A DNA stretch of 64,000 nucleotides from Peptococcaceae bacterium BRH_c8a. Lineage in GTDB: Bacteria > Bacillota > Desulfotomaculia > Desulfotomaculales > Desulfallaceae. The translations under genes were made by a program, and so were the position numbers. The notes beneath the pieces were generated by a model. That model was given only the letters and a program-made list of their open reading frames with translations. It did not search any database and had not been told where the DNA came from. The stretch covers positions 140,886 to 204,885 of the forward strand of contig LADP01000024.1 of NCBI GenBank assembly GCA_000961575.1, given 5' to 3'. Shown here piece after piece: positions 1 through 64,000 of this stretch (the stretch's first letter is position 1; the number at the start of each line of letters is the position of its first letter).

Positions 1-1
1 T

Positions 2-193
2 ACAGCGTTAGCAGTAACAACCACCATCGGTACCGAACTGGCCATAACTGTGCTGCTGGGCTTCTACGGCGGCCGGGCGCTGGACAATTGGCTGGGCACC
101 GAGCCAGGGTTTTTGGTGGTCGGGGTATTGGCCGGGGTGGGCCTTGGCATATTGGGCATTGTGCAAACGCTGCAGCGGTTTTTTAAAGATTAA
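2..193 (+). CDS. AtpZ/AtpI-like small membrane protein, C-terminal part
   Basis: The gene starts before the window; 63 codons and a TAA stop are visible. The visible protein has two hydrophobic helices, the first with the GTELAITVLLGFYGGRALD segment and the second rich in Gly/Val/Leu, and ends in a short basic tail (QRFFKD). This matches the AtpZ/AtpI-type 'putative F0F1-ATPase subunit' family (two membrane helices, helix 1 with a conserved G-x(4)-G-x-x-L-D pattern), usually coded directly before ATP synthase operons and proposed to help c-ring assembly or Mg2+ supply. Its place just upstream of the atp genes fits. The N-terminus and start cannot be seen, so family assignment rests on the second half only. 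Confidence 0.7.
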   Translation, partial: TALAVTTTIGTELAITVLLGFYGGRALDNWLGTEPGFLVVGVLAGVGLGILGIVQTLQRFFKD

Positions 194-320
194 AAACCGG
201 GGCGCGTAATACAGGAATAATTTTCACTTGGTAGAGTATTTATCATTTATTGAGCTTTTTAAAAGAATTGCTAGTTAGTAAAGATTTTCCGTAACTGCCT
301 TGAAAATAGACATAAGGGAG

Positions 321-377
321 TGTCACCCTAAGCTTTAGCGAAGGATCTTAAGATTCTTCACTGCGTTCAGAATGACA
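321..377. repeat. Imperfect inverted repeat with GTCATTCTGAG-type ends
   Basis: The left arm begins TGTCACCCTAAGCTTTAGCG and the right arm ends CTGCGTTCAGAATGACA; together they form a long imperfect hairpin in the 274-base spacer before atpI. A second, better preserved copy is at 17654-17725. The arms belong to the widespread dispersed bacterial repeat GTCATTCTGAGC(G)...GAAGAATCT. No function can be read from sequence. No other gene is apparent between 194 and 485. Confidence 0.75.
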
Positions 378-485
378 TACCCTGTACTGACTTACTTACG
401 TACTAACTACTGAATTTCGAGTACCTAAATATATACATAGAGAGAGAAAGAAAAAGCTTGGAACCGGGTGAGGAGAGCGATTAGG

Positions 486-920
486 TTGGAGAGGCCGGCA
501 CCCATACGTGATATAAACCAACAGTTTTCGCGCACGACCAGGATCATGGGCCTTATTGGTGCCCTAACGTTACCGGGAACGATCCTGTATCCCGGGGATC
601 CGTTGATCCTGGGTTTTCTCGTGGGCGCTATTTTTGGTCTTCTAAACGTTTTTTTCCTGGTGCGCCGGGTGAATACCCTGGCTGACCTGATGCTCAACAA
701 AAAGGCTAACAATAAAAAAGCCAAGGTTTTTATGCAAGCGGGTGTATGGCCCCGCTTTGGAATGGTAGTAGCAATTTGCGCCTTTGCCAGTCAGGTTAGC
801 TTCCTGAGCGTGGCCGGTGTCGGAGCCGGGCTGCTGATGCCCACGGTAATCACGGTGGTTGACGCCAACCTGGCGTTGTACCGGTATTACGCGGCCCGTG
901 ATGCCGTTGATAAAATATAG
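486..920 (+). CDS. atpI: ATP synthase subunit I
   Basis: A protein of about 144 residues with four hydrophobic segments, of the ATP synthase subunit I family, which helps assemble the c-ring and is the usual first gene of atp operons. A GTG at 468 is in frame, but it lacks a ribosome site; the GAGGAGAG at 470-477 lies at good distance from TTG 486 (MERPAPIRDINQQF), so that start is preferred. The middle holds GFLVGAIFGLLNVFFLVRR, a typical subunit I hairpin. A short AG-rich gap separates it from atpB. Sequence conservation in this family is low, so the call leans on topology and position. Confidence 0.8.
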   Translation: MERPAPIRDINQQFSRTTRIMGLIGALTLPGTILYPGDPLILGFLVGAIFGLLNVFFLVRRVNTLADLMLNKKANNKKAKVFMQAGVWPRFGMVVAICAFASQVSFLSVAGVGAGLLMPTVITVVDANLALYRYYAARDAVDKI

Positions 921-956
921 AGATAAAAATCCATTAAGAGAAAGGGGTGAGAAAAG

Positions 957-1715
957 TTGTCTGCTGCTGCTGAAGGACACGAAGCTCAAAGTCAGGATAT
1001 CCTGGCCAAAGTGCACCACGATTTAAACGTCTGGGGGTTCCCCGACGAACCGATTGATTTAGGTTTTGGTCCAGTGTTTCTTAAGACCATTGTTATGACC
1101 TGGATCGTCATGGTTCTGGTGATTATTTTTACTGTCTCGGCTACCAGGAACATGCAACTTAAACGGCCGGGCAAGCTCCAGTTGATGGTGGAGGAGATGT
1201 TCCTATTTTTACGGGGATTGGCTGTAGAAAACCTGGGTACCAAAAAGGCTAATTCCTTGATGTTTCTTGTTTTCAGCCTTTTCATTTACTTGTTATTTAG
1301 CAACCTCTTGGGCCTGGTGCCCACCATGATGTCCCCCACCGCAGACGTCAATACCACGCTGGGCATGTCCCTATCGGTGTTTATCCTGGCGCAGGTGCTT
1401 GGCCTGTACTACAAAGGCCCCAGTTATTTCAAGCACTTCGTGCAACCGTTCGTCTTTTTCCTGCCGATTAATATTGTTGAAGAACTGTCCAAGCCGCTCA
1501 CGCACGGCTTCCGGATATTCGGCAATATTTATGCCGGTGAAGTCCTAATCGCGGTGCTACTGGGGTTAATCCCAATAACCGCCACTATTTTCGGCGGGTT
1601 CATCGCATCAGTGGTGTGGCTGTCATTTAGTATTTTTGTCGGCTTCGTTCAAGCATTTATCTTTACCATGCTTACTATCGTTTATATATCCATGTCATCT
1701 GCCGAAAGCCACTAG
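957..1715 (+). CDS. atpB: ATP synthase Fo subunit a
   Basis: Membrane subunit a of the F1Fo ATP synthase, forming the two proton half-channels against the c-ring. TTG start with AAAGGGGTGAG upstream. The product is 252 residues with five to six membrane helices. The essential stator arginine is visible in THGFRIFGNIYAGEVLI (Arg about residue 186), a variant of the usual R-L-x-G-N. The next helix carries the conserved polar/aromatic pattern toward the C-terminus (SFSIFVGFVQAFIFTMLTIVYI). It is followed by a 169-base spacer before atpE, longer than elsewhere in the operon. That spacer contains GTTAACGTTAAC near 1724 but no convincing promoter. Confidence 0.97.
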   Translation: MSAAAEGHEAQSQDILAKVHHDLNVWGFPDEPIDLGFGPVFLKTIVMTWIVMVLVIIFTVSATRNMQLKRPGKLQLMVEEMFLFLRGLAVENLGTKKANSLMFLVFSLFIYLLFSNLLGLVPTMMSPTADVNTTLGMSLSVFILAQVLGLYYKGPSYFKHFVQPFVFFLPINIVEELSKPLTHGFRIFGNIYAGEVLIAVLLGLIPITATIFGGFIASVVWLSFSIFVGFVQAFIFTMLTIVYISMSSAESH

Positions 1716-1869
1716 TGCATTAACGTTAACGGTAAGTCGTTAGCAATTTAGTAAAGTACTTATTGGACTACAAGAATTTCGGTATCACAGCATTACTTAC
1801 ACTAGCCTATCACTCACTATATAAATGTGATATGCCACCACAATTTAATGTGTCAAAATTTTAGACTGA

Positions 1870-2118
<249 letters not shown>

Positions 2119-2146
2119 TTCTGTCCTTTACGGACGTTGTGGTGAA

Positions 2147-2197
2147 AGGCGGCATAGCGGGTTTGGCGCCTAGAAGCTAAAAACCTGCTATCGCCTT
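2147..2197 (+). promoter_or_regulatory. Intercistronic hairpin between atpE and atpF
   Basis: AAGGCGGCATAGCGGGTTT (2147-2165) pairs with AAACCTGCTATCGCCTT (2181-2197), giving a long stem broken by a small bulge and a 15-base loop. There is no T-run after it, so it is not a normal terminator. It lies just after the stop of the high-copy subunit c. A role in protecting or processing the atpE message is an inference. Confidence 0.6.
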
Positions 2198-2244
2198 CCT
2201 TTTGTCACAAGGCAAAAGAAAGGCCAAAGGAAGGAGGGTAAGTT

Positions 2245-2751
2245 GTGGGAGGAATTTTAGATTCCCTAAACATTAACCAAACACTGGTGGCACAGGTTTT
2301 TAACTTTGTTATATTGCTCATCTTCCTGCGTATCGTCGTTTATCCGCATATCGTTCGCGTGCTGGATGAAAGGCAAAACTATATTGAAAACAGCGTAACT
2401 GCAGCCGAAGAAGAGCGTAAACAGGCCGAGGATCTACGCCAACAATACCTGGCTGAAATGCAAAAATCCAAGGACGAGGCGCGTGACATCATTCAGAAAG
2501 CGTCCAAAGCCGGTGAGGAACAGGCCCGCGAAATTATAGAGGCTGCCAAAGCCGAGTCCAACCGCATTAAGGAATCCGCCTTGGAGGATATAAACCGGGA
2601 GAAAGAGAAGGCTGTTGCAGAATTGCGCGAGCAGGTGGCTACTCTGTCCATCCTGGTTGCCAGCAAGATAGTTAGTGAAAAAATCACAGCCGATATCCAG
2701 CGCGGCATGATTGATGAGTTTATTAAAGAGGCAGGCGATCTGCCATGTTAA
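2245..2751 (+). CDS. atpF: ATP synthase Fo subunit b
   Basis: The peripheral-stalk subunit b: 168 residues, one N-terminal membrane helix (about residues 10-30, VAQVFNFVILLIFLRIVVYP) and then a long charged coiled coil rich in Glu, Lys, Ala and Gln. It holds the alpha3beta3 head still against the rotor. GTG start preceded by AAGGAGGG. Its last codons overlap atpH by seven bases (the ATG of atpH lies in ...CCATGTTAA), which implies translational coupling. Only one b-type gene is present, as in most Firmicutes. Confidence 0.95.
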   Translation: MGGILDSLNINQTLVAQVFNFVILLIFLRIVVYPHIVRVLDERQNYIENSVTAAEEERKQAEDLRQQYLAEMQKSKDEARDIIQKASKAGEEQAREIIEAAKAESNRIKESALEDINREKEKAVAELREQVATLSILVASKIVSEKITADIQRGMIDEFIKEAGDLPC

Positions 2752-3287
2752 AGGGGGCCGTGGCCGGGCGTTACGCCGAGGCCCTTTATGAAATTGCGGT
2801 CGAAAATAAACTAATTGACCAATTGGAAGAGGAACTCCAGGCAGTTGTACGTGTCTTTGAGGAAACGACCCAGCTGAAAAAAATCCTTTTCCACCCCCGG
2901 ATCACCGCCGCGCAGAAAAAGGAAGTACTGGCAGGCCTATTTGGGGGCCGCATTTCCGAGGTTGCAATTAATTTTTTGAATATGCTGGTGGATCGTCAGC
3001 GGGAAATTTACCTGGCGGACATTATCGATTATTTTACCGATATGGCCAACAAGGGCCGCAACATCAGCGACGTCAAGGCAACTTCGGCAGTGGAGCTAAG
3101 CGGTGAGGAAAAGAAAAAGCTTGCCGCTGCCATGGCCAAATGTACCGGCAAGCAGGTTAGGCTCAGTTATGATGTCGACCCGAAATTGCTGGGTGGCGTG
3201 GTTGTTCGCGTCGGTGACAAAGTTATCGACGGCAGCGTGATTGCGCGCCTGCAAACCCTGCGCGAGCACCTCAGGCAAATAAGTTAA
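2745..3287 (+). CDS. atpH: ATP synthase F1 subunit delta
   Basis: 180 residues of the OSCP/delta family, which joins the b stalk to the top of the alpha3beta3 hexamer. The N-terminal helical domain begins AVAGRYAEALYEIAVEN, the family's typical start, and the C-terminal part has the GGVVVRVGDKVIDGSVIARL signature that contacts the stalk. Starts inside the end of atpF, with 22 bases to atpA, so it is part of one transcript. Length is normal for the family. Confidence 0.95.
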   Translation: MLKGAVAGRYAEALYEIAVENKLIDQLEEELQAVVRVFEETTQLKKILFHPRITAAQKKEVLAGLFGGRISEVAINFLNMLVDRQREIYLADIIDYFTDMANKGRNISDVKATSAVELSGEEKKKLAAAMAKCTGKQVRLSYDVDPKLLGGVVVRVGDKVIDGSVIARLQTLREHLRQIS

Positions 3288-3309
3288 GTGGATAGGGGTG
3301 AAACAGTAG

Positions 3310-4818
<1,509 letters not shown>

Positions 4819-4857
4819 GCACCCGGCAGAGTATACAGCGAGGTGGTGAAATAGCAG

Positions 4858-5712
4858 ATGGCAAATATACGCGACCTCCGACGCCGCATTAAAAGTATTA
4901 AAAATATCCAGCAGATTACCAAGGCCATGAAGGCGGTATCTGCGGGCAGAATGCGGCGTGCCCAGGAAAGTGTGCTGGCTGCCAGGCCTTTCGCGAAGCG
5001 GGTGCGCGACGTGTTGGGCCGGGTAGGGTCCGCCTCAGCGGGCATGAAGCACCCTCTGCTGGCCGTACGCGAGCCGAAGAAGGTGGCTTTCATCGTGGTC
5101 ACAGCAGACCGCGGGCTGTGCGGGGGCTTTAATGCCAATGTAATTAAAAAAGCAGTTTTAGAGATGAAAAATTTCTCAGACGTTGAAGTTGTGACCATAG
5201 GCCGTAAAGTACGCGATTATTGCAAACGCCGTGATTATATCATTGCCAAGGAGTATGTAGGCATTGGTGAATCGGCGGACGCAGGACTGGCCCGTCAGAT
5301 GGCCGGGTTCGTGATGGATAAATACAAGGCTGAGGAATATGACGCGGTTTACCTGGTATATAGCCAGTTTATTAATGTGATGGTGCAGCAGCCGGTAATT
5401 CATAAACTGCTGCCCGCCGAGCCCCCTGAAGGCAAAGGCGATGGCGACAAACTGGTTAATTATATCTTTGAACCGGAAGCGGAAGACATCATGGACAAAT
5501 TGCTGCCGATGTACGTGGAAAACACCCTGTTCCAAGCCATGCTGGAAGCCAAGGCCGGCGAGCATAGCGCCCGCATGACGGCCATGGATAACGCTACCAG
5601 CAGCGCCTCGGACATGATCGAAAGTTTAACGTTGTCCATGAACCGTGCCCGCCAGGCCGCCATCACCAAGGAAATCTCCGAGATCGTCGGCGGTGCCGCC
5701 GCTCTGGAATAA
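4858..5712 (+). CDS. atpG: ATP synthase F1 subunit gamma
   Basis: 284 residues, the central rotor shaft. The N-terminal helix (RDLRRRIKSIKNIQQITKAM) and the C-terminal helix (ARQAAITKEISEIVGGAAAL) form the antiparallel coiled coil inside the alpha3beta3 ring; the conserved TADRGLCGGFNANV lies between them at about 81-94. ATG start with GAGGTGGTG upstream. Length is normal; no insertion or truncation is seen. A 59-base gap to atpD contains only AAAGGAGGT. Confidence 0.97.
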   Translation: MANIRDLRRRIKSIKNIQQITKAMKAVSAGRMRRAQESVLAARPFAKRVRDVLGRVGSASAGMKHPLLAVREPKKVAFIVVTADRGLCGGFNANVIKKAVLEMKNFSDVEVVTIGRKVRDYCKRRDYIIAKEYVGIGESADAGLARQMAGFVMDKYKAEEYDAVYLVYSQFINVMVQQPVIHKLLPAEPPEGKGDGDKLVNYIFEPEAEDIMDKLLPMYVENTLFQAMLEAKAGEHSARMTAMDNATSSASDMIESLTLSMNRARQAAITKEISEIVGGAAALE

Positions 5713-5732
5713 AAGCGGCTGGCTCATCATGA

Positions 5733-7196
<1,464 letters not shown>

Positions 7197-7198
7197 TT

Positions 7199-7603
7199 AT
7201 GGCGGACGAAAAACTGCAACGCCTGGAAATCGTCACACCCGTTCGTAAAGTGTATACCGAGGATGTGCGGATGGTGGTGTTGCCCGGCAGCGAAGGCGAG
7301 TTTGGCGTACTGCCCGACCACGCAGCGCTGGTTAGTGCTTTGAAAATTGGCGTTATCAGGGTACACCACGAAGGTAAAGTAACCAAAATCGCCGTCAGCG
7401 GTGGCTTCGTAGAAGTGCGCGACAGCAAAGTAACTGTTCTGGCCAACTCCGCAGAGCGCCAGGATCAGATCGATGTAGATCGCGCAACTGCTGCCAAAGA
7501 GCGGGCCGAACAGCGCCTGGCTACACAAGGAGCGGACATCGACGTTATCCGGGCCGAAATGGCACTCAAACGCGCAATGAACCGCCTGAAGAGCGCAGGC
7601 TAG
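7199..7603 (+). CDS. atpC: ATP synthase F1 subunit epsilon
   Basis: 134 residues: an N-terminal beta sandwich with LPGSEGEFGVLPDHAALVSAL, which contacts gamma and the c-ring, then a C-terminal helical hairpin (RATAAKERAEQRL and beyond) that can inhibit ATP hydrolysis by extending along gamma. Last gene of the operon, starting two bases after atpD and followed at once by a terminator. The ribosome site GAAGGAAG lies in the end of atpD. Confidence 0.96.
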   Translation: MADEKLQRLEIVTPVRKVYTEDVRMVVLPGSEGEFGVLPDHAALVSALKIGVIRVHHEGKVTKIAVSGGFVEVRDSKVTVLANSAERQDQIDVDRATAAKERAEQRLATQGADIDVIRAEMALKRAMNRLKSAG

Positions 7604-7619
7604 GTTTAAGTTAAAAGCA

Positions 7620-7666
7620 AAAAAGACCGGCTAATTTTCGTTAAGAAAAGACGCCGGTCTTTTTTT
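7620..7666 (+). terminator. Rho-independent terminator of the atp operon
   Basis: AAAAAGACCGGC (7620-7631) pairs with GCCGGTCTTTTT (7653-7664), and the T-run continues to 7666. Seventeen bases after the atpC stop. Confidence 0.93.
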
Positions 7667-7669
7667 GTA

Positions 7670-7746
7670 GGGGTCAGGCACCTTAACTTAACTAACTTAT
7701 GGCACGAATTTCGCAATAAGTTAGTTAAGTTAAGGTGCCTGACCCC
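7670..7746. repeat. Intergenic palindrome, family A copy 1
   Basis: A perfect 31-base-pair inverted repeat: the left arm (7670-7700) starts GGGGTCAGGCACC and the right arm (7716-7746) ends GGTGCCTGACCCC, with a 15-base loop. It comes straight after the atp terminator. Two more members of the family (10018-10078, 11859-11929) share the outer 10 bases but have different, still paired, inner arms. Confidence 0.93.
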
Positions 7747-7858
7747 CTCTTTTGACTTTACCTTGTGTATGTCCAAGGAATAACCTGGCAACAATTAGTA
7801 ATAGAATTTATAAAAACTATATTTATTTTGCATTGTTAGTTCACGAAAGGGGGATACG

Positions 7859-9112
7859 GTGGAACATCTAGTTATACGCGGCGGCAAGCCATTATCGGGC
7901 ACGGTGCGGGTTAGCGGTTCTAAAAACGCTGTGCTGCCCATTATTGCCGCCTCATTACTCCCTAATTCCCCCTGCACCCTTGTCGACATTCCGGATCTGG
8001 CGGATGTACAGACCATTTGCCAAGTGCTGATTCATCTGGGCGCGGAAATTGAGCGCAGCGGCAGCAACCTGGTAATACATCCGCCGGAAAAACCTGCTGC
8101 CGAAGCACCCTATGATTTTGTGCGCCAAATGCGGGCATCATTCCTGGTTATGGGCCCCCTGCTGGCCCGCACTGGTCAAGCCACGGTTTCCCTGCCCGGT
8201 GGCTGCGCCATCGGCACTCGTCCCATTGACCTGCACTTAAAGGGTATGCACATGCTGGGCGCGGACATTGAGTACGGTTACGGATGCGTGCGTACAATTG
8301 CCGGCCCCAAAGGATTGCAGGGGGAACGAATTTACCTGGACTTTCCCAGCGTAGGGGCAACTGAAAACATCATGATGGCCGCGTCACTGGCCAGCGGGGT
8401 AACCGTAATAGAAAATGCTGCCGAAGAACCCGAGGTTGTAGATCTGGCCAATTTCTTAAGTGCCATGGGCGCTAAAATTAAAGGCGCCGGCACCAAAGTG
8501 ATTAAGATTACCGGTGTAACAAAACTAAAAGGGGTTAAATATTCCGTTATCCCGGATCGTATTGAAGCCGGCACATTTATGGTAGCAGCAGCCATTACCG
8601 GCGGTGACGTTCTGGTGGAGAATGTAATAATAGACCATGTCAAGCCTTTAATTGCCAAATTGGGCGAGATGGGTGTAATAGTTAATGAAGAAAACGGTGG
8701 TATCCGCGTGGTGGGTTGTACTGAATGCCGGTCCGTGGATTTAAAAACCATGCCCTATCCCGGTTTTCCCACCGATCTGCAGCCTCAAATAATGGCTCTG
8801 CTGGCAGTCTCCCGGGGTACCGGTATCGTTACCGAAACCGTTTTCGAAAACCGGTTTATGCACGTGAGTGAACTTAAACGCATGGGCGCCCGGATAAAAG
8901 TGGTCGGCGCCGGACGCAGTGCCGTTATTCAGGGTCCAGTAAACTTAAGCGGTGCTTATGTAAAAGCCACCGATTTGCGTGCCGGGGCGGCCCTGGTTTT
9001 AGCCGGACTCAAGGCCAGCGGCGAAACCACGGTGGGCAACGTGCATCACATTCTGCGGGGCTACGAACACCTGGTGGAGAAATTGCGTGGACTTGGTGCC
9101 GATATAAATTAA
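7859..9112 (+). CDS. murA: UDP-N-acetylglucosamine 1-carboxyvinyltransferase
   Basis: 417 residues, EPSP-synthase fold. It transfers enolpyruvate from PEP to UDP-GlcNAc, the first committed step of peptidoglycan synthesis, in the cytoplasm. The N-terminal [16 protein letters not shown] substrate segment is present, and the catalytic-loop cysteine (target of fosfomycin) is at about residue 116 in [21 protein letters not shown] start after GAAAGGGGGA. Its place after the ATP synthase operon and before spoIID, spoIIID and mbl is the same as murAA of Bacillus subtilis. A second paralogue elsewhere is possible, as many Firmicutes have two. Confidence 0.96.
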
Positions 9113-9190
9113 GAAACAAAAAAATAAAGGAAATATTGCTGCCTTATGCAATATAAGTATAGATAAATAAACTTAGGAGGCGGCGATTAT

Positions 9191-10003
9191 ATGCGAGTTA
9201 CAAAACGTTCCAGATCCTTTATGCTAGTTTTGTTTGTTCTTATATTTACCTTTGTGGCCCTATCCACCAGCCAGGCCGAGAGTATTTTTAAAAGCATCCA
9301 GGTTAATTATTCCACAGTCAAAAAAATTGTTATTAACAACCAGGACAAAACGCCACCTGCAAGCCAGCAGCCTTTTGTGTATGAAGGTACCACATATGTG
9401 CCACTGCGCTATATATCCGACTCACTGAACAAGGAAGTGCGCTGGGATGACGCTACCGGCACCATATATATAAATGACCAAGCTGAAATTGCCCAGAACA
9501 ATGGCTGGGCGATAGCCGACGATTTTACGGGCTCATTAGATACAAACTGGAATGTTAATAAGCAAACCGGCAATTGGACGTTTAACAAACTGCACGATGC
9601 AATCTTCACCAATGACCAAACAGCGTATCTACCTTTAAAACAAAAGGGCAAATTACCCAATAAATTTACTGTGGATATGCAGGTTGCCGTAAACAGGGAC
9701 ACCGGTAAAGCCGGGATTTATCTGTCAGAGGTAGATGGTGAAAAGCCCACCCGCATTTCTCTCAGCAGCAACGGTGTGTCTTCTGAATTTAACGATATGC
9801 ATAAGAGCTATAACAAGGACATTAAAGAAGCAAAATTTTATAACCTGCAAATACGTGTAGATGGGCATGATGTTGATGTTTACCTGGACGGCAATAAAGC
9901 TTTCTCGGTAGAGGCGCCGGCCTGGTACGACCTAAACTATATGGGTCTTTATACTTCTTACGACGGTGTTATTAATAGTTTTAAATTAACAGTAGACCAA
10001 TAG
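9191..10003 (+). CDS. Secreted stalk-domain protein with a LamG-like domain
   Basis: 270 residues. A signal peptide lies at about 1-30 (basic start MRVTKRSRSF, then a hydrophobic stretch ending near SQAES). Residues about 40-98 form one copper-amine-oxidase-N-like unit (PFVYEGTTYVPLRYISDSL ... VRWDDATGTIYI), a non-catalytic beta module common in secreted Firmicute proteins. The rest (FTGSLDTNWNV ... YMGLYTSYDGVINSF) looks like a concanavalin/LamG-type beta sandwich, probably binding sugar. ATG start after AGGAGG. It stands alone between murA and a family A palindrome. Function is not known; cell-wall or matrix binding is an inference. Confidence 0.75.
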   Translation: MRVTKRSRSFMLVLFVLIFTFVALSTSQAESIFKSIQVNYSTVKKIVINNQDKTPPASQQPFVYEGTTYVPLRYISDSLNKEVRWDDATGTIYINDQAEIAQNNGWAIADDFTGSLDTNWNVNKQTGNWTFNKLHDAIFTNDQTAYLPLKQKGKLPNKFTVDMQVAVNRDTGKAGIYLSEVDGEKPTRISLSSNGVSSEFNDMHKSYNKDIKEAKFYNLQIRVDGHDVDVYLDGNKAFSVEAPAWYDLNYMGLYTSYDGVINSFKLTVDQ

Positions 10004-10017
10004 ATTAAAGCTTAGAA

Positions 10018-10078
10018 GGGGTCAGGCCCTTAACTGTTAACTTATTTTCAATAAGTTAACAGTTAAGGGCCTGACCCT
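10018..10078. repeat. Intergenic palindrome, family A copy 2
   Basis: The left arm starts at 10018 with GGGGTCAGGCCC and the right arm ends at 10078 with GGGCCTGACCCT. 27 bases pair perfectly plus one terminal G-T, around a 5-base loop (TTTCA). It starts 15 bases after a stop codon and is followed by T4, so it could also work as a terminator. Confidence 0.92.
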
Positions 10079-10152
10079 TTTAGGGAACAAAAAAATGTTT
10101 ATAACGTCAAATATATGAAGTAGTGTTTATAACAACGATCGGAGTGAGCTAT

Positions 10153-11844
10153 TTGAAACGTATGGTACTAGTTTTCATTGCACTGTCATTTTTTTTATTA
10201 AGCCATGGTAACGCATTTGCACTGAACCAAAATGAAACCCTGGTGTTAACACTTGGGAGCAACCAGGCCCTAGTAAATGGCAATACATTAGAGCTGGCTA
10301 CGCCCCCTGTGGTAGATAAAGACACCACTATTGTTCCGCTGCGTTTTATCTCTGAAACATTTGGCGCAAGTGTCGAGTGGTTGCCGGAAACCCGGGAAAT
10401 TACCGTGCAGCACGATGAAATGCTGGTAACAATGCAACCGGATAATACCAATGCAGTTGTAAACGGTGATGCCCAGACCCTGCAAATTGCCCCGTCCATA
10501 ATTGACGGTGTAACTATGGTGCCGCTACGCTTTCTAGCTGAAAACATGAGATACGGTGTGAATTTTAATCCAGAGAGTAAAGAGATACACATCAAGCAGT
10601 TACCCCCTCCCAACAACCCGCCTGTGGCAGATTTTACGATTAGTAAAATAACCGTGGCTCAGGGAGAAACAGTAACTTATCAGGATAAGAGTTTTGACCC
10701 GGACGGGGACGCAATAATGGAAGCCAAGTGGGCAGGTAATGAAAAAGTCTTCTTTGCGCCCGGGGTACATGAGATTTCACTGGCTGTTAAGGATCATAAC
10801 GGCGACTGGAGTAAGCCTTGCGTAAAAACAATTACTGTCACTGAAGAAGTTTTAATGGACCGGTTGACTTACACGTTTTTAAACTCGAGCCGTGGAGAAC
10901 CCATGGACATAACAGAATTTGACATACTGGAAATGAAAGTCTCGGAACCTTTTTTAACCAGGCAGAGCAGAAAAATCTTAATTAGCAACAGCCCAGAAAA
11001 AATCTTGGGCGAAGGGGTTTTATACCAAGATACCCTTAGCGGTGAAAACCGACTGTTTTATCACCACATTAACGGCACCAATGAAGCCAAAAAGCTTTAT
11101 CTTGTCGCGACCAACCAAGGGGCAAATGATGTTAAGCTAAGAATGGAAAAATGGGGCGCGGCAGGCCCGGCGGATCCCATGGCTGTGGGAAGGTCCGCTG
11201 CCTACAGGTACCTGGACTTTGACCCGGCCAACGAAAAAGTAATCTATGTTAAGCCAGGGGAAAAAGTTATCCTCAACGAGGGGATCAATAACACCATAAA
11301 CCCGGGTCAAACTATCCACGGTATATTCGATGTGCAGTCTTTCGGCTCGCTGCAATTTTCGGTCGTAGCCGTCAGCAGCTCGAAACAACTTGCGGATATG
11401 AGCAGCATGGAAGTTTTACCCCCGGATGGCACACACATCAGGGGCACTTTCTCAACGACTCAGCGTTTCATGTATACCCAAATAGAAGGTGATAAGCCTG
11501 AACGTCTGGTCATAGCTGACGGCAAGGATGATGCATTCTTTTACGGTTGGGACAAAAGCAGTGACTCCCAAGGGCTCCACAACAGGGGCAATTACGGCAT
11601 AGTATACAAGCTTTCAATTACCTCTAAGCAGCGGGTCGGGGTCTTCTTTTCACCCCGCGGCGGTGTCTTTGCCGGTGCCGCCAGTTGGGGTAACAATACA
11701 TTCTATCTCCCCAACCAGGGGGTACTGCAGCCTAAAGATGGCTCTTTCATTGGCGTCATCAATGCGGGAGAAAAAGAGTATTTCACCTTCATCCCCCCCG
11801 CAGGCTCTTCGCTGCCGGTTAACCTGATGTTTATACCTTTCTAA
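10153..11844 (+). CDS. Secreted protein with two stalk domains and a PKD-like domain
   Basis: About 563 residues from TTG 10153, chosen because CGGAGTGAG lies just upstream and the product then begins with a clean signal peptide (MKRMVLVFIALSFFLLSHG, cut near AFA). Two copper-amine-oxidase-N-like units follow (about 25-85 and 85-145, each with the TIVPLRF or TMVPLRF core). Then comes a PKD-like unit (VADFTIS...DPDGDAIMEAKW, about 160-230) and roughly 330 residues of unrecognised, beta-rich sequence with an unusual number of Asn, Gly and Phe. No catalytic motif is seen. Likely a cell-surface structural or binding protein; neighbours on both sides have the same stalk module. Confidence 0.72.
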   Translation: MKRMVLVFIALSFFLLSHGNAFALNQNETLVLTLGSNQALVNGNTLELATPPVVDKDTTIVPLRFISETFGASVEWLPETREITVQHDEMLVTMQPDNTNAVVNGDAQTLQIAPSIIDGVTMVPLRFLAENMRYGVNFNPESKEIHIKQLPPPNNPPVADFTISKITVAQGETVTYQDKSFDPDGDAIMEAKWAGNEKVFFAPGVHEISLAVKDHNGDWSKPCVKTITVTEEVLMDRLTYTFLNSSRGEPMDITEFDILEMKVSEPFLTRQSRKILISNSPEKILGEGVLYQDTLSGENRLFYHHINGTNEAKKLYLVATNQGANDVKLRMEKWGAAGPADPMAVGRSAAYRYLDFDPANEKVIYVKPGEKVILNEGINNTINPGQTIHGIFDVQSFGSLQFSVVAVSSSKQLADMSSMEVLPPDGTHIRGTFSTTQRFMYTQIEGDKPERLVIADGKDDAFFYGWDKSSDSQGLHNRGNYGIVYKLSITSKQRVGVFFSPRGGVFAGAASWGNNTFYLPNQGVLQPKDGSFIGVINAGEKEYFTFIPPAGSSLPVNLMFIPF

Positions 11845-11858
11845 GAGAGATCAAACAA

Positions 11859-11929
11859 GGGGTCAGGCCTTAACTAATTAACTTATTGCGAACTACATGC
11901 AATAAGTTAATTAGTTAAGGCCTGACCCC
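11859..11929. repeat. Intergenic palindrome, family A copy 3
   Basis: A perfect 31-base stem: 11859-11889 (GGGGTCAGGCC...) with 11899-11929 (...GGCCTGACCCC), 9-base loop GAACTACAT, T5 after it. Inner arm bases differ from copies 1 and 2 but pairing is complete. Confidence 0.93.
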
Positions 11930-12048
11930 CTTTTTACGCAAAAATACCAAAATTTAGTTAATTATTACTGCAACAATCTAAGCTAATTAATCGTCTATTC
12001 TTTTAATTGACTATATCAAACGAAAAAATTGATACAAGGAGGTTTAAA

Positions 12049-14403
12049 ATGCTAGGACAGCTAACAGCCAGACGCAGTAGACTATTGGCAGTTCTCCTCG
12101 GCCTATTTCTAATCCTGGGAATATTTCAAATGCCCGCTGCCGGTGCCGAGGGTTCTATCACCATTGACCAGATATCTGTAAACAAGCAAAACGTCTATCC
12201 CGGTGAAACATTAAGGGCAACCATCACCTGGACCAACGAAACAGATTACGTTGTGGCCGTGACGGTCAAATGTACCGGGGGTTCCACCAACTACAGCCAG
12301 CCGGTGAATCTGGGGCCTTCCGGGTCTGCTCAGGTTGATTTTAACATCGGTTACGCAGCTTCCCCGGGCAATTATAGCGTAACGGTGGCCACCGGTGGCA
12401 GCTTGCTGCAAAGCTTGACCAATGCTTTTACAGTTCATGAAAATGTCGTTACTGTTAAAGACGTAACACCATCCGGGACAGCACCGGTTGAGGTGTACGC
12501 CGGTGATACCGTTAACGTTAACTTTAAATACTCTTCCCCGGCGGACACCAAGGCTAAAATAGTCATCGGCAGTCTGGTATCCAAGACCATAAACCTAAAC
12601 CGGACGGGCAGTTTTGCCACTGCAGGCACTAGCTTGGTTATACCTGCCGGAGCGGCAGCCGGGGACTATAACCTGGGGCTCAGTTTTGACGGCAGCGGCA
12701 CAGCGCTAACAGAGCCCAAAGCCGTGCGGGTTAAAAACAAGCCTACCGTTGAGTTAAGCATAACTTCCCCCACCAAGAGCAACCCGGCTACGGTAAGCCC
12801 CGGCAGCAGTGTAACGGTAAAGTATAATTACAAGGCAACCAACGACACCCCGGTTTACGTACGCCTGGCCCAGGGTAGCAGCACCTCGCTGGTATCCAAA
12901 GAAGTATTACTTGATCAAGATAAAACATCAGGTAGTACGGTGCTGGCCGTTCCTGCCGGCGCGCCGTTAGGTAAGTATAACCTTACCGTAATACCCAAAG
13001 CCGGCGGCGGCGCCCTGGATGCCGAGCAGGAAGCGGTTGTTGTTGAATACGATGTTAAGGCCAATATTGCTTCCCCTACCGATTCAAAGCCGGTATCAGT
13101 CACAGCGGGTGAAAAAGTGACAATCACCTTTTACTATACCGCCGCAAGTAAAACCACTGTTGATTTAAGACTCCAAGAACATAACAGTGACTCTTCACTT
13201 ACAGCTACCGTTTCCCTTGACCGGGCCACTAGCAGCAAGTCAAAGTCAGTAACTTTAATTATACCGTCCAGTGCAGTCGGCGGTGTTTACGACTTAGTCA
13301 TTAAAAGGCCAGTCAGCGGCAAAAACCTTGATACCGAAGAAGAGGCTGTTATTATCGACGCCAAGGCAACGGCTGAACTAGTTTCCCCTACCAGATCTAA
13401 AAGTGATACGGTTAAATGCGGATCTACCCTGCCAGTAAAGTTTAACTACACCTCTAACGCCGAATCCGATTTGGAAGTTAGGGTAATAAATACTAGCGGT
13501 AAAGTCCTGGCCTCGGCCAGTGCGTCCATTGGTAAGACCACCACCAAGAAAAGCAGGTCTGTAACGGTGCGGATTCCCTCCGATGCGGAACCCGGTAAAT
13601 ACAACTTATCTATTCTCACCAAGTATAGCCGGAAAGTCCTGGACACCGAAACCCAGGCGGTAATTATTGAGGATCCAGTTGCCATAAAGCTCAAGTCCCC
13701 CACCACTGACAACCCGGTGCGCTTTAACGCTACCGGCCAGGTTGAAATAAAATTCAGTTATACCGCCGACTCACCGGGCAGCGTGCAATTAAGGTTGCTT
13801 AAACCGAACGGTAGAACCCTGGTGTCGGACAACGAGTTTCTTTCCAGGGCCAATACATGGCAATCAAAGACTGTTACTTTGAAACTGCCCTCGGCAACCG
13901 CGCTGGAAGTGTATGATTTGGAAATTGTCAACAAAGAAACCGGCAACCGGGTTGCTCTGGAGCCCAAGGCCGTGCAAATGGTAACCTACCCGCTGAATGT
14001 CGCTGTAAAATTCGTTATAGGACAGAGCGGCCGCTGGGTTAACGGTGCCTATCAGGCAACCGACTTGGACGCCCGGATTACGCAAAACCGCACTCTGTTG
14101 CCCATCCGGCACGTGGGTGACCCCCTGGGTTGGGAATTCAAGTGGGACGGCACCAAAAAGATGGCCACCGTTATCAAGGGTGAAAGACAGGTTCGGGTCT
14201 GGGCCAACAACAGGAACGGAAGTGTGAGTACTGACAACGGGAGGAACTGGAAAACAGTAAGAATCGATCCCGACAATGCTTCGGTGCAGCCCTTGCTTGT
14301 TTCGGGCCGCGTGCTGCTGCCGCTGCGTTTCGTCAGCGAAGCTCTGGACACCAAGGTGAACTGGGAACCAGCCAGCAAAACGGTTACGGTTGTTCAGGAA
14401 TAA
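12049..14403 (+). CDS. Large secreted Ig-like repeat protein ending in a stalk domain
   Basis: 784 residues from ATG 12049, which has AAGGAGGT in front; an upstream in-frame TTG at 12007 lacks one. A signal peptide (RSRLLAVLLGLFLILGIF, cut near AAGAEG) is followed by about six Ig-like beta repeats of about 100 residues. The last four align clearly: each opens with a SPTxSxPxxV phrase and closes with GKYNL or VYDLV plus an AVVVE/AVIID strand. The C-terminus (about 655-784) is a copper-amine-oxidase-N-like unit with NRTLLPIRHVGDPLGWEFKW and RVLLPLRFVSEALDTKVNW. It is probably an extended surface adhesin or spacer; no catalytic residues are seen. The repeats suggest growth by internal duplication. 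Confidence 0.75.
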   Translation: MLGQLTARRSRLLAVLLGLFLILGIFQMPAAGAEGSITIDQISVNKQNVYPGETLRATITWTNETDYVVAVTVKCTGGSTNYSQPVNLGPSGSAQVDFNIGYAASPGNYSVTVATGGSLLQSLTNAFTVHENVVTVKDVTPSGTAPVEVYAGDTVNVNFKYSSPADTKAKIVIGSLVSKTINLNRTGSFATAGTSLVIPAGAAAGDYNLGLSFDGSGTALTEPKAVRVKNKPTVELSITSPTKSNPATVSPGSSVTVKYNYKATNDTPVYVRLAQGSSTSLVSKEVLLDQDKTSGSTVLAVPAGAPLGKYNLTVIPKAGGGALDAEQEAVVVEYDVKANIASPTDSKPVSVTAGEKVTITFYYTAASKTTVDLRLQEHNSDSSLTATVSLDRATSSKSKSVTLIIPSSAVGGVYDLVIKRPVSGKNLDTEEEAVIIDAKATAELVSPTRSKSDTVKCGSTLPVKFNYTSNAESDLEVRVINTSGKVLASASASIGKTTTKKSRSVTVRIPSDAEPGKYNLSILTKYSRKVLDTETQAVIIEDPVAIKLKSPTTDNPVRFNATGQVEIKFSYTADSPGSVQLRLLKPNGRTLVSDNEFLSRANTWQSKTVTLKLPSATALEVYDLEIVNKETGNRVALEPKAVQMVTYPLNVAVKFVIGQSGRWVNGAYQATDLDARITQNRTLLPIRHVGDPLGWEFKWDGTKKMATVIKGERQVRVWANNRNGSVSTDNGRNWKTVRIDPDNASVQPLLVSGRVLLPLRFVSEALDTKVNWEPASKTVTVVQE

Positions 14404-14428
14404 ACACAGTTTCTAAGTAAAAAACAGG

Positions 14429-14462
14429 AGACCGGTTCCTTACCAGGAACCGGTCTTTTTTA
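14429..14462 (+). terminator. Rho-independent terminator
   Basis: AGACCGGTTCCT (14429-14440) pairs with AGGAACCGGTCT (14445-14456) around a four-base loop, followed by a T-run to 14462. Ends the transcript of the Ig-like repeat protein. Confidence 0.95.
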
Positions 14463-14477
14463 AGGAAAGTATACGCG

Positions 14478-14532
14478 AAAAAGGGGACTGGCTCCTTTTT
14501 CGCTTTTTGAAAATGGTGCCAGTCCCCTTTTT
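14478..14532. repeat. Intergenic palindrome, family B copy 1
   Basis: AAAAAGGGGACTGGC (14478-14492) pairs with GCCAGTCCCCTTTTT; the centre reads TTTTTCGCTTTTTGAAAA, shared with other family B copies. It comes right after a normal terminator, so termination is not its only possible role. Nearby TCTGACCCCGGCACC (about 14611) may be a decayed family A half. Confidence 0.88.
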
Positions 14533-14641
14533 TTATCTACAGTGTTAAATTGTGTGAAACGCCATATAAATCTAGTTATTTTAATAAACGGTTTTATCAA
14601 CAAGTTTAAGTCTGACCCCGGCACCTAGTGGGAATAATAGG

Positions 14642-14670
14642 TAATAATTGCCCAAAGTAGCGCATATATA
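14642..14670 (+). promoter_or_regulatory. Candidate sigma-E promoter of spoIID
   Basis: TAATAAT (14642-14648), a 14-base spacer, then CATATATA (14663-14670). This fits the sporulation sigma-E pattern (KMATATT, 13-15 bases, CATACAMT) with one to two differences per box. It is 39 bases before the start of spoIID, a known mother-cell gene read by sigma-E in Bacillus. By eye only. Confidence 0.5.
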
Positions 14671-14708
14671 AAGCGTGAAGGACAGGCATATTCCTAGAAG
14701 GTGAGTTT

Positions 14709-15668
14709 ATGCGCAAGATTTTTTTACTTACTTTAATCCTGGTGCTGCTGCTGATTTTTGGCTTGCCGTACGTGATAAACCGCAGCACCGAACCGCCGGT
14801 TCGTGAAGAGGAAACCCTGGTGCGGCTGTACCGGCACGACACCGATGAAGTTGAGGTCATCCCGCTGGACGATTATGTCACGAGTGTGGTAGCCGCCGAA
14901 ATGCCGGCTGAGTTTCATACCGAGGCTTTAAAGGCCCAGGCTGTGGCCGCTCGCACCTATATAGTTAAGCGTATACTAGCCGGCGGCGTCAGCAACACCT
15001 GCCACCCCGGGGCGGATACCTGTGATAACCCATCCCACAGCCAGGCGTGGCTGCCCCGCAACGTCCTCAAAGAACGGTGGGGCGCCCTGCAATACTACCA
15101 ATATTACTATAAAGTGCGGATGGCTGTGGACGACACCGCAGGTGAAATAATTACCTATAGCGGACAGCCCATTGACCCGGTCTTTCATTCCGCATGCGGC
15201 GGCCACACCGAAAATTCAGAAGACGTTTGGAAATATGAGGTATCCTACTTACGGGGTGTGGATTGTCCTTATGAAAACGTACCACAGCCTGAACAGAGTG
15301 TTACCATGCCCCTGGATAAGGTAGAAAAAGCGCTGGGGGTCAATCTAAACACCGTAGCGGTGGCGGCGACCGGCGGCAATGCGGAACCCTTTCAGGTGGT
15401 GGAACGAACAGCCGCCGGCAAGCCAAAAATAGTTTTAGTGGACGGTAAAAACCTGGCGGCTGTAGATGTACGCCAAAAGCTGGGCCTGCGTTCCACGGAT
15501 TTTAAGTGGACCATAAATGGTGGCCAGATAACCATAAAGACCAGGGGTTACGGCCACGGTGTGGGTATGTGCCAATATGGCGCCGCCGGCATGGCCGAAA
15601 ACGGGGACGACTACCGTAAGATTCTAAACCATTACTACACTGGTATCAGCATCAGCAAAATAAATTAG
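14709..15668 (+). CDS. spoIID: Stage II sporulation protein D
   Basis: 319 residues. SpoIID is the mother-cell lytic transglycosylase that, with SpoIIP and SpoIIM, thins septal peptidoglycan so that the mother cell can engulf the forespore. One N-terminal membrane helix (about 5-22), then the SpoIID domain with the expected catalytic glutamate near residue 64 in VVAAEMPAEFHTEALKAQAV, the cysteine/histidine-containing SACGGHTENSEDVW, and the C-terminal GYGHGVGMCQYGAAGMA signature. ATG start after AGAAGGTGAG. Sits between murA and spoIIID as in Bacillus. Indicates that the host forms endospores. Confidence 0.95.
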   Translation: MRKIFLLTLILVLLLIFGLPYVINRSTEPPVREEETLVRLYRHDTDEVEVIPLDDYVTSVVAAEMPAEFHTEALKAQAVAARTYIVKRILAGGVSNTCHPGADTCDNPSHSQAWLPRNVLKERWGALQYYQYYYKVRMAVDDTAGEIITYSGQPIDPVFHSACGGHTENSEDVWKYEVSYLRGVDCPYENVPQPEQSVTMPLDKVEKALGVNLNTVAVAATGGNAEPFQVVERTAAGKPKIVLVDGKNLAAVDVRQKLGLRSTDFKWTINGGQITIKTRGYGHGVGMCQYGAAGMAENGDDYRKILNHYYTGISISKIN

Positions 15669-15766
15669 CCTAATTTCATCCGTGCGCATGGGAAAAACAA
15701 AATCTGGCCACATTAAGAACACCAATTCACTTGTTTATACTTTTACATTGAGCGGAGGTGTTCTTT

Positions 15767-15940
15767 GTGTGGCCCTTTGACGAAAAGCCCAAAGACCAGA
15801 ACGCTATTGAAAAGTACCGACGCTGGTTAAAACGCTGGCTGCTGAATGGCAGGCAGAGCAGGCAAGATGCCCCCGAGATTTATATAACCCGGGGGTTGTT
15901 TTTTGGCTGTTTACCATGGAAAAACACATTTGGGGTCTAA
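15767..15940 (+). CDS. Possible small basic protein after spoIID
   Basis: A 57-codon frame with a good ribosome site (GCGGAGGTG) 5-6 bases before GTG 15767. The product starts MWPFDEKPKDQNAIEKYRRW and is rich in Lys/Arg and Trp; I do not recognise it. Its second half overlaps a terminator-like hairpin at 15870-15904, so either the gene is terminated inside its own message or the frame is chance. Position between spoIID and spoIIID makes a sporulation role conceivable, nothing more. Confidence 0.35.
   Translation: MWPFDEKPKDQNAIEKYRRWLKRWLLNGRQSRQDAPEIYITRGLFFGCLPWKNTFGV
15870..15904 (+). terminator. Terminator-like hairpin inside the small frame
   Basis: CCCCCG (15870-15875) pairs with CGGGGG (15890-15895) and is followed by TTGTTTTTT. 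A fair rho-independent terminator for spoIID, though it is short and lies within the possible small gene. Confidence 0.5.
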
Positions 15941-16110
15941 AGTGGTATATTACCCGATTTAGCAGGCCCCGGTTTTAAATTATTGATAATTTTTAAAAGT
16001 TCCTAATTACCATATAAACTGCATTTTTTAAGAATAGTCTGAAAGCATTTCTCCCGGTCCCCCGCATATAATGTTATATGTTTTTCCTAAATGCCCGGGG
16101 AGGTAAAGAG

Positions 16111-16359
16111 ATGCAGGAGTACATTCAAAAGCGGGTGCTGGAAATATGCACCTACATTTTAGAAACCCAGGCCACCGTACGCCAGGCAGCCCAACTATTT
16201 GACGTTAGCAAAAGCACCGTGCACAAGGACATGACCGAAAGGCTGCCTTCATTGAACAAAGAACTTGCCAACCAGGTCCGTAAGGTTCTGGAATATAATA
16301 AGTCTGAAAGACACCTGCGCGGCGGGGAAGCCACCAGAAAGAAGTACCGCCATAAATAA
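16111..16359 (+). CDS. spoIIID: Stage III sporulation transcriptional regulator SpoIIID
   Basis: 82 residues. SpoIIID is a small DNA-binding protein acting in the mother cell, turning sigma-E genes up or down and helping switch to sigma-K. The helix-turn-helix (ATVRQAAQLFDVSKSTVHKD, about 23-42) and the basic C-terminal tail (RHLRGGEATRKKYRHK), which adds a second DNA contact, are both seen. ATG 16111 is preferred over an in-frame ATG at 16078 because GGGGAGGTAAAG precedes it and the length then equals the family's. A CATATAAT box at 16065-16072 resembles a sigma-E minus-10, but the minus-35 is weak. Confidence 0.96.
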   Translation: MQEYIQKRVLEICTYILETQATVRQAAQLFDVSKSTVHKDMTERLPSLNKELANQVRKVLEYNKSERHLRGGEATRKKYRHK

Positions 16360-16460
16360 TGATAAATATTTAAAAAAAGTGGAGGATTTTGTCCAACTAG
16401 GTAGAAATTAATACCATAATTATATGCACTAGTAAATTATCTAAAAGGGGACAAGTTCTC

Positions 16461-17513
16461 ATGTTCCACATGAATACCGATATTGGCATCGATTTGGGTA
16501 CGGCGAATATTCTGGTGTTCGTCAAGGGTAGGGGTATCGTACTTAAAGAACCATCCGTGGTGGCGATGGACAAAACTTCGGGCAAGGTGATAGCAGTGGG
16601 GGTCGAGGCCAGGCGCATGCTGGGCCGCACTCCAGGAAATATTGTGGCAACACGCCCCTTAAGGGACGGAGTAATTGCCGATTACGACGTAACCGAAAAG
16701 ATGTTACGTTATTTTATTACCAAGGCAACCGGCAAGCGATTATTATTTAAACCCAGGGTTATGGTTTGCATCCCCTCGGGCGTAACGGGAGTGGAAGAAA
16801 GGGCTGTAAGGCAGGCGGCGGTACAGGCCGGTGCACGCCAGGTGCATGTAATCGAGGAGCCACTGGCCGCGGCGCTTGGTGCGGGTTTGGATATCTCCCA
16901 GCCCGGCGGCACCATGGTGGTGGACATCGGTGGGGGAACTACCGACGTGGCTGTGCTATCTTTAGGTGGTATAGTACACAGCACCTCCCTTAGAGTAGGC
17001 GGCGACAAGTTTGACGAGGCCATTATAAAATATGTCCGGCGGGAATTCAGCCTGGCCATTGGTGAACGCACCGCGGAGGAAATAAAAATTGAAGTAGCCA
17101 ACGCCTATCCCAACGGCAACCGGCCGCTTTCCTTGCGGGTGCGCGGCAGGGATTTAATAAACGGCCTGCCCAAGGAAATCTCGGTTACCAGTGACCATAT
17201 ATATGAGGCCATTAAGGAGAACTTGATATCTGTAGTTGATGCGGTAAAAGAAGTATTGGAACAAACACCTCCGGAACTTTCCGCTGATATTGTGGACAAG
17301 GGTATTGTGCTTACAGGTGGTGGTGCCATGCTCAGGGGGTTAGACACCTTAATTGGTAATGAAACCGGTTTAAACGCTTTCCTGGCCGAAGACCCGCTCT
17401 CCTGCGTGGCCGTAGGCACCGGCCGGGCGTTGACCATGCTGAATGTGCTGAACGCCCAGCACAAGCGCAGGCTGATCAGGAAGGCGATCAGGCAGAAAAT
17501 ATATGCGGGCTGA
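16461..17513 (+). CDS. mbl: MreB-like rod-shape protein Mbl
   Basis: 350 residues, actin-like ATPase of the MreB/Mbl family, polymerising under the membrane to guide lateral wall synthesis. Phosphate 1 loop DIGIDLGTANILVFVKGRG at the N-terminus, phosphate 2 VVDIGGGTTDVAVLSLGG, and the adenosine loop GIVLTGGGAMLRGLD are intact. ATG start after AAAGGGGAC. The neighbour spoIIID supports Mbl rather than MreB (the Bacillus order is spoIIID-mbl), and no mreC/mreD follow. The C-terminal extension past about 335 (HKRRLIRKAIRQKIYAG) is basic and slightly longer than usual. Confidence 0.93.
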   Translation: MFHMNTDIGIDLGTANILVFVKGRGIVLKEPSVVAMDKTSGKVIAVGVEARRMLGRTPGNIVATRPLRDGVIADYDVTEKMLRYFITKATGKRLLFKPRVMVCIPSGVTGVEERAVRQAAVQAGARQVHVIEEPLAAALGAGLDISQPGGTMVVDIGGGTTDVAVLSLGGIVHSTSLRVGGDKFDEAIIKYVRREFSLAIGERTAEEIKIEVANAYPNGNRPLSLRVRGRDLINGLPKEISVTSDHIYEAIKENLISVVDAVKEVLEQTPPELSADIVDKGIVLTGGGAMLRGLDTLIGNETGLNAFLAEDPLSCVAVGTGRALTMLNVLNAQHKRRLIRKAIRQKIYAG

Positions 17514-17533
17514 TAAAACACAACAGCCGCCCT

Positions 17534-17586
17534 AAAAGGGACAGACTGCTTTTTCGTTTTTGAAAAAGATGTCTGTCCCTTTTTTA
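17534..17586. repeat. Intergenic palindrome, family B copy 2
   Basis: AAAAGGGACAGAC (17534-17546) pairs with GTCTGTCCCTTTT; the centre TTTTTCGTTTTTGAAAAA is like other B copies. Stem ends in a T-run 20 bases after the mbl stop and may terminate mbl. Confidence 0.88.
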
Positions 17587-17653
17587 TGGTACTAATAACA
17601 ATCCATGTTAAGCGAGCTCGGAGTTTGGATGGCAATGAAAAAGTCTAGATCCG

Positions 17654-17725
17654 TGTCATTCTGAGCGCAGCGAAGAATCTTAAAGCAGCTTAAAAGAAAG
17701 ATTCTTCGCTGCGCTCAGAATGACA
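17654..17725. repeat. Long inverted repeat with GTCATTCTGAGCGCAGCG ends
   Basis: TGTCATTCTGAGCGCAGCGA starts the left arm at 17654 and its exact complement ends the right arm at 17725; the arms (about 28 bases each) enclose a short AT-rich loop. Better preserved copy of the element at 321-377. Lies between the convergent mbl and the lamin-tail gene. Confidence 0.88.
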
Positions 17726-17792
17726 AATTAGCTGTCTTTTGTTATAATAATTGACTTTTTCAGCAGCCTTGAAGCTTGTCTGCTGTCCCTTT

Positions 17793-18518
17793 TTACCGGG
17801 GCCAGCTGTACACTATATTGGCGGTGCTATCGTATAGGTTTGCTTGATCTTCATCATTATTCCACATGTAGTCTTTAGTCCAGAACAAGTGAGCCGGCAG
17901 GGACTCTGTTGCCATAGGGCCGCTGTGAATAAAAGCCGTTGAACCTGCTTTCAGAGTATATCCGTCAGGAAATTGATAAGGTTCCTTGGCAGTTTTGCTT
18001 CTTAAGTACCAACCGGTCAAATCGAAATTTTTTACCGAGTTATTCCGTATCGCTACTGTTTCCTTAATCAGGTCGACATCTGCAATGGTGATAGCCGATG
18101 TAATGACAATGGTTTCAGTTTTATTATCCCAGTCCACTTTATCTCCAAATGATTCACCAATAAACCTTATTGGCACCATGGTGCGGTTGTTAACCACCCT
18201 GGCCGGTACATCCAGCTTAATTGGGACTCCGTTTCTATAAGCGGTTATCGAACCCACTTCCAGCTTAATTTCCGTAGCGCCCTTGTTAGCGAGTACTGCC
18301 GGTTTGGTCTCCCCGCCAACCCATTTTACTTTAGCATTTAAAGCCTCGAAAATAGCTCTAACGGGTACCAGGGTGCGCCCGTTTTCGACACCTAGTTCAA
18401 CGTCAAAGTTTACTTTTTTGCCGTCTACCATTACGGACGGGGCCCCAAAAGCTAACGGGACAGCCATAGTTAAAGCTAACACCAGCGTTAACAAAAGAAT
18501 CGGCAATTTGGTTTTCAA
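17793..18518 (-). CDS. Secreted stalk-domain protein with a lamin-tail domain
   Basis: 241 residues, reverse strand. Signal peptide KLPILLLTLVLALTMAVPLA, cut near AFG-A. A copper-amine-oxidase-N-like module (about 30-140) with two repeats of the TLVPVRAIFEAL / TMVPIRFIGESF type is followed by a lamin-tail-like beta sandwich (about 145-241: VAIRNNSVKNFDLTGWYLRS ... FPDGYTLKAGSTAFIHSG). Lamin-tail domains in bacteria often accompany surface nucleases or anchors; here none is fused. TTG start after GGGGGGAG. Monocistronic and convergent with mbl. Probably extracellular; role unknown. Confidence 0.78.
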   Translation of the reverse strand: MKTKLPILLLTLVLALTMAVPLAFGAPSVMVDGKKVNFDVELGVENGRTLVPVRAIFEALNAKVKWVGGETKPAVLANKGATEIKLEVGSITAYRNGVPIKLDVPARVVNNRTMVPIRFIGESFGDKVDWDNKTETIVITSAITIADVDLIKETVAIRNNSVKNFDLTGWYLRSKTAKEPYQFPDGYTLKAGSTAFIHSGPMATESLPAHLFWTKDYMWNNDEDQANLYDSTANIVYSWPR

Positions 18519-18845
18519 AGCAGCACTCCCCCCAAAAAGAATATTTTATATTATTAATTAACTACCTATCCAAATAAAACCTTTTATAAATGCGTATTAT
18601 TTACAAAGACACACATTGGAAATATATTACTGACCTACGCAATTCCAAATAATTTTAAAAACGAGGAACAAATCTCAATCTTAAACCGTCATTTATTAAA
18701 TGCAAAAATATAAACATTCTAAGAATAGTCAGATAGCGAACTATTTACCACTTTAACTATAAAGGATAAGTACAGCCATTCATAGAAAATTGCTAGACAT
18801 AGTAATTTTGAACAGATTTAACAGCTTACTGTATGCAGCCCTGGT

Positions 18846-18875
18846 CCTTCATGCGCTTTATAGCGCACTGGAAGG
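18846..18875 (+). promoter_or_regulatory. Hairpin in the leader of the SLH protease
   Basis: The 389-base AT-rich spacer 18519-18907 holds no gene. Near its end CCTTC...GCGC (from 18846) pairs with GCGC...GGAAGG (to 18875), followed by TTTTCTTTT. It resembles a weak terminator or attenuator 32 bases before the ATG of the next gene. No clear sigma-A promoter was found in the spacer. Confidence 0.4.
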
Positions 18876-18907
18876 TTTTCTTTTGTCAAATAAGAGGTGA
18901 TTAATGA

Positions 18908-21900
18908 ATGATTAATAAAAAGCCGCTAATATTGCTGGCAGGCCTACTATTTATTACCGCATTCTTTGGGGTCTGGTGGTTGTTTGCCGAAAACAAAATG
19001 CCGGTGGAGCAAGACGCCGGTAACGGCACACCGGGCTATAAAAACAGCGGCAACGACAGTAACAACCAGGTACCGGAGACCAGCGACCACAATCTTTATA
19101 CTGTTGAATTAACACACTTATTAAATGATCAAGAACGAACCGCGCTGCTGAAACTAGTGGACTGGGCGGGGGAATATGACGGCAATACTCTGCCCGTAAG
19201 AGCCGATTCGGAGCAGGCCGCGGCACTGGAGAACCTACCTTTTGTAAAAAGCATCGGTACATACGCACCTGCAACAAAAATTGCCGGAGATATTAGTGCC
19301 AAAAATAACAAAGACGGTGATGATACCTCGTCCCGGGTGGAAATCGTTGTGACCCTGGTATCACCGGGGGACAATATTGAATTTGTTCATTTAGTTGACA
19401 GCCTGGGCGGGTCAGTAGCGGGCGATATTACGGAACAAGGCCGCTATCTAAAGGCGGAGGTGCCCGCCGACGCGGTTGATAAACTAGCGGCATCGCCACT
19501 GGTGCTGCACCTGGAAAAATATCACCAGCCCGAGTTATTAAATGACCGGGCCAAGGATATTACCGGGGCATCCCCCCTGGCCATACCCAGTTTCTTTACC
19601 CAAACCGGGTTGACCGGTCGGGGCGTGATGGTGGGCATTGCCGACAGCGGGCTTGATACCGGGGAAATAGGCGATTTGCACCCCGACCTGCGCAACCAAA
19701 CCGGAAAAACTCCCCGTGTAGTAATGCTGCAATCATGGGCCGGGGTGGATGAACCCGCAGATACCATAGGGCACGGCACCCACATGGCTGGTACCATCGC
19801 CGGCAGCGGTGCGGCATCCGATGGCAAGTATGCTGGCGTGGCCCCGGAATCCATGCTTTATTTCCAGGGTATAGTTGATCAAAACAATAATCCCGCCCCG
19901 CCTCTGGATCTTTCCCGCCTGTACCTGCCGGCCTATGAAGCCGGTGTACGGGTGCATGTTAACGGCTGGGGCAGAAACAACAACCTTTATTCCAGCGCCT
20001 CCGCCCAGATAGACGAATTTGTCCGCCGCCACCCCGACTTTTTGCCAATATTCGGAGCCGGCAACTCGGGGCCCCAGGATGGTACCCTTACCGCAGAAGC
20101 CAACAGTAAAAACGCCCTAGTGGTGGGTGCCTCCCTCAGTCCCAGGCCGGCATTTGACAACGACGGGGGCAACACACGGCAGGCAGCGGAGTTTTCCAGC
20201 CGTGGTCCGGCGGCCGACGGCAGAATAAAGCCCGACCTTATAGCACCGGGCACCTCCATAATATCCACCAGCTCCAGCCTGGTGGACGGTAGCCTGCCCG
20301 GACGTCCCGAGTACAATAGAATGCAGGGTACCAGTATGGCGTCGGCAATTACCGGCGGGGCTGCGGCTCTCCTTAAAGAATACCTGGAAAAGCATACCGA
20401 GTACGGTACTGCGTCAGCGGCGCTGCTAAAGGCGGCGCTTATTAATGGCGCCCGGGCTCCCCAAGACGAACCGCATCAAGCCGGTTTCGGTGTATTGGAC
20501 ATCGGTAGTACCGTGCTGGCTCTGGAAAAAGGTATGTTCAACATTAAGGAAGAAAAAACCGGTTTAAGAAATGGCGAAAGCAGTTCCCTTACATTTGAAG
20601 TTACAGAGCCGGAAGCTCCGGTCAAAATTACCCTGGTCTGGACGGACCCGGCTGCAGCACCGGGCAGTGGCCGCACCCTGGTTAACAACCTGGATCTGGC
20701 AGTGGTGGATCCCAACGGTGAACGCCTCCTAGGCAATGACTTTAGCAACAGCGGGCAGCCCGATACTATAAACAACGTGGAACAAATTGTGATACCCGAA
20801 CCGGTTGCCGGTACATACCGGGTGGAAGTATACGGCAGGTCTATAAAAGGGCTTGGCTCTGCCTCCCGCAGCGTAGCCAGGCAGGATTTTGCCCTGGTGT
20901 ACGGCCAGCAGCCTTCCAGACAAGTGCTCGAAGCGGTGGAAGATGATATTTTCGTACTAAACAACGGTAATCTGCTCAACAAACCCCAGAACTTATTAAC
21001 TGCCCGGGACGGTGCACTCACCGATGAGGAACCGCAGCCCGGTGCGGATTTATATTTTGCCTATCCCCCGGATGGCCCGGCAGAGGCGCTGGCGGTGGGC
21101 AATAGTTGGCAGGCTTCGGGCATTAAAGTGCTCATGGCGGAAGATGGCCCACTGCTGGTTAGAATTAACAGGCAGTACCGCGAGGGCGGCTATTTTGTGG
21201 ACAACAACAAGGGCAACAAGGTGGAATTCAACGGTGACATAATCGACAATGCGGCGGGTATTTTGCCCGGCTCCAGCGTTACCGCCGCGGTAAACCCGCA
21301 AACCCAAACCCTGTGGCAGGTAAAAGCAACCAGCCGGGAAGAAACAGGCGTAGTGGGCAAATATGATGTTGATAAAAGAGAAATTTTGCTGCTGGGAACA
21401 GACGAGCCTTACGAAATTGCCCCCGAGGCAGCCCTGGCATTCAATGATTCAGTAACCGGGGATCCGGGAGACCTGCCCTTTGGCGCACCGGTAAATGCCG
21501 GTTTCGAACATATTCTGCCGGGAATGCCTGTAAAGCTGACGCTGGGCCCGGACGGCTCGGCATACCACGTGTCGGTTGAGCGGCAGGTTCTTGTGGGCAC
21601 CGTAGCCTCGGTGGACGCACTGCACACTAAGATTACGCTGTCCTCAGGTAAAAGTTACACCTTGCTGGCCGATAGCATTAAAATAGATGGACGGGAATCG
21701 ACCCTGCGTCAACTGCAAACCGGGGAATTTGTTATGGGCGTGCTGGTACCGGGCAGCCAAAATGTGTTAAACCTAAACGTGTACAGCAACACCTTTTACG
21801 GGCGGGTAGACTTTGCCGGCCAGGACGACTTATATCTGGTTAACCACCAGAATACCAACCACATTTTTGCAATGAACCCGGAAACGGAAATATACCGCTG

Positions 21901-23068
21901 GGGCATATCCGCGGATACCAGCATCCTGGCCCCGGGGCAGTGGGTCAGGGTTGTGCTTGACCCTTCTGCGGAAGTAATTCAAAGAGTGGATATTGCCGAA
22001 GTGGCCCGCGAAGGACAAGAAAGAATTAAGTCTATCGATAAGGCCCGCGGTAAACTGTACACCTCTTCCGGCGAGGAGTATGCTCTTCCAGGCCATTGCC
22101 TGGTAACCAAAAACGGTTACCCCGTTTCAGCGGACGATTTACAAGCTGGCGATAGAATCGATATTACAGTTTTACGCGGCGCTGAAGGATCCCGCGTGCT
22201 GGCCAGAGTAAAAGCTTATAACAATGCGACGGCCGAAGCAGTTGCCCTAAACGTTCATTCCACCATACCCTTTGACGATTTCTACCTGCTCAGTGGCCGA
22301 ACTTCGGCCGACAAGCTTTACGCCTGGCACGGGGACGGCAGTTATAACTGGGTAGAGTTGACCGATGATGGGGAGTTCTTTTACCCGGCTTACTTCGTAA
22401 ACGGCGAAGACATCCAACTGGTGGGAGTGGGCGGCGCAGACAAAGTGGTAACCGGTTTGCCGATTAAGCTTCCCGGCCGGGGTGGTTCTATATTTTCGGA
22501 TATTGATGGCCACTGGGCTGAAGCCGACATTACAAACCTTGCGTCCAAGGGGTTGTTATCCGGCTACGGGGACCGCACTTTCAGGCCGGGGCGCGACGTG
22601 TCCCGGGTGGAGTTCGCGGTCATGGTGGCCCGCTTGCTTGGTAAACAAGCTGATGGAGGGCCCGGCCTTAAATTTAAAGATGCCGGACAGATTCCGGATT
22701 GGGCGGTGCAGCCATTACGCGTGGTGGCCGGTTACGGCTTGGTATCTGGTTACGACGATGATACCTTCAGACCGCATGAACCCATTTCCAGGGTGGAAGC
22801 GGCGGCTATGCTGGTACGCACCGCAGGGATATTAAACATACCCGCAGACGGCAGTGAAAACAAGGCGGCCTACCGGGATAATAATAATATCCCCCTGTGG
22901 GCGCGGCAGGACGTTATATTGGCCGGCCGATCCGGCCTGCTGGTGGGCAAGCCCAACAACCTGTTTAAACCCGCAGACAACATAACTCGAGCCGAAACTG
23001 CTGTAGTTATGCAAAGACTACTGGATTTGGCCGTACAATACAACAAACAAGCCCTAACCGCAAACTAA
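18908..23068 (+). CDS. SLH-anchored subtilisin-like serine protease
   Basis: 1386 residues. Order: signal/anchor helix (about 5-26); a region of about 180 residues with two inhibitor-like propeptide features (FVKSIGTYAP, VLHLEKY); an S8 peptidase domain with triad Asp246 (GIADSGLDTG), His289 (GHGTHMAG) and Ser476 (GTSMASAITGG) and oxyanion Asn in GAGNSGPQ; a proprotein-convertase-like beta domain (about 560-660); about 500 residues of unassigned beta repeats; and three C-terminal SLH units (about 1197-1245, 1256-1305, 1322-1370) that should bind pyruvylated wall polymer. ATG after AGAGGTG. Probably a surface protease displayed in the S-layer; substrate unknown. Confidence 0.9.
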   Translation: MINKKPLILLAGLLFITAFFGVWWLFAENKMPVEQDAGNGTPGYKNSGNDSNNQVPETSDHNLYTVELTHLLNDQERTALLKLVDWAGEYDGNTLPVRADSEQAAALENLPFVKSIGTYAPATKIAGDISAKNNKDGDDTSSRVEIVVTLVSPGDNIEFVHLVDSLGGSVAGDITEQGRYLKAEVPADAVDKLAASPLVLHLEKYHQPELLNDRAKDITGASPLAIPSFFTQTGLTGRGVMVGIADSGLDTGEIGDLHPDLRNQTGKTPRVVMLQSWAGVDEPADTIGHGTHMAGTIAGSGAASDGKYAGVAPESMLYFQGIVDQNNNPAPPLDLSRLYLPAYEAGVRVHVNGWGRNNNLYSSASAQIDEFVRRHPDFLPIFGAGNSGPQDGTLTAEANSKNALVVGASLSPRPAFDNDGGNTRQAAEFSSRGPAADGRIKPDLIAPGTSIISTSSSLVDGSLPGRPEYNRMQGTSMASAITGGAAALLKEYLEKHTEYGTASAALLKAALINGARAPQDEPHQAGFGVLDIGSTVLALEKGMFNIKEEKTGLRNGESSSLTFEVTEPEAPVKITLVWTDPAAAPGSGRTLVNNLDLAVVDPNGERLLGNDFSNSGQPDTINNVEQIVIPEPVAGTYRVEVYGRSIKGLGSASRSVARQDFALVYGQQPSRQVLEAVEDDIFVLNNGNLLNKPQNLLTARDGALTDEEPQPGADLYFAYPPDGPAEALAVGNSWQASGIKVLMAEDGPLLVRINRQYREGGYFVDNNKGNKVEFNGDIIDNAAGILPGSSVTAAVNPQTQTLWQVKATSREETGVVGKYDVDKREILLLGTDEPYEIAPEAALAFNDSVTGDPGDLPFGAPVNAGFEHILPGMPVKLTLGPDGSAYHVSVERQVLVGTVASVDALHTKITLSSGKSYTLLADSIKIDGRESTLRQLQTGEFVMGVLVPGSQNVLNLNVYSNTFYGRVDFAGQDDLYLVNHQNTNHIFAMNPETEIYRWGISADTSILAPGQWVRVVLDPSAEVIQRVDIAEVAREGQERIKSIDKARGKLYTSSGEEYALPGHCLVTKNGYPVSADDLQAGDRIDITVLRGAEGSRVLARVKAYNNATAEAVALNVHSTIPFDDFYLLSGRTSADKLYAWHGDGSYNWVELTDDGEFFYPAYFVNGEDIQLVGVGGADKVVTGLPIKLPGRGGSIFSDIDGHWAEADITNLASKGLLSGYGDRTFRPGRDVSRVEFAVMVARLLGKQADGGPGLKFKDAGQIPDWAVQPLRVVAGYGLVSGYDDDTFRPHEPISRVEAAAMLVRTAGILNIPADGSENKAAYRDNNNIPLWARQDVILAGRSGLLVGKPNNLFKPADNITRAETAVVMQRLLDLAVQYNKQALTAN

Positions 23069-23097
23069 ACTTTAACAACAAAAAAAACGTTAGGCTG

Positions 23098-23160
23098 GCA
23101 AGAAAAGGGGACAGGCAACTTTTTCGCTTTTTGAAAAAGTTGCCTGTCCCCTTTTCTTGC
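23098..23160. repeat. Intergenic palindrome, family B copy 3
   Basis: Perfect 27-base arms, 23098-23124 (with GGGGACAGGCAAC) and 23134-23160, around the 9-base loop CGCTTTTTG. It lies in the short space between two convergent genes with A/T runs on both sides, so it can serve as a bidirectional terminator. Confidence 0.93.
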
Positions 23161-23181
23161 TCTTTTTTCAATTCACCAAAT

Positions 23182-24243
23182 CTATTTCTCCAGCCATACC
23201 ACAATTTTATGGGTAACAATATCTTTTTCCCAGGCTTCTAGATTTTTTACAATACTATTCATTTCGGCCTCAATGGCTTGCTTTTCTTCCGTTTCACTCG
23301 CATCCATCAACTGCGCTCGTAGAGACTGATACCTTTCCACCTGCTGGTTATACTGCCCGCTAATGTCCTTGTCGGAACCGTCCATTGCGGTTACCTGTCC
23401 CAGAACACCAAGCTCATTCATTAACGGTTCAGCGTCATCCTGGTTGGTCAGTAGTTCAAACACTTCTCTGCTGCCGTTTACCGCAACTATGGAATCTCTT
23501 TGCCCCAGCTGCACCGTATACTTGCTGGTTATGCTGGACAAGTTGTCTTGGGCAACAACGGTTTCCGCAACATTTATCCTAACCAAGGTACTGTGGATAA
23601 CTCGTTCTTTATCGGTATTTAGCAGGGCGACCATGGTGGCGTCCGTCTCCGCAGCGTTGTTATCTTTGGTTGAATTGTCTTGCTCCGAATGGTTATTGCC
23701 GTCGGTACCCGGCTCAGCTTTGGGGAAATCCGTATCCGGTTCGGCATTGGGTTCCTCATTCCCTGTTGCCCCCGGACTGCCCGTACCTTGTGCAGGGTCA
23801 TTATTGTCCGGTAAAGGAACGGCTACTTCATGGCCATTATTAGCTGGTTCAAAGGCGGGATTTTTGTCGTTACCCGCTAAATTCGTCTTGTTTAGAATAT
23901 CGGTTTGCATAACCGCTGCAATACTGCCGCATGCTATTAGGATTATAGCTGCGGCTGCAACTATGCCGCGCCTCCAAGCCATAGGAAACATCAGTACCCG
24001 CGGTTTTTCATTCCGGGTTATTTGTTCCATTACACCCGCTGTCAAACCGGGCGGTGCATTAATAGCTACCGCTTCATCGCGCAGTGAAATGCGCACCTCT
24101 TCCCAAAGGGCCAATTCTTCCCTACAGCGAGGACACGTTTGTACATGCCTTTCCATTTCGGCGGCCTCTGCGGGGCCCAGTTCGCCGTCAAGCCAGGCGT
24201 ACAGGGTATTCATCCTGTTGTCACAGTTCATATGGTTCACCAC
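23182..24243 (-). CDS. Anti-sigma factor with zinc finger and DUF4349-like sensor
   Basis: 353 residues. The N-terminal anti-sigma zinc-finger domain has His33-x3-Cys37-x2-Cys40 (HVQTCPRC). One membrane helix (about 90-112, GIVAAAAIILIACGSIAAVM) is followed by a low-complexity Asn/Glu/Asp/Pro linker and then an extracytoplasmic region (about 205-353) with a coiled coil (YNQQVERYQSLRAQLMDASE) like DUF4349. It should hold the ECF sigma factor at the membrane until a surface signal releases it. It starts five bases after the sigma gene stops, so translation is coupled. GTG 24243 and ATG 24231 are both possible starts. Confidence 0.88.
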   Translation of the reverse strand: MVNHMNCDNRMNTLYAWLDGELGPAEAAEMERHVQTCPRCREELALWEEVRISLRDEAVAINAPPGLTAGVMEQITRNEKPRVLMFPMAWRRGIVAAAAIILIACGSIAAVMQTDILNKTNLAGNDKNPAFEPANNGHEVAVPLPDNNDPAQGTGSPGATGNEEPNAEPDTDFPKAEPGTDGNNHSEQDNSTKDNNAAETDATMVALLNTDKERVIHSTLVRINVAETVVAQDNLSSITSKYTVQLGQRDSIVAVNGSREVFELLTNQDDAEPLMNELGVLGQVTAMDGSDKDISGQYNQQVERYQSLRAQLMDASETEEKQAIEAEMNSIVKNLEAWEKDIVTHKIVVWLEK

Positions 24244-24248
24244 CAGGG

Positions 24249-24854
24249 TTAATTTCTGTTGCCGTAAGGAAGATTGATGCTTCCGGCCCGGGCCTGCAGG
24301 GTAATCTTTTCTTTCAGCTGCTGGCGCGCCCGGTTAATTCTAGATTTAACGGTGCCCAGGGAACAATTCATAATGCCGGCAATCTCGTCATAGTTGTAAC
24401 CCTGCATTTCTCTTAACACCAGCACCGTTCTGTGCTCTTGAGATAATTCTTTGAAAGCGGTTTTGACCAGGCTGTTGAACTCCCAGCGCTCCACCGCCTC
24501 TTCCGGTGTCTCGTTATCCGAGGCCACCTCCATGGTTAACTCGCCGCCGTCATTGGTTTTAATGTTGGCATCCAGGGATATTTCGTTTTTTCTGCGGCGT
24601 TTGATATTGATCCATTGATTAACCGTTATGCGGTGTAGCCAGGTTCCGAAGTCGGCCTCTTTGCGAAAGCCGTGCATCGACTTATATGCCCTTACAAAAG
24701 CTTCCTGAGCCAGATCCTGGGCGTCGTAATGGCTGTTGGTAAGCTGGTAGCACAGGGCGTATACCCTGTTTTGGTATATTTCCACCAACTGCCCAAAAGC
24801 AGTGGTATCTCCATGTTGTGATTTTTCAACCAGCAACCTAGTGTCTGCGTCCAA
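24249..24854 (-). CDS. ECF sigma factor (SigW/RpoE-like)
   Basis: 201 residues with region 2 (YQNRVYALCYQLTNSHYDAQ DLAQEAF, then FRKEADFGTWLHRI) and region 4 (LSQEHRTVLVLREMQGYNYD followed by the helix-turn-helix EIAGIMNCSLGTVKSRINRA). It directs RNA polymerase to stress or envelope promoters. TTG start; no AUG is in frame nearby. The gene is first of a two-gene operon with its anti-sigma factor. Just upstream is GGAACTT-N16-GTCTAA, the classic ECF/sigma-E promoter form, which points to autoregulation. Confidence 0.93.
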   Translation of the reverse strand: MDADTRLLVEKSQHGDTTAFGQLVEIYQNRVYALCYQLTNSHYDAQDLAQEAFVRAYKSMHGFRKEADFGTWLHRITVNQWINIKRRRKNEISLDANIKTNDGGELTMEVASDNETPEEAVERWEFNSLVKTAFKELSQEHRTVLVLREMQGYNYDEIAGIMNCSLGTVKSRINRARQQLKEKITLQARAGSINLPYGNRN

Positions 24855-24893
24855 GGGAAGACATTCCTTCCATGCCTCCGCTCCGGTTATGTA

Positions 24894-24922
24894 TTAGACA
24901 ACAATTAATAAACGAAAGTTCC
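24894..24922 (-). promoter_or_regulatory. ECF promoter of the sigma/anti-sigma operon
   Basis: Read on the reverse strand: GGAACTT (24922-24916), 16 bases, GTCTAA (24899-24894). Both boxes match the RpoE-type ECF consensus. The start of transcription would be about 30 bases before the sigma gene's start codon. The same two boxes with the same spacing occur on the other strand at 25074-25102. Confidence 0.75.
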
Positions 24923-25073
24923 GGAGTGTGGCAGAATTTTTCTTTTTTTTCTTTTCTATTGAAATAGAAATATTTTATATGGTTAACTAATCGGCTCCTT
25001 ATAATTTACTTCAAATCAGTCCCAGTTTCAAATGGATATATATTATAGAAGCAAAAAAAAATTTCTTAAGCAA

Positions 25074-25102
25074 GGAACTTTTGCCGGAACTGTTGTGTCT
25101 AA
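25074..25102 (+). promoter_or_regulatory. ECF promoter upstream of the 720-residue surface protein
   Basis: GGAACTT (25074-25080), 16 bases, GTCTAA (25097-25102), identical in boxes and spacing to the sigma operon promoter. It points to the gene at 25368 and would give a leader of about 260 bases, in which I see no riboswitch or convincing gene. A short TTG frame (25081-25263) in the leader looks like chance. Confidence 0.7.
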
Positions 25103-25367
25103 TTAACCAGGTGGAACATGATGGTTCATTTGCCCGAAACGAAAAAGTGTGCATTTTAAAACCAAATAGCAGGACATTTGGCGCTAAATGTAGAAACTAC
25201 ACTTTTTACCGGGTGTTGAGCCAATCGGGTTTTACTGGTACGACACCTAAGAAACCAATATAGCAACTAATTAATTAAAGGGGGGATGTGTAACCGGAGG
25301 TACTTACTGGTTCCACTAATCTTCACAAACAGGGCACAAGCCCAAAAAACTCAAGGAGGAAAAGGAT

Positions 25368-27530
25368 TTGAGAAAAGCACGCAATAAGAAACTATCTCTT
25401 TTAATCGCTCTCGTATTTGCCTTTACCGTAATTTTCCCGGTAGGCGCAGTATTCGCGGCCAGTGAGCCAACTGTTTCGTATACTACTACGACAGTTACGG
25501 ATGGCCCTGATCAGACTTTGGGTTATATCAAGATTGACAACGACGACATGAGCACAATCGACGTAGTTTATATGGATATAACTTTACCCAGTGATGTAGA
25601 CTTTGACGCTGGTTTTGATCCCGTTAACTTGTTTGCATCTGCCGTAGCTGATGGTTTCGTTGTTACTAAAACAGATGGCGACGCAGATGAAGTTTCAGTC
25701 GAAATTGCTAACCCGAGTAAACTAAATAAAGACTTATTTATTAGTTTCCAAAACTGCATAACTATTGACAAGTCTGCCGACGATGACATTCTAGTTAAAA
25801 TCGATGCAGCCGCAACTAGCACTTACGGTGGAACCGCTTGGGAGATCGACAACAAGGAATACAAGCTAGCTTCTCAGGCAACTGGTGACATCACTGCAAG
25901 TGCCGGTTCACCTGAAAGCATTAAGTTTGGTGACGATAAGGAAATTGCTAAGATTACCATTGAAGAAGCATATGCCGGACAATTAAAGAAAGCTGTTGGC
26001 GAAGCGAAAGCAGATACTATCACCCTTGAGTTACCTTCTGACGATTTTGCGTGGATTGACCCTGCGGAACTAGACGATGAAGGTGATACAAAAATAGCAA
26101 TCACTACTAAGTGGGGGTTAGAAGTTAGTGCCACTTACGGCGGTGATAAAGCTGATGATAAGCAACAGTTAGTGCTGACAATTGACCAGTCTTCATCTCA
26201 ATTTGCCGGTGAGATTGAAATCGAAGGTTTAATTATGGTTTATCCCAGCGCTCCTGAAGGGGATGTTGATGTAAGTGTTACATCCTCTAACAAAAAATTC
26301 GAAGACGTTGACCTTACTGTAGCCGTTATTGGTGATAGTGACGTAACCGTTACTGCCGATGAAGATACCAACATGGAAGAATACATGCGTAAACTGAACA
26401 CTGGTGTACTTTGGGAAATTACTTTGGAGTCTAGCGGGACATTTGCCGAGGGTGATGATCTTGTCCTGACTCTGCCCAACGGATTTGAGTTTACAAATAC
26501 CATGGACGACATAAGCGAAGACTTTGGTGGCGATGTAACAAATAGGGGCCTGTATGATAGCAATAAGAGTATCTGGCTCCTGGTTGGAGACGTAGATGAT
26601 GAAATCGTCATTGATGGCCTGGAAGTTGCTGCCCTTCCTGACGCAGAATACGGTGACATTGAAGTTGAAATCAGCGGTGATGTGGTAGAAACTACCGTTA
26701 TAGCTGGTTATGTTAAGCCTGCTGTGACCATCGAAGTTGATAAAGCTTCTGTGGAAGTTGGTCTGGCTGAAGTTGCTGGTGACATAGTGCTCACCGAAAC
26801 TGATAAAGATGCTCTTTCCAACAAAATGGTTATCTTCGCCGATTTACCTTCCGGTGTGGAGTTTGCCAGCACCCCGACTGTTTTTGTAAACGACGATGAG
26901 GTCGATGAAGTAAAAGTTGGACCTAAGAAATCAGATTCTGATGATAGTTGGGATGATGATGTTCTTAGGATACAACTTAGCGAATTGAGCAATTCTAGGA
27001 TTGATACAATTACAATCACCGATATCGAGTACGCAATTGACAATCGTTATACTGATGGCGACGAGATTGCAATTTCCATCGGTGGTGTGGACGAAGAAGA
27101 TAATATTAACATGTTGAAAAAGGATGATTTCAAAGACGAGTACAACGATGCTCTGGTTAAGGTAGTCAACGCTGCTGTCGGTGACAAAGACGTTATTACC
27201 GCTACCTTCACCGTTGGTAACGAGGGCGTAGCCATCATGAACGGCCGCACCCTGGTACAAGTTAACACCCTGTGCGACGTACTTGGCCTGCAGAAGAGCT
27301 GGGATGCTGCCAGCAAGACCGCGTACTTCGTGAAGGACGGCAAAGTAGTGGCCTTCCCGATGGGCGAAAACGCCATCTACATCAACGGCGTTAAGCTTCC
27401 GGTTGACCAAGGCGGCGTAATCATCAACGATTACACCTACGCAACCCTGCGCGGCATTCAAGCTGCGTTCGGCGGCGAGCTGACTTGGGACGCTGAAACC
27501 AAGACTGCTAGCTTCAAGTTCGAAAAGTAA
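25368..27530 (+). CDS. Acidic S-layer-like surface protein with stalk domain
   Basis: 720 residues. TTG start after AAGGAGGAAAAGG. A clear signal peptide (KKLSLLIALVFAFTVIFPVG, cut near VFA-A). The mature protein is very acidic, rich in Asp, Val and Thr, and beta-predicted, with several 150-residue stretches that look alike (for example ITLELPSDDF, LVLTLPNGFEFTN, MVIFADLPSGVEFAS). The last 105 residues are a copper-amine-oxidase-N-like unit (NGRTLVQVNTLCDVLGLQ, YATLRGIQAAFGGELTWD). Composition and strong expression signals suggest an abundant wall or S-layer protein, controlled by the neighbouring ECF sigma factor. The 3' end of the gene is visibly richer in G/C third positions than the rest. 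Confidence 0.78.
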   Translation: MRKARNKKLSLLIALVFAFTVIFPVGAVFAASEPTVSYTTTTVTDGPDQTLGYIKIDNDDMSTIDVVYMDITLPSDVDFDAGFDPVNLFASAVADGFVVTKTDGDADEVSVEIANPSKLNKDLFISFQNCITIDKSADDDILVKIDAAATSTYGGTAWEIDNKEYKLASQATGDITASAGSPESIKFGDDKEIAKITIEEAYAGQLKKAVGEAKADTITLELPSDDFAWIDPAELDDEGDTKIAITTKWGLEVSATYGGDKADDKQQLVLTIDQSSSQFAGEIEIEGLIMVYPSAPEGDVDVSVTSSNKKFEDVDLTVAVIGDSDVTVTADEDTNMEEYMRKLNTGVLWEITLESSGTFAEGDDLVLTLPNGFEFTNTMDDISEDFGGDVTNRGLYDSNKSIWLLVGDVDDEIVIDGLEVAALPDAEYGDIEVEISGDVVETTVIAGYVKPAVTIEVDKASVEVGLAEVAGDIVLTETDKDALSNKMVIFADLPSGVEFASTPTVFVNDDEVDEVKVGPKKSDSDDSWDDDVLRIQLSELSNSRIDTITITDIEYAIDNRYTDGDEIAISIGGVDEEDNINMLKKDDFKDEYNDALVKVVNAAVGDKDVITATFTVGNEGVAIMNGRTLVQVNTLCDVLGLQKSWDAASKTAYFVKDGKVVAFPMGENAIYINGVKLPVDQGGVIINDYTYATLRGIQAAFGGELTWDAETKTASFKFEK

Positions 27531-27542
27531 TCAACTGCAAGT

Positions 27543-27577
27543 AAAAAAACCCGGGTTTTCGAACCCGGGTTTTTTTC
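27543..27577 (+). terminator. Rho-independent terminator
   Basis: AACCCGGGTT, TTCG loop, AACCCGGGTT with A7 before and T7 after. A textbook, symmetric terminator 13 bases after the surface-protein stop. Confidence 0.96.
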
Positions 27578-27639
27578 TACCCTTTAGGCCAATCTACTTT
27601 GTATTATTTATCCTTTTTGCAGAGAAATAAATAATGGTA

Positions 27640-27668
27640 TTGACTGCAGGTTGGGACCAAATTATACT
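27640..27668 (+). promoter_or_regulatory. Sigma-A promoter of the TolC-like gene
   Basis: TTGACT (27640-27645), 17-base spacer, TATACT (27663-27668): five of six matches in each box to the housekeeping consensus. About 40 bases before the start codon of the next gene. Confidence 0.75.
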
Positions 27669-27709
27669 TTACTTGGTAAACAATTAAGCAGTTTAAGGAG
27701 ATGTTTTTA

Positions 27710-28765
27710 ATGCGCAAGCTGTTAAGTGGAATATTAATTATGCTTCTAGTTATCTGCTTTGCTCCCGCAGCAGCCCTGGCCGAGGATCAGGCACAGGAAG
27801 AACAAATGGAGCTGTCTCTTGAAGATGCCGTCAAACGAGCGCTTGGCTTTAGCAACGCTGTTGAAAAAGCCTGGCTCGACATTGATAAGGCAGATGATAG
27901 CCGTATCCCATTGGCGGAGGGTTATTACTCTACACCAGGCTTTGAGTCGGTGATACTGGCTGGCGAAAGCGCCAGCTTTGACTATGACAAGGCCAATAAG
28001 AACCTTGGCCTAACCCGGGATCAGGTAACCTTAAACACTTATGATAAATACTTCGATTCTCTGCGCAAACAAAAAGAACTGGAAATAAAAGAGTTGGCCT
28101 TGGGATACTCCGGTAAAGAATTGGAAGCCGCCAAGGCCTTGCACAGCGTTGGTATGCTAAACCGGATTGGGTTGGACGGCATGGAAACCAAGGTACTAGC
28201 GGCTCAAAACGAATATAATGCTGCCGGGGCTGAATTGGAAAACGCTTTTGTGTCGTTTAACCAAATGCTGGGATTTAAAGAGGACACCCGTCCGCTGCTG
28301 ATTACAGTACCGGAATTTGCACCCTGGGAAAAAGACCTGCAGATGCATATAAGCACTGTTTTGCACGAAAGCCCCATGCTGTGGACCGCCAGTGAAGCCG
28401 CCGACTTTATGGAAAGCATTGCCAACATTGGCGCCATTGATTCGATAACCGAAGAAGATGCCAAGAAGGCCAAACTGGACGCTACTGATGCCCGGGATGC
28501 CACCCGTTTAATGGTTCGCTCCTTGCACAGTGCAGTTAAAAAAATGGAAGACGGCTATGCAGCTGCCGAGCAGGGCGTAAAGATGGCTCAAGAAACCCTG
28601 CGGATTACGGAACTTAAAAACGAGCTTGGCATGGCCACAAAAACTGAGGTTTTAGAAGCGCAGTTGGCACTGGCCTCGGCCGAACAGGGTTTATTTGATC
28701 TGGTATGCCAGCATGAATTTATGAAGAAAGTTTTGGAGACACCGTGGGCTTACAGTGGAAACTAG
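27710..28765 (+). CDS. TolC/OEP-family-like secreted helical protein
   Basis: 351 residues from ATG 27710; an ATG at 27701 directly abuts the AAGGAG and is too close to it to be used. Signal peptide LLSGILIMLLVICFAPAAALA. The mature part is almost all alpha-helix, opening with LSLEDAVKRALGFSNAVEKA and ending with long heptad-rich helices (EQGVKMAQETLRITELKNEL), the pattern of the OEP/TolC family. At about 330 residues it is shorter than true TolC (about 430-490) and no outer-membrane strands are obvious. It stands before a MarR-adaptor-RND set. In a host with no expected outer membrane it may work as a wall-side extension of a pump or have another role. Confidence 0.65.
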   Translation: MRKLLSGILIMLLVICFAPAAALAEDQAQEEQMELSLEDAVKRALGFSNAVEKAWLDIDKADDSRIPLAEGYYSTPGFESVILAGESASFDYDKANKNLGLTRDQVTLNTYDKYFDSLRKQKELEIKELALGYSGKELEAAKALHSVGMLNRIGLDGMETKVLAAQNEYNAAGAELENAFVSFNQMLGFKEDTRPLLITVPEFAPWEKDLQMHISTVLHESPMLWTASEAADFMESIANIGAIDSITEEDAKKAKLDATDARDATRLMVRSLHSAVKKMEDGYAAAEQGVKMAQETLRITELKNELGMATKTEVLEAQLALASAEQGLFDLVCQHEFMKKVLETPWAYSGN

Positions 28766-28820
28766 TAACGTATACTAACGAATTAAGTTATTGATAATTA
28801 GATTGCAATTTTGGATTTAG

Positions 28821-28863
28821 GCACAGCTCGGGCCGGTATAACTTTGCCTGGCTGTGTTTTTTG
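28821..28863 (+). terminator. Terminator of the TolC-like gene
   Basis: GCACAGC (28821-28827) pairs with GCTGTGT (28851-28857), with an extra partial stem inside the loop, followed by TTTTTTGC. Confidence 0.75.
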
Positions 28864-28873
28864 CTTCGCATGG

Positions 28874-28902
28874 TTGACAATTTTTACCGAGCACAATAAA
28901 CT
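28874..28902 (+). promoter_or_regulatory. Sigma-A promoter of the marR-type operon
   Basis: TTGACA (28874-28879), 17 bases, TAAACT (28897-28902). TTAACGTGATTAA begins right after the minus-10 box and is near-palindromic; it may be the MarR operator, as these regulators usually repress their own operon. Confidence 0.75.
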
Positions 28903-28997
28903 TAACGTGATTAACATTTAACCATATGAAGCAATACATATTATGTTTGCATAGCTACCTCGTATAACTTTACCCTGTACATAAAGGAGAGATTCTG

Positions 28998-29465
28998 TTG
29001 AACCAGGACCTGCTAACCCTCTACCTGGATAAACTAGACGAAATGATGCCTCACATGGTGCGCCGGATGCACCAGGAAATGACCCAGGCCCTGGCGGACG
29101 GAATTACCGGCAACCAGTTTTTTGTCATGAAAATGATGGCTGACCGTGGTCGGATGACCGTAAGCGAAGTGGCGGAAGGTTTTAATGTCTCGCTAAGTGC
29201 GGTTACATCCCTGGTGGATCGCTTGTGCAAAGTGGAGATGATTCAGCGCCGCCGTTCCGAGGATGACCGCCGGGTGGTGTGGCTTGAACTGACGGAACAG
29301 GGCCGGGACATGGTTTTTACTTGTCAGGCTAGCCGTAGACGCGTTATGCAACGCTATCTGGGGCAATTGGAGGAAGGTGAGTTAAAATTTATGATTGCGA
29401 TATATGAAAAAATAATTTCGATGATGCTTCGTGAGGAGCAAGGGCAGGTGAGCGAAGAAAGGTAA
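28998..29465 (+). CDS. MarR-family transcriptional regulator
   Basis: 155 residues with a winged helix-turn-helix: recognition region TVSEVAEGFNVSLSAVTSLVDRL (about 55-77) and the MarR wing RRSEDDRRVVWLELTEQG (about 85-102). N- and C-terminal helices form the dimer. TTG start after AAAGGAGAG. These proteins sense small phenolic or drug-like ligands and usually repress an adjacent efflux operon; the adaptor and RND pump that follow are the obvious targets. Ligand unknown. Confidence 0.92.
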   Translation: MNQDLLTLYLDKLDEMMPHMVRRMHQEMTQALADGITGNQFFVMKMMADRGRMTVSEVAEGFNVSLSAVTSLVDRLCKVEMIQRRRSEDDRRVVWLELTEQGRDMVFTCQASRRRVMQRYLGQLEEGELKFMIAIYEKIISMMLREEQGQVSEER

Positions 29466-29586
29466 TTTTTGGAGTAAAAATAACATAGTAATACTTTGAA
29501 ACTTAAAGGTTGCGGCTTTAAATGGTACCGGCAGCACTCAAGCGTGTGTAATAAAAAAGCCGGCGTTTTAAAAGGGGGAGATTACA

Positions 29587-30792
29587 ATTATCAAAACATT
29601 AAATATTAAGACATTACATATTAAGCAGTCCAATAAGCAAAGCAATACACCAGTTAACCTATCAGTAACACTATTGGTGATCATGTTAGCGGTACTGCTT
29701 TTGACCGGTTGCGGCGGAGAGCAGTCAGTCGAAGCCGAACAGCAGGAATCAGCCATACCCGTGCGGGTGGCCGCGGTGGAAAAAGGCGCGCTGGCTGATA
29801 CCGTTATAATTACCGGTAAACTGGAAGCATTAGACATGGCCAACGTGGTACCCGGCGGCCAGGGGGGCAAGGTATATAGCGTCAACGTAAAAGTTGGCGA
29901 TAAAGTAGCCAAGGGTCAGACGCTGGTAACCCTGGAACATACCTCGATGGCGGCGTCGGTGCAGCAGGCCGAACAAGGCGTAGTTCAGGCCCAAGCGGCC
30001 CTGGAAATAGCCGGTATCACCTATGAGCAAGTTGTTGCCAATTACAAACGCGGCAAACAGTTATTTGAATCCGGTGCCATTCCCGTCGCCGGGCCTTCGG
30101 GATTTGAATCTGCTTACGAAATCCCATATAAACAAGCAAAAATAGATTATGAACAGATTAAACCCGCCATGGTAGCCAATGCAAAGGCAGCCCTAGCCAT
30201 GGTTCGGGAACAGTATAACAACGCGTTTATCAAGTCACCAATTAGCGGCGTGGTCACCGCCGTTAACGTTCATCCCGGAGAACTGGCCAGCGCGGGCTCG
30301 CCCACACCGGTGGTGTCGGTAGTTAACTTGGGCAAAGTGGTGGTCAAGGCCACCGTCACCGAGGAGCAGATAAACAAGCTGCAGCAAGGACAGGAAGTGC
30401 CGGTGTTGGTGGGCGCTGTTTCAACTGAACCACTTACCGGGGTTATCACCACCATTGCCCTAGCTGCTGATGCCAACAGCAAAGCTTACCCCATTAAAGT
30501 GCAACTAGACAATCCGGAGCAGCTCTTAAAACCTGGTATGTTCGCTGAAGTGCAAATAAAGAGCAATCAGCAGGAAACACTGCTGATGCCCAGGGAAGCC
30601 GTTGTCAAAACAGGTGATAAGGATACTGTATGGGTGGTTAATGATAACCAGGTAACTACCCGCGAGGTTACCGTCGGCAATAATGATGGAGAAAACATTC
30701 AAATTATTGAGGGACTCCAGGAAAGTGAACAAGTGGTTGTGTCCGGTCAGAACATGTTGCAAGAAAACGACACAGTGGAAATAAAGAGCTAG
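29587..30792 (+). CDS. RND pump adaptor lipoprotein (membrane fusion protein)
   Basis: About 401 residues if read from ATT 29587. The protein has a lipobox (LLLTGCGG), a split lipoyl domain (VPGGQGGKVYSVNVKVGDKV ... NAFIKSPISGVVTAVNVHPG) with an alpha-helical hairpin between its halves, a beta-barrel (VVVKATVTEEQINKL) and a membrane-proximal domain (about 335-400). An ordinary start at GTG 29674 lacks a ribosome site and would remove the positive charges before the lipobox; AAAGGGGGAG at 29570-29580 sits seven bases before ATT 29587, giving a Lys-rich leader. ATT as start is unusual. The gene ends 13 bases before the pump gene, so the two form a unit. Confidence 0.87.
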   Translation: MIKTLNIKTLHIKQSNKQSNTPVNLSVTLLVIMLAVLLLTGCGGEQSVEAEQQESAIPVRVAAVEKGALADTVIITGKLEALDMANVVPGGQGGKVYSVNVKVGDKVAKGQTLVTLEHTSMAASVQQAEQGVVQAQAALEIAGITYEQVVANYKRGKQLFESGAIPVAGPSGFESAYEIPYKQAKIDYEQIKPAMVANAKAALAMVREQYNNAFIKSPISGVVTAVNVHPGELASAGSPTPVVSVVNLGKVVVKATVTEEQINKLQQGQEVPVLVGAVSTEPLTGVITTIALAADANSKAYPIKVQLDNPEQLLKPGMFAEVQIKSNQQETLLMPREAVVKTGDKDTVWVVNDNQVTTREVTVGNNDGENIQIIEGLQESEQVVVSGQNMLQENDTVEIKS

Positions 30793-30805
30793 GTGAAGCG
30801 AATAT

Positions 30806-33800
30806 ATGAAAATTACTGATGTTTCGATTAAGCGGCCGATGTTGGTTACCGTAATTGTTATCATTGTACTCTTGCTGGGCGTGGTATCCTTTTCCCGGCT
30901 GAGCATTGACTTGTTCCCCGAAATGGAATTACCGATAGCGGTAGTAATGACCAGTTATCCCGGGGTAGGCCCGGAAGAAATGGAACAGCAGATTACCAAA
31001 CCCATGGAATCTGTGCTTAGCTCGGTAAACAATTTGGATACCATTTCTTCAACAAGCAGTACGGGTAGTTCCACCGTCATGCTTATGTTGAACTGGGGAG
31101 CGGATATGGACTTCGCTTCACTGGATATCCGGGAGAAAATTGATATCATTCGCGATGCTCTCCCGGATGGAGCGGGTGCACCGACCATTTTTAAAGCCGA
31201 CCTGGATATGATGCCCATAGTGCAGGTAGCCGCACATAGTACAGACCCCATGCGGCTTAAGCAGGTCATGGATGACGTAATCCAGCCCCGACTGGAACGA
31301 GTAAACGGTGTGGCCAGCGTCTGGTATGTTGGAGGTTGGGAAAGAGAAATCCAGGTGCAGGTAAGTCCCGCCAAACTTAACGGTTATGGCCTTAGTTTAA
31401 ATGGTCTTACCGCTGCCCTGGGCGGCGAAAATATGAATTTTTCCGCCGGCACTGTACGAGAAGGCCGGGAGGATTTCCTCTTGCGGGTTACCGGTGAATT
31501 TAAAAACCTCGCTCAGGTACGCCGGGTAGTAGTGGGTAATTTCGGGGGTTCCCCGGTATACCTGGGGGACGTTGCCGAAGTAGTGGACGGGCAGAAAAAA
31601 TCTACTCAGATTAGTCGGGTTAACGGACAACCGGGCTTGTCGCTGATGATAAATAAGCAAAGTGGTGCCAATACGGTATCTGTGGCCCAAGGGGTTAGAG
31701 CCGAAATGGAGAAGCTGGAGCTGGAACTGCCTTCTACCAAATTTGAAATTATCATGGATCAGTCGGAATACATTCAGCAATCAATTAGCAATCTGATAAA
31801 GTTAGCCATCGAAGGTGGCATACTGGCTATATTTATTATCCTGATTTTCCTGCGCAATTTCCGCAGTACCATGATTATTTCGACATCTATACCCATCGCC
31901 ATCATTGGCGCTTTTGTCCTGTTATATTTTAATGACATGACCCTTAATATGATTACCCTGGGCGGTTTGGCCCTGGGGATTGGCTTAATTGTTGACGACT
32001 CTATTGTAGTATTGGAAAACATCTACCGGCATCGCGCAGAAGGGATGGACCGGATTACTGCCGCCCGGGAGGCCACGAGCGAGGTGGGCTCGGCAGTTAT
32101 TGCCTCGTCCTTAACTCTGGTAGCGGTATTCCTACCCATTATTTTCGTGGAAGGCTTGGCCGCCCAGCTTTTTACACCGATGGCGCTAAGCATTACTTTC
32201 TGCATATTAGCTTCGCTGGCGGTGGCAATTACCTTGGTGCCCCTGCTGGCTTCCCGCTGGTTAAGAGTACCTAAACAAGACGAGGAACATCCGGTTAACC
32301 ACGCAAACCCCCGGGGTTGGCAGCGCTTATACAGCGCCTCCGAACGGTGGTTTAACAAGCTGGATGTGCGTTACCGCGCGCTCTTGCAAACGGCCTTAAA
32401 ACGGCGTAAGTTGACGATGCTAGTGGTGACGGTGATATTTGTCCTATCCTTGTTTGCCATACCGTTATTGGGGATGGAGTTTATGCCCGGCACGGACCAG
32501 GGCTATGTGAATATTGCTGTGGAAATGCCCAAGGGAACTGCGCTTGACGAAACCGACCTGGTGGTCACTGACATTGAAGGCATCCTGGAAAATATGCCGG
32601 GTATCCAAAGTATTTCCACCGATGTTGGCAGCGGAGGCTCAATGTTTGGTGGAGGGGATGCGAACCAGGCCCAAATTATCTTGAAGCTGGTGGAGCAATC
32701 CCAAAGGGATATGTCGTCTGAAGAACTGGCCAGTCAGTTAAGCACCAAACTGCCAAACATTCCGGGCGTCGACATTAATGTTACGGCGATGGAACAAGGC
32801 ATGGGTGGCGGCGGCGCGCCGGTACAAATCCAAATTAGTGGCGATGATCTAGATGTACTGGCTCAACTGGGTGATGAGGTGGCCGCCATGGTACGGCAGG
32901 TACCCGGCACCCGCGAAGTAGCCAGCAGCCTGGAAGAGGGACGCCCCGAACTGCACGTGGTGGTAAACAGGGATCGAGCCGCCATGTACGGATTGAGCCT
33001 GGCAGAGGTAGCTTCCACAGTGCGTACGGCCGTTGATGGCACCGTGGCCACCCGCTACCGGGTAGACGGTGAAGAAGTGGATATGCGGGTGCAATTACAT
33101 GGTAACGCCGATGAGTTTACCTCGACCGACCTATCCGGTTTGCATATTGCTTCGGTAACGGGGGCCCAAATTCCGCTAAACCAGGTGGCGGAACTCAAGC
33201 AGGATCAAGGCCCCAGTTCCATTAGCCGTAATAACCAGGCCCGTATTGTCACCATTACGTCGCAGTTGGCCGAACGCGACCTGGGTAGTGTAGTGCGGGA
33301 TATCGAGCAGGGAGTAGCTGATTTAGACCTGCCTTCCGGATACCTGGTGGAATTTGGCGGCGAGCAGGAACAGATGGCCGAATCCTTTGGCTCCCTGGCC
33401 TTGGCCCTTATTCTGGCCATCATTCTAGTGTATTTGGTCATGGTGGCGCAGTTTGAATCCTTGCTATACCCCTTCGTAATTATGTTCTCGGTACCGGTAA
33501 CTTTAACCGGGGTGGTGTTTGCTTTGTTGCTCACCGGCCGTTCCATTAGTGTAGTGGCTTTTATCGGCATGATTATGTTGGTTGGTATTGTAGTTAAAAA
33601 TGGTATTGTGCTGGTGGATTATATTAATATTCTGCGGCGGCGCGGCCTGGAGCGGAATGAGGCCATCTTAAAAGCCGGCCCCAGACGTCTGCGACCGATT
33701 TTAATGACGGCTCTAACCACTGTCATGGCCATGTTTCCAATGGCCCTGGGTATCGGTGAAGGGGGCGAAGCGCAGGCACCGCTGGCCACAGTGGTGGTGG

Positions 33801-33913
33801 GCGGATTGCTGTTTTCCACACTAATCACCCTTGTCCTGGTTCCGGTGGGATATACCCTAATGGATGATTTCGGCAATAAACTCAGCGCAAAAATATTTAG
33901 AAGAAACAAGTAG
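30806..33913 (+). CDS. RND-family efflux transporter (AcrB/SwrC-like)
   Basis: 1035 residues of the hydrophobe/amphiphile efflux RND family. Twelve membrane helices with two large extracytoplasmic loops (about 35-330 and 560-860). The proton relay aspartates of helix 4 are visible in LALGIGLIVDDSIVVLENIY. The N-terminal MKITDVSIKRPMLVTVIVII start and the C-terminal DYINILRRRGLERNEAILKA and GEAQAPLATVVVGGL motifs are family landmarks. In Gram-positives the best studied relative is SwrC of Bacillus (surfactin export). Partner adaptor is the gene before it. The pump is full length and looks intact; substrate cannot be read from sequence. Confidence 0.94.
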   Translation: MKITDVSIKRPMLVTVIVIIVLLLGVVSFSRLSIDLFPEMELPIAVVMTSYPGVGPEEMEQQITKPMESVLSSVNNLDTISSTSSTGSSTVMLMLNWGADMDFASLDIREKIDIIRDALPDGAGAPTIFKADLDMMPIVQVAAHSTDPMRLKQVMDDVIQPRLERVNGVASVWYVGGWEREIQVQVSPAKLNGYGLSLNGLTAALGGENMNFSAGTVREGREDFLLRVTGEFKNLAQVRRVVVGNFGGSPVYLGDVAEVVDGQKKSTQISRVNGQPGLSLMINKQSGANTVSVAQGVRAEMEKLELELPSTKFEIIMDQSEYIQQSISNLIKLAIEGGILAIFIILIFLRNFRSTMIISTSIPIAIIGAFVLLYFNDMTLNMITLGGLALGIGLIVDDSIVVLENIYRHRAEGMDRITAAREATSEVGSAVIASSLTLVAVFLPIIFVEGLAAQLFTPMALSITFCILASLAVAITLVPLLASRWLRVPKQDEEHPVNHANPRGWQRLYSASERWFNKLDVRYRALLQTALKRRKLTMLVVTVIFVLSLFAIPLLGMEFMPGTDQGYVNIAVEMPKGTALDETDLVVTDIEGILENMPGIQSISTDVGSGGSMFGGGDANQAQIILKLVEQSQRDMSSEELASQLSTKLPNIPGVDINVTAMEQGMGGGGAPVQIQISGDDLDVLAQLGDEVAAMVRQVPGTREVASSLEEGRPELHVVVNRDRAAMYGLSLAEVASTVRTAVDGTVATRYRVDGEEVDMRVQLHGNADEFTSTDLSGLHIASVTGAQIPLNQVAELKQDQGPSSISRNNQARIVTITSQLAERDLGSVVRDIEQGVADLDLPSGYLVEFGGEQEQMAESFGSLALALILAIILVYLVMVAQFESLLYPFVIMFSVPVTLTGVVFALLLTGRSISVVAFIGMIMLVGIVVKNGIVLVDYINILRRRGLERNEAILKAGPRRLRPILMTALTTVMAMFPMALGIGEGGEAQAPLATVVVGGLLFSTLITLVLVPVGYTLMDDFGNKLSAKIFRRNK

Positions 33914-33943
33914 GACAAACGGGAAACACGAAAAAAGCAGCTA

Positions 33944-34003
33944 AGAAAAAGGGGACAGGCTACTTTTTTCGCAGTTTAAAAAAGTTGCCTGTCCCCTTTT
34001 TCT
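33944..34003. repeat. Intergenic palindrome, family B copy 4
   Basis: AGAAAAAGGGGACAGGC (33944-33960) pairs with GCCTGTCCCCTTTTTCT (33987-34003); the inner part TACTTTTTTCGCAG/AAAAAAGTT is paired with one slip. Lies between the RND gene and the next operon. Confidence 0.9.
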
Positions 34004-34021
34004 ACTTCGGGGGGTACGCCT

Positions 34022-34678
34022 GTGAAAAAGAAAAAACCCATTATTATAGTCCTGGCTTTAATGCTCCTTTCCCTGACCGGCATCACCGGTTACTACTGGT
34101 ATAACAACAACCATTTCGTTAAAACCGAAGACGCCAGGGTAGACGGCGAAATATACAAAGTAAGCCCGCAAATAGCCGGGGAAATCATCGCCATGAATAT
34201 TGAAGAGGGAGATATCGTCCAGGCCGGCCAGACTATCGCCAGAATAGACGATGCCGCGCTTCCAGAGGGTGACAGATTGGATCGCACCCTGGTTAAAACC
34301 CCCATCAGCGGACTGGTCATAAACAAACTGGCTCGCACCGGTGAAATCGGTGCCCCGGGGCAGCCCGTAGCCATGGTGGTACAGCCGGATAATCTCTACA
34401 TTACCGCAAATATTGAAGAAAGCTACCTGCTGCGGGTAAATGTGGGCCAGGTAGTAGACATCACCTTGGATAGTGACCCCGGTAAAAAACTAACCGGCCG
34501 GGTGGATTACATCGGCAAAGCCAGCCTGTCCACCTTCTCCCTGCTATCCCAGGCCAACGCCGGCAGCAACTTCACCAAGGTGGTGCAGCGCATCCCCGTC
34601 CGCATTACCCTGGCTAACGCCGACAGCAACCGTTTGCTCTTTGGCACCAACGCCGTGGTGAGAATCCATGTCAGCTAG
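34022..34678 (+). CDS. Short EmrA/HlyD-type adaptor without helical hairpin
   Basis: 218 residues. N-terminal membrane anchor (IIIVLALMLLSLTGITGYYW), then the EmrA-like start FVKTEDARVDGEIYKVSPQI, two lipoyl halves and a beta-barrel domain (DNLYITANIEESYLLRVNVG). In EmrA the lipoyl halves are separated by a long alpha-helical hairpin of about 100-130 residues; here they are linked by just about 12 residues (ALPEGDRLDRTL), so the protein is a hairpin-less, minimal adaptor. GTG start after GGGGGGT. It overlaps the transporter gene by 11 bases. It may not reach across the wall as other adaptors do. Confidence 0.87.
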   Translation: MKKKKPIIIVLALMLLSLTGITGYYWYNNNHFVKTEDARVDGEIYKVSPQIAGEIIAMNIEEGDIVQAGQTIARIDDAALPEGDRLDRTLVKTPISGLVINKLARTGEIGAPGQPVAMVVQPDNLYITANIEESYLLRVNVGQVVDITLDSDPGKKLTGRVDYIGKASLSTFSLLSQANAGSNFTKVVQRIPVRITLANADSNRLLFGTNAVVRIHVS

Positions 34679-36236
34679 CAGTGCTATCCCCTGGGCTTCC
34701 TTATTCATCCTCATCGCCGGCGGCTTCATGGCCATCCTGGACAGCAGCATTGTGAACGTAGCCCTGCCCAAGCTGATGGCCATTTTCGGCGTAGGCCCAG
34801 AAAGCATCCAATGGGTGATGACATCCTACCTACTGGTGTCCGGCGTGGTGATCCCGGTGACCGGTTTTTTGGGTGACCGGTTTGGTTACAAACGGCTGTA
34901 CATCTACAGCCTGGTGGCCTTCACCATCGGCTCGGCCCTGTGCGCCGTGGCCTGGAGCAACTCCTCACTGGTAGCCTTTCGAGTCATCCAGGCCATCGGC
35001 GGCGGCATGATGATCCCCGTCAGCATGGCCATGATCTTTCGGATCGTACCCCGGGAGAAACTGGGTATGGCTATGGGGGTATGGGGAATTACCGCCATGC
35101 TGGCCCCGGCCATCGGCCCCACCACCGGGGGGTACCTGGTGGATAATTTCTCGTGGCACACCATCTTCACTATCAACATACCCATCGGCATTATGGCCAG
35201 TGTCCTGGCCGGGCTAATTCTAAAAGAAAGCGACATCCGGCACGACCTGAAGTTCGACTTGCCCGGGTTTTTGCTCAGCGGCGTGGGCTGCTTCTTCCTG
35301 CTGCTGGCCCTCAGTGAAGGCCAGGACAGGGGTTGGACTTCCCAGTACATCGTCACCCTGCTTACAACAGCAGGCTTTTTGCTGCTCCTGTTTGTACTGT
35401 GGGAGCTGCAAACGCCCCAGCCCATGCTGGATATCCGACTGCTGTTAAATCCCGTGTTCAGTGCCAGCCTGGCCATAACAGCCATTCTAACCATTGGCAT
35501 GTTTGCCGCCATATTTTTGATTCCCATTTACGCTCAAAACCTGATGGGGCTTACACCCTTGCAGACCGGCCTGCTGCTAATGCCTATGGCGCTGATGAGC
35601 GGTCTAATGATGCCCATTAGCGGCAAACTATATGATAAAATCGGTGCCTTACCCTTGGGCGTAGTGGGAGTGACCATCTTAATTGTTACCACTTACATGT
35701 TACGCGTAATCAGCCTGGACACCGATTACCACTGGCTGCAAACCGTTCTGGTGATTCGGGCTGCCGGTATGGGCTTAATGATGATGCCCATATCTACCGC
35801 GGGTCTTAACACCATCCCGCAGTTCTTAACCGGCCGGGCCACCGCTATGAATAACTTAGTGCGCCAAATATCCGCCTCACTGGGCATTGCTTTCTTAACC
35901 TGGGTAATGGTGCGGCAGCAGGCCCAGCACGCCGCTATAATGGCCGACGGAGTAAGCTGGTCCAATCCGGTGGCCCCCGCCGCCGTAGACCAATTGGCCA
36001 ACCAACTGGCCGCCGCCGGTATCCCGGCAGGGTTCGACGGTGCTTCCGGGCTAATCTACGCCTCGGTGCAACAGCAATCTATGGCTACTGCGATGGGGGA
36101 CACCTTTCTGGTGGGCACCGCCATCATCCTATTCGCCGTTCCGCTGATCTTCCTACTCAGTAAACAGCGGGTTGAAGCCCAACGCCAAATGGAACTAAAA
36201 CGCTATTCCAACCAGTTTGGTAACATGAAAGCATAG
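34668..36236 (+). CDS. DHA2-family MFS drug transporter (EmrB-like)
   Basis: 522 residues, about 14 membrane helices. MFS motif A is visible as GFLGDRFGYKRLYIYSL, helix 1 has the DHA2 motif LDSSIVNVALP, and motif C is visible as GVWGITAMLAPAIGPTTGGY. Such proton-driven antiporters export hydrophobic drugs and are coupled to an EmrA-type adaptor, the gene just before, with which it overlaps. No dedicated regulator is next to it; the MarR protein at 28998 is the closest. Confidence 0.93.
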   Translation: MSASSAIPWASLFILIAGGFMAILDSSIVNVALPKLMAIFGVGPESIQWVMTSYLLVSGVVIPVTGFLGDRFGYKRLYIYSLVAFTIGSALCAVAWSNSSLVAFRVIQAIGGGMMIPVSMAMIFRIVPREKLGMAMGVWGITAMLAPAIGPTTGGYLVDNFSWHTIFTINIPIGIMASVLAGLILKESDIRHDLKFDLPGFLLSGVGCFFLLLALSEGQDRGWTSQYIVTLLTTAGFLLLLFVLWELQTPQPMLDIRLLLNPVFSASLAITAILTIGMFAAIFLIPIYAQNLMGLTPLQTGLLLMPMALMSGLMMPISGKLYDKIGALPLGVVGVTILIVTTYMLRVISLDTDYHWLQTVLVIRAAGMGLMMMPISTAGLNTIPQFLTGRATAMNNLVRQISASLGIAFLTWVMVRQQAQHAAIMADGVSWSNPVAPAAVDQLANQLAAAGIPAGFDGASGLIYASVQQQSMATAMGDTFLVGTAIILFAVPLIFLLSKQRVEAQRQMELKRYSNQFGNMKA

Positions 36237-36237
36237 G

Positions 36238-36286
36238 AAAAGGGACAGGCATCTTTTTTAAAAAATGAAGATGCCTGTCCCTTTTT
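36238..36286. repeat. Intergenic palindrome, family B copy 5
   Basis: AAAAGGGACAGGCATCTT (36238-36255) pairs with AAGATGCCTGTCCCTTTT (about 36268-36285). Starts directly after the stop codon of the MFS gene and ends in T5; probable terminator. Confidence 0.92.
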
Positions 36287-36410
36287 ACGACTTCCCCCTC
36301 AATTTTTCCAACCAAAATGGGCAGGAACATGTAATATAATGTAGAACTTATAGAATGGTTATACAAAAAAGTAGAATTAATACTAGTTTTACCAGGGGAG
36401 CCTTAAATAC

Positions 36411-38822
36411 ATGGTGGCCAAAAAGAAAAAGCCCGACTTACATAAGGACCATCAACAAAACCAAACCAAACCAAAAGACCAATTCGAAGCCCTGCACCAA
36501 GTAGCCTTCTGGGGCCTCGCGGCGCTACTTTTTTTCCCGCCCTACTTCCGCGGCCTGTTTTTTGCCCCGGAGCAAGAAAAAGCGCTTATATTCACCACCC
36601 TGGTATTCTGGCTGGCCTTCCTGTGGCGCTGGCTGCAGAACGACCACAAATTCCTGCGTGGCCCGCTGGATTGGTTCGCCCTAGCTTTGCCGGTGGTATA
36701 CATAATCTCATCTTTCACTGCAGTCAACAAGGGTCTGGCCATAGACGAGGTGGTCAAGAACATACTGTACTTTCTTACTTACTGGTCCGCATCAAGGCTT
36801 ATCCGTAACCAGGAAGACATACATAAACTGCTACACGTTATCTACATTAGCGCCATCGGCGTAGCCCTGGCCGGGATGGCCACAGCTATGGAAATTATAC
36901 ATATTAAAGATGGGTTTAATGTTTCGCATGTAGGTGGTTTTATTTCCTCAACTTTCCAGTATCATAATGCGTTGGCCGCATATCTTGGTGCTGTAGTTTT
37001 AATAGGGTTTTATTTATGGAATTATTCTATGCAAAGACAGCATAATGAACTGGCCGGTTTGACGAACCTTACGGGGCAAAAAGCTTATACAACTATGTCC
37101 CGAATAAACCCCTTAGGCTACCTTTATGCTTGCGGTAACTTTTTATTGCTGGCGGTACTACTTGGATCTAAGTCCAGGGGTGGTTTGCTTGTATTTGGGC
37201 TGGTTTTTGTCATTTACCTTTTGGGAACCGAGAATAAAAGAAAGATTGTTACTTTACTGTTAATAGGGTTTTTAGGTGTTATATCTAATATTGTTATTAA
37301 TAAGTTCATTACACTTGCTCAGGATAAACAATATGATATCGCTTGGCTTTGGGTTCTAGGTGGGCTATTAATTGCCATTAGCGGCCAAATATTTATCACT
37401 ATGCTGGAGAGACATGTCATAAGCCGGTGGTCAGGGAACCCTAGAAAATATATAATATCTTTTACTGCCATAATAATTGTCACGTTACTAGTGGCCGGGG
37501 TATGGTTAACCGGCAAACCACAAGTTTTAGAAAAAGCAACAAGCTTTGAATACCTCTGGACAGCGTATCAACGTTTGTATTATATGGAAAGCTCTATCGA
37601 TATGATCCAGGAACGCCCCCTAATCGGCTGGGGAGGGGGTGGTTGGAAAGAGGCTTATGAGTCATACCTTAGTTATCGCTATACTACGCGTGAAGCTCAT
37701 AGTTACCCTTTCCAGGTAGGTGTTGAAACGGGCATTGTCGGAATGATTACGGTAATCGGTATTTGGTTGTCATTTTTATTATTGGTTATTAGACAATATC
37801 GTGAAAGTAAAGATAACCCATTGCGACGCCAGTTGGTATGGCTATTTGGAGTTACATTTTTAATGATTGGCGGACACGCATTAATTGACTTTGACCTATC
37901 CCTGTCGGCATTGGCTCTTGTGTTATGGAGTATATTCGGCATCGCTGCCGCACTCGCATATCCAGCTGGGATTGTTGAGAGAAAAAAACAGATGAACTTG
38001 AATTATGCTCCACTTGGTGTATCTACAATTGTAATGCTCTTAATTATGATTTGTTCCGCCTTTCTCGCACAAGCTGCCAGCTTTGCCAACCAGGCATCAA
38101 CCTATTTCAGGACTAATAAACCCGTCGCGGGTGTTGAGTACTTGGAAAAGGCTAAAGCATATAACCCATTTAACAGCAATCATAGAATCTCCCTATCTCA
38201 GGCATACATGGGGCAGGGGGAAAAAACTAAGGCGCTTGAAGAAGCCAAATCTGCAGCAAATCTTAGTAGATATAATTTTGGGCCAAGGATTAATTACGTT
38301 CAAATTGCCTTTGCGGCAGGTAATAATGAGCTTGCAACCAGTGAACTGGAAAAAACCTTGGAATTAGCTCCAAATAACATAGAGACATATGAACAATACG
38401 CTATTAATTACTTAAACTTCGGTATTAACGAATTAACTGCAGGGAATAAGGATATTGCAAGAGCTTATTTAAACAAAGCAGTTGCTGTTACGGGATTAAT
38501 AACCAGGCAGGCAAATTCATTAAATGACATAGACAAAAAAATGTGGAGCGGCCCTTTATTAGAGGTAAATGATAAAATACGACTGATAACTGGTCAGGCC
38601 AATTATTGCCTGGGTAATTTTAATGAATCCCAAGAACGTTTGCAGCAAGCACACCAGACTAATAACAATTATGTGAAGACTCAGGCCTTGTTATGGCTAG
38701 CTTTAATAGAAGAGAAAAACGGGAATTTGACGGAACATAAAAATTTAATTGATCAAGCAAACAGCTTAAATCCCGAACTAACTAACAATTTTTCAGCATT
38801 AAAAAACATACCGGTTTTGTAA
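36411..38822 (+). CDS. O-antigen-ligase-like glycan transferase with TPR domain
   Basis: 803 residues. About twelve membrane helices (to about 540) with the Wzy_C/WaaL-type signature: ERPLIGWGGGGWKEAYESYL followed by REAHSYPFQVGVETGIVG, whose His (residue 430) matches the catalytic His of O-antigen ligases. The C-terminal 250 residues form TPR-like helices (ALEEAKSAANLSRYNFGPRI, NELATSELEKTLELAPNNIE). Ligases of this build move a lipid-linked glycan to lipid A, or in Gram-positives to a surface protein (WsaB of Geobacillus). First gene of the glycan cluster; ATG after CAGGGGAG. The ligase role is more likely than polymerase, because an ABC export route is present. Confidence 0.8.
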   Translation: MVAKKKKPDLHKDHQQNQTKPKDQFEALHQVAFWGLAALLFFPPYFRGLFFAPEQEKALIFTTLVFWLAFLWRWLQNDHKFLRGPLDWFALALPVVYIISSFTAVNKGLAIDEVVKNILYFLTYWSASRLIRNQEDIHKLLHVIYISAIGVALAGMATAMEIIHIKDGFNVSHVGGFISSTFQYHNALAAYLGAVVLIGFYLWNYSMQRQHNELAGLTNLTGQKAYTTMSRINPLGYLYACGNFLLLAVLLGSKSRGGLLVFGLVFVIYLLGTENKRKIVTLLLIGFLGVISNIVINKFITLAQDKQYDIAWLWVLGGLLIAISGQIFITMLERHVISRWSGNPRKYIISFTAIIIVTLLVAGVWLTGKPQVLEKATSFEYLWTAYQRLYYMESSIDMIQERPLIGWGGGGWKEAYESYLSYRYTTREAHSYPFQVGVETGIVGMITVIGIWLSFLLLVIRQYRESKDNPLRRQLVWLFGVTFLMIGGHALIDFDLSLSALALVLWSIFGIAAALAYPAGIVERKKQMNLNYAPLGVSTIVMLLIMICSAFLAQAASFANQASTYFRTNKPVAGVEYLEKAKAYNPFNSNHRISLSQAYMGQGEKTKALEEAKSAANLSRYNFGPRINYVQIAFAAGNNELATSELEKTLELAPNNIETYEQYAINYLNFGINELTAGNKDIARAYLNKAVAVTGLITRQANSLNDIDKKMWSGPLLEVNDKIRLITGQANYCLGNFNESQERLQQAHQTNNNYVKTQALLWLALIEEKNGNLTEHKNLIDQANSLNPELTNNFSALKNIPVL

Positions 38823-38867
38823 CAAGTTGAATAGCTTTTGGTACCCTAAAGAAGGGCTAGTGGTAAT

Positions 38868-40418
38868 ATGGGTTACGATAATGGTTTGGGAGTGGTGAAA
38901 ACAACTGCTTCCAGCACAATAAACGGGCCATTCACAAGTGCCGGGGGAAAGTCTAATTTACACATACCAGTCGTTAATTACGTTAAACGGCAAATGCTTG
39001 CATATCCGCTGCTAATCATCACAGATTTATTTTCCCTGTCGTTAAGCATCTTGGTGGCTTATATCATGCGCGCTTTTCTATTGCCTGCTGCAATAAAAGT
39101 ATTGCCAGAAACCTCAATGGCCTACGTATATGCTTTATGGTGGGTGCCGGTTCTCGGATGCGTTTTCTTCATCTTTGAAAAATCATATTCTAAGCGCATA
39201 CCGTTTTGGCAGGAGTCCGGCCAAATAGTTAAAACCACCACCCTGGCTTTCCTGGTGACTATATGTATAGTTTTTTTAACCAAGCAAGGCGACATGACGT
39301 CCCGAACCCTGGTATTGTTTGCCTGGGTGATGAGCCTTTTCCTAGTGCCGGTTTTGCGTTATTTGAGTAAACTATTTCTACTAAGATTACATATCTGGGA
39401 AAAACCTGTTATTATCCTTGGTGCAGGCGAAACGGGCAAGCTTTTGCTTAACACGCTATACCGTGAACTCAGTATAGGTTATAAACCGGTTGGTTTTTTG
39501 GATGATGATATAGATAAACAATTACATCCCCCAGAACTTCCTGACGGGCAAAAAATACCAGTGTTGGGCAACTTTGATGAAGCCGAAACCATCATTGAAC
39601 AAAGTGGCATTCGCGATGTAATTGTTGCCGCTCCCGGTCTCCCCGGGAAAAAGCTGGTTCAGCTTGTGAACAAGCTGCAGCGAAAAACGTATAACCTTTT
39701 GGTGGTGCCCGACCTTTTTGGTATGGCTATGGAGGGTGCTGAGGTTCAGCATTTATTCAACGAAAGAGCCCTGGTCTTAAAAATAAAGAATAACCTGAAC
39801 GACCGCTTTAATTTAATTATCAAGACGGTTTTTGACCTGATATTATCTTTCTTGCTTTCAACGGTGCTAATCCCGTTCATGTTGTTGCTGGCCATAGCTA
39901 TAAAAATAGATTCTAAGGGACCAATAATTTACAAGGATATACGTATCGGTAAACATGGCACAGAATTTATGTGTTATAAGTTCAGGACTATGTATTCCGA
40001 AGCCGATAATATTTTAGAGCAATACTTATCGAAGCATTCCCATGCCAGGAAACAATGGGATAAGTATGCTAAACTCAAGGATTACGACCCGCGGGTTACC
40101 AGGGTGGGCTTGGTTTTAAGAAGGCTAAGCCTAGACGAGTTGCCGCAAATATTCAATGTATTAAAGGGCGAGATGAGCCTGGTAGGACCACGACCTTACC
40201 TCCCCCGAGAAAGAGAAAAGATGCAAGACCGTGAAGACATTCTTTTAGCCCACCCCGGTATTACCGGGCTCTGGCAGGTAAGCGGCAGAAACGATATTGA
40301 ATTTGATGAACGATTAAGGTTGGATTCGTGGTATGTACGAAACTGGTCTTTATGGCTGGATATTAGTATATTGATTCGGACCGTGGCTGTAGTACTAATG
40401 GGTAAGGGTGCTTATTAA
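38868..40418 (+). CDS. Initiating polyprenyl-phosphate sugar-phosphate transferase (WbaP-type)
   Basis: 516 residues. Four N-terminal membrane helices, a central Rossmann-like CoA-binding domain ([20 protein letters not shown], about 175-195), one further membrane segment ([20 protein letters not shown]) and the C-terminal catalytic domain with DKDIRIGK-like [40 protein letters not shown] and [10 protein letters not shown]. It places the first sugar phosphate on undecaprenyl phosphate, in the membrane. In the S-layer glycan clusters of Geobacillus the counterpart is WsaP. ATG after GAAGGGCTAG. Substrate (usually Gal or Glc) cannot be told from sequence. Confidence 0.92.
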
Positions 40419-40447
40419 AGAGTATGCCCTAGTAATAGGAGTACAAT

Positions 40448-41581
40448 ATGAAGATAGCGTTGGTACATGATTGGCTAACAAATTATGGCGGGGCAGAAAA
40501 GGTTATAGAAAGCTTTCACAGCGTGTTTCCCGCAGCGCCGGTGTACACGCTTTTTTATGACCAGAACCGTTTACCCGATAGCTTCAAGGTTATGGACATT
40601 AGAACTTCCTTTCTGCAAAAGGTTCCCTTCGGGCATAAAAAACACCAGTGGTTTTTGCAATTCATGCCTCTTGCAGTTGAACAGTTCAATTTATCTGAAT
40701 ACGACCTGGTGCTTAGTTCATCATCCTGCTGCGCCAAAGGTGTCATTACCGGCACAGGTACTTGCCATATTTGTTACTGCAATACTCCCATGCGATACGC
40801 CTGGGATTTCTACCATGAATATACCGATAAAAAGGGAATGCTGATGCGGAGCTATATTGCCTTGCAGATGAATCGTATAAGACAGTGGGACCGTGTAAGC
40901 GCGGATCGGGTGGATTATTTCCTGGCTAATTCTTGCCATATTGCCGGCAGGATTAAGAAGCATTATCGGCGTGATTCCAATGTCATATATCCACCGGTAA
41001 ACACGAATTTTTACCACCTGAATGGCGACGAAAAAAAGTTCTTCCTATGCGGCGGCAGGCTTGTGGGATATAAAAGAATAGATTTGGCCGTGGAAGCTTT
41101 TTCGAGGCTCAAGCTACCTCTTTGGGTGGTGGGTGACGGCGAGGAATACAAGAACCTGAAAAAGATGGCGGGTGCCTGTGTTAAGTTTTTAGGTAAAGTT
41201 GAAGATACAGAATTGCGTAGCCTTTACCAACAATGCCGCGCCTTTATTTTTTCCGGGTTGGAGGATTTCGGTATTATGCCCCTGGAAGCACAGTCATGCG
41301 GCCGCCCGGTAATTGCCTTCGGCGGGGGAGGTGCCCTTGAGACGGTGATAGAAGGTCAAACGGGGTTATTCTTCGAGGAACAGACAGTTGATTCGCTAAT
41401 GAATGCGGTAAAAAATTTTATTAAATTGGAAGCTGGTTTCTCGCCAAAGGTAATAGTTGCTCATGCCAATCATTATAGCGAAAAACGATTTGTGTTAGAA
41501 ATAAAAGAGTTTGTAACACAAAAGTATCAAGAATACTTTATGAAAAATGGTTTCGCAGGTAGGACGAGCAAGCCAAGTTAA
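40448..41581 (+). CDS. Glycosyltransferase family 4 (WbaZ-like)
   Basis: 377 residues, GT-B fold. The N-terminal LVHDWLTNYGGAEKVIESFH is typical of WbaZ-type mannosyl/rhamnosyltransferases, and the donor-site motif EDFGIMPLEAQSCGRPVIA carries the Glu-x7-Glu pattern. It probably adds an early sugar (mannose or rhamnose from GDP) in the adaptor of the glycan. ATG after AGGAGT. No membrane helix; cytoplasmic, peripheral. Acceptor not known. Confidence 0.88.
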   Translation: MKIALVHDWLTNYGGAEKVIESFHSVFPAAPVYTLFYDQNRLPDSFKVMDIRTSFLQKVPFGHKKHQWFLQFMPLAVEQFNLSEYDLVLSSSSCCAKGVITGTGTCHICYCNTPMRYAWDFYHEYTDKKGMLMRSYIALQMNRIRQWDRVSADRVDYFLANSCHIAGRIKKHYRRDSNVIYPPVNTNFYHLNGDEKKFFLCGGRLVGYKRIDLAVEAFSRLKLPLWVVGDGEEYKNLKKMAGACVKFLGKVEDTELRSLYQQCRAFIFSGLEDFGIMPLEAQSCGRPVIAFGGGGALETVIEGQTGLFFEEQTVDSLMNAVKNFIKLEAGFSPKVIVAHANHYSEKRFVLEIKEFVTQKYQEYFMKNGFAGRTSKPS

Positions 41582-41652
41582 AGAACTGAGCGGAGTATAT
41601 ACTGGGGCGGCGTTATGAACTATTGAATTCCGTACTAAGAGGTGAAAAAGAA

Positions 41653-42447
41653 TTGAAAACAATGTTGCTTGCTCTGTGGCATTACCGTTACTTTATACTT
41701 TCATCAATACGCGGCGAGCTTAAATCCCGTATTGCCCGCTCACGTTTGGGCGCGCTCTGGTTTATTCTTCACCCAATGGCACAGGCCACCATCTTTGCTT
41801 TAGTGTTGGCCGAAGTTCTGGGCGCCAAGTTGCCCAACATCGAAAACAAGGCCGCCTACCCTATTTACCTGATGGCTGGAATTGCTGCTTGGGGCCTTTT
41901 TAGCGAAATACTAAACCGTTGTCTAAGCATTTTTACTGAATATGGCACAATGCTCAAGAAAATCTCATTTCCCCGCCTGTGTCTGCCCATAATTGTCTGG
42001 GGCAGCGCGTTGCTCAACCATGTCCTGTTGTTGCTGGCCATCACTGTCGTGTTTCTCTTTTTTGGACATTACCCGGGAATTGCCTGGCTAATTATTCCAC
42101 TGGGTATTTTGCTTGTTTCCCTATTTGCTTTTGGCCTGGGTGTAATGCTGGGAATATTTAATGTTTTTACCCGTGATGTCGGTCAGGTTATGAGTGTAAT
42201 TATGCAGATGTGGTTTTGGCTAACCCCTATAGTATACCCATATGAAATCATACCGCAAAAACTACGGTGGCTTGCTGACATCAACCCAATGGTTCCGCTG
42301 GTGGGTATATACCAGGACGCTTTACTCTACAATCGTTGGCCTGATTTGACCGTGTTGTGGTTACCGGCTGTTATCTCGATATCGCTGTTTGTACTTTCCT
42401 TTGTACTGTTTCGCAAGGCAAGTCCGGAACTGGTGGATGTGCTATGA
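41653..42447 (+). CDS. wzm: Polysaccharide ABC exporter permease
   Basis: About 264 residues from TTG 41653, preferred because AGAGGTG precedes it; an in-frame TTG at 41623 has no such site. Six membrane helices, with the ABC-2 polysaccharide motif RARSRLGALWFILHP-like region (SRIARSRLGALWFILHPMAQ), and the C-terminal INPMVPLVGIYQDALL common in Wzm proteins. It exports the finished undecaprenyl-linked chain. Its stop overlaps the ATG of the ATPase gene (ATGA), the usual Wzm/Wzt coupling. Confidence 0.93.
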   Translation: MKTMLLALWHYRYFILSSIRGELKSRIARSRLGALWFILHPMAQATIFALVLAEVLGAKLPNIENKAAYPIYLMAGIAAWGLFSEILNRCLSIFTEYGTMLKKISFPRLCLPIIVWGSALLNHVLLLLAITVVFLFFGHYPGIAWLIIPLGILLVSLFAFGLGVMLGIFNVFTRDVGQVMSVIMQMWFWLTPIVYPYEIIPQKLRWLADINPMVPLVGIYQDALLYNRWPDLTVLWLPAVISISLFVLSFVLFRKASPELVDVL

Positions 42448-43679
42448 GTAATGTTGTTCTTAACGTACATAATGTTGGTAAATGTTTTGCCACTTACCGC
42501 ACCAACATGTTACGGTTCCTTAAGTGGTTTGGCCTACCTGTTCACCCCGAACAGGAATATTGGGCGGTCAGTGACGTTACTTTTACATTACAGGCCGGCC
42601 AAGCCCTTGCACTGATAGGGCAAAATGGAGCGGGTAAGAGTACTTTGCTGAAGCTTATCACCGGCACATTGCGCCCGACCACTGGCAACATTGCCGTAAA
42701 TGGGCGCGTCAGCGCTATTCTTGAACTAGGTCTAGGTTTCAACCCGGAATTTACCGGTCGCCAAAATGTCTATCTGGCCGGCGGCCTAATGGGTTTGTCC
42801 AACCGCCAGATTGAAGGCATTATTCCGGTCATTGAAGACTTCTCCGAATTGAGGGAATTCTTCGATCAGCCGCTGCGTGTTTATTCCAGCGGCATGCAGG
42901 CGCGTTTGGCTTTTTCCGTAACGACGGCCGTACGGCCGGATGTTCTGATTGTTGATGAAGTGTTGTCGGTGGGGGACAGTTACTTCCAGCACAAAAGCTT
43001 TGATAAAATTCGGCAATTCAAGGAAGAAGGCACTTCCATTTTATTAGTCAGTCACAGCATGGGTGATGTAAGGGCGTTGTGTGACCGAGTCATTTTGCTT
43101 GACGAAGGTAAAATTTTAAAAGACAGCCAACCGGACGAGGTCGTTGATTACTACAACGCTTTGATTGCAGAAAAAGAAAATGCCAGATTGAGTGTGGAAC
43201 AAAAGCGGCAAAAGAATGGTTGGGTATTGACCCGTTCAGGTAATTTTGAAGCAACCGTTAAGAACCTGGTTTTACTGGACGAAACTACACAGGTGCCTTT
43301 GGAAACGGCCAAAGTTGGGCAAAAGCTGGTGCTTAAGCTGGTTACCGCTATTAACGAGGACATCCCCCGGCTGGTATTGGGTTATATGCTTAGGGACAGG
43401 ACAGGCCATGTCGTTTGGGGTACAAATACATGGCATACACGACAAGTTATCAAGGATCTAAAACAGGGTGATGAAATTGAGTTTAGTCTTCCTTTTACTT
43501 GCACATTGGGTCCAGGTTCGTATTCTTTTTCTCCCGCCCTTACAAGTTCAGACACACATTTTGAGAACAATTACGAATGGGTTGATAATGCGCTGGTTTT
43601 TGACGTAATAAATGCAGACAAGGAATACTTTATTGGCACAAGCTGGCTTGACGCTGTATTTCAAATCAGCCGGAGGTAG
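42444..43679 (+). CDS. wzt: Polysaccharide ABC exporter ATPase with carbohydrate-binding tail
   Basis: 411 residues from ATG 42444, which shares ATGA with the end of wzm. The nucleotide-binding domain has Walker A GQNGAGKST, signature YSSGMQARLAFS and Walker B VLIVDEVLSVGD, and the C-terminal part (about 260-411) is a Wzt-C beta sandwich (VLGYMLRDRTGHVVWGTNTW). In E. coli O8/O9 such a domain recognises the methyl- or phosphate-capped chain end. Here the next gene is a methyltransferase, which fits capped-chain export. Cytoplasmic face of the membrane. Confidence 0.94.
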   Translation: MSNVVLNVHNVGKCFATYRTNMLRFLKWFGLPVHPEQEYWAVSDVTFTLQAGQALALIGQNGAGKSTLLKLITGTLRPTTGNIAVNGRVSAILELGLGFNPEFTGRQNVYLAGGLMGLSNRQIEGIIPVIEDFSELREFFDQPLRVYSSGMQARLAFSVTTAVRPDVLIVDEVLSVGDSYFQHKSFDKIRQFKEEGTSILLVSHSMGDVRALCDRVILLDEGKILKDSQPDEVVDYYNALIAEKENARLSVEQKRQKNGWVLTRSGNFEATVKNLVLLDETTQVPLETAKVGQKLVLKLVTAINEDIPRLVLGYMLRDRTGHVVWGTNTWHTRQVIKDLKQGDEIEFSLPFTCTLGPGSYSFSPALTSSDTHFENNYEWVDNALVFDVINADKEYFIGTSWLDAVFQISRR

Positions 43680-43684
43680 GGGAA

Positions 43685-45169
43685 ATGTTTGTTTCATATG
43701 CACAAAACTTTGAAGATGTCATGCTTTGGCGCGCCCTCAAGCATGTCGAAAAAGGTTTTTATATTGACATTGGCGCCCAAGACCCTGTCATCGACTCGGT
43801 GAGCTTGGCGTTTTACGAGCACGGCTGGCGTGGAGTTCATGTAGAGCCGTCATCTTATTACGCGGATAAACTTCGCCTTGCACGCCCTGATGAAACCGTC
43901 ATACAATCCGCCATAGGAAGCAAGAGCGGTGTGCTCAGTTTTTATGAAATTGACGCTACGGGCTTAAGCACCGGTGATGCACAAATTGCCGAAAAACACC
44001 GGACAGCCGGTTTTACTACTAAGGAAACAGCAGTATCTTGCCTACCGTTAGCAGACATTCTAGATTGCTACCATGATTACGACATTCACTGGATTAAAAT
44101 AGATGTGGAGGGCATGGAAAGCGAAGTTATCCAAGGCTGGCTGCCGTCAGAGGTTCGGCCATGGATAGTTGTGGTTGAGAGCACCTTGCCTTTGTCACAG
44201 GTAGAAACACATGGGGAGTGGGAACCGCTGCTCATTAAACTCGGCTACGAATTTGTTTATTTTGACGGGTTGAACATGTTTTATGTTTCCAACACCCACC
44301 AGGGGCTCAAGGAATACTTTCGTTGTCCACCTAATGTCTTTGATAGTTTTGCTTTAAGTGGGACGAACAGTAGCGTTTTTTGTGTCTTGCTAAACAATAA
44401 ACTAACTCAGCGTGAGCAAGAGTTTATCATTCAAATACAACGTAGCCGGGAAGAAACCCAGAGCCTGATGTACACCCTTTCAGAAAGGGACCGACAGGTA
44501 GGTGAATTGCAAACTAGGGCTGAATGGCTAAATAATAAGTGGGAAGCTGCAAGGGGCAGTCTGGATACGGCAAATATGAGTATTAATGAATTGGAACTAA
44601 GCCTGGAGCGACAAGAAGCTGTCCTGAAGGAGTTGCAAGCACAGGCCGAATGGCTAAACAAAGAGTGTAACGCCTCTAAAGTCAAAATTAACGAACTCAA
44701 TGACCATGCCCACCACTGGTGGAGGGTGGCAGATGGACTTAGCCGGGAAATACAGGCGGTGTATGCCAGCCGGACCTGGCGCTTGACCAAGCCTTTGCGG
44801 TGGGTGAACAGGCATTTTAAAAGGATTCTCGAGGGCATTAAATCCATGCTGTTATGTGCACCCTGTTTACATCGGAAGCTTGTCCGGCGAATTCTTGAAA
44901 TAGGCCTGACCCATGTGCGCCGGCACCCCAAACACAAAGCCTACTTTAAAGGTCTCCTGGCTCGCTGGCCGTGGTTACAGGCGCGCCTGTATACTTTTGC
45001 AGTAGCTCGACACGAGCCTACAGCAATAGCAGCACCCCCGTTTTCCGTTGCCCCTGCCGATAGCGCTAACCTTAGCGATTGCCCAGTATCAGTTAGAACT
45101 ACCTACCTACAGCTTGCAGCAGCTCGTGCCCGGGCTGACCAAAGCCGGGTAAAGGAGGGGCTTAAGTGA
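43685..45169 (+). CDS. FkbM-family methyltransferase with coiled coil
   Basis: 494 residues. The N-terminal FkbM domain (about 1-215) has the SAM site FYIDIGAQDPVIDSVSLAFY and the IKIDVEGMESEVIQG motif typical of the family. About 235-330 is a heptad coiled coil (ELSLERQEAVLKELQAQAEW), then a SRTWRLTKPLRWVNR motif often found in surface-polysaccharide proteins and a basic C-terminal region. It probably O-methylates the terminal sugar, setting chain length together with the Wzt tail; the coiled coil may hold the enzyme to the polymerase. ATG after GGAGG; the last four bases overlap the next gene. Confidence 0.83.
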   Translation: MFVSYAQNFEDVMLWRALKHVEKGFYIDIGAQDPVIDSVSLAFYEHGWRGVHVEPSSYYADKLRLARPDETVIQSAIGSKSGVLSFYEIDATGLSTGDAQIAEKHRTAGFTTKETAVSCLPLADILDCYHDYDIHWIKIDVEGMESEVIQGWLPSEVRPWIVVVESTLPLSQVETHGEWEPLLIKLGYEFVYFDGLNMFYVSNTHQGLKEYFRCPPNVFDSFALSGTNSSVFCVLLNNKLTQREQEFIIQIQRSREETQSLMYTLSERDRQVGELQTRAEWLNNKWEAARGSLDTANMSINELELSLERQEAVLKELQAQAEWLNKECNASKVKINELNDHAHHWWRVADGLSREIQAVYASRTWRLTKPLRWVNRHFKRILEGIKSMLLCAPCLHRKLVRRILEIGLTHVRRHPKHKAYFKGLLARWPWLQARLYTFAVARHEPTAIAAPPFSVAPADSANLSDCPVSVRTTYLQLAAARARADQSRVKEGLK

Positions 45170-48100
45170 GAATCGTGTTAGATTTACAGGGTGCGCAAAC
45201 CACAGGTAGCCGTCACCGCGGCATTGGCCGCTACTCTCTTTCTCTAGCACAAGCCATGGTACGCCTAGCTGGAGAACATGAGTTCATACTTGCTTTCAAC
45301 AGCAATTTTCCCAAAACTATCGAGCCCATCCGGGCGGCTTTTAACGGGCTAGTTCCCCAGGAGAACATCCGGGTCTGGCAGGCGCCAGGACCGGTACGGG
45401 AAATGGAACCCGCCAATACCTGGCGGCGCCGGGCGGGTGAGCGTCTGCGCGAGGCATTCCTAGCCAGCCTTCACCCGGATGTGGTTTTTGTATCCAGCCT
45501 ATTTGAAGGCTTGGTAGATGATGCAATTACTAGTATCGGCGCCTTTATTAATACACTGCCCACCGCGCTTACTCTTTATGATTTGATTCCCCTGATCCAC
45601 CGGGAACATTACCTGCAAAACCCGGCAATGGAAACCTGGTACCAGCACAAGCTGGATCATTTACGCCGGTCGCATTTGTGGCTGGCCATCTCCGAATCGT
45701 CACGGCGGGAAGGGATTGACTATCTGGGTTTGTCGGATGAGTGGGTGGTCAATATATCCACTGCCGCTGATGATTGCTTTCGGCCGGTTGATCTGTCTAG
45801 TGCCAGGGTTGGGGCTCTTCGCAGGCGTTACGGGTTGGCGCAGCCCTTTGTAATGTATACCGGAGGTATTGATTACCGCAAAAACATTGAAGGTTTGATC
45901 CGTGCATATGCCAGGCTTCCGGAGCCCACAAGGCAGGCTTATCAACTGGCCATTGTTTGCTCCATACAGCCCAGTGATAAACAAACCCTTGAACAACTTG
46001 CTACCTCTCAGGGATTGGCAGCTAATAAAATCGTTTTTACCGGTTTTGTGCCGGACGAGGACTTGATCTCCCTCTATAACTTCTGCCGGGCTTTTGTTTT
46101 TCCTTCCTGGCACGAAGGTTTCGGTTTGCCTGCGCTTGAGGCCATGGCTTGCGGTGCACCGGTGATCGGCGCCAATACATCCAGCTTACCGGAAGTAATT
46201 GGCTGGTCAGATGCTTTATTTGACCCTTTTGATGACGCTGACATTTCCGCCAAATTGGCTCAGGTACTCACGGACGAATCTTTTAATGCTGTACTCCGGC
46301 GGCATGGCCTTGAGCAGGCGAAAAAGTTCTCCTGGGAGCAAAGCGCCCGCCGTGCCCTGGATGCCCTTGTCAGTTTGCACCAATACAGACAAAAAATGGA
46401 CAGGCCACAAGTGCATTGCATTAAACCTTACAGACCACGTCTGGCATATATTTCGCCTCTTCCGCCGGAGAAGAGCGGTATTGCTGACTACAGTGCCGAG
46501 TTATTACCCGAATTGGCGCGCCACTATGAGATTGATGTCATTGTTAATCAACGAGAAGTCACAGACCCCTGGGTCAAGGCCAACTGCCATGTACGCAACA
46601 CCGAATGGTTTACTGCTAATTACTGTAAGTATGACCGGGTGCTTTATCACTTCGGCAACTCTCCTTTCCATCAGCATATGTTCGGCTTGCTTGAGTGCTA
46701 CCCCGGCGTGGTAGTGCTGCACGATTTTTTCCTGAGCAGTGTTATTTCCCATATGGATGTGCAAGGCCTTTACCCTAAAGCCTTAACGCGGGCTCTTTAC
46801 CTGTCCCATGGTTACCAGGCAGTGCACAAGCGTACCAAAGAAGCTGATATAGAAGATGTAATCTGGAAATACCCCTGTAACCAGGCCGTTTTGCAACAGG
46901 CTATGGGTATCATTGTACATTCCAATTTTCCCCGTTGTCTAGCGACCCGGTGGTATGACACAGAGATTGTGCGGGATTGGCGTGTGATTCCCCTTCTTAG
47001 GGTTTCGTCACGGGCATTGAACCGTATCGCTGCCAGGAAAATGCTAGGGTTGGGGCAATCAGATTATATTGTCTGCAGTTTCGGCCTATTGGGTCCTACC
47101 AAGCTAAATCATCGGTTGCTAGAGGCCTGGTTAACTACACCTATGGTCAAAGAAAAAAACTGCCAACTAGTTTTTGTGGGCGAAAACCACGGCGGGGAGT
47201 ACGGCGTCGGGTTACTTGAGGCCATACGGAACAGCGGGTGCACTAAACAGATTCGTATTACTGGCTATGTGCCCGCTGAGCAATACCGGTTGTACTTAGC
47301 GGCGGCAGATACGGCCGTTCAATTGCGTACCCTTTCCCGGGGCGAAACGTCTGCAGCGGTATTGGATTGCATGAATTACGGTCTACCTACTCTGGTGAAT
47401 GCACACGGTTCACTTGCGGAACTTCCTGAAGAATGCGTCGTCATGCTACAAGATAATTTTACGGACAGTCAGTTGGCGAAAGCGTTAGAATCACTTTGGT
47501 CAGATCCCCAACTACGACAAACATTGGGCGAACGGGCCCGTGCGCATATACGTACTCAGCATGCACCTCGCCAGATGGCCGACCGGTATGCCCAAATAAT
47601 TGAAAGCTTTTACAACAGTTCAACGGCGGTCCGCCAACACCTAATGGATTCCATTGTTTCCCTCGAGGGCGGTCCCAGCGAGGAAGCACCGTGGCTTAAC
47701 CTCGCACAGGCGGTGGCAGCTAATTTTCCGCAGCCTCAAACACAAAAACAAATGCTGGTGGATGTATCAGTCTTGGTACAAGAGGACGCCAGGAGTGGGA
47801 TTCAAAGGGTAGTTCGCAGTATATTACAGGAATTGTTGAAGAATCCTCCGCCGGGAGTTCGTATTGAACCCGTTTATGCTGCATTTGAATTTTCTTACCG
47901 TTATGCCCGACGCTTCACCATGAAATTATTGGACTGTCAAGAAGATGCGCTTGTTGACGAACCCGTCGAAATTTATCCTGGCGATATTTTTCTTGGCCTT
48001 GATTTGGGTTCAGGAATTGTTCCACAACAAGCTGAATTTTTTACAAAAATGCGTAGCTTGGGTGGATATACGTTTTACGTTATATATGATTTATTACCTA

Positions 48101-48939
48101 TTTTTTACCCGGATTATTTTCAAGACTCAGTATGTAATGCGCATGCAAAATGGTTGAGCACTATAACCAAGGGCGATGGTGCCCTGTGCATTTCCCGTGC
48201 GGTAGCGGATGAACTTGTCGATTGGCTAGAAGATTCACAACCGCAGCGCCATCGCACTTATAAAATTGGTTGGTTCCACTTAGGGGCTGACATTGAATCC
48301 AGCCTGCCCACCACCGGTTTGCCTAATGGGTTTGAGGAACAGCTTACTTGTCTTCGAATCCGGCCCAGCGTGTTGATGGTGGGCACGATGGAACCGCGTA
48401 AAGGGCATGCCCAGACTCTGGATGCCTTTGAACAGCTTTGGGTTCAGGGTATGGAAGTAAGCCTGGTAATTGTCGGCAAACAGGGTTGGTCGGTAGATTC
48501 GCTGGCCGAACGATTGCATAATCATCCGGAACTGGGCAAACGCCTTCTCTGGTACCAGGGCATCAGTGATGAAGCCCTACTCAAACTCTATCAAACGGCA
48601 ACCGGCGTGTTGATAGCTTCTGAAAGTGAGGGCTTCGGTCTTCCGCTGATTGAGGCTGCCCGTCACAACCGCCCCATTCTGGCTCGGGATATTCCCGTAT
48701 TCCGTGAGGTTTCTGGAGATTATGCCAGCTATTTTTCCGGCAATACTCCGGAATCGTTAGCGGAAGCCTTAAAGGAATGGCTGGTGGCCTTGGAGACGGG
48801 AACAGCACCTACTTCGAAAGAAGGTATGCCCTGGCAAACTTGGGCGGAAAGCACCCGGCAAATAGTGGAGTTGCTGACGGATACAGAACATCCCAATTGG
48901 ATACACCACTGGCTGCCCCGTTCCAATGCTAATAATTAA
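45166..48939 (+). CDS. Three-module glycosyltransferase
   Basis: 1257 residues with three GT-B/GT4 modules. Module 1 (about 1-405) has the WHEGFGLPALEAMACGAPVIG donor motif. Module 2 (about 420-820; PEKSGIADYSAELLPELARH at its start) has a weaker site (LRTLSRGETSAAVLDCMNYG). Module 3 (about 860-1257) has ASESEGFGLPLIEAARHNRP. Such fused enzymes (compare WsaE or WbdA) often make the repeat of a homopolymer with two or three linkage types. GTG start overlapping the methyltransferase stop (GTGA). Given GDP-D-rhamnose genes downstream, a D-rhamnan-like repeat is the favoured product; this is inference. Confidence 0.87.
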   Translation: MRIVLDLQGAQTTGSRHRGIGRYSLSLAQAMVRLAGEHEFILAFNSNFPKTIEPIRAAFNGLVPQENIRVWQAPGPVREMEPANTWRRRAGERLREAFLASLHPDVVFVSSLFEGLVDDAITSIGAFINTLPTALTLYDLIPLIHREHYLQNPAMETWYQHKLDHLRRSHLWLAISESSRREGIDYLGLSDEWVVNISTAADDCFRPVDLSSARVGALRRRYGLAQPFVMYTGGIDYRKNIEGLIRAYARLPEPTRQAYQLAIVCSIQPSDKQTLEQLATSQGLAANKIVFTGFVPDEDLISLYNFCRAFVFPSWHEGFGLPALEAMACGAPVIGANTSSLPEVIGWSDALFDPFDDADISAKLAQVLTDESFNAVLRRHGLEQAKKFSWEQSARRALDALVSLHQYRQKMDRPQVHCIKPYRPRLAYISPLPPEKSGIADYSAELLPELARHYEIDVIVNQREVTDPWVKANCHVRNTEWFTANYCKYDRVLYHFGNSPFHQHMFGLLECYPGVVVLHDFFLSSVISHMDVQGLYPKALTRALYLSHGYQAVHKRTKEADIEDVIWKYPCNQAVLQQAMGIIVHSNFPRCLATRWYDTEIVRDWRVIPLLRVSSRALNRIAARKMLGLGQSDYIVCSFGLLGPTKLNHRLLEAWLTTPMVKEKNCQLVFVGENHGGEYGVGLLEAIRNSGCTKQIRITGYVPAEQYRLYLAAADTAVQLRTLSRGETSAAVLDCMNYGLPTLVNAHGSLAELPEECVVMLQDNFTDSQLAKALESLWSDPQLRQTLGERARAHIRTQHAPRQMADRYAQIIESFYNSSTAVRQHLMDSIVSLEGGPSEEAPWLNLAQAVAANFPQPQTQKQMLVDVSVLVQEDARSGIQRVVRSILQELLKNPPPGVRIEPVYAAFEFSYRYARRFTMKLLDCQEDALVDEPVEIYPGDIFLGLDLGSGIVPQQAEFFTKMRSLGGYTFYVIYDLLPIFYPDYFQDSVCNAHAKWLSTITKGDGALCISRAVADELVDWLEDSQPQRHRTYKIGWFHLGADIESSLPTTGLPNGFEEQLTCLRIRPSVLMVGTMEPRKGHAQTLDAFEQLWVQGMEVSLVIVGKQGWSVDSLAERLHNHPELGKRLLWYQGISDEALLKLYQTATGVLIASESEGFGLPLIEAARHNRPILARDIPVFREVSGDYASYFSGNTPESLAEALKEWLVALETGTAPTSKEGMPWQTWAESTRQIVELLTDTEHPNWIHHWLPRSNANN

Positions 48940-48975
48940 TTAACTAATCTATAATGAAAAGGAGCGAGGTATTAA

Positions 48976-50947
<1,972 letters not shown>

Positions 50948-50951
<4 letters not shown>

Positions 50952-52132
50952 AGGTCGTGCTGGCTACGGAGGCAATCAAGTCGCCGCTAACGGGTATAGG
51001 CAGATACGCCTGGGAGTTGGCCTCTGGCCTACCTAATCATCCGGCGGTTTTGTCCACCCGGTACCTGGCATATGGTCAATGGAAAACGCTGGAGCAGATG
51101 GCGGGGAATTTGACCAAGGAAAACAATAACGGAACGGATGAAGCTATAAAGGATGACGGGCTTGCTCGTCGTTTGACCCGGACCCGACTTGTGAGCTATG
51201 TATATGAACGATTGGCACCTAAACTTACCAGGGCGCGGTTGAAGACCGATGAAATTAACCTTTATCACGGGCCGAACTACTTTGTACCCAAGGTGGATGT
51301 GCCATGCGTGGTAACGGTGCATGATCTTTCCACCTTTGCTAACTCTCAATGGCATCCGTTACCTCGGGCAGCGCGAATGAACAGGATAATTGTAAAGTCC
51401 ATAGCCAATTCAAAATATATCATTACCGATTCCCGGGCAATCAGGACGGAGTTATTAGATTACTTTAACCTCTCGGAGGAACGGGTGGTTGCCGTACCCC
51501 TAGGCGTGGATGGTGTTTTTAAACCGAGAATTGCGGATGAACTACGGGCACCCCTCGGGAAACTTGGCTTGCAGCCCGGCGGTTATTGTCTTTGCGTTGC
51601 CACCATGGAACCGCGTAAAAACTTGATGCGCTTGATTAATGCCTATCGGATGCTGCCTGCGCGGATGCGTAACTACTGGCCGCTTGTGCTGGCGGGTGGG
51701 TCGGGGTGGAACAGTCAGGCCATTCATCAGGCCACCATAGAGGCAGCCCAAGAAGGATGGTTGAAATATCTGGGCTATGTTCCGCAAAATCTTCTGCCCT
51801 TACTTTATGCGGGCTGCCGCCTTTTCGCTTATCCTTCGCTATACGAAGGTTTTGGTTTACCCATTGCCGAGGCTATGGCCAGCGGTGTTCCCGTGTTGAC
51901 ATCCAACCGTTCATCAATGCCGGAAGTGGCGGGCGGGGCAGCCTGGCTTGTTGAACCTGAAGATGAAATTGACATATACAATGGGTTGCAGGAAGCCATG
52001 GAAGATGAGTTGTGGCGATCCGGGGCTGTTAAGGCAGGGCGTCGCCGGTCGGCTGAACTGACCTGGGAAGCCTGTATTGACCGAACGGTAGGGGTATACT
52101 GCTCAGCGCTGGAAGGTGGAGAACATTTATAA
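50948..52132 (+). CDS. Glycosyltransferase family 4
   Basis: 394 residues, GT-B fold of the mannosyl/rhamnosyl type. N-terminal ATEAIKSPLTGIGRYAWELA, acceptor-side YHGPNYFVPKVDVPCVVTVH, TMEPRKNLMRLINAY in the second domain and the donor motif LYEGFGLPIAEAMASGVPVL with its two glutamates. ATG 50948 overlaps the rmd stop (ATGA). Probably uses GDP-mannose or GDP-D-rhamnose made by the neighbours. Last gene of the tightly packed block; a 125-base AT-rich gap follows. Confidence 0.9.
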
Positions 52133-52257
52133 GGTTTATGAGAATGTTCTTGCCTAAGGACAAAGTTTATGCGTTCTATATTGAGAAACCACGTTTATTT
52201 AAAACTTTAAGCATTTAAACAAGTATTTCTAAAAAGCATTGATTGGAGGACTGGATT

Positions 52258-53640
52258 TTGAAAGCTATCATTTTGGCCGGTGGCAGCGGCACCAGGCTAT
52301 GGCCTTTAAGTAGAAATCAATTTCCTAAACAATTTCTAAAACTAAAAAATATGGCAAAGTCCATTTTTCAGTTAACATTTGAACGATGCTTAATGCTTAC
52401 CGGCATTAAGGACGTGTACATAGTAACAAATAGTAACTATAAATTCCTCGTATTGGGGCAGATTGAAGAACTGGGTTACAAGTTTAACGAAAACAATATT
52501 TTAATTGAGCCTTTCGGACGAAACACTTTGCCAGCTATTTATTTTAGCGTGCGAGAGATACAAAAGCAAGGTGACGATATTGTGACGGTATTTCCTTCGG
52601 ACCATCTTATCGTGAAGGAAGAAGAATTTATTCAAACTATTAGAAAGGGCGAATGGTTGGCTAACCAATACTTAATTACTTTTGGTGTAAATCCAACCAA
52701 GCCGCACACCGGTTACGGGTATATCATGTCCGATGAACCCCTTGACTTTGGTTATCTAGTCAAAGAGTTTAAGGAAAAACCTGATTATGAAACAGCGTTG
52801 GTTTACCTAGAAAATGGTTACCTGTGGAACAGCGGCATGTTTATGTTCAGGACAAATCTATTTGTGGAAGAAATAAAGCGTTATAGTCCTGAAGTTTATG
52901 AAGCTTTTCAGCTTGAGAATATTAATCAGTCATTTGAAAAGACACCTGCTATATCCATTGATTATGGAATCATGGAAAAATCCGAACGGGTGGCGGTAAT
53001 ACCTCTAAATATAAAATGGACGGATTTGGGCAGTTTTGATGCCTTTTATGATGAATTTGAGAAAGATGAAAACGGAAACATCACATTTGACGGGGAGATA
53101 CTAATTGAGTCTTATGATAACATAGTTTATACCAGCAAGGCTAAAACTGTGGCATTGATTGGTGTAAATGATTTAATTGTAGTTGAAGAAGAAGATGCCT
53201 TACTTATATGCAAGAAAAACGAATCACAAAAAGTTAAAAATGTAGTTAATTATTTAAAAGAAAAGAACAACTCCATTGTGGATTTTCATTTAACAACTTA
53301 CAGACCATGGGGTTCATATACCATTTTGGAAGAAGGTTTTTTCTATAAAATAAAACGCCTTACAGTGTTACCGGGCAAAAAGCTGAGCTACCAACTGCAC
53401 CACCACCGCAGCGAACACTGGATAGTAGTTAAAGGAACGGCCAGAGTTACCGTTGAAGATGAGGAGACATTCGTTAGGAGCGGAGAAAGCACTTATGTCA
53501 AGTCAGGGTATAAACATAGGCTAGAGAATCCCGGTAATGTCTTATTAGAGGTTATAGAGGTGCAGCTTGGCGAGTACTTGGAAGAAGATGATATAGTCAG
53601 GTTTGATGATGATTTCGGCAGGGTTTCAGGTAACTCTTGA
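52258..53640 (+). CDS. manC: Mannose-1-phosphate guanylyltransferase / mannose-6-phosphate isomerase
   Basis: 460 residues from TTG 52258, with TTGGAGGA in front. N-terminal nucleotidyltransferase with LAGGSGTRLWPLSRNQFPKQ, and the FGRNTLPAIYF and NSGMFMF sites; the C-terminal cupin (about 350-455) has LSYQLHHHRSEHWIVVKG, the metal site of type II phosphomannose isomerase. Makes GDP-mannose from fructose 6-phosphate via mannose phosphates together with a phosphomannomutase not seen here. It feeds gmd and rmd. Base composition is more AT-rich than the genes before it, so it may have joined the cluster separately. Confidence 0.95.
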   Translation: MKAIILAGGSGTRLWPLSRNQFPKQFLKLKNMAKSIFQLTFERCLMLTGIKDVYIVTNSNYKFLVLGQIEELGYKFNENNILIEPFGRNTLPAIYFSVREIQKQGDDIVTVFPSDHLIVKEEEFIQTIRKGEWLANQYLITFGVNPTKPHTGYGYIMSDEPLDFGYLVKEFKEKPDYETALVYLENGYLWNSGMFMFRTNLFVEEIKRYSPEVYEAFQLENINQSFEKTPAISIDYGIMEKSERVAVIPLNIKWTDLGSFDAFYDEFEKDENGNITFDGEILIESYDNIVYTSKAKTVALIGVNDLIVVEEEDALLICKKNESQKVKNVVNYLKEKNNSIVDFHLTTYRPWGSYTILEEGFFYKIKRLTVLPGKKLSYQLHHHRSEHWIVVKGTARVTVEDEETFVRSGESTYVKSGYKHRLENPGNVLLEVIEVQLGEYLEEDDIVRFDDDFGRVSGNS

Positions 53641-53734
53641 TTTGATATTTTACTGGAGCTTTCTTATGAACAACGTTTTACAGGGAGGGTTGGTGATAAA
53701 TTACACGGAATCTAATCGGTACCACTTGTAAAGT

Positions 53735-54235
53735 GTGCTGCGGTATATCAAGCGTAATAATGTATTGTTATCTGCTGATGAGAACGCAAAAAGAAGAAGT
53801 GGAAAATTTCCGAACCATATCATGTCAACAAGCAGACCGAACACTCCATTCGAAAACAGTATTCTGAAAAAGACTGGACGCTGCGATTTCAAGAGAAAAG
53901 CGAGAAACACCGCCGGTTGAACCAAAGTCTACCGGAGAAGGTGAAGCTAAAGCCCTCAGTTGTAGTAAATCACCAGGACGTGCTAAGTGAACCTTAAGCT
54001 ATGGTAGATAAAGCAGTTGAACTACAATACTTGACAGCATCAACCACGAGGTTTTAGGACGCCATTAAAAAGCGAGCTTAAGCCTCACACTTGTAAATCT
54101 ATCCAGTCACATCAGAATGCTGCCTTTGTGTCCTGTATGGAAGATATTTTAGACTAGACCTGTATCAGCTACCGTTTGAAGTATCGCTTCCGCATATGTA
54201 TATGAAAAACTCTATCAACTGCTGGTTAAAATTAT
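53735..54235 (+). pseudogene. Decayed IS630-family transposase
   Basis: No intact gene lies in 53641-54359, but pieces of an IS630-type transposase can be read across several frames on this strand: NNVLLSADE near 53756; GEGEAKALSCSKSPGRAK near 53936-53990 (compare EA.LIALACSEPPEGRAR); then VDKAVELQYL, DSINHEV, HQNAAFVSCMEDIL near 54108-54152 and YQLPF with a CMDE-like region near 54165-54205. Many stops and frameshifts separate them. Clearly dead. It marks an insertion scar between manC and the next gene. Confidence 0.75.
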
Positions 54236-54359
54236 AAAATTCTATACCCATGGCCAGGTAAACCAAACCATAATATAGGGAGTATGTTCTGAAGCTTACT
54301 TTAATATTTGATAAAATGTAATGAATTTAAAAAAATTATTGTGAAAAGGTGAGTAGCTA

Positions 54360-54563
54360 ATGCTAAAAAAGCAAATAAAACCATTAATTGTTTTTGTCAT
54401 TTTTCTGATTTCGTTCCCGCAAGTTGCCTATGCTTATATTGATCCTGGCACGGGTAGTTACATTATGCAAACAATACTAGCTGCAGTACTTGGTTTTGCT
54501 TTTATAATTAAGACATATTGGAATAAGATAAAGCTTGTGTTTAAAAATTTTAAACATAAATAA
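54360..54563 (+). CDS. Small membrane protein with YIDPGTGS motif
   Basis: 67 residues: N-terminal helix (KPLIVFVIFLISFPQVAYA, signal-like), the motif AYIDPGTGSYIMQ, a second helix (TILAAVLGFAFIIKTYW), and a basic tail (NKIKLVFKNFKHK). ATG after AAAAGGTGAG. Small proteins with a YIDPGTGS motif are common in surface-polysaccharide regions, often next to alkaline-phosphatase/sulfatase-superfamily membrane proteins, but I know of no defined function. Here a NoeA-like methyltransferase and such a membrane protein follow, separated from it by an IS remnant. Strongly AT-rich. Confidence 0.8.
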   Translation: MLKKQIKPLIVFVIFLISFPQVAYAYIDPGTGSYIMQTILAAVLGFAFIIKTYWNKIKLVFKNFKHK

Positions 54564-54633
54564 TTAGTTAGGCTTGCTATACGGTAACCTTATTTCAATT
54601 AACACACCATAATGACGGTCTAAAAAAGCCGGT

Positions 54634-54991
54634 CTGTTTCACGGTCAATGTGGCCGCATTTTTGTTAAATGAATATGGCACCGAGGGCCATTCGAACGGG
54701 TTTGGCCATCTGCCCGTGGTCACTGGTAAAAAGACTTGCATAGCGTTTTTCGGTGCTTTCCCAGGGGATTATTTTAGCTATTTTTACCCAGCGGTTATCA
54801 GCTCGCAATTTGCCTTCGAAAGGCAGAATGAATTCTTCAAGATAAAATTGGTTTTCGTTTTTACGGAACATATTTTGTCCTCCAGGTGCACGGTTTTTGC
54901 AATCTCTGCTGCGTTTTCCATGCATCTTATTTGGACAAATATGCTCCTAAATCCTTGATTTTATTGGGTTTTTGTTCCGTTCAGCAAGCCC
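54634..54991 (-). pseudogene. Truncated, frameshifted copy of a DDE insertion sequence (left end)
   Basis: Reverse strand. The outer end (54991, GGGCTTGCTGAACGGAACAA) and about 90 leader bases are nearly identical to those at 59214 on the forward strand. The transposase start (YLEEFILPFEGKLRADNRWV, DUF772-type N-terminal domain) is readable to MALGA, after which the frame breaks; homology continues to CGTGAAACAG at about 54634 and then stops. About 110 codons are left. With the copy at 59214 it forms inverted ends around a 4.2-kb AT-rich segment. Confidence 0.88.
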
Positions 54992-55024
54992 AGTTAAATA
55001 AATATAATTGGTATATTTATTGGT

Positions 55025-56416
55025 ATGGAGGTTTTTATTATTAATACTTTTAAGGGTAGTTTTACACTGTCTTCATTTAGGGATCCAAGCGGTTTTATTT
55101 TTATTCGTGGTGGTAAAATATACAGACAAGTAAATATAAGTTACAAGGAACATTATGACCATTTAATGTCTGGTCTCTATGGTGCTCTAGCGAAAGCTAA
55201 ATTACTTGTTTCTCATGATGAAGTTGATGTTCAAGAAGGTAATGATACTGTATACAAAATAATTAAGCCAGAGATTATACCTTTTATTTCTTACCCATAT
55301 GAATGGTGTTTTAGTCAGCTTAAACATGCAGCCTTAGTTACATTGCAAATTCAAAAAACAGCACTTAATTTTGGTATGTCTTTAAAAGATAGCAGTGCAT
55401 ATAATATACAATTTAATAATGGAAAACCAATTTTTATTGATACCTTATCATTTGAAAAGTACAATGAGGGAGAACCTTGGGTAGCCTATAGACAATTTTG
55501 CCAACATTTCTTGGCTCCGCTTTCCCTGATGAGTTTAAATCACATTAGTTTGAATCAATTACTAAGAATCTATATAGATGGAATTCCTCTTGACTTGACT
55601 AGTCGTTTGCTTCCAAACAAAACGTGGATGAATTTTAACTTATTATCTAACATCCATTTACATGCCTCAACTCAGAAAAGATATCAGAATAAACTTGTAA
55701 ATATATCAAATAAAAAGATTAGCCTAACGGGCCTATTAGCAATAATTGATAACCTAGAATCAACAATTAAGCGATTAACTTGGAAACCGCAAGGCACAGA
55801 ATGGGCCGAATATTACAAAGATATCAATTATACGGAAGATGGTATTGAGCACAAAAAGCACCTCTTGGCTAAATATTTGGAAGTAATTGACCCCGAATCA
55901 GTATGGGATATCGGTGCGAATAAAGGAATATTTAGCCGTATCGCTTCTAATAGGGGTATACAAACACTATCCTTTGATATTGATCCAGCCGCAGTAGAAA
56001 AGAATTATCTTATAAGCTTAAAAAACAAGGAAACAAATATTCTCCCACTCCTTATTGATTTGACAAATCCAAGCCCTAGTATTGGGTGGGAAAATACAGA
56101 AAGACTGTCACTTTTAGAACGTGGACCGGCGGATACAGTTTTTGCTCTCGCGATTATTCATCACTTGGCAATATCCAACAACCTTCCGTTATCTAAAATT
56201 GCAAATTTTTTTGGTAAACTTTGTAAAAATTTAATTATAGAGTTTGTACCTAAAGAAGATTCTCAAGTGCAAAAACTCTTGGCAACAAGGGAAGATGTTT
56301 TTCCTAATTATGAAAAAAATTGTTTTGAAAATGAATTTAAAAAACATTTTGTAGTTTTACGTTTAGACCAGATTACAGATTCAAAAAGAACTTTATATTT
56401 ACTTTCGAGAAGGTAA
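55025..56416 (+). CDS. NoeA-like two-domain methyltransferase
   Basis: 463 residues. The C-terminal half (about 280-463) is a class I SAM methyltransferase: VWDIGANKGIFSRIASNRGI is motif I, then LSFDIDPAAV and ALAIIHHLAI. The N-terminal half is conserved in NoeA-type proteins and has LKDSSAYNIQFNNGKPIFID, which recalls the catalytic loop of small-molecule kinases (D-x4-N ... ID); whether it binds phosphate is open. ATG 55025 has no ribosome site before it, and GGAGG lies inside its first codons, so the true start may be ATT 55037 or 55040. Very AT-rich. It is followed after 21 bases by the membrane sulfatase-like gene. Confidence 0.82.
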   Translation: MEVFIINTFKGSFTLSSFRDPSGFIFIRGGKIYRQVNISYKEHYDHLMSGLYGALAKAKLLVSHDEVDVQEGNDTVYKIIKPEIIPFISYPYEWCFSQLKHAALVTLQIQKTALNFGMSLKDSSAYNIQFNNGKPIFIDTLSFEKYNEGEPWVAYRQFCQHFLAPLSLMSLNHISLNQLLRIYIDGIPLDLTSRLLPNKTWMNFNLLSNIHLHASTQKRYQNKLVNISNKKISLTGLLAIIDNLESTIKRLTWKPQGTEWAEYYKDINYTEDGIEHKKHLLAKYLEVIDPESVWDIGANKGIFSRIASNRGIQTLSFDIDPAAVEKNYLISLKNKETNILPLLIDLTNPSPSIGWENTERLSLLERGPADTVFALAIIHHLAISNNLPLSKIANFFGKLCKNLIIEFVPKEDSQVQKLLATREDVFPNYEKNCFENEFKKHFVVLRLDQITDSKRTLYLLSRR

Positions 56417-56437
56417 TTCAAAAAAGAGGATTAATAA

Positions 56438-58594
56438 ATGATTAGTAAAAAAGCATTTAATACAATTTGTGTGGTATTATTCTTTTCATTAACAACTTTA
56501 CTATTTGGGCCACTATGCATTTACTTAAACAATGTTAATGAGTTTTCTTTTTTACTATCTGATGTTTGGTTTATTTTATTAGGCATTGCGTTGGTGTGTA
56601 TTATTTTTTTAACGCTTATTATATTTCTTATAAAAAATTCATTCCATAAGTCAATTATTTCATTATTATTTTCTATAGCACTTATGTTATGGCTTCAAGG
56701 AAATATTTTAGTTTGGGATTATGGGGTATTAGATGGTAAAGAGATTAATTGGGATAATTACAAGATTTACGGCTTTATCGATTCAGTGGCGTGGGTATTG
56801 TTTTTAAGTGTTGCATTTAAGAAGCGAGTATATATTTATAAAGTAGCTGCAAAATTAAGCATAGCGTTAATATTAATTCAAACTTTTACTCTATTTTTAA
56901 CATGGTTTCAGAATCCTGATCAGCCTGACTGGAAGAAATATTCTATAAACGGTGAACAGATATATAATTTTTCTTCAAAAAAGAATGTTATTATTCTCGT
57001 CCTAGATACTTATCAGTCAGATATTTTTCAAGAATTGATTAATGAACACCACGATTATTTAGATATCTTCAAAGGTTTTACATATTACCGTAATTCTATT
57101 GGGGGATTCCCGACTACATATCCATCTGTACCTTTGATATTAACAGGAAGCTACTATGATAATTCAATAACCATGCAAGAATATATTAAAAAGTCGTATT
57201 TAAATCAATCCGTTCCCCTTGTTTTAAAGCAGAACGGCTTTCTAGTTGATTTATTTCCTAATGTTAAACAAACAATTTATTATAATGATGAAATTGCATC
57301 CAATTTTATAATGGCAAATGGTAGTAATAATAAAAAGCAGTCTTTGAAAAAAATATACTACATTACATTATACAGATTTTCCCCCCAATATATAAAAGAG
57401 CATATCTTTTTTAAATTTAACTATTACATAAATAATGAGATAAAAGAAGTTGATTTTATATTAGATGATTTAGATTTTGCCAATAATATAGAATGCAATT
57501 CCGAGGTTAATATTGAAAAAAGTGTATTTAAATTTTATCACCTAAGGGGCACACATCCACCATTTAATCTTAATGAACGGTTAGAAAAAGTGAATTTAAA
57601 TTATAATCGTGATGGCTATAAAGTTCAAGCAAGGGCCTCTTTAGAGATAATTAATAGATTTTTAAATGCGTTGAGAAATAACGGAGTTTATGATAACTCC
57701 ATGATTTTTATAGTAGGAGACCATGGTTTAGGTTCGTTTGGTGTTAATGTTCAAGTTAGTGGTTACTTCCAAGATAACATTGATAAGGGGTTAAAGGGGT
57801 TAACCTCCAATAATATTATAGCTTCTGGAATCCCACTTATCTTAGTAAAGCCTTTTAATTCGATACAGTCTATGAGAATTTCGGATGCACCTGTATGCCT
57901 AGCTGATATACCAAAAACAATATTTACCGAACTTAAAATAGTGAATGACTTTCCAGGAATTTCGATGTTTGATATTAGTGAGTCAGAAGTTCGTGAGCGT
58001 CGTTATCTGTCATACAACTGGGAACACGAGTATTGGGATAAACAATTCCTACCGGCAATGCAGGAATATATCATTAATGGTTTTAGTTGGTTGCCTCAAT
58101 CTTGGAGTCCAACCTATCGCAAGTTTACTTTCGAGGGAGCCTCAAACATCGAACCGCCCACCTACCAATATGAATCACAAATTAAATTCGGTATTGGAGG
58201 AAATGCCGAGCAGTATCAAGGCGATGGATGGAGTACTCCCGAAAAAGATTTCACCTGGACAGTTGAGGAAAATGCTTCCCTTGATATTTCAATTAACCAA
58301 CCGCAGTCAGACCTTGTTTTAAAAGCTTCTCTCTCCCCTTTTATATCAGATAAAAGGGATAGACAAAGAGTTAATATTTATATTAATGGTAATAAATTGG
58401 GAGAATGGGTTATGACAGATAGCGGGGAGTACAGTTTTACGTTGCCTAAGGATTTTATCACTGATTCATCATTGAAGATAACTTTTGAGTTACCAGATGC
58501 AATTTCACCGCTTGAATTAAAGATCAGTGAAGATTCACGTGTTCTGGGAATTGCAATGCATAGTATTATCATATCAGAAAAAAAACAATTATAG
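56438..58594 (+). CDS. Membrane-bound sulfatase/phosphoglycerol-transferase-like protein
   Basis: 718 residues. Five to six N-terminal membrane helices (to about 165), then an alkaline-phosphatase-superfamily domain: KNVIILVLDTYQSDIFQELI (metal Asp and, in place of the usual Cys/Ser/Thr nucleophile, a Thr-Tyr segment), HLRGTHPPFN, and the second metal site FIVGDHGLGSFG. The C-terminal 130 residues (FTWTVEENASLDISINQPQS ... VNIYINGNKLGEW) look like a carbohydrate-binding beta sandwich. The active site faces outside. Likely adds or removes a phosphate- or sulfate-type group on a surface glycan. ATG after AAAGAGGA. AT-rich like its partner. Confidence 0.8.
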   Translation: MISKKAFNTICVVLFFSLTTLLFGPLCIYLNNVNEFSFLLSDVWFILLGIALVCIIFLTLIIFLIKNSFHKSIISLLFSIALMLWLQGNILVWDYGVLDGKEINWDNYKIYGFIDSVAWVLFLSVAFKKRVYIYKVAAKLSIALILIQTFTLFLTWFQNPDQPDWKKYSINGEQIYNFSSKKNVIILVLDTYQSDIFQELINEHHDYLDIFKGFTYYRNSIGGFPTTYPSVPLILTGSYYDNSITMQEYIKKSYLNQSVPLVLKQNGFLVDLFPNVKQTIYYNDEIASNFIMANGSNNKKQSLKKIYYITLYRFSPQYIKEHIFFKFNYYINNEIKEVDFILDDLDFANNIECNSEVNIEKSVFKFYHLRGTHPPFNLNERLEKVNLNYNRDGYKVQARASLEIINRFLNALRNNGVYDNSMIFIVGDHGLGSFGVNVQVSGYFQDNIDKGLKGLTSNNIIASGIPLILVKPFNSIQSMRISDAPVCLADIPKTIFTELKIVNDFPGISMFDISESEVRERRYLSYNWEHEYWDKQFLPAMQEYIINGFSWLPQSWSPTYRKFTFEGASNIEPPTYQYESQIKFGIGGNAEQYQGDGWSTPEKDFTWTVEENASLDISINQPQSDLVLKASLSPFISDKRDRQRVNIYINGNKLGEWVMTDSGEYSFTLPKDFITDSSLKITFELPDAISPLELKISEDSRVLGIAMHSIIISEKKQL

Positions 58595-58799
58595 CAAAGT
58601 TGATAATTATCATAGACGAACCGAAAGTAAGGATTCTTTGTGCTAAGTGAAGTATACCACACTTGAGCCTGGATTTATCTGGGAGCGAACGTAATATGTG
58701 TCGTTCTGATCCGTGTTATCTTTGCTTTGCGCATAACTTATTTTGCCATACTGCTAATTCATTAATCAGGAAATACAGGAGCCAAACAGGAAAACCGAT

Positions 58800-59057
58800 T
58801 TGCAAAATTCATGGCTCAGCTTCAGAATATTAAATTTGATGCTGGACGACATCGGCTCAAATCATACACTCTTGAGTAAAGCAGGGATATCCCTAAAAGA
58901 GCTGAAAGCAGGTATAACAAAGCCTCTAGCGTTCTGTCCGGTTAGATTGCCAATACCAGGTGAATTGTTTCCTAACCCCACGATAGCAGATGCCATCATG
59001 AACCGGGTTATTCATGATGCGTACATTCTGGCCCTCGACACGAATAAGTCAATTTAG
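58800..59057 (+). pseudogene. IS21-family IstB remnant
   Basis: The stretch ending PTIADAIMNRVIHDAYILAL (about 58975-59040) is the C-terminus of an IstB-type ATPase helper; upstream bases are no longer coherent (ELFPNP is the last good piece before it). No IstA or P-loop is left. The rest of 58595-59213 shows no intact gene. Confidence 0.7.
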
Positions 59058-59153
59058 AGGTTATGGCAAAAAACATTAAGACCGAGCCTTAGGATTTTTT
59101 ATTGCTTTCAACATGTAGAGCCTCATCATCTTTTGGCCCCCTTTACGCATTCT

Positions 59154-59188
59154 GAACTGCACCCTGTCTAATTGGCAGGGTGCAGTTC
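59154..59188. repeat. Perfect 13-base-pair hairpin
   Basis: GAACTGCACCCTG (59154-59166) and CAGGGTGCAGTTC (59176-59188) around TCTAATTGG. No T-run follows. It sits between the IstB remnant and the right IS copy; it may be an end of a lost element. Confidence 0.7.
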
Positions 59189-59333
59189 ACACTAACGGCG
59201 TGGATTATACTTAGGGCTTGCTGAACGAAACAAAAACCCAATAAAATCAAGGATTTAGGAGCATATTTGTCGAAATAAGATGCATGGAAAACGCGGTAAA
59301 TAATGCAAAAACCGTGCACCTGGAGGGACAAAC

Positions 59334-59606
59334 ATGTTCCAAAAAATAGAAAACCAATACTATCTCGAAGAATTCATTCTGCCCTTTGAAGGCAAATTAA
59401 GAGCCGATAACCGCTGGGTAAAACTAGCTAAGCTTATTCCATGGAAAAGTATCGAAGAACGCTATGCCAACCGTTTTACTAGCCACCGCGGTCAGAAGGC
59501 CAAACCCGTCCGGATGGCCCTCGGTGCACTAATCATCAAAGAAAGATGCGGTTTCACCGACCGTGAAACAGTGGAGCAGATCACTGAGAACCCCTACCTT
59601 CAGTAC
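59334..59606 (+). CDS. IS transposase, 5' exon
   Basis: 91 codons of a DDE transposase of the IS5/IS1182-like group with the DUF772 N-terminal domain: YLEEFILPFEGKLRADNRWV, KPVRMALGALIIKERCGFTD and TVEQITENPYLQY. ATG start 8 bases after TGGAGGGAC. The last six bases CAGTAC and the six before (TACCTT) serve as candidate binding sites for the intron that follows. If read through without splicing, the frame stops 13 codons into the intron. Continues at 63484. Confidence 0.88.
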
Positions 59607-60152
59607 GTGTGTCACGAAGACATGAAAGGATGGTGGCAACACTAACATTTCATTGTCATGCTCTATGAAAGATGAGGGTAGCCCCCTCGGCATCGCTTTA
59701 CAGGAAGGGGTGTCAAACTACTTCAAGGTGCTGCAATCAAAAGTTGTGGTGCTGAGCGTTGAAGAAAAGGCTGTACAAAACAGTCAAGTGTGAATCATGG
59801 AGTCGAGCGAAAGCGAACCGCGGATGACGCGTCGTAATAGGGCATTTAGCATTGTCAAAACCGGGCAGGTACTGGGCCCAGGGACGAGCCTGGAAGAAAC
59901 CTGTTTACTGACCAGGCGGCAATCGGCGTAAATGCGGCGAGAACATGATTTAGGCTTTCATAGGGAACGTGAGAACCTTATCATGGATGCCAACGGAAAA
60001 CTCAAATGTTTAAAGCATAAGAGTGAATACGAATGACATGATAAGGGGCGGATCTGCCCGTAGTAGTGAAGAAGCAACTGTAATGGATGTGGAGCGAAGG
60101 GGCAGAATCATCGAATTCTGGGAATGTCAACCATTCGTATGGGAGGAACATT

Positions 60153-61397
60153 TTGGACAGAAGGAAACCGTACGAGATATCACAAAAAGCAGTACTTCTA
60201 GCCTTTCGAAAGGTCAAAGCAAATGGAGGCGCAGCAGGGATTGATGGAATCACCATTGAGAAATATGAGCAAAATCTGAGAAACAACTTATACAAGCTTT
60301 GGAACCGGATGTCATCAGGCAGTTATATGCCAAAACCGGTACGGGGCGTAGAGATTCCGAAAAAGAACGGCGGGATAAGACTACTGGGAATTCCCACAGT
60401 GGAAGACCGTGTAGCCCAAATGACTGCCCGTTTATACTTCGAACCCCTGGTGGAACCAATCTTTTGTGAAGACTCCTATGGCTACAGACCAAACAAATCT
60501 GCACTGGACGCCATACACAAAACCCGAGAAAGGTGCTGGAAAACAGACTGGGTAGTAGAATTTGACATCAAAGGACTGTTTGATAATCTGGATCATGAGT
60601 TGCTAATGAAGGCTGTGACGAAGCATACTGATAATCCATGGGTGCTTCTTTACATCGCTAGATGGCTGAAAACATCTTTGATAATGCCCAATGGAGAGAC
60701 CAAGGCGAGGACATCCGGAACCCCTCAAGGAGGGGTCATCAGTCCAGTTATTGCAAATCTCTTTATGCACTATGCATTTGACCGTTGGATGCAAAGAAAA
60801 TATCCACACCTCAACTGGGCCCGGTATGCAGATGATGGGTTGGTGCATTGCAGGACACATCAAGAAGCAATGGAAATCATGGATACCTTGAAGCAACGCA
60901 TGGAAGAATGCCGATTGGAGATACATCCCGAGAAGAGTAGAATCATCTATTGCAAAGATTACAACCGCAAAGGAAATTATGAAATCACAAGCTTCGATTT
61001 TCTTGGCTACACTTTCCGGCCTCGATGGGTTCGAAGTCAAAAAGGGAAAATATTTCTCGGCTTTGGGCCTGCAGCCAGTGCGAAAGCAACGAAAGGCTTG
61101 CGGGACAAAATTCGCTCATGGAAATTGCACAATAGGTGTCACAATGAGCTAAAGGATCTTGCAACATGGATGAATCCGATTGTTCGCGGTTGGATTAACT
61201 ACTATGGCAAATACCAGAAAAGCACACTGCACTCAGTCATGCTGGTGATCAATCGAGCATTGACCTTATGGGCAAGGAGAAAGTATCGTAAAATAAAGCA
61301 TAAAAAGAGTCAATCGATTAAATGGCTCCATAACTATGCGAAATGGAACCCTACACTTTTTGCTCACTGGGAGATGGGCTATATGCCTGCGGGATGA
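60153..61397 (+). CDS. ltrA: Group II intron A reverse transcriptase/maturase
   Basis: 414 residues from TTG 60153, preferred over ATG 60087 because GGGAGGA precedes it and the product then begins MDRRKPYEISQKAV as in relatives. RT blocks: GAAGIDGITIEKYEQNL, IPKKNGGIRLLGIPTVEDRV, DSYGYRPNKSALDAI, EFDIKGLFDNLDHELL, GTPQGGVISPVIANL and the active site RYADD (YADD at 225-228). The C-terminal maturase (GIIM/X) domain includes MNPIVRGWINYYGKYQKSTL. No HNH endonuclease is present. It helps the intron fold and copies it into new DNA sites. All RT motifs look intact. Confidence 0.95.
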   Translation: MDRRKPYEISQKAVLLAFRKVKANGGAAGIDGITIEKYEQNLRNNLYKLWNRMSSGSYMPKPVRGVEIPKKNGGIRLLGIPTVEDRVAQMTARLYFEPLVEPIFCEDSYGYRPNKSALDAIHKTRERCWKTDWVVEFDIKGLFDNLDHELLMKAVTKHTDNPWVLLYIARWLKTSLIMPNGETKARTSGTPQGGVISPVIANLFMHYAFDRWMQRKYPHLNWARYADDGLVHCRTHQEAMEIMDTLKQRMEECRLEIHPEKSRIIYCKDYNRKGNYEITSFDFLGYTFRPRWVRSQKGKIFLGFGPAASAKATKGLRDKIRSWKLHNRCHNELKDLATWMNPIVRGWINYYGKYQKSTLHSVMLVINRALTLWARRKYRKIKHKKSQSIKWLHNYAKWNPTLFAHWEMGYMPAG

Positions 61398-61403
61398 TGA
61401 TGG

Positions 61404-61436
61404 GAGCCGGATGAGCCGAGAGGTTCATGTCCGGTT
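61404..61436 (+). ncRNA. Domain V of group II intron A (all but the last base)
   Basis: GAGCCGGATGAGCC, GAGA loop, GGTTCATGTCCGGTT: the catalytic hairpin with its AGC triad and the two-base bulge. The family's domain V ends in ...GGTTC; the missing C is the first base after intron B (63443). This places the inner intron exactly at the end of domain V. Confidence 0.85.
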
Positions 61437-61950
61437 GTATGTCCAGCAAAGGCTGGTGTATTTAGCAGGAGACAAACCTGCCGGGGTAAAAGTCAGAAGC
61501 CCCGTAGCTTGGATAGCAGGGTTAAGGGAAACCGAGATTCTGAAGTCTATCGACAATATCACCCAAGGGATGATAGCAAGTTGCCAGGCCGTAGCGAAAG
61601 CGAACGCATAGGTGGCCCCGAAAGTGCGTAGTCCCGAAGGCTGAGCCCGCAACCGTAGGGTGAAAGCAGCATGGGCAGTTGAAAACTGATTGATACAACT
61701 GTACCACTTCGGCGGGGTGGTAGCGACAGCATGGTAACAAGGATACACTAAGCAACTGGAGAAGCCCTCCTTGCCCTGGGAAGAAATTTCTAGAGAAAGG
61801 TAGGTTCTATAACCAGAAACACTGGGAAGTGAGCCGAAGGCAAGAGGGTGGCGGATGGGTTCGTAAGAACAATGAACCGGGGTAATGCCGGGGGAGTAAA
61901 GGAACCCTACTGTTAGCAATTCTTCCAACAAAACGGGAGGTAAGGACGAG

Positions 61951-63255
61951 ATGACAAAGGCGTCCATAAACTTACAAGACCTGAGAAGGAAGATATACAT
62001 CAAGGCGAAGGCCGATAAAACCTGGAGGTTCTGGGGACTGTACGTTCATGTATGTAAGATGGAAACTCTTCAAGAAGCTTACAAAATGGCAAAAAGCAAG
62101 AAAGGTGCACCTGGAATTGATGGTATAACCTTTGACGATATTGAGGCGGGTGGAGTAGAAACATTTCTACAACAAATACAGCAGGAACTTATTTCTGGCA
62201 CGTATCTGCCTAACAAAAATCGTAGAAAGGAAATCCCCAAGGGAAATGGGAAATACAGGACACTGGGGATACCAACAATTCGTGACCGAGTAGTTCAGGG
62301 AGCACTTAAGCTTATACTTGAGCCAATCTTTGAAGCCGACTTCCAAGAAGGGTCATATGGATACCGACCTAAGAGGACTCCCCACCAAGCAATTGATAGT
62401 GTAGCTAAAGCAGTTGTGGCAAATAAAACACGGATTATCGATGTTGACCTAAGGTCTTATTTTGATACAGTACGCCATGATTTATTACTTAAAAAGGTGG
62501 CAGAACGAGTCAACGATAACGATGTGATGCGATTGCTTAAACTAATACTTAAAGCAAGTGGTAAACGGGGTGTTCCACAAGGCGGAGTTATTTCCCCGCT
62601 TTTAGCAAATTTATACCTCAATGAGGTAGATAAAATGCTCGAAAAGGCAAAAGAAGTAACACGGCAAGGGCGATACACATATATCGAATATGCCCGATTT
62701 GCCGATGACCTTGTAATCTTAGTTGATGGTTACCCTAAATGGGGCTGGCTGGCAAAGGCGGCCTATAAACGCTTACTTGAAGAATTAATTAAACTTGACG
62801 TACAACTCAATGAAGAGAAAACCCGATTATTGAACCTAACCAGCGGGGAAAGTTTTGGCTTCTTAGGCTTTGACTTTCGAAGATCACGAACTCGCAAAGG
62901 TAAATGGGGAGTACTATTTACGCCGAAAATGAAGGCACGTACTAAAATATTAGCCCAACTTAAAGAAACCTTCCGTAGTTTTCAATCACAACCAGTGGAT
63001 AGGGTTATTGAACTTATTAACCCCGTTCTACGTGGCTGGGTGAATTATTACCGAATTGGGAACTCTAGCCGGTGCTTTGGCTATGTAAGGGACTGGCTTG
63101 AGAAGAAAGTACGGCGACATCTAATGCGAGCCCGCAACCGTAAAGGCTTTGGCTGGGACAGGTGGAATAGGAAATGGCTGTACCAGAACTTAGGTCTATA
63201 CTCTGATTATAAGGTACGGCACTTTAAAAGTCTGAAAGCGCTGCCAGCACAATAG
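61951..63255 (+). CDS. ltrA: Group II intron B reverse transcriptase/maturase
   Basis: 434 residues, ATG after CGGGAGGTAAGG. RT blocks: GAPGIDGITFDDIEAGGVET, IPKGNGKYRTLGIPTIRDRV, GSYGYRPKRTPHQAID, DVDLRSYFDTVRHDLL, GVPQGGVISPLLANL and the active site in YARFADDL, where FADD (250-253) replaces the usual YADD. The C-terminal maturase domain (INPVLRGWVNYYRIGNSSRC) and a basic tail (RRHLMRARNRKGFGWDRWNR) follow; no HNH domain. It belongs to a different lineage from the maturase of intron A. Apparently intact. Confidence 0.94.
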   Translation: MTKASINLQDLRRKIYIKAKADKTWRFWGLYVHVCKMETLQEAYKMAKSKKGAPGIDGITFDDIEAGGVETFLQQIQQELISGTYLPNKNRRKEIPKGNGKYRTLGIPTIRDRVVQGALKLILEPIFEADFQEGSYGYRPKRTPHQAIDSVAKAVVANKTRIIDVDLRSYFDTVRHDLLLKKVAERVNDNDVMRLLKLILKASGKRGVPQGGVISPLLANLYLNEVDKMLEKAKEVTRQGRYTYIEYARFADDLVILVDGYPKWGWLAKAAYKRLLEELIKLDVQLNEEKTRLLNLTSGESFGFLGFDFRRSRTRKGKWGVLFTPKMKARTKILAQLKETFRSFQSQPVDRVIELINPVLRGWVNYYRIGNSSRCFGYVRDWLEKKVRRHLMRARNRKGFGWDRWNRKWLYQNLGLYSDYKVRHFKSLKALPAQ

Positions 63256-63287
63256 GCCTCATAACCCTTGATGTGAAGTTAGCAGGA

Positions 63288-63320
63288 AAGCGCAGTGCGG
63301 GAAATCCGCACGCTGCGTTT
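63288..63320 (+). ncRNA. Domain V of group II intron B
   Basis: AAGCGCAGTGCGG, GAAA loop, TCCGCACGCTGCGTTT: AGC triad, GAAA tetraloop and CG bulge as in group II domain V. About 120 bases of further structured sequence follow before the proposed 3' end, longer than a plain domain VI. Confidence 0.78.
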
Positions 63321-63483
63321 GACGAGGCGGGGATTGGAAACGGGGTAGATGACCCGCTTGAGGGGGACACTCGCCCGAAAGGGGAGAACCGGCTTGGCCT
63401 CACAAGGTCTATAACTGCCACCGCGCCAGTCCTCGACCCTACCTGAGAGGGCCTGGGGGTGAAACTCCCCTGGGCTACTCACC

Positions 63484-64000
63484 TTCATCGGCCTTAGGGA
63501 ATACCAGAACCGAGCACCGTTTGACCCTTCCCTTATGGTCCACTTTCGTAAACGTTTTGGCAACAAAGCTTTAATAGAAATCAACGAAGAAATCTGCCGT
63601 GCCGCCCGGGAAGCTGATGAGAAGAAAGACAACGATGACAATAAACCCGAGCCGCCCAAAGATGGCAATAAGGAAACAGTTGAAGGAAAAAATAACCCGG
63701 ACAAAGATTCCTTTGAAGTATACCCGGCCAACCAAGGCAAACTGATCCTGGACGCCACCTGTGCACCAGCGGACATACGCTACCCCACAGACCTTTCCCT
63801 GCTTAACGAAGCCAGGGAGAAGTTGGATGATATTATCGACATCATACACAAAACCCTTGGCAAACCAGGCAAAAGACCGCGCACTTACCGCCAGATCGCC
63901 CGCAAGAGCTATCTCAATATTATACGGAACAGAAAGCCCGGTAAGAAAACAATCCGCAAAGCCATTGGTAAACAACTGCGCTATGTCAAACGCAACCTTG
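63484..64000 (+). CDS. IS transposase, 3' exon (runs off window)
   Basis: Open frame to the window end with FIGLREYQNRAPFDPSLMVH, FRKRFGNKALIEINEEICRA, a Lys/Asp/Pro-rich linker, then KLILDATCAPADIRYPTDLS, which carries the first catalytic Asp of the DDE triad, and RPRTYRQIARKSYLNII. Together with 59334-59606 it forms one continuous transposase after removal of both introns. The remaining catalytic residues lie beyond the window. Confidence 0.88.

Follow-up and report, generated by a model that had tools for sequence, protein, structure and literature searches.

A group II intron inside domain V of another group II intron, from a family that probably homes into the catalytic hairpin of other introns

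Introduction

When a transposase gene is split only once, and two reverse transcriptase (RT)/maturase genes and two domain V (D5) hairpins lie between its halves, do two introns stand there one after the other, or does one sit inside the other? This question is raised by a locus near the end of the window (the whole stretch of DNA analysed here, 64,000 nucleotides). If the second arrangement applies, a further question is whether the position of the inner intron is an accident of this locus or the habit of a family.

Results

The whole insert in the IS5-family transposase gene spans positions 59607–63483 (3877 nt); the features of the locus are listed here, with the evidence for each in brackets.

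59334..59606, + strand: 5' exon, first part of the IS5-family transposase, ending CAGTAC (103 bits against NF033578 for this part; L101, an uninterrupted copy of identical sequence)
59607..61436, + strand: 5' part of the outer intron A, from its GTGTG start to domain V base 33 (ribozyme matches, empty site, A relatives)
59674..59789, + strand: group-II-D1D4-2 (RF01999) ribozyme segment of A (108 bits)
59869..59874, + strand: EBS1 candidate of A, GTACTG, 6/6 pairing with exon CAGTAC (pairing)
60087..61397, + strand: RT/maturase ORF of A, 436 aa (TIGR04416, RVT_1, GIIM)
61404..61436, + strand: domain V bases 1–33 of A, ending CCGGTT, with the B insertion point directly after (ribozyme match, relatives, folding)
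61437..63442, + strand: inner intron B, 2006 nt, GTATGTCCAG ... CGACCCTAC (uninterrupted counterpart and B relatives)
61463..61599, + strand: group-II-D1D4-4 (RF02003) ribozyme segment of B (108 bits)
61622..61627, + strand: EBS2 region of B, covarying with exon positions -12..-7 (covariation)
61651..61656, + strand: EBS1 of B, AACCGT, covarying with exon positions -6..-1 (covariation)
61951..63255, + strand: RT/maturase ORF of B, 434 aa (TIGR04416, RVT_1, GIIM)
63289..63319, + strand: own domain V of B, 3' strand TGCGTT versus CCGGTT/ACGGTT of most targets (match, folding)
63443..63443, + strand: last base (34) of A's domain V, paired with G61404 (A relatives, folding)
63444..63483, + strand: domain VI (D6) of A, containing a bulged A, up to the 3' end of the intron (A relatives, folding)
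63484..64000, + strand: 3' exon, second part of the transposase, running to the contig end (NF033578, 106 bits on this piece; L101)

An earlier reading made from the letters alone (the sequence-only reading) had counted two maturases and two D5 hairpins between the halves of a transposase split once, a count that our analysis bears out, the D1–D4 segments being of different types (RF01999 and RF02003). Both RT/maturase ORFs are open, score 430 and 379 bits against TIGR04416 (cut-off 300), and contain RVT_1 and GIIM as their only Pfam domains, with no endonuclease domain. The outer borders are given by contig C5 of the same genome (L101), which carries the same transposase uninterrupted, matching the exons over 273 and 133 bases at 100% identity with the junction CAGTAC/TTCATC; the exon border is thereby fixed save for a one-base slip that is due to a repeated C. 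With its ends set by this uninterrupted site, intron A begins with the GUGYG-like GTGTG, and the suggestion that an EBS1 of A matches the transposase exon is upheld by the GTACTG candidate. B starts with GTATG, a deviation from GUGYG in the third position; GTGYG is present in many relatives. The D5/D6 of B reaches 39.5 bits against RF00029, just below the gathering score of 40. Judged from sequence, A and B both qualify as group II introns by their ribozyme domains, RT/maturase ORFs, ends and EBS1–IBS1 pairing.

The sequence-only reading further had the domain V of A stop at 61436, with its last base and a domain VI-like hairpin appearing at 63443–63483, and here it proved right. The D5 match of A indeed stops at 61436, its low score of 32.2 bits being explained by the cut made by B; an uninterrupted A-type copy scores 49.8 bits. 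The uninterrupted A-type intron of genome G033 matches 61365–61436 and 63443–63485 as directly adjoining stretches and skips exactly 61437–63442. In seven of nine A-type loci, D5 ends in ...CCGGTT (six loci) or ...ACGGTT (one), and CTGAGAGG.. or CTGTGAGAGG.. comes immediately after it; the remaining two are the window itself and a fragment lacking D5. The insertion point of B is between bases 33 and 34 of A's domain V, and with B left out, D5 and D6 of A rejoin without a scar in an intron of 1871 nt. When D5 and D6 of A were folded with B removed, they gave two clean hairpins with a bulged A at -45.3 kcal/mol, versus -28.3 ± 3.5 kcal/mol for shuffled sequences (z -4.84). A tandem, in which A ends near 61450 with a domain VI of its own and B follows (the outcome set beforehand as counting against nesting), has next to no chance of being correct in spite of the normal un-nested sizes of the two introns (1871 and 2006 nt): it is refuted by the A relatives, which run from CCGGTT directly into the sequence of 63443–63483, by the G033 copy, by the transposase empty site that spans both introns, and by B relatives of 88–89% identity that start at the same GTATGTCCAG in other D5s. 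As far as comparison of sequences can establish it, the locus is a twintron, nested as the earlier reading held, with the borders of one intron inside another shown by uninterrupted counterparts at both levels.

To what extent the position of B is shared by its family was analysed with 94 loci as input. Thirteen without a usable 5' exon were left out (11 in which no 5' end was found, L079 with 11 bases only, and L067 with a run of N), leaving 81 loci with 73 distinct 5' insertion sites. At 33 of these 73, the 34-nt 5' exon ends in D5 geometry, placing the B-type intron at the same domain V point, and 40 are non-D5 by our rule. The rule (seven pairs, a 2-nt bulge, five or six pairs, at most one mismatch per stem) was fixed after inspecting the sites, which is why the background was measured on all positions, amounting to 0.19% of the 766,573 positions that these loci contain. 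A first rule of 12 fixed pairs and a looser one (18 of 75 sites passing, background 0.7%) had been dropped, both missing 31-nt D5s with a five-base loop. L045 and L077, whose assigned 5' ends fail to align with the family, were kept among the 73 as non-D5 (33/71 if these doubtful ends are left out), and L023, L044 and L046, degenerate or variant D5s by eye, stand outside the 33. Domain V, considered a rare insertion site in the sequence-only reading, turns out to be the largest single kind of site for the B family.

Host D1–D4 segments lying where they would be expected, about 1.76–1.90 kb before B, belong to D1D4-2 (the window, L015, L042, L043, L048), D1D4-4 (L012, L040, L050) or D1D4-6 (L018 only). 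The hosts at L013 and L046 were given no ribozyme group because their upstream D1–D4 matches are 2.3 and 2.8 kb away, with another D5 match in between. Reading L015 as two introns stacked at one D5 point was abandoned, since what lies downstream does not carry on as an intron. The sites point to repeated insertion into unrelated hosts at one and the same D5 position, more often than the background would give; the hosts cover three ribozyme groups, one of them represented by a single locus. As to the breadth of sampling, the genome scan matches are the best 80 of 112 confirmed, and the order and class searches covered 113 genomes each, apparently the same set; a phylum census returned seven pattern matches (two D5-sited, two B-like without D5, three not B-like), and viral contigs yielded only three distant relatives (41%).

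Are these nests still alive? Old insertions in introns that were already inactive, with neither intron splicing, would leave hosts in decay, and some D5s do look degenerate (L023, L044); moreover, of the 25 D5 sites with enough upstream DNA, 11 are preceded by an ORF of 380 aa or more that contains an RT-like motif, so that many nests may be dead in view of the 14 hosts that failed this test. This explanation carries only a minor probability. In the window, both ORFs are open, both ribozyme segments score 108 bits, A's D5 and D6 join without a scar, and the 406 transposase exon bases compared match the uninterrupted copy at 100% identity; such identity suggests that the insertion is recent.

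For the choice of target, EBS1 of the B family was located by MAFFT alignment, replacing a regular-expression search that had picked a false stretch at many loci and found none at 39. The hexamer AACCGG, proposed earlier as EBS1 of B, was ruled out, since covariation over 71 sites favours AACCGT at 61651–61656; the latter pairs at 5/6 positions with CCGGTT here and at 6/6 with ACGGTT of other hosts. Watson–Crick pairing of EBS1 with exon positions -6..-1 averaged 5.25/6 over the 71 sites versus 2.59 when shuffled. The D5 sites alone gave 5.30 versus 4.77 (maximum of 2000 shuffles 5.15) and the 38 non-D5 sites 5.21 versus 1.82; as both sets exceed their shuffles, EBS1 follows D5 variants (TCGGTT/AACCGA, ACAGTT/AACTGT, CCGGAT/ATCCGT) as well as other targets. 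The signal of EBS2 pairing within the D5 sites was weak, at 4.09 versus 3.74 (maximum of shuffles 4.06).

Group IIC introns recognise DNA hairpin structure at terminators. A like requirement for the D5 hairpin as a DNA structure is spoken against by L019 and L059, whose EBS1 matches CGGTT and which are inserted at a CCGGTT that is not part of a D5, and by other non-D5 sites; together with L116 and L118, inserted at CGGTT without D5, they make it seem that pairing, rather than the hairpin as such, decides insertion. The same four ectopic copies, and the relatives with other EBS1s that occupy other matching sites, could also be taken to mean that B inserts wherever CGGTT pairs with EBS1 and piles up in D5s by chance, with no specialisation on introns. 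We consider this quite unlikely, as D5 geometry at 33 of 73 distinct sites contrasts with 0.19% of positions even in intron-rich loci, EBS1 has tracked the D5 variants listed above, and EBS2 pairing at D5 sites also exceeds its shuffles, though weakly.

B's own domain V differs from its targets, and B's EBS1 can pair with it at just 3 of 6 positions. Among the 27 of 33 D5 sites compared, EBS1 paired at 3.00/6 with the intron's own D5 versus 5.41/6 with the target, the target being better in 26 and tied in one. The tie, L034, is inserted in a D5 that does not differ from its own, and the inner copy of L089 lies in a B-type D5 ending CTGCGTG, with an EBS1, CACGCA, pairing at 6/6; in these two exceptions, where the intron is nested in a B-type D5, EBS1 has been retuned. 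The difference at the target strand likely exempts B from self-insertion.

An RT tree was built from 75 distinct proteins (among 87 that had over 300 aligned residues), with L067 and L079 labelled non-D5 despite their unreadable 5' exons and L023, L044 and L046 marked as degenerate or variant D5. D5-sited copies, found in several phyla, are spread across the tree, which requires 13 or more switches between D5 and other sites, and the D5 label is clustered (1 of 500 shuffles as low); a single clade with all members at D5 was not seen among the 75 proteins. Relatives inserted elsewhere than in D5 include those of Bradyrhizobium erythrophlei GAS478, an Acidobacteria group and Ca. Megaera. Together with the number of site changes, this indicates that the D5 preference is not absolute and that retargeting has occurred repeatedly.

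Discussion

The transposase gene is split by A, and A, at the next-to-last base of its domain V, by B; we hold it highly probable that B comes from a widespread family that likely spreads by homing into the domain V of other introns; the many B relatives at the same D5 point in several phyla make such homing likely. The RNA–protein particle of B would recognise the conserved 3' strand of D5 through EBS1/EBS2 pairing and reverse-splice into D5 at that strand. With B inside, A has neither a closed D5 nor an adjoining D6, and could splice or move only after B has spliced out, restoring D5 exactly. An obligate order, B out before A, is a sound inference from the position of B. B would gate its host intron in this way and persist at a site that hosts cannot freely change without losing catalysis; it would do little harm to the cell, as its hosts are themselves mobile elements. 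We lean towards, without pressing, the broader picture of a cosmopolitan clan of hyperparasites that uses RNA–DNA pairing to home into domain V, the strand no ribozyme can do without, silences the host until its own splicing is done, and protects itself from self-targeting by a recoded domain V.

If true, this would be a mobile element specialised on mobile elements, able to pass from one intron group to another while sparing cellular genes. Three ideas become open to test: an obligate splicing order in nested ribozymes, control of the inner intron over the spread of host introns, and self-exemption by compensated changes within a catalytic hairpin that hardly varies. Domain V is described, in a section of PMC4424553, as highly conserved and catalytic, and is regarded as corresponding to the U2–U6 core of the spliceosome. 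Our findings also bear on intron surveys that assign each RT to the nearest domain V; one such survey, in an excerpt of PMC8919778, reports missing the outer intron of twintrons.

How does B compare with known nested introns? No description of a D5-homing intron lineage was found in the open literature searched. The original title on the nested introns of Methanosarcina acetivorans reportedly speaks of homing into related intron ORFs, not into D5. These introns resemble the B family in their repeated site-specific homing into group II introns, but occur in an archaeon, in arrays where as many as five introns are nested, as cited in a portion of PMC4424553 (its ref. 123). Likewise, in Thermosynechococcus elongatus, one bacterial family (TeI3, F3, in TeI4, F1) is adapted to a conserved site of another group II intron; that site, according to an extract of PMC2882425, is flanked by two start codons of the host ORF, whereas that of B is in the ribozyme core, and the inner introns there are ORF-less and their hosts one related family, whereas B-type hosts belong to three ribozyme groups. 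Trichodesmium Tr.e.I7/I8 is also a bacterial twintron in a gene, with sequential splicing shown by RT-PCR, but its inner intron is in domain I of the host and it is a single reported case in what PMC4649490 offers on this point. A D5 twintron is known from Euglena gracilis chloroplast psbF (Copertino and Hallick 1991, as summarised in a passage of PMC8393795); it is one chloroplast case, whereas B stands for an RT-encoding bacterial lineage that recurs at one D5 point across many unrelated hosts and whose EBS1 has been retuned.

Results

The IS5-family transposase at the end of the window (59334-64000) is interrupted at 59607-63483; its halves matched NF033578 with 103 and 106 bits, both short of the cut-off of 275, which applies to the full-length protein. 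At the start of contig C5 of the same genome (locus L101), the same transposase is uninterrupted, its halves directly joined and 100% identical to the window over the 273 bases that end in ..CAGTAC and the 133 that start with TTCATC... This intact copy therefore sets the insert at 59607-63483, a length of 3877 nt; a repeated C allows the border to slip by one base. GTACTG at 59869, the candidate EBS1 (5' exon-pairing stretch) of the outer group II intron A, pairs 6/6 with the exon end CAGTAC. The window contig ends within the second transposase half (63484-64000), and another copy is cut off by the start of C5, both contig ends being assembly breaks at this repeated element.

Between the halves lie two group II RT/maturases (TIGR04416, 430 and 379 bits) and two different segments of ribozyme domains I-IV (D1-D4; RF01999 at 59674-59789, RF02003 at 61463-61599), and the first domain V (D5) match ends at 61436. 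In another genome, G033, an insert-free relative of A (A-type) matches 61365-61436 and 63443-63485 in two stretches that abut directly. With the RT of A as query, nine places were found in 113 genomes searched: in seven, the D5 end CCGGTT (n = 6) or ACGGTT (n = 1) is followed directly by CTGAGAGG.. or CTGTGAGAGG.., a junction of D5 and domain VI (D6) equal to the one that deleting 61437-63442 from the window would give. Of the remaining two places, one is the window and one a fragment that lacks D5. The joined 75 nt of A fold as D5 plus D6 with a bulged A at -45.3 kcal/mol versus -28.3 +/- 3.5 for shuffles. From the insert-free copies and this fold, A thus comprises 1871 nt and the inner intron B 2006 nt, and B is inserted between bases 33 and 34 of D5 of A.

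The two nearest relatives of B (88-89% identity, both in G033) occupy the same D5 point in two other host introns. The wider comparison covered plasmid relatives (60-68% identity; 26 records, 8 of them examined) and 80 loci from a species-level genome collection; 81 loci with a usable 5' exon, including the distant relatives L004, L005 and L007, gave 73 distinct 34-nt exons. D5 geometry ended exactly at the insertion point in 33 of these 73 sites, a count from the plasmid loci and the best 80 of 112 confirmed genome matches to a B-family query, and biased accordingly. The D5 rule, fixed only after earlier versions had overlooked five-base loops, applied to 0.19% of 766,573 positions in the same loci; this background leaves out the B junctions but counts genuine D5s of other introns. 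For L045 and L077, which are among the other 40 sites, the assigned 5' end is doubtful. D5-sited copies occur in assemblies that are isolates by title, from Pseudomonadota (Bradyrhizobium, Paraburkholderia, Burkholderia, Caballeronia, Cupriavidus), Bacillota (Sporomusa), Thermodesulfobacteriota (Desulforhopalus, Desulfofustis) and Bacteroidota (Parapedobacter), and also in metagenome bins that represent additional phyla and an archaeon; the contigs of such bins may be misassigned. Among 398 genomes of the window's phylum, a pattern search gave seven hits, two of them D5-sited (the window and L117); L116 and L118 resemble B ends at CGGTT without a D5, and three are not B-like.

At the expected distance upstream of D5, about 1.76-1.90 kb, Rfam detected host D1-D4 segments in three of five D5-sited plasmid loci (L012, L015, L018) and five of twelve D5-sited genome loci examined (L040, L042, L043, L048, L050), plus the window, where the distance is 1763 nt.

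Host introns of D5-sited B-type copies, by Rfam group
D1D4-2: window, L015, L042, L043, L048
D1D4-4: L012, L040, L050
D1D4-6: L018 only

With hosts in three groups, the insertions target D5 generally rather than a single host family. By a mechanical test of length, position and YADD-like motif only, 11 of the 25 D5 sites for which 1.7 kb or more of upstream sequence was available have an upstream ORF of 380 aa or longer that carries an RT-like motif and ends no more than 250 nt from D5; an inner ORF of at least 400 aa was found at 25/33 D5 sites. Upstream of the B host, L046 (1689-3550) and L013 (1053-1798) carry more group II pieces (D1-D4, D5 match), pointing to intron clusters. Just past the 3' end of the D5-sited copy in L015 (5435), GTGTGTCCAGG resembles a second intron start, with no intron continuation.

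When the 5'-terminal 330 nt of 73 introns were aligned and compared for covariation with the exons, two hexamers stood out. The one at offset 214 (window 61651-61656, AACCGT) forms on average 5.25 of 6 Watson-Crick pairs with exon -6..-1 versus 2.59 when shuffled (71 sites), and that at offset 185 (61622-61627) 3.63 versus 2.12 with exon -12..-7 (73 sites); by this covariation they were taken to be EBS1 and EBS2, respectively. Pairing also exceeded shuffles within D5 sites alone (EBS1, 5.30 versus 4.77, maximum of 2000 shuffles 5.15; EBS2, 4.09 versus 3.74, maximum 4.06) and within non-D5 sites alone (EBS1, 38 sites, 5.21 versus 1.82; EBS2, 40 sites, 3.25 versus 1.56), the shuffles overstating significance because related sequences are not independent. 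Direct EBS1/target examples are AACCGA/TCGGTT, AACTGT/ACAGTT, ATCCGT/CCGGAT, GGGTCT/AGACCC and CGGAGC/GCTCCG. In L047 (around 1875), a B-type relative lies in the apparent domain VI of another intron, near the host 3' end, with EBS1 AGTAGA against CCTACT.

The 3' strands of the B-type introns' own D5 read, for example, TGCGTT, TGCGTG or TGGGTT; most targets read CCGGTT/ACGGTT. Among 27 D5-sited copies with their own D5 found, EBS1 pairs 5.41/6 with the target versus 3.00/6 with the own D5, the target being better in 26. The one tie, L034 (around 1552), is a B-type intron in a D5 identical to its own, with EBS1 AACGTA; its upstream ORF of 434 aa looks B-type by eye. L089 holds, at about 6366-7186, a shortened B-type copy (about 820 nt) within the D5 (CTGCGTG) of another B-type intron; the EBS1 of the copy, CACGCA, pairs 6/6 with that D5. 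The own D5 ends in CCGGTT in L051 and L099, which have non-D5 targets; the other non-D5 relatives with a D5 found share the changed strand, so the change amounts to few events and, on the tree, does not go together with D5 homing. Selection for the changed strand, as an exemption of B-type introns from insertion into themselves, may have acted.

D5-sited copies were clustered in the tree built from 75 RTs (1/500 shuffles as low) but did not form one clade, and the tree requires 13 or more switches between D5 and other target sites. Non-D5 relatives use other sites, some in mobile elements. By eye, L007 (C39 of the same genome), L004 and L005 (52-61% identity) lie in a conserved stretch of an apparent DDE-type transposase frame, and four Ca. 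Megaera loci (L017, L082-L084; 60% identity) in a conserved stretch of apparent proP-type transporter genes. The same 5' exon, not a D5, recurs unchanged at eight loci of one strain, Bradyrhizobium erythrophlei GAS478 (L054-L056, L075, L081, L089, L090, L092), which makes it likely that the intron is carried by a multicopy element. In G033 (C1, about 4199300-4202800; L006 and L008), a B-type intron sits in a D5 and is followed downstream by an A-type D6; the RT gene of this B-type intron is in turn interrupted, immediately after the FADD codons, by an A-type intron that is itself uninterrupted. By this reciprocal nesting, A-type and B-type introns invade each other.

Discussion

The sequences show the nesting, its borders, the recurrence of the D5 site and the covariation with the target. 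From these we infer that a B particle would reverse-splice into D5 DNA with EBS1 and EBS2 as guide. With B in place, D5 would not be closed and D6 would lie 2 kb away, and A should then be unable to splice or move; splicing of B would restore D5 scar-free, after which A could splice and the transposase be made. Introns lacking an endonuclease domain can insert at replication forks, and a Pfam search detected no such domain in either RT, which would fit this route for A and B.

Searches of open-licence papers, among them PMC4424553, PMC8919778, PMC4649490, PMC3552965, PMC5894124, PMC8393795, PMC5572947 and PMC2882425, brought up no family of bacterial introns that uses domain V of other introns as its target; the subscription literature may hold an earlier mention. 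A D5 twintron is already known from Euglena psbF (PMC8393795), and intron-in-intron homing in bacteria or archaea is known at sites other than D5 (PMC2882425, PMC4424553).
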